Below, in pieces: positions 1 through 35,670 of a stretch of 35,670 bases of DNA. Position numbers and translations under genes: made by a program. The notes beneath the pieces were generated by a model. The model made no database searches and was not told the origin of the DNA. It worked only from the letters and a program-made list of their open reading frames with translations. The stretch lies in assembly GCA_947039385.1 (NCBI GenBank), contig CAMQYR010000004.1:1-35670 (forward strand), given 5' to 3'. Origin of the DNA: an uncultured Mycoplasma sp. (lineage in GTDB: Bacteria > Bacillota_I > Bacilli_A > Mycoplasmatales > Metamycoplasmataceae). The stretch's first letter is position 1. Each line of letters begins with the position of its first letter.

Positions 1-42
1 AAAACAATTATGTATAATATAGAAACTAATAAGGAGGCAAAT

Positions 43-234
43 ATGTCAAGAATAGATGATATAACTGGGAAAAAACCTATGTCTGGAAATTTGCGTTCTC
101 ATGCTTTAAACACTTCAAAAAGAAGGTTTAATTTAAATCTTCAAAAAGTAACTATTGTTGAAAATGGAGAAAAAATTACTTTAAGAGTGACCGCTAAAAC
201 AAAGAGAACTTTACGTAAACAAGGAAGAATTTAA
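43..234 (+). CDS. rpmB: 50S ribosomal protein L28 (bL28)
   Basis: [36 protein letters not shown]...; strong SD aaggagg just upstream of the ATG at 43. Confidence 0.93.
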
Positions 235-247
235 TTAAAAAAATTAA

Positions 248-1033
248 CTAACTAAAATTAGATTTTTTGTTATTTCTTTCTTTTTGAAAATTTTCTAATT
301 TTCTAATAAATTCTGTATCTTCAAATGCTTTGGATGGTTGTGAATTATTTCAAAGAATAATCAAGTAATTAACAAGTTCTTTGTGATTTTTAATGAATTG
401 ATAATTGTAATCATCATACTGATTTAAAAAAAATGTTTCTTGTTCATCTGTTAGTCTTAAACTTTCTATAATGTAAGCTAATTCAAAATGTTTATCACCC
501 ATATGTGCATATTCTCAATCAATAATAAACAATTTACCATTTTTATCTTCTATTAAATTTTGAACTCAAATATCAGAATGAATTGGGTCAGATTTATTTT
601 GATTTTTCAAAATATAGTTAATTCTTTTGTAATAATCATGAACTATAGGTATTTTTATATCTTTTTCTCATAAAATTTTGCGATATTCCTTTATTCTTGC
701 CGCAATATTAAATGGAGGGAATGTTAGTTTAGAATTATGAACCTCTTTTACTAAGTCGGCAATTTTAATTAAATTTTCATTATTCACAACCGGGTTTATT
801 CCACTTATAAATTCTCATTTATTTTCTTTTATAGTTTGTGATATAAATTTTGGAACAAAATTAAAAACTTGCAGTATGTTGTAATCAATTTTATGGTTAA
901 ATTTATTATATACTTTTTCTTGGATAAAAACATTACCATCTACAAATGAGGTGTTTGTATGACCAATTTTAATTTTATTCTTCATGACATTAATTTTATC
1001 ATTAAACAAAAACATTTTATTTATAAAAAACAT
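248..1033 (-). CDS. Choline kinase / aminoglycoside phosphotransferase-like (APH fold) protein
   Basis: Code-4 reading through TGA; motifs PIHSDIWVQNLI (HxDxxxxN catalytic loop) and FIIDWEYAHMGDKHFELAYI. Start could also be the internal ATG at 985. Confidence 0.75.
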
Positions 1034-1076
1034 TTTTAAAGTATTATAATTTTGATATTTATTATGTTCAACATTT

Positions 1077-1082
1077 TATAAT
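1077..1082 (+). promoter_or_regulatory. Putative -10 box (TATAAT) for the FNT gene; second TATAAT at 1045-1050
   Basis: TATAAT followed by ggaagg SD and ATG at 1100; no clear -35. Confidence 0.4.
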
Positions 1083-1099
1083 TGGAAGGAATATTTTTT

Positions 1100-2134
1100 A
1101 TGCATAATTATAAAAAGAACTACCAAAACATTATTAATTTTTCCATAGTAAAAGTTAATCTAAAATGATGGAAACTTATTTTGCTTGGTATAGTGGGCAG
1201 CATATATATCGGAATGGGATATATCGGTTTTATCATGATTATTGCAGGAATGCAAAAACCAGAAATTTTTTCAAACGATTGACAAGAACAATTGGTAAAT
1301 GGAATAGGTCCTAATATAAATATCTCAGGACCTCCTTTAATAATAGCGGCCGCCATATTTCCAATTGGGTTTTTATTGCTAGTTTTTTTAGGAGGTTCTT
1401 TACTTACATCAGATTTTGAAGTATTCACCATTGCCGTTATAACAAAAAAAATAAAGATGTTTCCAGCAGTGTTAAAATTAATTTTAACACTGCTTGGAAA
1501 TATAATCGGTGCATTTATAATTGCTGCACTTGTAAGGGGCGGACACATTTTCAATGACAAACATTTATATGTTTTGCAACAAATTATTGCAGAAAAAGTT
1601 CATTGGGAATGATGACAAACATTTTTCTCAGGTATTTTGTGTAGTATTTTAGTTTCTTGATCTGTTTGAGTCACTATGTCTAGACATAAAAATGCTAAAA
1701 CATTTTTAATTTACTTTCCAATTTTATTATTTGCTTTAGTTGGTTTTCAACATGTTATAGCAAATTTCATATTATTTGCTTTTGGGTGGGTTCATGCCGA
1801 TAATATAGTTATGAAAAATATTGGTCAAGGAATATTTGCTTCTTCATTAACATTAGGTGATTGATCATTTAAAGCAATGTTTATAAATTTAATTCCTGCT
1901 TTGGTTGGCAATTGATTATCAGGAGCAATTTTAATTCCTTTTGTTTCTTTTTGATTAATTAATTGTTATAAAGAAAACAAAAATACGATTGAAGAAGATG
2001 ATATATCAAATAATAATGAAAATTTATTGAAAAATGAGGAGCCTGATTTCTATGAGTTTTATGATTCATTAGATGAAGATATCTATCCTGCTGACGAACT
2101 AATTAAGAATCAATTTGATGTTGAAGAAAGTTAG
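1100..2134 (+). CDS. Formate/nitrite transporter (FNT) family channel
   Basis: Multi-TM protein read with TGA=Trp: WWKLILLGIVGSIYIGMGYIGFI..., ...GNIIGAFIIAAL..., FALVGFQHVIANFILFAFGW, INLIPALVGNWLSGAILIPF (FNT-like signatures). Confidence 0.8.
1465..1494. repeat. Perfect 30-bp palindrome inside the FNT coding region
   Basis: agcagtgttaaaatt|aattttaacactgct; flanks tttcc / t ggaaa extend it with one unpaired base. Confidence 0.95.
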
Positions 2135-2736
2135 TTGTCAACAATATATTTTAATTTTTCTCATTTATTATTAAACTCATTAACTATTTTAATTTCTTTT
2201 ATTAATTCTTCTTTATTGATATTAAAGACTTTTATAATATCTTTAATAGAAAACAAACAATATAAATGTAAATGTGCTAAGTCGAAATATTTGCTATTAT
2301 AATTTACCCACTCAAAATCAATTAAATCAATATCATTATTCTCATTTATAATAATATTTTTTCTTCTTAAATCTCCATGAGATAAAATTACATCATTAAT
2401 TATATTAGAATCATTGAAATTGGTTATATTATTAATTTTAGTATTTCAATGTTTAACAAGAGCTTTTTTAATCTTTATCAAAATGTTAATATCATTTGTA
2501 TCTAGTGTTTTGCCTTGAATTCATTTTCTTACCAAAATTTGTTTATCAACATAAAAAACATCTCTTTTATTTTTTAGTAAAAGTATTTCATTGCCATGAT
2601 TAACAATATTGTTCTTTGATATTCTTATTTGAACAAGGAAATCACAAAAAACTCCTCTATAGGTTTTATTGTGATTTCCTTCATAAAATAATTCAAGTTC
2701 AGTTATATTAAGTTTTTTAATAATATCTTTTAACAT
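2131..2736 (-). CDS. Second choline kinase-like / APH-fold phosphotransferase
   Basis: VILSHGDLRRKNIIINENNDIDLIDFEWVNYNSKYFDLAHLHLYC: HGDxxxxN and DFE(W) motifs. Confidence 0.75.
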
Positions 2737-2747
2737 ATCCAAAATTA

Positions 2748-4691
<1,944 letters not shown>

Positions 4692-4854
4692 TTATTTCTT
4701 ATTAAAAGAAATCATAAATAAATTATATCAAAAAAACAAATTTCTTTATTAAATCACACTCTTATATCTCATTTTTTAACAGATTTTTCTATATATAATA
4801 TAACCGTTTTTAATTAGTTCTTTTGTTATTGTTATGAAGTAAAATTGAAAATTA

Positions 4855-5457
4855 CTATTTATTGTAGTGTTCAACAATTAATGATTCATTTATACTTGTA
4901 TTTAATTCTTTTCTTTCAGGAAGTCTATTTAATTTGAATACAAAGTCTTTATCCATCTTGACTCAAGCAGCTAATTCTTTTCTAGTTTTTGCATCTAAAA
5001 TTTGAATATTTTTTCTACTTCCTTCTCTTAATGTGATAACATCACCTATTTTAATTTGTATTGAAGGAATATCGGCTTTTTTGCCATTTAATGTAAAGTG
5101 ACCATGATTAACTAGTTGTCTAGCTTGTCTTCTGGTTTCCGCAACACCCGTTCTATAAACAAAACTATCAAGTCTAGTTTCTAACATTTGCATGAAGTTT
5201 GTACCGGCTTGACCGGGTCTTTTAGAAGCTTTTTCAAAAGTATTTTTAAATTGTTTTTCACTTATTCCATACATATATCTTAATTTTTGTTTTTCATATA
5301 AGTGCAAACCATACTCTGAAATTTTAACTCTTTTTTGTCCGTGTTGTCCAGGAGCATATTGACGTCCCTTCCCCTTAGCGAACTCTTTACCGTTTTCCAA
5401 TATTGAGAATCCATAACGGCGAGATTTTTTAAATGATGATTTTGTGTATCTTGACAT
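4855..5457 (-). CDS. rpsD: 30S ribosomal protein S4 (uS4)
   Basis: [43 protein letters not shown]...; extends past a TGA (Trp) to ...[40 protein letters not shown] agaggt. Confidence 0.95.
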
Positions 5458-5774
5458 GATTACCTCTTTCTTTATTTTGCATAATGAGGAATATATTCTT
5501 AATAATTAGTTATTTAAATATAATGTTTTCGTTTTACAGCTAAAACTACTCTCAAATCAATTCGAATTTAAATAATACTAAATTAATATATATTTGCTGC
5601 TTGTGCTTAGTAATTTTATCATATTTACCTAACTTTATTTTTTTAATTTAACCATTTTCAAATATATTAACAACAATAATTTTTAAAAAAGTTAGTTAAT
5701 CAAATTTTATTTGGATTAGACAATAATTTTTACTTATTAAAATTAAAATTTTAATAAAATTAATTTATATAAGT

Positions 5775-5780
5775 TATAAT
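5775..5780 (+). promoter_or_regulatory. Putative -10 box (TATAAT) of the rimP-nusA-infB operon
   Basis: agttataatgaat, about 100 nt upstream of the rimP start. Confidence 0.4.
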
Positions 5781-5880
5781 GAATATGCTAATTAATTATT
5801 TTTAAATAATATATATGAATTGCTATAGCGATTTTTTTTATTAAATTAGCAAAAAAAAGATAATATATTGAGGGGATTGA

Positions 5881-6369
5881 GTGGAACTTTTGATTGAAAA
5901 ATTAAAAATAAAGTTAGACTTTGATTTAGTGTATTGTGAGTTTGTTCAAAGAAACAATTTATTGTTTTTGGATATAGAAATAAATTCTCCAACATTAAGA
6001 GAAATCAAAGAAAAAAGCAAAATAATTTCAGATATTTTAGATGAAATTGATTCTAGTGACAATAACTATTATTTGAATATTTTTTCTTCAGGTGCAGAAA
6101 AAGAAATAAATATAGACAACATTGAAAATTATATTAACAAAAATATTAAAACATTTTTAACAAAGGAACAAAACAATGGTAGTTTTTTTGAAGGAGAATT
6201 AGTTGAAGTCACTAAAGCGACTATCAAAATGAGAATAAATTTTAAAGGTCACTTTAGAAAATTAGAGTTTGATAAAAACAATATAAAACAATTAAATGAA
6301 TCAATTAAATTAACAAAAAATAAAAAGGATAAAAAAAATGAAAAAAATAAACCCACTAGATTTAATTAA
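5881..6369 (+). CDS. rimP: Ribosome maturation factor RimP
   Basis: Position immediately upstream of nusA; RimP-like NYYLNIFSSGAEKEI...FLTKEQNNGSFFEGELVEV; GTG start after agggga SD. Confidence 0.82.
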   Translation: MELLIEKLKIKLDFDLVYCEFVQRNNLLFLDIEINSPTLREIKEKSKIISDILDEIDSSDNNYYLNIFSSGAEKEINIDNIENYINKNIKTFLTKEQNNGSFFEGELVEVTKATIKMRINFKGHFRKLEFDKNNIKQLNESIKLTKNKKDKKNEKNKPTRFN

Positions 6370-7879
6370 ATTTATATCAAAATCAAAAGAAATGAATATA
6401 AACGATATTGTACAATTTTTACTAAATGCTATAGAAAGAATAGTACATTCTCAATTAGATCCCGATGCGAAATTAACACTAATAATTGATAAAGATAAAA
6501 ATAGATTAGTTTTGATTAATAAATCAAAAATTGTAATTTCTGATGAAGAGGAATATGAAAAAGAATCAAACTTAATTGACATCAAACTTTCAGAAGCTTT
6601 ATTACTAGATCCAACAGTTAAAATAGGCGATAAAATTGCAGCAGAAATAAAATTTGATGATTTTTCAAGAACAACATTTGCGAAAATAGAACAATCATTT
6701 AAATTAGAAATTTTGAATTTGGAAAAAACAAAAACATATAATAAATACTTTCCACTCATTGGTACACAAGTTGATGCTAAATTAGAGGAAGAAAATGGAA
6801 GAACAGCAGTATTTGTTTTAGAAGATGGAACTCCATGCTTAATGCCATCAAAATTTAGAAATATGAATATTAATTTATCTAAATCGGATTATCACAAGGT
6901 TTTTATTGAAGAAGTATATGAAAATTCTAGAGATTATCAAGTATTAGTTTCAAATTCATCATCTAGCAGAATAAGAGAAGTTTTGAAGTTAGAGGTTCCT
7001 GAAATTGATAATGGTAGCATTGAAATAGTGGCGATGAGCAGAATTCCAGGTGTTAGAGCTAAAATTGCATTCAAAAAGAACCCTAATTTTGTTGGTGATA
7101 TTGACGTTATAGGAACTATTATTGGTCAGTCAGGCCAAAGAATTAATGCTGTTTCAGAAAAAATAGGTGGAGAAAAAATAGACGTTATTTTATATTCAGA
7201 TAATTTTTATGAATATATCGCAAATGCAATGTCTCCATCAAAAGTTATTTCTATAAATTTAAAACCTAATGGGAAAGATTATTTAGTTGTTGTACCTGAT
7301 AAGCATAACACTATTGCTATTGGTAAACAAGGATTTAATGTTAAATTAACTGTTGAGTTAACAAAAACAAATATTGACATCATTTCTTTATCTGATGCAC
7401 GAGAAAGAAATATAGAAATTTTGTGGAATGGTAATGTAACTCCTGAACAAGTAACTCAAATAGAAGCGAACAACAATCAAAGATCATTTCAATCTGATAG
7501 AAGGGGTTCGAGATATAATTCGGGAAATTCACATAATTCTTCAAGATATAACTCTTTTTCTCCTAATTTAAATATGGATGAATTTGCAAAAGAATTAGCT
7601 GAATATAAAACGGAAATAAATGAATTTGAGTCAGATGATGTTTCATTTGGATATTTTACTCCAACTCACTCTGATTACCAAAATAATAGTGGCAATAAAA
7701 AAGAAGATATGAGTTTTAGTAATATGAATAATTCAATTCAAGAAACTAGAGCTAAAAAACCATCAACACGAGAAATTAAAGATATTGAAAAGTCATTTCA
7801 ATTTGATTCAGATTTAGCATCTGATATTAATTTTGATGATTATGATTTTTCAGATTTTGATGATGATCAAAATGAGTAA
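6338..7879 (+). CDS. nusA: Transcription termination/antitermination factor NusA
   Basis: S1/KH content: VEIVAMSRIPGVRAKIAFKKNPNFVGDIDVIGTIIGQSGQRINAVSEKIGGEKIDVILYS...VVVPDKHNTIAIGKQGFNVKLTVELT; overlaps the rimP 3' end. Confidence 0.93.
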   Translation: MKKINPLDLIKFISKSKEMNINDIVQFLLNAIERIVHSQLDPDAKLTLIIDKDKNRLVLINKSKIVISDEEEYEKESNLIDIKLSEALLLDPTVKIGDKIAAEIKFDDFSRTTFAKIEQSFKLEILNLEKTKTYNKYFPLIGTQVDAKLEEENGRTAVFVLEDGTPCLMPSKFRNMNINLSKSDYHKVFIEEVYENSRDYQVLVSNSSSSRIREVLKLEVPEIDNGSIEIVAMSRIPGVRAKIAFKKNPNFVGDIDVIGTIIGQSGQRINAVSEKIGGEKIDVILYSDNFYEYIANAMSPSKVISINLKPNGKDYLVVVPDKHNTIAIGKQGFNVKLTVELTKTNIDIISLSDARERNIEILWNGNVTPEQVTQIEANNNQRSFQSDRRGSRYNSGNSHNSSRYNSFSPNLNMDEFAKELAEYKTEINEFESDDVSFGYFTPTHSDYQNNSGNKKEDMSFSNMNNSIQETRAKKPSTREIKDIEKSFQFDSDLASDINFDDYDFSDFDDDQNE

Positions 7880-8171
7880 TAATGATATTTTTAGAAAATG
7901 TATAGTGACTAATAAGATTACTAATATTAATAAAATGATTAGAATCGTTAGAGACAAGAACAACAAAATATTTCTAGAAAATGATGTACATATTCAAGGC
8001 AGAGGCGCTTATATTATAAATGATTTTACAATTATTATTAATGTGCTAGAAAAAAAAATATTAAATAAAACATTTAAAACAAATATCTCAAACGATGTAT
8101 ATAACGAGTTAAAAAAAGAGGTAAATCAAAATGACAAAATTAAAAACAAAGAACAACAAAAACAAAAGTAA
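7872..8171 (+). CDS. ylxR: YlxR (DUF448) family RNA-binding protein
   Basis: [41 protein letters not shown]; between nusA and infB. Confidence 0.85.
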
Positions 8172-9984
8172 ACCAAAAAATAATTTGAGTTCTCGAAGAA
8201 CAAACGATTCTCAAATTAAAAATCAATTAACAAGTGTTAAGGTAGAGTTAAAAGACGGAGTTTTTATTTTTACAGGACCTATGTCTATTAATGATTTTTC
8301 AAATAATATAAAAATTAAACCCAATGAATTATTGGTAAATTTATTTAAAAAAGGAAAATTATATAATTTAAATTCAACTTTATCAGAGGAAGAAATAGCG
8401 GAAATTTGCTTTGAGTATGATTACGATTTTCAAAAAGAAGAGGAACTTAATGAAACAAACTTTATGGATCATATTGAAATAGATGATACAAAAGATGAAT
8501 TAGAAAAAAGACCACCAATAATAACGGTTATGGGTCATGTTGATCATGGTAAAACAACACTTATTGATAAAATAAGAAATACAAATATTGCTAAAAACGA
8601 GAGTGGAGGAATTACACAACATACTGCTGCATATCAAGTTCTTTATAAAAATGAATTAATAACATTTTTAGACACTCCTGGTCATGAAGCGTTTACTTCT
8701 ATGAGAGCAAGAGGTGCTAAAGTAACTGACATAGTTGTTTTAGTTGTTGCAGGAGATGATGGGGTTATGCCACAAACTATAGAGGCTATTGATCATGCTA
8801 AAGCGGCCAATGTTCCTTTGATTGTTTTTGTTAATAAGATGGATAAACCGGGTGTTGATGTTGAAAAAATAAAAGGTGATCTTTCTAAAGTTGATATTCT
8901 TTCTGAAGATTGAGGCGGAAATGTTCCGTTTGTATATGGGTCAGCTTTAATGGGCGATGGGATTGATAAATTATTTGATTTGATACTTTTGCAAGCAGAA
9001 TTATTAGAATTAAAAGCAAACAAAAATCGCTCAGCAATGGGTAATGTTATTGAGTCTTATGTTGATATTGGAAAAGGAACAATTGCAACATTAATTATTA
9101 ATAATGGAACTCTATTGAAAAGAGATTTTATTGTTGCCGGATCTCATTATGGAAGAATCAAAAATATTACTTCTACAAATGGTAAAAGTTTAGAAAAAGC
9201 ATTTCCTGGTATGCCTGTAATTATTACGGGGTTAAACTATACTCCAAATGCTGGTGATAGATTTATTGGTTTTGAAGATGAAAAATTTGCTAAGGAATTA
9301 GCTAATAAAAAAGCATTTGTTGATAAAAAAAATGAATTAAATTTTAAACAAACCCAAATAACCCATTCAGATTCTGATTTAAAAATACTAAACATTATTA
9401 TTAAATCAGATGTACAAGGAACTGCTGAGGCATTAAAACATTCTTTAATACCCCTTAAAAATGATGAAGTAGTTGTTAATGTAATTAGAGCTTCTGTTGG
9501 TAATGTTACTAAAAGCGATGTTTTGCTTGCGCAAGCATCTAATTCAATTATATATGCTTTTAATTTAAAGGTTGATGGTGTTGTTAAAAAATTTGCTAAT
9601 ACTGAAAAAGTTATTGTGAAGACCGAAACAATTATTTATAAAATAATTGAAGATGTTGAGATGATAATAAAATCTAAACAAGAACCCAAATACAAAGAAG
9701 TAATTATTGGCGAAGCACTTATTCAAAAATTATTTTATTTTTCTAAAGTAGGCACTATTGCTGGTTGTTTGGTTTTAAATGGTATAATTAAGGCGAATTC
9801 AAAATTGAGGATATTTAGAAACGATTTGATAATTCATGAAGGAAAACTTGATTCCTTACAAAATGGTAAAAATAACATTAAAAAATCTGAAAAAGGAACA
9901 GAATTTGGAACACACATCAAACAATTTAATGATGTAAGAGAAGGAGATAAACTACAAACTTATGATGAAGTTTTAGTTGAGTAA
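8131..9984 (+). CDS. infB: Translation initiation factor IF-2
   Basis: [43 protein letters not shown]; read through TGA (Trp) at 8911-8913. Confidence 0.96.
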
Positions 9985-9987
9985 ATT

Positions 9988-10326
9988 ATGAATGAAATAA
10001 ATAAGAGAAAAAAAGAATCAAACTATATGCTATTGATATCGCAGATAATTCAACGTGATGTAACTAATGTTAATGTGTCAAATACAACAGTTGTGGATGC
10101 TAAACTTTCAAGGGATGGATCTCATTTAAAAATATATGTTGCATTTGATAAGCTGGAATCAAAGTCTTTGGAAGCGTTAAATAATTCAAAAGGGTTTATA
10201 AGAACTATGCTTTCTCAATATGAACTTGGAAGAAGTGTTCCAATCTTAACTTTTGAATTAGATAATATTGAAAAAAATGCATTAGAGATAGATAAAATAT
10301 TAGAATCAATTAAAAAGAATGACTAA
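9988..10326 (+). CDS. rbfA: Ribosome-binding factor A
   Basis: Follows infB; LISQIIQRDVTNVNVSNTTVVDAKLSRDGSHLKIYVAF...KGFIRTMLSQYELGRSVPILTFELD. Confidence 0.88.
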   Translation: MNEINKRKKESNYMLLISQIIQRDVTNVNVSNTTVVDAKLSRDGSHLKIYVAFDKLESKSLEALNNSKGFIRTMLSQYELGRSVPILTFELDNIEKNALEIDKILESIKKND

Positions 10327-10805
10327 TGGCCTCTATATATGATTTTAAACTAAAAAATATATCCGGAAAAATTGTTGATTTTTCCAATTTTAAAAATAAA
10401 TTAATATTAATTGTAAATGTTGCTAGTAAGTGCTGATTTACTAAACAATATAAAGATTTAGAAAAATTATATAATAAGTACAAGGAAAAAGAATTTGTAA
10501 TTTTAGGATTTCCTTGTATGCAATTTAAACAACAAGAATTTAATACCGATATTGCAATAAAGGAATTTTGCACTTTAAAATATAATGTAACATTTGAAAT
10601 TTTTTCAAGGATAGATGTAAAGGGCGAAAACCAATCACTATTGTATAAATTTTTAACTAAAGAATTTCCATGAAATGAAAATTCTATTGATGTCAAGTGA
10701 AATTTTGAAAAATTTCTTATTGACAGAAAAGGAAAAGTTATTCGAAGATTTTCATCTATAGTAACCCCGAAAAAAATTGAAAAGATAATAAAAAAAATAT
10801 TATAA
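10326..10805 (+). CDS. Glutathione peroxidase-like (Cys-type) thiol peroxidase
   Basis: Code 4: MASIYDFKLKNISGKIVDFSNFKNKLILIVNVASKCWFTKQYKDLEKLYNKYKEKEFVILGFPCMQFKQQEFNTDIAIKEFC...VKWNFEKFLIDRKGKVIRRF; TAATG overlap with rbfA. Confidence 0.9.
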
Positions 10806-10874
10806 TTTTTATTGTCATTTAAATTAACGAATAATTCTTACATTTTAAGATAAGAATAAATAAAACATATAAAT

Positions 10875-11612
10875 TTATATGTCAAATTTTACTTTATCAT
10901 CAAACACAACAACAACATCTTTATGTTTTAATAAAGCGCTTGCCGGAAAATTAATATCAAATTTCTTTGCATTATATAATTTTTCAATTGCATTTTTTTT
11001 AGTGCTTCCAAATGCCAATAAATATATTTTTTTAGCTTTTAAAATGGAATTCAGTCCCATTGACATTACTCTTTTAGGAACTTTATTAATGTCTCCATCA
11101 AAGAAGTTTGTTGCATTTATTTCAATTACTTCCGATTTTAAATTAACAACTCTGGTAATAGTATCTAGTTTTGTTCCAGGTTCATTAAAACCAATATGTC
11201 CATTAGTACCAAGTTCTAGTATTAATATGTCAATTTCACCATTTTCACCTATTAAAGCATCATAGTTATTATTTTTTAATGGAAAATGTGCATTTTTTAA
11301 GTTCATTTTTACATCTGTAAATAATTCATTTTTCATAAATTCTTTGTTAGATTGAATATGTCCTTCAGGAAGTCCTAAATATTCATCTAAATTATAAGTG
11401 TGGACATTACTTCAAGAAGTATTAGCTTCATTAAAATCACTTATTAAAGCTTTATACAATAGTATGGGTGTTGATCCTGTAATTAAACCTAGGTTAAACT
11501 TTTTATTTTTTTTAATTTCTAATAGTAATTGATCAGCAACGAATGCAGATGCTTCTATATTTGTTTTAAATTTTTTAAATTCAATTTTATTTTTCTTTCA
11601 AAATAAGCTCAT
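10875..11612 (-). CDS. nagB: Glucosamine-6-phosphate deaminase
   Basis: LGLITGSTPILLYKAL, YNLDEYLGLPEGHIQSNKEFM, ILELGTNGHIGFNEPG. Confidence 0.92.
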
Positions 11613-11763
11613 AGGGTCCTCTTTAATCATTAATTCAATTTATATAATTTTAACATATATATGTAATTTTTAAACTAATCCATGACTATGTATTAATTAG
11701 TTTAAAAGAAAAGTAAATTATTGATGTTGAAATTAGAATGCCTTAAACTTTAATTAATTGTTA

Positions 11764-11769
11764 TATAAT
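11764..11769 (+). promoter_or_regulatory. Putative -10 box (TATAAT) placed for a near-leaderless glf transcript
   Basis: tataataatttgaATG: -10 ends 7 nt before the ATG at 11777; no SD. Confidence 0.35.
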
Positions 11770-11776
11770 AATTTGA

Positions 11777-12925
11777 ATGAAAAAAATAAAAATAATTGGT
11801 GCCGGATTATCAGGAGTAGTGCTTGCAAGAAAACTTGCTGAAAATGATTATAATGTTGAAATAATTGAAAAAAGACCAAACATTGGTGGCAATATTTTCG
11901 ATCATAAAATAAAAGGAATTACAGTTCATAAGTATGGACCCCATATTTTTCATACCTCTAAAAAAGATGTTATAAAATTTATGAATCAGTTTTGAACATT
12001 AAATAAATTCAAAAATATTGTGGAAGGTTATGTTGGTGATAAACTGGTTCCTATACCATTTAACTTTAAATCAATTGATATTTGTTTTCCACAAAATAAT
12101 GATTTAATTAAAAAAACACTTTTAGAAACTTATGCCGGAAATGATAATATTGCAATTTTAGAATTATTTAAAAATAAAAATCCATTAATAAAAGAAGTTG
12201 CAAATTTTATTTACAAAAACATATTTGAAAATTACACAACCAAAATGTGAAATTTAAAACCCAATGAAATTGATTATTCAGTTACTGCAAGAATTCCTGT
12301 TATTCTTTCTTATAAAAATACATATTTTAATGATGATTATGAAGGGGTTCCTGAAGAAGGGTATACCAAAACAATTGAGAGAATGTTGGATCACAAAAAT
12401 ATTAAAGTTTCTATAAGTGAAAATGGAATTAAACATTTAGAGTTTAAAAAAAACATGATTTTATTTGATCAGAATAGTGATTGTTTAGTGGTGTATACAG
12501 GACCACTAGATACTTTGTTTAAAAATAAATTTGGAATACTGGATTATCGCTCTTTAAACATAAAGGTGAAGGAAATTAAAAGAGATCAATTTCAAAAAAC
12601 AGCAGTTGTAAATTATCCTGCACATCCAACTATGACAAGAATAACTGAATATAAAAATATGACATTTGAAAAAAATAAAGATATAACAATAATATCTAAA
12701 GAATTTCCTGGAGTTTTTTCCCCATTATCTAAAGATTTCAATGAACCTTATTACCCTTTAGCCACAGATAATGCTAGAAATAAATATCAAGAATATAAAG
12801 AACTTGCAGATAAGTATAACAATTTATATTTACTAGGTAGATTGGCCACTTATAAATATATAAATATGGATCAAGCTATAGAGGATTCATTGTTAATGGC
12901 AAAAAAAATAATGTTACTAAAATAG
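11777..12925 (+). CDS. glf: UDP-galactopyranose mutase
   Basis: MKKIKIIGAGLSGVVLARKLAENDYNVEIIEKRPNIGGNIFDHKIKGITVHKYGPHIFHTSKKDV...; EGYVGDKLVPIPFNFKSI; joined through TGA codons. Confidence 0.94.
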
Positions 12926-15900
12926 TGTTGTTTGATCTGTATCATCTAAATTTTTAAAAATTTTCATTTCCTTCATTTTTAAAATAATTGTTTTATTGAC
13001 TTGAGTTCTCTTAGAAAAATTTTGGATAGATTGGAATTCACCATTTTTACGAGCTTCCATAATTGATTCAGCAGCCGCAATACCCAATCCATCTAGACAA
13101 ATAAATGGAGGAATTAGAGAATTTGTTTCTTTGTTAACAATTCACTTAAAGGAATCAGATTCATAAATATCTATATTTTTAATAGTAAAACCTCTTGCAA
13201 ACATTTCATTGGCAACTTCTAAATTAATTATTAATCCTTGTTCCTTAGAAGTGAGTTTTTTTTCATTTCTTTTATTTTGTCTTGATATCATCTCTTTTAG
13301 TTTGTTTGATATGCCTAATTTACCTGATACTAAAGTAGAGATATCAAAGTGATCAGATCTTATTGAAAAGTAGGCCGCATAATATTGAAGTGGGTAATAT
13401 AATTTAAATCACGCAACTCTTCAAGCCATCATTACATAAGCTGTTGCATGTGCTTTTGGGAACATGTATTTTATTTTTTTTAATGAATCAATATATCATT
13501 GTTCGATTTTATTTGAAGTAAGAAGCAACTCTTCTTCATCAGTTAAGCCTCCACCCTTTCTAACTTTTTCCATTATTTGAAATGATTTTAGTGGATCAAT
13601 TCCTCTACTTATTAACATAACCATAATATCATCGCGACAAGAAATTAAATCTTTTAATTTTAAGTTTTTTTCCTTTATTAATTCTTCAGCATTTCCAGTT
13701 CAAACATTTGTTCCATGTGAAAGACCTGAAACAGACACTAAATCAGAAAATGAAGAAACTTTAGTTTTAAAAAGTATTTTTCTAACAAATTTAGTTCCAA
13801 ATTCTGGGATACCAATTGCACTTGTTTTTTCTCCATTAATATCTTCTGGTTTTATTCCAAGAGGTTTGGTTGATGAAAACATATCAATAACCTTAGGATC
13901 ATAGAAAGGAATTTCGTTGGGAGATATGCCTGTTAATTCTTGTAGAAGTTTAATAATGGTGGGATCATCATGTCCTAATAAGTCTAATTTTAAAACATTG
14001 TCATGAATTGCATGAAAGTCAAAATGTGTTGTTTTTCATTCAGCACTAGTATCATTAGCAGGAAAATTTATTGGTGTAAAATCTTCAACTTCATATTCTT
14101 TTGGAATTATTATAATTCCTCCAGGGTGTTGCCCGGTCGTTCTCTTAGTACCTACTATTTGAGTTGCAACAAAATCAATAAATGCATCAGATTTATTGAT
14201 TCCTTGTTCTTCTCTTCAACTTCTTGTGTACCCAAATGCTGTAGTATCAGCAACTGTGCTTATTGTTCCGGCTTTAAAACAATTATTAGTACCAAAAATA
14301 TTTTTAACTTCTTTGTGAATTATATTTTGATATTCTCCAGAGAAGTTTAGATCAATATCAGGAACCTTATCTGCATTAAAGCCCAAAAATGTTTCAAAAG
14401 GAATTGTTTGACCTTCCCTATCTAAGTTAATATTTTTACAATTAGGGCATTTTTTTTCTGGTAAGTCATATCCAGAAAAGAATTCCCTATTTTCAAAAAA
14501 CTTTGTAAATTTACATTTTTTGCAAATATAATGTGGCACCAATGGGTTAACTTCTGTTATTTCTGCAAGTGTGGCTACTAATGATGAACCCACAGACCCT
14601 CTAGAACCTACTAAATAACCATCATTCATACTTTTAGACACTAATATATGACTGATTCAATATATGACTGAAAAACCATATCGTAAAATAGGTTGTAATT
14701 CTCTCTCAATTCTTTGCGAAACTATTGTTGGGATATTGTCTCCATATTTTTCTGTCGCTTTTTTATAGACAAGTAGTTTTAATTTATTATCAGAGTCATC
14801 AAAAATAGGGGTGTATAACTTATCTTTTATAATTTGGATATTTTCTTCAATCATGTCACAAATTTTATTTGTATTTTCTACCACTAATTCATAGGCAAGA
14901 TCCTCCTCATTTAAAAATTTAAATTTTTTTAACATTTCATTTGTTGATAAAAAATTTTGGATTGGATAAATAGGAAGAATTTCTTTATATTTATATAAAT
15001 AATGTCTTTTTCCTTCTAATCCTTTAGCATTTATATATACATTATGAATAATATTTTCTCTCTTGTCAATATATCTAACATCACCTATTGCTACACATAT
15101 TTTATTTAGTTTTCTAGATTTATAAATTAAATCTTTTAATGCAAATTCTAGGTCTTCTTTTGAGATTGTTCCCCTATTAACAAGGTGAATAAAAAGGTCG
15201 GGGTATGGAATCTCAATGTAATCATATTTTAATATTTCATTATTTATATCTTCTGTTGTTCCATTGAAAACTTTATCCAAAAGTCTTGATTTTATTCCAG
15301 AAGATCCGACTAAAATATTTGGTGTTTTTTTAAACAAATCCATAAAAATTCTAGCTTCAGAATAATAATCAATTGTTGAAGATTTTGAGATTAATTTAAA
15401 TAATTCTTTTAATCCATCTTGGTTCTTAACTAATATAGTTATTTGATTTGAGAATTTTTTAGAATCAATTCAAGGACACTTAGCAATAAATAAGTCATCA
15501 AATGTTTTGATATTTTTTATTAATAGTTCATTCATGAATTTGATTCAAAGAAGAGAAAGCACTTCAGCATCATAATCAGCTCTATGAGCAATTTCATTAT
15601 CATAGTTTATTGAGAATTTTTTACAAACAATTTCTAATCTATATGACTTAGATTGTTCTATTAAAAATCTTGAAATAGAAAGTGTATCAACTCATTGATT
15701 TTTTAATTCTCCTAATTTATATTTAAATATTTTTTCTTTTATAAACCCTATGTCAAAAGATGCATTATGAGCAACTAATGTAAAATCTTTAATGAAATTT
15801 ATTATTTTTTTAATTCCATTAATTTCTATAATACCATCATCAACCATGGATTGTGTAATTCCAGTTAATTCTGTTGTAAAATCTGAAATTAATTTAGTGC

Positions 15901-17218
15901 CTTTGATGAAAAATTGTAACTTATCAATTATTTTACCACTTTGTAATTTCACAGCACCAAATTCAATTATTTCATCAAATCTTGGAGAAAGTCCTGTGGT
16001 TTCTAGGTCAAATACAACATATGTTTCATCAGCAATATTAATATTTTTATGATTTACAACAAATTTGTTATCTTTATCAATTGCATTAAAAGTTGATCCA
16101 TATATTGCTTTAATTCCGTGTTTTTTAGCAGATTTATAAAAATTAGGAAATGATTGAACGCCGGCTAAATCAACAATACCTATTGCTTTGTGACCTAAGT
16201 GTTTAGCATACTTTAAGAAGTCTTCGGGCGTTTTAAAACCATCCATTACACTCATAGAGGTTCTGATTGATAATTCAACTCTTTTTATTTTTGAATTATC
16301 AATATTTTTTTGTTGATCATCTAATATTTCAATTTTTTTTGATATTAAAATAGGTTTTGCGGTAAAATGATCAATTGATTTTTCTCCAAAAACTTTTATT
16401 TTGACATCTATTTGAATATTTTCATATTGCTTTAAATCAGATTCATTTCTAATAAAATTTTTAATTATTATAGCCTCTGAGTAATCAGTAATTGCCAATG
16501 TTAAAATATGCATTCCAGTTTTAGTTTTAAATAATTCTTTTTTAAAAATAATTCCTTCAAAAGAAAAGTTCGTTTCTTCAGATAAGTAAAAATCTTCCAT
16601 TTTTGCTAAAAAATATTTTTTAGCTATATTTTTATTTGTTAGTACTTTATTGTTGTTCGTTTTTTCTTTAATTTTACTATTTTTGATAATATTACTTAAA
16701 TTCTTTGAGTCCTGCTCATTTTCATTTTCAAGGTTTTTTTCGATTATTCTCTGTGATGATAGATCGATAAAATGAATATCAAATCCTTTAAAACCAAAGT
16801 GCTTTAAATTATTTAATAGTTGCTCTTTCTTTTTATTTAAAATTCTTATTTTATTTTCTGAATGTACCTCAATTGTTAAAATTTTGAAATTATCAAACTT
16901 TAAATCAAATTTAGAAATAATATTTGATAAAGTTTCTCCTTGTATAAACAAAGATGAAAATATCAAGTAATCATAAATATTTTGAATAGTATAGTTTTTA
17001 TTTATATAATTTAACAGAAAATTAACTTCAAATTTAAAATTATTTTTCATCATTTTTAAAAATTTCTTCAAATCATTTACATTAGGTATTGAAAAAAAAT
17101 TAATATGTATATTAAATTGATTATTAACTAACGAAACATTGGATATCTCTGATTCCGCGAGATATTCGGGTATTTCATATTGTATTTCTTTACAAAAGTT
17201 TAAAAAAGCTTTATTCAT
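12917..17218 (-). CDS. polC: DNA polymerase III alpha subunit, PolC type
   Basis: N-terminal domain, PHP region, inserted DEDD exonuclease ([31 protein letters not shown]), polymerase part ([28 protein letters not shown]); C-term DDTDQTTLF matches the clamp-binding consensus. Confidence 0.95.
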
Positions 17219-17246
17219 ATTTTTTTATTATATAAAATATATTCAG

Positions 17247-18230
17247 TTATTGAGCAAATGCTATAAAAAGAGGGAAAATAAAGAATACTAGGATTGTTGA
17301 ATCAAATCGATCCAACAATCCGCCATGAGATGGAATTAGACTTGAAAAATCTTTTATCGATAACTTTCTTTTTACAAGAGAAAACAATAAATCTCCAATT
17401 ATAGATAAAATTGGTACTGCAAACGGTGCAACAAATAATAATGTTCATCTATTAACATCGCCTATTTTTCCGAAATTGATTCCTCCAGTTATTTGTGCTT
17501 TTTCTAATCCGAAGATTAAAAACAAAAATGCACTAGATGCAATAAACCCTATAATTGCACCTTCAATTGTTTTGTTGGGTGAAATGTTTGGGGCCAACTT
17601 TCTTTTAAAAATTTTATTACCTAGCAACCTTCCACCAAAATAAGCCATTGTGTCAGTTAAAATAACGCCAAAAAGAAGAATCAAAGTTAATGAAAATTGT
17701 AAGATTGTAAAATAAAATAAAAATTTTATTGAGAAGCAAATAATTATTACTGCAATTAAAATGACAATAAATGTAGAAAAAATATTTCTATAATTTTTTG
17801 TAAATAAACAAGGAATAAAAATCATTACAGCTAATATTGGAAAACCAATTCCAGGAACACCTCCAACAGAAAATTTAAATTGTTCTCCAATAAGTTCAAC
17901 TAAAATATTTTTGTAAGGTTGATTATCTCCAACCGCTGCTAATTTGTCGTTGTCAACATTTATAAAATTTAAAAACTGTGTATTAAATGGAATTAACATA
18001 ATAAAAACACCGGAACATGGAATTATAAATTTTGTTCATGTTGGAATATCAAAAGGTTTAATAAATTCAAAAATTGCAAAAATACAAATAAAAGAGAAAA
18101 TAATACTTCCCAATATTTTTCCAGGAGTACCAAGATAATAAATCAATAAAATTAATGTAACGCAAATTATTGCTAAAATGAATGCTATTAATGTTTTTTT
18201 TACAATGGGGTTTAAATTTTTTAAAAACAT
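17247..18230 (-). CDS. cdsA: Phosphatidate cytidylyltransferase
   Basis: Multi-TM protein with [41 protein letters not shown] and [15 protein letters not shown] signature. Confidence 0.93.
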
Positions 18231-18243
18231 ATATAAATCTCCA

Positions 18244-18795
18244 TTATAATTTCATTAATTGTTCTTCTTTTTCCTGAATAGTTTTATTAATTATACTATT
18301 ATATTGTTCAATTTTTTTTTGAACTTGATTTTGATAGGTTTTTAAAATATCTTCACTTAATTCTTCATCAGAATTAATTAATTTTAAAATAGAGTGTCTA
18401 GCAGCTCTTACTTTGAGTTTTGCTAATTCTTTTATAGATGAAAGACGTTTGACTGATTCCCTTCTTTTTTCAGTTGTTAATAAAGGGAAGACGATTCTTA
18501 GTTGATGGCCTTCATCCACAAGTGATATCTGGTAATTTTGTTTTTCAATAATTTTATAAATAGTTTTTATTGCTTCTTTATCAAATGGTTTTATTAGTAA
18601 TTGTTGTGGTTCAGGAATGGTTATAGAACACAAATCTCCAATTGGTATTAATTCATCATAATATGAAATTTTTAAATTATTAAATAATTGTGGATTAGCT
18701 CCCGATGTTGAAATTCTAGAAAGTTGTGAGTCAAGAAAAACTAAGGATTTTTGTAAGTCCTCAATTAACTCATTTTCATATAATTCAAACTCCAT
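18244..18795 (-). CDS. frr: Ribosome recycling factor
   Basis: RISTSGANPQLFNNLKISYYDELIPIGDLCSITIPEPQQLLIKPFDK...VFPLLTTEKRRESVK. Confidence 0.95.
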   Translation of the reverse strand: MEFELYENELIEDLQKSLVFLDSQLSRISTSGANPQLFNNLKISYYDELIPIGDLCSITIPEPQQLLIKPFDKEAIKTIYKIIEKQNYQISLVDEGHQLRIVFPLLTTEKRRESVKRLSSIKELAKLKVRAARHSILKLINSDEELSEDILKTYQNQVQKKIEQYNSIINKTIQEKEEQLMKL

Positions 18796-19511
18796 TATTT
18801 AGACACCTTTGTGAATAATCCCCTTTCATCAACAACATTTAAAATTGAGTCTTTTTCTCCTATATTAAATACTAATGCATCAATATTATTATCTCTTGCC
18901 ATTGTTGCGGCGGTTGAATCAATAACTTTTAAATTTTTATTCAAAATTTCATCATATGAAATATTGGAATATTTTTTAGCTTGCTTGTTTACATTTGGAT
19001 CTGAATCATATATTCCATTAATATTATTTTTGCCTAACAAAATTATATCTGCTTTAATTTCTGAAGCAACCAATGTTGCTGCTGTATCTGTTGTAAAATA
19101 TGGTCTACCTGTTCCTGCAGCAAATATTACAATTTCACCTGAATTCAAATACTTAATAGCTTTCTCTGTAATATAATTTTCTGCAACTTTTGGGTCTATT
19201 GTAATTGATGATTGAACTCTACATTTTAATCCGTGTTTTTCAAAACCTGATTGTAATGCTAATGCATTCATGATGGTTGCTAGCATTCCGATATAATCAG
19301 CTCTATTTCTAGGTATTCCATTTTTTTCAGCACTAGCCCCTCTTCAAAAATTACCCCCACCAATAACAATGGCTATTTGAACATTATTATCTTTTAGTTT
19401 CTTTAACTGAGTTGATATATTATCGATTAATGAATAATCTACAGAAAGAGATTTTTCTTTATTTGCTAATCATTCTCCCGATAATTTAAGCAATATTCTT
19501 TTATATTTCAT
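18795..19511 (-). CDS. pyrH: Uridylate (UMP) kinase
   Basis: MKYKRILLKLSGEWLANKEKS...IAIVIGGGNFWRGA...RNRADYIGMLATIMNALALQ...FAAGTGRPYFTTDTAATLVASEI. Confidence 0.95.
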
Positions 19512-19558
19512 TAGATACACCTTTTATGTTTTATAAAATTATAATATAAAATAGTTTT

Positions 19559-19774
19559 TTATTTTGAATTTATAAATGGTTTGAGTTTTTTTCTTGATTT
19601 GTCAATTGCATCAAAAACAGCACTTCTTGTTGTTGCCACTATTTCGGATATTTCTCTCATTGTTAAATCTTCAATATAATAAAGATGCATTATTTGTTTT
19701 TGATTTTGAGTTAAAAGAAAATTAAATTTTAAAAACACCTTTATTATTTCTTCTCTTTCAAAAGATTTATTCAT
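19559..19774 (-). CDS. ylxM: YlxM/p13-like putative HTH (sigma-70 region 4-like) protein, SRP-associated
   Basis: LLTQNQKQIMHLYYIEDLTMREISEIVATTRSAVFDAIDKSRKKL; next to and overlapping ftsY. Confidence 0.8.
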   Translation of the reverse strand: MNKSFEREEIIKVFLKFNFLLTQNQKQIMHLYYIEDLTMREISEIVATTRSAVFDAIDKSRKKLKPFINSK

Positions 19775-20915
19775 TAATCATTAATCCTTTTGATAGTCCA
19801 TAAATATAAGCATCTAAATCAAATTCTTGAAGGTCATCAATTTTTTCTCCTAAACCTATTAATTTAACATCGATATTTAATTGGTCTTTAATGGATAAAA
19901 TAATTCCGCCATTTGAAGTTCCATCCATTTTCGTTAATATTATTCCAGTTAATGGAGCAACTTCTTGAAAACTTTTTGCTTGTAAAACACCATTTTGTCC
20001 GGTTGTAGCATCTAAAACTAAAAGGGTTTCATGTGGAGCGTCAGGAATAAATTTTTTAATTATGCCATTCATTTTAGCTAATTCATTCATAAGATTAACT
20101 TTATTTTGTAATCGTCCGGCAGTATCAATTATAAGAACGTCATATTTTTTGTTTATAGCTATTTCCAATGATTTATAAATAACCGAAGAAGGATCAGCAC
20201 CTTCTTTTTCTGACATTACAATTTCAGCACCCACTTTATTTGCTCACACTTTTAATTGAGCAACTGCACCAGCTCTAAATGTATCTCCTGCACCTATTAA
20301 AACGCTTTTGCCGTCATTTATTAATTTATTTGCTATTTTTGCGATTGATGTAGTTTTACCAGATCCATTAACACCAACAACAAGCAGAACATTAAGTCCA
20401 TCATTATCTAAATTTAGAGTTGTATCAACTATAGACTGATTCGCATAAATGGCAAACATTTTGTCAGCTATTATTTCGTTAATTAAATTTCTATCAACAA
20501 CATTTTCTGTTTTCACCTCTTTTTTTATTTCATCTATAATAATTAAAACTAAATTTACTGAAATATCAGACATAATTAATATTTCTTCAAGTTCTTCAAA
20601 AAAATCATCATCTATTTTGTTGTGTTTATTTTGAAGTTCAATAATTTTTTGACTAAAATTATTACCACTTTTTCTTAACCCAGAAACATATTTATTAATC
20701 TTATTTTCTTTTGAAAGAGTTTTGTATCTAAGTTTTGTTTCCTTTTTATCCAATTTTTCTTGTAATTTAAAAATTTTTGCTTTCTCTTTTTGTAATATAA
20801 ATTTGTTTGATGTTTCCTGGGTCTTATTTTGTTTTTCAATTTTTGTGTTTTGACTTTGATTGTCATTATCATTTAAACTAAAAAGCTTATTTTTTATTTT
20901 TTTAAAAAAACTCAT
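19767..20915 (-). CDS. ftsY: Signal recognition particle receptor FtsY
   Basis: [94 protein letters not shown]. Confidence 0.95.
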
Positions 20916-20964
20916 ATATTAATTATATAAAATTGTTTTTAAAAAATAATAATTTTGTTTATGT

Positions 20965-20970
20965 TATAAT
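20965..20970 (+). promoter_or_regulatory. Putative extended -10 promoter (TGTTATAAT) for the lipoprotein gene
   Basis: TGnTATAAT match, then aaggtgg SD about 20 nt downstream. Confidence 0.5.
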
Positions 20971-21001
20971 TTTTAAAAATTATTAAGGTGGTATTTTATT
21001 T

Positions 21002-22093
21002 GTGAAATTTAAAAACTTATTATTTAAGCTAGTAATACCTGTTGTAATAATGATTCCGGCATTTGCTTTTTCTTCTTGCAGTTCAACATCTAAATCTGAA
21101 ATTACAATTGTTAATCCAAATCATACATTATATTACTCAAGAAAAGAAGATTCTAAAGAAACTTTTAATAATGTATTTAATTTACTTCAAAGAAAAAATC
21201 AATGTGAAAAACCGAATTCATTTTATAATAAGAATGTTGATGATATCAATAAGATAATAGAAAATGCAATAAGTAACAATAAAGAAATGTTAGAGAAGTT
21301 GAGAATTTATTTGTTTATTTCAATTTATGATTCTTTAAAAAATGTAACTAATATTATTAATAAACAACCTGTTCATATTAAACCAGAAGGTCAAAGATTG
21401 GTTGCTAAAGAAAAAATTGAAACTTTTATAAAAGCGTCTAATGATAAAAAAGATAATTTTAAAGATTTAGAAAATGAATTGTTAAAAATAGTCAATATAA
21501 AATTGAAACTTATTGTTAATGAGCAACCAAACCTTTGATCATGGGAATTTCAATTTCAATTAGATAAAGATTCTAAATTAGCTGAATTTGTTCAAGGAAA
21601 TGATAATCCTAATCCACGTGGAGTTTTTTATAGAAGAGACATAAATTCAGTTGAAAATAAAACACTTGAAAAAAATGCAGTTGTAGATGGTGTTTATAAT
21701 GAAGAAAAATATCAAGAATTATTTCTTCAAGCTCAATATCAAGCTTCTAAATGATATTGAGATGACAATACTAAAATAATGAAAAGTATAATTTTACAAT
21801 CGAATACCAACCCTTTTAAAACGCTAGGTACAAATGGTGGTTTTTCTAGTGAGGATGCCAAAAGAAATCTATTGACAATAGATTTTAATAATTATCCAAA
21901 CAATAATAAATATGAACCATTATTTCTTTTTCAATCTAGTGAAACTTTAGAAAAATTTATTACTAATGAATGACAAAAGTTTATGGAGTATAAAAAGTAT
22001 ATTATTGTTGATGACAGTAGTGATCAAGAAGTTAATAAAAATAATATTTGAATTAACTTGAATTCAAGTTATATCAAGTATGACAAAAAGTAA
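21002..22093 (+). CDS. Putative surface lipoprotein
   Basis: GTG start, SD aaggtgg; signal peptide with lipobox-like FAFSSC; joined through several TGA (Trp) codons. Confidence 0.82.
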
Positions 22094-22122
22094 TAGCTAA
22101 AGATTTTTAAGACTTTTAAATA

Positions 22123-23496
22123 TTAGTATTTTTTAATAAACTCAACAATTGTTTTCAACATTGGTGATTTTCCAATTTCTTTTATATCAGCTGTTCCAGC
22201 AACATCGAAATGAATGTAATCTTTTCCATCTGCAAAAGTCATTAATCAAGCAGCGGCAATATTACAATCACTATAATCAGTGTTAGAACATGAGGTAGTA
22301 TCTGCAAAAGTTTTTTTAGATAAAGATTCAATGTATTTAGAATCTAACGGCATTCTTCAAACTTTTTCATTTTGAATATTTGCAGCATCATTAATTAAAT
22401 TTCAATTTTTATCAGAAGTTGATCAAACACCAGTATAAAAATTACCAAGAGCAGAAATAATTGAACCAGTCAATGTTGATATATCAATTAATAAATTAGC
22501 TTTTAATACTCTAGAAGCATAAGTTAAACCATCGGCCAAAATTAAACGACCCTCCGCATCAGTGTTTGCTATTTCAACAGTTTTACCTGACATAGAGGTA
22601 ATGATAGATTCTGGAAGAACAGCATTTGAATCAATAAGATTTGTTGTTATAGGAAGAACAATTGAAACATTTTTTTTCACATTTAATTGAGCGATTGTGT
22701 CTAAAATATAAGCAGCAATAGATGCTCCACTCATATCATATTTCATTCCAAGCATTCCCCTACCTCTTTTAAGGTTATAACCACCAGAATCAAATATTAT
22801 TCCCTTACCAACAATGGCTATTTTTTCATTTGAATTGGAGGAATCATTATTATACTCACAAACAAGAATTTTTGCATTATCATTAGAACCAGAATTAACA
22901 GCAAGAATTAAATTCATACCTAAGTCTTCAATTTCCTTTTTATCCAAAATTTTAATTTTAATATTTTTGTTTTTTAATTTTAAAAACGTTTTATTTAATT
23001 CATCAACAAGAAAATCAATAGTGCATAAATTAGCAGGCATATCTTGTAGATATTTAACTTCATTCATTTGATTTGCGAGTAAAATAACTTCACTAAATTG
23101 AGAAGTATCATGCGTTTTTGATATGATTACATGTTTCCTTTTTTGAATAATGTTATTAGCATTTGTTTTTTTTGAAAATGATTTTCCATTTATTAAAATA
23201 TTTCTTTCAATAAAAAGTTTAATAAAATCTTCTTCACTAATTTTTGCGGTTACAAATGAAGATGCATCTATTTCATAATCCCTTCTTAGATTGATAATTA
23301 ATTTATCCAAAATTTCAGATAAATAATTTAATTCTAATTTTGACATATTACCAAGAAAAACAGTTAGTTCTTTTTTGTTAGAATCTTCAATAAAACTTCC
23401 TATTTTAGTTGAAGATTTTTTTTGATCTTGGTTTTCTGCACAAAATGAAGCTAGCAAAGTAAATCTTGTATTTGATTTTGAATGTATTATCTCCAT
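22123..23496 (-). CDS. pepA: M17 leucyl aminopeptidase, copy 1
   Basis: IVGKGIIFDSGGYNLKRGRGMLGMKYDMSGA; EIANTDAEGRLILADGLTYA. Confidence 0.93.
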
Positions 23497-23499
23497 AAG

Positions 23500-24873
23500 T
23501 TAATCCTCCGCATTAATAGCCATTTGTATTAATGTTTTTACCATAATCCCGGTTGGTTCATCACCATTTCCAGCTGTTCCCGCAACATCTAAATGAATAT
23601 ACTCTTTTCCTTCTGTAAATTCTTTTAGAAACATAGCTGCAGCAGAAGATCCACCTTTGCCTGTTGTGTCAGAATTTTTATAATCTGCAAAATTTGATTT
23701 TTTAATACTTTTCAAATAATCATTATGAAATGGCATTCTTCAAACTAATTCGTCTTGCATTTTTGAAGCTTTCAATAAATCTTCTCATCCTTTTTCAGTT
23801 GTAGATCATGCTCCAGTATATGTTGAACCTAATGCAACAACCATTGCACCTGTAAGTGTTGCTACATCAACAATTCTTGTTGCATTAAATTTCTTTATTG
23901 CATATGTAATTGCATCAGCAAGAACTAAACGACCCTCAGCATCAGTATTATTTATTTCAACAGTTTTACCACTCATTGATGTATAAATAGAATCAGGCAA
24001 TGAAGCTTTTGATGATATTCTGTTGTCTGTTAAAGGTAACACTATAGAAATATTTGTTTTTGGAGATAAAGTAATGATTGAATTCATTGCAGCAAAACAA
24101 ATTGCTGCTCCACTCATATCATATTTCATGCCTTGGATAGAATTAGATGGTTTTAAGTTGTATCCACCTGAATCAAAAGTAATACCTTTACCAATATAAA
24201 CTATTTTTTCTTTGGAAGAAGGATTTCCAATATATTCAGCAGTCACTAATCTTGCGTCATAATTAGAACCTGCATTTACAGATAACAAAAGCCCCATACT
24301 TTCTTTTTCAATTTCTTTTTTATCCAATACCTTTAATTGAATTTTTGAACCATGTAACTCTAAGGCTTTAGTCATTTGATCAGCCAATCAAATAGAATTA
24401 CAAATATTTGGTGGTGTAGCTTGTAACTTTCTTGCAACATTCACTGATTTTGCAAGAAATAAAGCATTTAAAGCATTTTTTTCTAAACTTTTATCTTCTG
24501 AAAAAATAGTTAAATTTACAAGTTCCTCTTTTTTCGTTGTTTTTGCTGTATATAATGTTGAACCTTTTATATATTCATATTTATCAAAAAATGTCGTTAA
24601 AACATTTTTTTCAGTAATTTTTTTTGTGGTAAATGATTTAGCAATTATTTCATAATTTCTTGTATTTAAATTGATTATTTTACTTGCCACTAATTTTAGA
24701 GAATAATTTCCAAATTCATCCTCCTTACCTAAAAAAACATAAGCAATTTTTTGATCTGGAAATTCAGTTATTGCAAACTTTTCTTTAAGTAAATTATTTT
24801 TATCAACTTTTGAATCTTCAAAAAACCCCCTTAATTTAAAATCGTTGCTTTTTGATGTGCTTATAAATTTCAT
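23500..24873 (-). CDS. pepA: M17 leucyl aminopeptidase, copy 2
   Basis: YIGKGITFDSGGYNLKPSNSIQGMKYDMSGA; EINNTDAEGRLVLADAITYA; SD aggaag before the ATG at 24873. Confidence 0.94.
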
Positions 24874-25054
24874 ATAACTTCCTTTCATATTAAATGGTTT
24901 ATTTTAACTAATTATAAATCATTTATTTTTTTAATTAGGTATTAAAATAAAAAAATGTATTTTTATATTAGTATTAATTGTAATTAGATTACTTATTTTA
25001 TTTTACTTTAGATATTTTTTAATAATTTTTGTTTTTCTTTATAAAATCATATTG

Positions 25055-25060
25055 TATAAT
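25055..25060 (+). promoter_or_regulatory. Putative -10 box (TATAAT) upstream of the sialyltransferase-like gene
   Basis: attgtataattat, about 115 nt upstream of the ATG. Confidence 0.3.
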
Positions 25061-25176
25061 TATCACATAATATTATCGAAAAATATTAAGTAATTTTTAA
25101 TTAAAATATTTAAATTAAATGTATAGTTGCTTGGTAAATTTCTAAAAATAAGTTAAGTTATTATAGGAGAAATTAA

Positions 25177-26769
25177 ATGAAAATAAAAAAATTTTATTAT
25201 CCGCTTTTTATAGCGTTTTTAGGATTTTTATCTTTCTCTATTTTAACTTTATCTTCCTTATCAATAACTTCAAATTCATTTAATTTAATAAAAAAAGATT
25301 CTAATAAAATATCAAATATTGGTTCACAAAAACAAAAATATAATGATCAAAACGCCCTGCAAATGGATGTTCAAGAAAAAGCAACAAGTGATTCAACTAT
25401 TATTTATTATATAAATTGAATCGGTATTTCTCCGCGTCTTATGTCTGCCAGTCATTTGATAAAAATATTAGAAATTAATCCAAATAAAGAAGTATATTTT
25501 GTAATAAGAAAAAATGTTAAAATGAATTTGCTTGATTCAGAAATAAATCAAAATAAATCAAAATACCCTAATTTTAATTTTATAATGATCGAAGACCCTT
25601 TAATTGATTCAATACAATCCATTAAAAATCAAGATTATTTTCCTTTGCAAATCAGCGATATTATTAAAAAATTAAATAGCGAAAATAAAAAAATAGATTT
25701 TTATTGTGATGATTATTTAATTTTGAACCCAATTAACAATGTTGCAAAAAATTTGGAAAATGTGAATTATTATAATAAAGAAACTTGGAACAAAATAATA
25801 GATAATCTCGTGAGCAATTTTTCTAAAATTAAAAATATGAATTCAGTAAATATATTTGCAGATGGAACAATATCAATGAATTTCTTTTCAAGTACAATAT
25901 ATAAATCATTTTTATTTTCAGGAAATGCAATAGATAAAAGCAAAAATGAATATTTAAGTGAAAGTTTATTTCTTGATAAACATCCACAAGTAAATACTGT
26001 TCAAGATTTGATTTTATTTCTTCTATCTATAGTGTCAACAAATGAAAAAGGAAGCAATATTTCAAAGACAAAATATTTTCTTCCTACTGTTGAAATGGTA
26101 AATGAAGCAAATTTGGCTAACTCTCAAATTTTAGCCACAAATGAAAAAGATTTTTTCAATCCTTACAATTCTTTAGAAGCAGATTTGCTTTCATTTTGTC
26201 AGGGAATTCAGCACGAATCATTAAATTTACTAAATAAAATTTTTTCAAATAATTTAATAAGTGAAAGTAATTTTGAATTCATGAACAATAACAACAATTA
26301 TATTTATTCTGGTGCGCTTTTGGAAGATGGTAATAAAATTACTGAAGAATCTTTAAAATTATTACAAATCAAAAAGGAAATAGAAGAACAAGGGATAAAA
26401 AAATATAATATTATTTTTAAAGGTCATCCAAGAAATCCCGGAACTGTTGAACAAATACAAAATTCTTTGAGAAAAGAAGTTAAAAAGTTAAGTGGTGATG
26501 ATGCAAAGTGATTGTATGTTGTTAACAACAAAATACCTTATGAATTATATTTAGTTAGTGGAATTTTTGATAATAATCCTAAAAAAAATAAGATAGTAAA
26601 ATTGTATACAACGTTCTCGACAATTAATTTGTTTATATATGCTAAATATCCTATGTTAGAAATAATTGAGAAAATTTTAGTTAATTTAGAAACTCGAAAA
26701 GAAATATTCCATTATTTCTCTAATCAATCTAAAATTTTTCCTAAAGACAAATTTAGTGAAGTGAATTAA
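25177..26769 (+). CDS. Putative membrane-anchored glycosyltransferase, sialyltransferase-like (GT80/GT52-type motifs)
   Basis: N-terminal signal anchor; NIFADGT (DG motif, 25855-25869); YIYSGALLEDGN...YNIIFKGHPRNPGTVEQIQNSL (HP motif, 26416-26433); IPYELYLVSGIFDN; joined through TGA codons at ~25420 and ~26510. Confidence 0.6.
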
Positions 26770-26782
26770 GATAAAGAAAGGT

Positions 26783-27328
26783 ATGTTTAATATGAATTTA
26801 ATTTTAATGAAAAGTAAAAATAATGCATTATTAATTAATGTGATATCTTTATCATTTTGTTTAATATCAACTTTGATAATTTTCATTTTTTCATTTTTTC
26901 ATTTTTTAAAAATAATTGTTATTATTGGGTTATTCATTTTATTAATTTCTTATTTTTCATTAATTATCAATGTTTTGTTTCTATTTATAAATAGAAATAA
27001 ATTTTTATTTATAAATAGAAACAAATTTTTAAGGATGACTATTTTCTCAATTTTTCCAATTCCTTTTTCATACTTTATTATCGCAATTACAGTTATCTTA
27101 ATTATGCATTTTCCAATTCCAAACTTACATATGTCAACATTTTATGTTTTTTATCCTCTTTTTTACTTAATACCAATATTGTTTATAGTTTTAAGTTTAC
27201 TAATTTATTATAATTTTTATTTGAAAGAAAAAAAATTTGATAACTCTTTTTCAACTACATTTGAAAAACAAACAGTATTTGCTCATAGTGATTGTTCTAT
27301 TTGCTTAAAAAATTCTCTTATGCAATAA
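26783..27328 (+). CDS. Hypothetical multi-pass membrane protein
   Basis: SD agaaagg; four hydrophobic segments; no family recognised. Confidence 0.6.
   Translation: MFNMNLILMKSKNNALLINVISLSFCLISTLIIFIFSFFHFLKIIVIIGLFILLISYFSLIINVLFLFINRNKFLFINRNKFLRMTIFSIFPIPFSYFIIAITVILIMHFPIPNLHMSTFYVFYPLFYLIPILFIVLSLLIYYNFYLKEKKFDNSFSTTFEKQTVFAHSDCSICLKNSLMQ
26984..27031 (+). repeat. 24-bp tandem duplication (FINRNKFL x2), 23/24 identical
   Basis: tttataaatagaaataaattttta followed by tttataaatagaaacaaattttta. Confidence 0.95.
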
Positions 27329-29216
27329 CAAAATTAATTATTTTATTTTTAATAATGATAGTTTTAATTATCTTTTTATTTGAAATAAATTTAGAAACAT
27401 TATATTCTTGCTTAGCTTTTCCAATGATTTCGGATTCATTCATAAATTCATCAATAGTAATATTACCTCTTAATTTACCATTTATTTGAATGCTAATGTT
27501 TAAGTTTTGATTTATAATTTTTAGTTGATCATATTTAGGTCATTTTTGATATGCTATTGAATTTTCATTTAATTGCTCCAAAAGTTCTTCTGCCATATGT
27601 GGCGCAAAAGTTGAAAAAATTATTAAAAAACTTACTAAGTATTTTTTGCTTGAAAGTTTTTTTAATTTATATATAAAATTTATATAAACCATCATATTAG
27701 AAACAGCAATATTAAATTTTATATCTTCAATATTTTTGGTAGTTTCTTTTATCAAAATGTTGTAATTAGATTCTAATTCATTATTTATTTCAGTGTTGTC
27801 AATTTTCAAATCACCATTTATATATTTCTTAATTATTCTTCATACTCTATCTAGTCATTTTTTTGTTCCGTTAACAGAACCGCTGTTTCAAGGTTTTGTG
27901 TCTGTTAAAGGACCCATAAACATTTCATAAACCCTTAATGTGTCAGCTCCATGGGATTCAATAATTGTTGTTGGGTTAACAACATTACCTTTCGATTTAG
28001 ACATTTTTTGATTATCTTTCCCCAAAATCATTCCTTGATTTACTAATTTTAAAAAAGGTTCCCGGGTTGGGACAATTTTTAAATCATATAAAACCTTATG
28101 TCAAAATCTTGCATACAACAAATGGAGAACAGCATGTTCTTGCCCCCCTACATATAAATCAACAGGTAATCATTTTTGAAATCTTTCATATGCTTCCTTG
28201 GAATTTAAATCCAAGTAAGACCCATCATCATTTTTCATTATATATCCTAAATAATATCAAGAACTTCCTGCTCATTGCGGCATTGTATTAGAGTCGCGTC
28301 GATATGTTTTGCCATCTTGTTTAAAAATCAATCAATTAATATTATTAGCTAAAGGACCTTCTCCATTTCCTGAAGGTTTAATATTTTTCATTTTTGGAAG
28401 TTCAACCAAATTTTCAATTAGCAGAATATTGTTATCTTCATCAAAAGCAATAGGGAACGGTTCTCCTCAATACCTTTGACGAGCAAAAACTCAATCTTTT
28501 AAATGATAAGTTATTTCCCCATTACTATCAATTTTTTTGCCAATTCAATTTTTTTGTAATGATTTTAGTGAATTTGGTCAATTCAAATCTTTTAAGTCTT
28601 CTAATAATTTATTGGCGTAATTAGTTATTTTTAAAACTCATTGTTTCATAGCTTTTTTTACTACTGGAAATGATCCCCTTTCACTTACATTATTGCCGTG
28701 TTGATCTTGCAATACTTCTTCATTAGCAAGAACTGTTCCCAAGCCCTCACATCAGTTAACATCAATTTCTTTTATTTCAGCTAAACCATTTTTGTACATT
28801 TGAGAAAATATTCACTGTGTTCAGCGATAGTATTGTGGGTCAGTTGTATTTATTTCTTTATCATAATCATATGAAAATCCAAGAGACTTTAATTGAATTC
28901 TAAATTTATTTATATTTTCATTAGTGAATGTTGAAGGATTATTTCCGGTTTGAATGGCATATTGTTCAGCGGGAAGTCCAAAAGCATCTCACCCTATTGG
29001 ATGCAAAACATCAAATCCATTTAATCTTTTATATCTAGCAATAATATCGGTAGCAGTATATCCTTCAGGATGACCTACATGTAGACCTGTTCCTGACGGA
29101 TAAGGGAACATATCTAAAACATAATATTTTTTTTCTTTGTTATAAGTAGTTTTAAATGTTTTGTTTTTTTCCCATTTATCTTGTCATTTTTTTTCGATTT
29201 TTTGATGTTCATACAT
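27318..29216 (-). CDS. leuS: Leucyl-tRNA synthetase lacking the CP1 editing domain
   Basis: [96 protein letters not shown]; only 632 aa. Confidence 0.96.
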
Positions 29217-29234
29217 AATTTAAATTATATCAAT

Positions 29235-30791
29235 TTAATCTTTTATATTTTGACTTTCTAATGAAATTGTTTCAGGATCTTTAATTTCTAATGTTAGATT
29301 TTTTCCTCAATTTAACTTATAGAACAATATTTCATAGACAAAAATTTTAATAAAATCAGATGCAAAAAATAATGCATATGCAGTCGGGAAAGACATTCCT
29401 GTTTTACAAATAATTAAAAACACAAGCATTGAAATTCAGCAAGTTTGAATAATACCACCAGAAGCATTTACTAGTGATGTTGTGTTTGTGTTTCCGCCTG
29501 CAGAAATACATCTACTTCTTGTAATATATCAAACTCACATTGGCATATACCCAGCTAATGGCCAAATAGTAATTTTTAATTGTTCCAAGTAAACTAAGGA
29601 ACCTTCTTTGGCAAATTTGGTTGCTTCTGCTAGTGTGAATTCCTGATTAAATTGGTTTGAAGAACTCATTAATTCATCTCTAACACCTTTCTCATATCCA
29701 TCAGTTAAAAAAGACATATAAGGAACAATAAAAGAAAAAATAAGTAGTGTAGTTCCCATTAATAAAGACATTACAAAATGGAATCCTTGTAGTTCCTTAG
29801 CGTTTATCTTGGCTTGTTCTAAATTTCCGTGGCCAAGCTCTCTACCAACAAATATTGTTGTATTGGCTCCGATTGATTCAAACGTTGATCAAAAAATATT
29901 AAAAATAGCACCAGAAATACCAAGAATAGTTGCTGCAGATATTAGAAAGTGTTCATTTCCACCAACAGTACCTGGATAATAAACCTTATTTCAAAAAATA
30001 AATCTAATAGACACAGTAACTGATCCTATTACTAATAATAAAAATGATATTGACCTTTTGAATATTTGTTTTCAAATTTGTTTTGATATTAAGAATAATT
30101 TTAGTGGGTTAACAATTAATTCTTTATTTTTAATTCACACAAAAATAACATTAAAACCAACAGAAAAAAATTGTGAAATAATTGTGGAAACACCAAGAGC
30201 TCAAATTCCCAATTTAAAACCAAAAACAAATATTGAGTTTAATATAACATTAAAGCTTAGAGAAATTATTGATGAAATTAATGATGCTTTTCCATGTCCG
30301 GCTTCTCTCATAATCATGGCTGATGTATAGCCTCAAGCTCCTGTTAACCATGTAACAGCGATTATTCTTAGGTATAAAGATGATTCCTCAAGAATACCAT
30401 CTTCAATTTTAAATGACCCAACTATGTTAATCATTAGTTCTGGAGCAATAAAAGCGGGTAGTGCAAATATGCTAGTTATTAATAATGCAATAAGTATTCT
30501 TGATCTTAAAATGTATCTTGTATTTACTTTGTCCTTTGCACCATAATATTGTCCAAATAATGATGAACCTATTATGGTTGTTGCCGCTATTATTCCTGTT
30601 ACTAAGGAAGTTCATGTATTTGCATAAGCCAATTTATCAATTCCACCAGGTATAGGTATTGCCATGAAATTATCTATAAAACTATTTAAAGCAAAAATCA
30701 TTGCTGCACAAATTATTGGTAATGATGTAGCTGTGAATGTCCATCATTTTGCTGTATTAGATGGAAAACTTTGTTTAATTTTTAAAATCAT
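29235..30791 (-). CDS. MATE family efflux transporter
   Basis: Multi-TM; ALNSFIDNFMAI, GSSLFGQYYGAKD, AGHGKASLISSIISLSLNVILNSIFVFGF, ESIGANTTIFVGRELGHGNLEQA. Confidence 0.88.
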
Positions 30792-30880
30792 ATTAATAAT
30801 ATTACAACATATATAAAATAATAACCAAAATTTTTATTATTTTACTCATTATTTTATTTATTTCAATATGTTAATTTTAG

Positions 30881-30886
30881 TATAAT
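30881..30886 (+). promoter_or_regulatory. Putative -10 box (TATAAT)
   Basis: ttttagtataattaaa, 40 nt upstream of the ATG at 30926. Confidence 0.4.
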
Positions 30887-30925
30887 TAAATTATTTGTTT
30901 TAGTCAAAACAAATTAAAGGGCAAG

Positions 30926-31888
30926 ATGGAAGAATTTTTAGAGATGGCAACAAGTGTTGACCGTAATGGATTTGATGTTATTAGGTTAATTGTAGCCCCT
31001 ATTTTATCAACCATTACAGCAATTATTGCAATAAGCGTTTTTGCAATTACTTATATTATTGTTTTTAGAATTAAAAAATATTTGAAAATGCATAAAACAT
31101 ATTTAAATTTCACAAACAAATTATTAACTTCATTTAACCATGAGGAACTCCAAAGTTTTAGAGCATATGAAACAACAATGTGAGGTTCAAAATTAGCGAA
31201 TAATAAAAAAATAGTTGGAGAGGTTTTATCCAATTATAAAACAGCAGATCTTAAAGACTTAATCTTAGGTACTTATAATGATGATCTTAAATCAATTAAA
31301 TCAATTATTAAAAAAGATAAAAAATTAATACAAAATAATAAAAACTTTATAAAATTTCAAAAACTATTTCATACTTATAAAAATAATGAAGTAATTCTAG
31401 AATACTTAAATAATGAATATATTTCTTTTTATAAAGTTTGTAAATCAGGTGTTATTATAGGAATATTAAAAAAACAAATACTGAAGGATAAGGGAATTGA
31501 AATAAAATACAATATAAATTGTTCCGATGTTTTTGAAAATGAACTAAAAATGTTTGCATCCATTTATACCATTTATTTTATAAAAAGAAAATTTGTCTAT
31601 AAAAATATATCTAATCCAATTCCAGAATTTGAAGAAAAAATTTTAAGTATAAGAAAACTTTATGTACAAGTTTTTCAAAAGAAATATTTTAATCAAAATG
31701 TTTATTTAAAAAATAATTTTTTCGACTTTCCAAAAATTAATAATTTATTAAAAACAGGAAAATGCTTTATTCAAAATGAGTTTCTAGTTGAAATATCAAA
31801 TCAAAAACAAATAAATTTAGATAAAATAATTTCTGAAAAATTGAGAAACAGAAAAGAAATCAAAAAAATAACAAAAAATAAATTTTAA
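30926..31888 (+). CDS. Hypothetical protein with one N-terminal TM helix and a long Lys/Asn-rich soluble domain
   Basis: Code-4 ORF; APILSTITAIIAISVFAITYIIVF TM segment. Confidence 0.65.
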
Positions 31889-32860
31889 TTATTGTTGATT
31901 AATTTTTATTATTGAATTAATCATATCTAAGAGTTTAGGTCTTTCTTTAGAAAGAGCTTCTAATATTGGCAAAGAATAAATTTTATTATTTACAATACCG
32001 ATAGCCAACCCAGATTTATTAGCTAACAATAAATTAACAGCTTCCATTCCCATTAATGTTGCAAGGACTCTCTCTAAAGCTGTTGGTGTTCCACCTCTTT
32101 GTAAGTGACCTAAAATGTTGGCTCTAGTGACTATATTAGACTTAAGTTCTATATCTTTTGCCAATTGATCAAGGTCATCATAAACATGCTCAGAAATAAT
32201 TATAATCATTGAATCTTTTTTCTTTTCATTAATTTGTGAATTAACAATTTTAGATATTTCGTTTGCTTCCATTTTGTTTTCAGAAGTAATTATTAACTCT
32301 GCACCTGTTGCCATTCCCGAAAATAATGCTAGGTCACCTGTATATCTCCCCATAACCTCTACCAATATGCAACGATGATGTGATCTTGCGGTGTCTCTAA
32401 TGCGATCAACATTTTCAACTATTGAAGAAAGCGCCGTGTTAAAACCAATTGTAAAATCAGTTGAAGAAATATCATTGTCAATTGTTCCAGGCAATGCTAT
32501 TGTTTTAACTCCAATTTTGTGAAGTAATTGAGCACCATTATAAGAGCCATCTCCTCCGATAACAACTAGCGCTTCTATTCCGTGTGAATCAAGATTTTTT
32601 TTGGCTTTTATTCTTATTTCTTCTCGCTTAAATTCAACATACCTAGCAGAATATATAAATGTTCCGCCTCTATTAATATATTCATCAATTTTTATATTTG
32701 ATGCGGAAAAAATTAAGTTTTCTACTAACCCCTTATAACCTTCATAGACTAGAAAAGGTTCAATACCATTTGCTAAAGATGATTTGACAATTGATCTAAT
32801 GGCATTATTCATTCCTTGAGAATCTCCTCCGGAAGTTAAAATAGCAATTTTTTTGATCAT
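31889..32860 (-). CDS. pfkA: 6-phosphofructokinase
   Basis: KIAILTSGGDSQGMNNAIRSIVK, VVIGGDGSYNGAQLL, PGTIDNDISSTDFTIGFNTAL, VEVMGRYTGDLAL, LGHLQRGGTPTALER; ATG at 32860 preferred (agaaga SD), alternative 32875. Confidence 0.95.
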   Translation of the reverse strand: MIKKIAILTSGGDSQGMNNAIRSIVKSSLANGIEPFLVYEGYKGLVENLIFSASNIKIDEYINRGGTFIYSARYVEFKREEIRIKAKKNLDSHGIEALVVIGGDGSYNGAQLLHKIGVKTIALPGTIDNDISSTDFTIGFNTALSSIVENVDRIRDTARSHHRCILVEVMGRYTGDLALFSGMATGAELIITSENKMEANEISKIVNSQINEKKKDSMIIIISEHVYDDLDQLAKDIELKSNIVTRANILGHLQRGGTPTALERVLATLMGMEAVNLLLANKSGLAIGIVNNKIYSLPILEALSKERPKLLDMINSIIKINQQ

Positions 32861-32886
32861 ATATTCTTCTTTCATATTATTTTTTA

Positions 32887-33606
<720 letters not shown>

Positions 33607-33660
33607 GTTATCTCCTTATTTATTAAAATTATATTCTTTTTTTTATACTATTTTGTTGTT

Positions 33661-35070
33661 TTATCTTATTAATCTATTTTTATTTATATTTTTAATGGCT
33701 AAAATATCTTCTGAGATATTTTCAGCATTTAAATCACATAGAAAAAAAACATCTCCAGATATTGTTTTCATCATTTGAAAAGAATGTTTATTATCTACAT
33801 GTTTTGTATAAAAATCAAAATAAAATTGATCAACTAAGAATTCCCCTCTATTTATTCTTATTGGCTTAGTGCTGTCACCATCAATTTTATGACTTGTAAA
33901 TCACGAAATATGTTTGTATATTTGATTATGATTGGATAAAAATAATGTGAAATTAGTTGATTGTGACAAATTAAAAATAGTTCTAATATTTATTATAGCA
34001 AGTTCAATAATATTCTTCAATATTAGAGAAGTTTGGAATATTTTTGTGTCTTGATTTATTAAATTGTAAGACTTAAAGAAAATTCTTATGTAACAATTAT
34101 TTCCAAATTTTGTGTCATTATCAATAGTATAAATAAAAATATCTTGAAAAATTTCAAGATTTTTGACGAATTTTTGCAACATCATTCTTAACTTTTCTAA
34201 AACTTCTATTGGAAAATCTGACAAATTAATAAGCAAAGATGAATAGTAAATATTATTAAATGTTTTTTGTTTTTTATTTAGCAAAAAAGACGGAAAATAT
34301 TTTTCAATTTCTTTATTAGTTAATTCGCTAGAAAATAAAATTTCCTTTTCCTTTTCTTCCATAGAATTGATAATTTTCCATTTTCCATTTTCAACAACAG
34401 AGTTATAAGTAATTTTTTCCAAAGTGAATTCTTTTCTTTTGGCTTTTTTGTTTATAGCGTCGATAGATGCAATTAGTATTTGTTCATCATATTCATCAAA
34501 TAAATCAAAATCTCATGAATTGAGTGTATTAGTTTTAAATTCGCTTTTTATTATTGGAGTTCCTAAAAAATCAATTTCAAAAAGACTATTACCATACACT
34601 TGTTCTCAAATTTTATTGGATTTATTTTCCATTATTTCTTTTGATTTATTGTTTAAAGTATGAAAACAATTTTCCTCATTTTTAGTTTTTTGACTTTTTT
34701 TCATTAAATCAAATTTTGGCAAGTTTGCATTCTTATGAAGGGTATATTTTTCACCTGAATTATTATGCAAGATAGTATTTTTATCTTGTTTTTGTAAAGT
34801 TACAATATTGAAACTTCCATTTGGTTGTCTAATAAACTTATATTCTTGATTATCAATTCAAAAATTATTTTCACAATTATTAGGCATTTGTATCAAAGTT
34901 AAAGAGTTGACAATAATATAATTATTATTTTTAAAACTATAAACATCTCATGAAAATCTAGAATTATGGTTTCTATAATCTTCTTTTTTTATAGTTTTTC
35001 CAGTAAAATCCAAAAGAGTTAATTGGTCATCTCCAAATTGTTTATTTCAAATATCATTATTGTTGTTCAT
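33661..35070 (-). CDS. Hypothetical protein with two divergent tandem repeats resembling a degenerate HNH-associated domain
   Basis: Code-4 ORF joined through several TGA codons; IWNKQFGDDQLTLLDFTGKTIKKEDYRNHNSRFSWD vs IWEQVYGNSLFEIDFLGTPIIKSEFKTNTLNSWD. Confidence 0.65.
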
Positions 35071-35101
35071 TGGTTCTCCAAATTGATTTAATTATAACAA
35101 T

Positions 35102-35670
35102 TTATAACATTTTTTTGATAGTTTTAGCATTCAAGTTGTTTATAAGGTATGAACCACATACTATTGCAGTTGCGCCGCTTGAAAAAATTTTTTTGGAGTT
35201 TGTATCATTTATACCACCATCAACTTGAATAATTGTTTGTAGTTTATTTTCCTTTATAAAATTAGATATTTTTTCAATTTTTTTATATGTAGATTCAATA
35301 AATTTTTGTCCTCCAAATCCAGGTTCTACAGACATCACTAAAATAATTTCAAAATGGTGAATAATATTTTTAAATTTTTCAAAAGGTGTGTGGGGTTTTA
35401 TTGCCAAACCAATTCATGTAAATGTTTGATATTTTTTAACAAATTTTATTATTTCGGTTTCATTTAGTGCTTCATAATGAATAGTCATGCAAGTAACATA
35501 GTTCATTAATTTGTCTGCAAACGGAAAAGGATTTTCTACCATTAAATGTACATCAGAAAGATGTGGGTTGCTTTTATTTATTATGTTAATGCATTCTTCA
35601 ACTTCTATTGCTTTGTTATTAACAAATTTGCTATCCATTATGTCATAATGGATTCATTGGATTCCAAAAG
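35102..35670 (-). CDS. rpe: Ribulose-phosphate 3-epimerase (5' end truncated by the window edge)
   Basis: IQWIHYDIMDSKFV, LSDVHLMVENP, ILVMSVEPGFGGQKFIEST, IIQVDGGINDTN. Confidence 0.93.

What the first reader, a model, noticed from the sequence alone, without database searches (positions are those of the whole stretch)
25177..26769. Membrane-anchored sialyltransferase-like enzyme in a mycoplasma
After reading TGA as Trp, this 530-residue ORF has an N-terminal hydrophobic anchor plus the two motifs typical of bacterial sialyltransferases: an acidic-Gly motif (NIFADGT) and an HP motif (YNIIFKGHPRNPGT). The context resembles GT80 enzymes such as Pasteurella PmST1 as I recall them: YIYSGALLEDGN vs FIFTGTTTWEGN, IIFKGHPR vs IYFKGHPR, IPYELYLVSGIF vs ISFEVLMMTGLL. 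M. mobile, the probable host, glides by binding sialylated host oligosaccharides, so a surface or secreted sialyl-modifying enzyme would be unexpected and relevant. No CMP-sialate synthesis genes are in this window. The donor could be another sugar.
Basis: partly seen in the sequence, partly recalled or inferred. Interest (0 to 1): 0.78.

Follow-up and report, generated by a model that had tools for sequence, protein, structure and literature searches.

The report
Surface sialyltransferase-like enzyme in mycoplasmas
A fish-gut-type mycoplasma carries an outward-facing, membrane-anchored enzyme built like the GT80 sialic-acid transferases of Pasteurella and Photobacterium; it belongs to a family that standard annotation mostly misses, found in several lineages of these wall-less bacteria although its own genus shows no genes for making activated sialic acid.

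Summary
The ORF is real: 530 codons under code 4, ribosome-binding site, purifying selection among relatives. Pfam, NCBIfam and PDB sequence searches do not recognise it, but two AlphaFold models of the family retrieve only GT80 sialyltransferases as the best 21 and 23 PDB matches (best E 4e-10 and 4e-12; next fold 5e-5 and 8e-6). Profile-profile comparison with GT80 gives P=9e-8 (3e-8 trimmed; score 67.5 against 25.4 for the best of 100 shuffles). The five catalytic residues of PmST1 (D141, H311, E338, S355, S356) correspond to D229, H417, E456, S481, T482, all among the 12 invariant columns of 18 diverse homologues. Homologues occur in 7 of 12 species of its genus, in a second mycoplasma family and in Spiroplasma-like lineages; they carry a membrane anchor, lipoprotein signal or secretion signal, so the catalytic domain should face outward. 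Some relatives pass Pfam's polysialyltransferase cut-off. In this genus the gene always sits beside small membrane-protein genes. No NeuA, NeuB or sialidase was found in the genus. Most likely it is an extracellular CMP-dependent glycosyltransferase using scavenged or in-situ-made CMP-sialic acid; the donor sugar is unproven. The source is not M. mobile itself.

The parts
25165..25169 (+). Shine-Dalgarno-like AGGAG, 7 bases before the start codon
   Evidence: read directly from sequence
25177..26769 (+). GT80-like glycosyltransferase gene, 530 aa, code 4 (stop included)
25204..25260 (+). N-terminal hydrophobic anchor (residues 10-28), positive charges before it: N-in, C-out
   Evidence: hydropathy and charge; topology is inferred
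25708..25713 (+). D178-D179 at the end of strand beta-4 of the N-terminal Rossmann domain; D179 invariant in 18 homologues; in GT80 this place holds N109/H112 (placement by secondary-structure order only)
25861..25866 (+). D229-G230, counterpart of catalytic base D141 of PmST1
26419..26430 (+). K415-G416-H417-P418, HP motif, counterpart of K309-H311-P312 of PmST1
26542..26544 (+). E456, counterpart of E338 of PmST1
26617..26622 (+). S481-T482, counterpart of S355-S356 of PmST1
   Evidence: assignment by motif order, spacing and secondary structure
26792..27328 (+). small multi-pass membrane protein gene (178 aa from the ATG with a good Shine-Dalgarno; 190 aa from the mechanical GTG start 26756), directly downstream; related small membrane proteins flank the enzyme gene in all 7 genomes of the genus that have it
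   Evidence: no Pfam family

Best explanation
The gene encodes an extracellular, membrane-anchored, inverting GT-B glycosyltransferase, a distant relative of the GT80 sialyltransferases. Shown by computation: homology to GT80, retention of every catalytic residue of PmST1, purifying selection. Well supported but inferred: the N-terminus is in the membrane and the catalytic domain lies outside the cell. Inferred: the C-terminal domain binds CMP as in PmST1, with H417 and S481/T482 on the phosphate, E456 on the nucleoside side and D229 activating the acceptor hydroxyl; a CMP-linked sugar, most likely a sialic acid, is moved onto a terminal sugar (galactose-type) on the mycoplasma's own glycolipids or lipoproteins or on nearby host mucin. 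Because no CMP-sialate synthesis genes were found, the donor would be host CMP-sialic acid (as gonococci scavenge it), or be made in place by the reverse reaction of GT80 enzymes (sialoglycan + CMP gives CMP-sialic acid). The flanking small membrane protein would be a partner for anchoring or acceptor presentation. Sub-confidences: GT80-like homologue 0.95; outward-facing 0.9; active CMP-dependent transferase 0.75; sugar is a sialic acid 0.5.
For: Fold: AlphaFold models of the window protein (pTM 0.76) and of a 28%-identical homologue (pTM 0.79) have only GT80 enzymes as their best 21 and 23 PDB matches. Sequence: hhalign against a GT80 profile P=4.3e-6 with 7 sequences, 9.2e-8 with 18, 3e-8 trimmed; shuffles reach score 25.4 against 67.5 and the reversed profile 14.6. 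Residues: D229, H417, E456, S481, T482 are all among the 12 invariant columns of 18 homologues; the PmST1 catalytic set is stated in PMC4202792. Spacing DG-to-HP is 188 residues, near PmST1 (170), whereas GT38/GT52 are about 50 shorter than GT80 (PMC2169525). Relatives pass the Pfam polysialyltransferase cut-off. Exposure: TM anchors, mycoplasma- and Spiroplasma-type lipoprotein signals or cleavable-looking signals precede the domain in the relatives; more distant PF11477-positive proteins in the class also look like lipoproteins, on coiled-coil stalks. Selection: dN 0.055, dS 0.58. No NeuA or NeuB over cut-off in the genus. Reverse sialylation by GT80 enzymes: PMC10795189. Host donor scavenging: PMC11078009.
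Against: No biochemical evidence. The window protein itself scores below every Pfam/NCBIfam threshold and finds no GT80 chain by sequence-to-profile search. The N-terminal, sugar-binding half is not recognisably conserved with GT80 by sequence, and the first acidic residue of D/E-D/E-G is lost. The wider family reaches Spiroplasma-like genomes, whose usual hosts (arthropods, plants) have little or no sialic acid (general knowledge), so sialic acid may not be the ancestral substrate. No sialidase, and the NanE genes of relatives sit with an RpiR-like regulator and a PTS, without an evident NanA, so they do not show sialic acid use. MAG incompleteness (G000 93.9% complete) limits absence claims.
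Confidence: 0.55

Rival explanations
1. Same fold and CMP/nucleotide site, but a different substrate: the enzyme transfers something other than a sialic acid (another CMP-sugar, or another nucleotide-linked group), with a rebuilt acceptor/donor half.
For: N-terminal half diverged, D178/D179 (D179 invariant) at the place of GT80's N109/H112, A-D-G instead of D-D-G; no NeuA/NeuB in the genus; relatives in Spiroplasma-like lineages, whose hosts are poor in sialic acid (general knowledge).
Against: GT80 and polyST relatives of known function use CMP-sialic acid; no CMP-sugar pathway of any kind is known to me in mycoplasmas; the residues that contact CMP in PmST1 are kept.
Confidence: 0.27
2. Mainly a CMP-dependent sialidase or trans-sialidase: the enzyme strips host sialoglycans by the reverse reaction to feed or unmask receptors, rather than decorating surfaces.
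For: GT80 enzymes have sialidase and trans-sialidase activity through reverse sialylation (PMC10795189); the genus has no sialidase match; an extracellular location needs no cellular donor; the Arctic char relative makes pyrimidine ribonucleotides (PMC11092275).
Against: In known GT80 enzymes this is a side activity; no clear sialic acid catabolism genes found.
Confidence: 0.1
3. A catalytically dead GT-B domain used as a surface lectin or adhesin, for example for binding sialylated receptors.
For: Surface exposure; M. mobile binds sialylated oligosaccharides during gliding (abstracts).
Against: All five catalytic residues are invariant across 18 sequences down to 17% identity; the chance that five given columns all fall among 12 invariant ones of 473 is about 4e-9, ignoring column bias (my arithmetic; one search gives 6e-6 for the 7-sequence set).
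Confidence: 0.05
4. Not related to sialyltransferases: a generic GT-B enzyme whose DG and HP motifs are coincidence.
For: No direct Pfam or PDB sequence hit for the window protein.
Against: Exclusive GT80 top hits in two models, profile-profile P to 3e-8 with shuffle controls, Pfam PF07388 above cut-off in homologues.
Confidence: 0.03

Closest known systems
CAZy GT80 / Pfam PF11477 (PM0188): PmST1 of Pasteurella multocida, PdST, Photobacterium Psp2,6ST, Pd2,6ST, Pph2,3ST
   Same: GT-B fold match; order and spacing of the motifs xDG, Y/F-xxG, FKGHP, I(P/S)xE, SS/ST; all five catalytic residues; an exported N-terminus also occurs in GT80 (lipoprotein-like signal in the Vibrio harveyi plasmid homologue)
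   Different: below the PF11477 cut-off; about 10-16% identity in structural alignments; N-terminal sugar-binding half unrecognisable by sequence; A-D-G instead of D-D-G; S-T instead of S-S; no CMP-sialate synthesis genes in the genome
Pfam PF07388 (A-2_8-polyST, polysialyltransferase family)
   Same: Spiroplasma-like homologues of the family pass its cut-off; shares the DG and HP motifs
   Different: window protein does not score; DG-HP spacing is GT80-like; the structure search returns GT80, no polysialyltransferase among the top 50
Lst of Neisseria gonorrhoeae (GT52), sialylation with scavenged host CMP-Neu5Ac
   Same: would work, if the reading is right, without own CMP-sialate synthesis, from host donor
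   Different: another GT family; [quoted passage not shown] here the domain is predicted outside
PF11477-positive lipoprotein-like proteins of other members of the class (G581, G399)
   Same: lipoprotein-like signal, GT80-type C-terminal motifs DGS, YKGHPR, IPVETL, GTSFQSS
   Different: long coiled-coil stalk, another bacterial family; only a weak profile link to the mycoplasma family (P 2e-4)

Membership tests
GT80 | GT-B fold nearest to GT80 structures | tested here: met
   the best 21 and 23 matches are all GT80
GT80 | catalytic Asp (D141 of PmST1) followed by Gly | tested here: met
   D229-G230 invariant in A6; in another alignment two homologues read T-D-L
GT80 | strict D/E-D/E-G motif | tested here: not met
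   A-D-G in the window, [A/S/G/T]-D-G in homologues
GT80 | HP motif in FKGHP context (H311) | tested here: met
   FKGHPR; K415, H417, P418 invariant
GT80 | Glu338 and Ser355/Ser356 counterparts | tested here: met
   E456, S481, T482 invariant; E456 aligned by hhalign. S481/T482 rests on motif order, spacing and secondary structure, as hhalign leaves that block only roughly aligned
GT80 | significant profile similarity to GT80 | tested here: met
   hhalign P 9e-8, and 3e-8 trimmed, with shuffle controls
GT80 | Pfam PF11477 above gathering score | tested here: not met
   PmST1 and the Vibrio homologue do pass
GT80 | transfer of sialic acid from CMP-sialic acid | not testable with these tools
   needs purified protein
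PF07388 polysialyltransferase | Pfam gathering score | tested here: not met
   window protein no hit; five of seven Spiroplasma-like homologues scanned are above the cut-off, two below
CMP-sialic acid producer (own donor) | NeuA and NeuB genes in the genome | tested here: not met
   no match over cut-off in the 12 genomes of the genus; positive controls found

The most novel reading that the evidence does not exclude
Mollicutes carry a widespread family of surface-exposed CMP-dependent sialyltransferases that sialylate their own or host glycans outside the cell, using host CMP-sialic acid or making it on the spot from host sialoglycans and CMP. That would be sialylation by bacteria that can neither make nor activate the sugar, in organisms with relatives that move by binding the same sugar.
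Probability: 0.4. Interest if true: 0.82.

Novelty: new variant of a known kind. Interest (0 to 1): 0.64.

Why it matters
Standard pipelines miss this family: the published dbCAN annotation of the Arctic char relative, which carries the nearest homologue found, lists only CE9, GH170, GT2, GT4 and GT58 (PMC11092275). If active, it gives wall-less bacteria a way to modify surfaces outside the cell without a donor pathway, which bears on immune mimicry, mucosal residence of fish-gut mycoplasmas and sialic-acid-dependent gliding. It also adds a branch linking GT80 and polysialyltransferase families, and a testable case of CMP-assisted trans-sialylation as a physiological activity.

Tried and rejected
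Direct Pfam, NCBIfam and PDB sequence searches of the protein and of its 7- and 15-member profiles: no useful hit. Viral contigs and phages: no relatives. BFVD structure search: only generic glycosyltransferases. G031 weak hit falls in an Obg-like GTPase gene region: rejected as chance. NanE in 6 of 12 genomes considered as support for sialic acid catabolism, rejected because it sits with an RpiR-like regulator and a PTS without an evident NanA. Source = M. mobile rejected as stated. Pfam hits of the small membrane proteins (COX1, Ost4 and others, one member each) rejected as hydrophobic chance matches. Global hhalign mode gave a meaningless end alignment. Literature searches for mycoplasma sialyltransferases and for Spiroplasma polysialyltransferases found nothing relevant.

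Full report
Observation. The frame 25177-26769 on the + strand encodes 530 residues under code 4 with two TGA codons. It has an AGGAG seven bases before the ATG and a hydrophobic stretch from residue 10 with net charge +3 before it and no other membrane-like segment. The neighbouring genes are two leucyl-aminopeptidase-like genes upstream on the - strand and, downstream, a small membrane-protein gene on the + strand and a leucyl-tRNA synthetase on the - strand. dN/dS between two close relatives of the family is about 0.1 (dN 0.055, dS 0.58), so the family is maintained.

Relatives. In the same genus 7 of 12 genomes carry the gene, the other six at 26-45% identity to the window protein; none was found in the rest of the family (135 genomes; the one weak hit was rejected). 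The named records are uncultured Mycoplasma MAGs. The nearest homologue (44-45%) is in MAG AC_MYC01 from Arctic char gut, whose published CAZyme list has no GT80 (PMC11092275). Order-wide, a second family (f3: G221, G294 twice, G299 twice, G307) and a third (f6) carry it, and the enlarged profile extends this to further f6 genomes. The f6 proteins have Spiroplasma-type lipoprotein or secretion signals; that f6 is Spiroplasma is my inference from these signals, genome size and code.

Fold. AlphaFold on the 7-sequence alignment gave pLDDT 70, pTM 0.76. Foldseek against the PDB placed 21 GT80 entries first (E 4.1e-10 to 2.7e-7), then a gap to 5.4e-5. A second prediction, of the homologue in L011 (28% identical to the window protein), gave pTM 0.79 and 23 GT80 entries first (3.6e-12 to 2.5e-8), then 8.3e-6. 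No GT52 or polysialyltransferase entry is in either top 50. The two models share the same seven sequences as input, so they are not fully independent.

Profiles. A GT80 profile was built from four PDB chains read out of search alignments (PmST1 2c84, 2zwi, 2z4t, 4r9v) and a Vibrio harveyi plasmid homologue. hhalign: P 4.3e-6 with 7 sequences, 1.6e-7 with 15, 9.2e-8 with 18, 3e-8 with the 18 trimmed to the catalytic part, score 67.5; 100 column shuffles of the GT80 profile gave at most 25.4 and its reversal 14.6. Sequence-to-profile methods alone are silent for this protein, but Spiroplasma-like members pass the Pfam polysialyltransferase (PF07388) cut-off.

Active site. PmST1 needs D141, H311, E338, S355 and S356 (PMC4202792); chain numbering confirms these as the second D of DDGS, the H of FKGHP, the E of SFEVL and the SS of ASSL. 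The counterparts D229, H417, E456, S481, T482 are among only 12 invariant columns of the 18-sequence alignment. K415, P418 and G379, in the same motifs, are invariant too. By contrast the first acidic residue of D/E-D/E-G is A, S, G or T, and D179 is invariant where GT80 has N109/H112 by secondary-structure order. So the CMP side is kept and the sugar/acceptor side differs. In an earlier alignment two homologues read T-D-L at the DG site, so G230 is less certain than D229. The S481/T482 assignment rests on motif order, spacing and secondary structure more than on hhalign.

Exposure. Three kinds of signal precede the same domain in different species: a transmembrane anchor, mycoplasma- or Spiroplasma-type lipoprotein signals, and a cleavable-looking signal. 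All point outward. More distant PF11477-positive proteins elsewhere in the class look like lipoproteins with a coiled-coil stalk.

Neighbour. In all seven genomes of the genus the enzyme gene lies directly beside one or two genes for small membrane proteins (about 110-190 aa, 3-5 hydrophobic segments), although the surrounding genes fall into several unrelated neighbourhoods; a profile finds such proteins only there (the profile was built from them). In the window it is 26792-27328. The second-family and Spiroplasma-like homologues mostly lack it. Its function is unknown; the linkage suggests a partner.

Donor. No NeuB and no NeuA over cut-off in the genus, with positive controls; no sialidase. 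NanE occurs in 6 of 12 genomes, not in this one, with RpiR-like and PTS genes. So the donor must come from outside, be made by reverse reaction, or not be sialic acid. GT80 enzymes catalyse reverse sialylation (PMC10795189) and gonococci scavenge host CMP-Neu5Ac (PMC11078009); these are precedents, not evidence for this protein. The presence of the family in Spiroplasma-like genomes argues for caution about sialic acid.

Verdict. GT80-like homologue: very likely. Outward-facing enzyme: likely. Sialic acid as the sugar: open, about even. Formal GT80 membership is not claimed because the Pfam cut-off and the strict motif were tested and not met. Novelty: a new variant of a known kind, apparently unannotated in the mycoplasmas.

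Noticed in passing
27318-29216 (-): Leucyl-tRNA synthetase of 632 aa; the Pfam scan shows the catalytic and anticodon-binding domains but no separate editing domain, a trait I recall for M. mobile LeuRS.
   Followed up: partly
11777-12925 (+): UDP-galactopyranose mutase (TIGR00031, 372 bits), so a galactofuranose-containing surface glycan is possible: a conceivable acceptor pathway.
   Followed up: no
22123-24888 (-): Two tandem leucyl-aminopeptidase-like genes next to the finding.
   Followed up: no
21002-22093 (+): Putative lipoprotein of 363 aa with no Pfam or NCBIfam match and no homologue among the related loci compared.
   Followed up: no
248-1033 (-) and 2131-2742 (-): Two choline-kinase/APH-like small kinases near each other, with a membrane protein gene between them.
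   Followed up: no
L055 4047-6368 (-), L056 3832-5682 (-): Lipoprotein-like protein with a long repetitive coiled-coil stalk ending in a PF11477 (GT80) domain, read in the standard code, in another family of the class: a second surface GT80-like architecture.
   Followed up: partly
L051 4308-6008 (-) and 14979-16661 (+); L049 and L050: Two paralogous lipoprotein copies of the GT80-like gene per genome in two species of the second family, one copy next to fusA/rpsG-like genes in both.
   Followed up: partly
L070 2666-4075 (+): In one Spiroplasma-like genome (G207) the homologue is split into two frames, possibly a decaying gene.
   Followed up: no
L013 7977-10046 (+): Homologue with an extra C-terminal domain of about 130 residues of unknown nature.
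   Followed up: no
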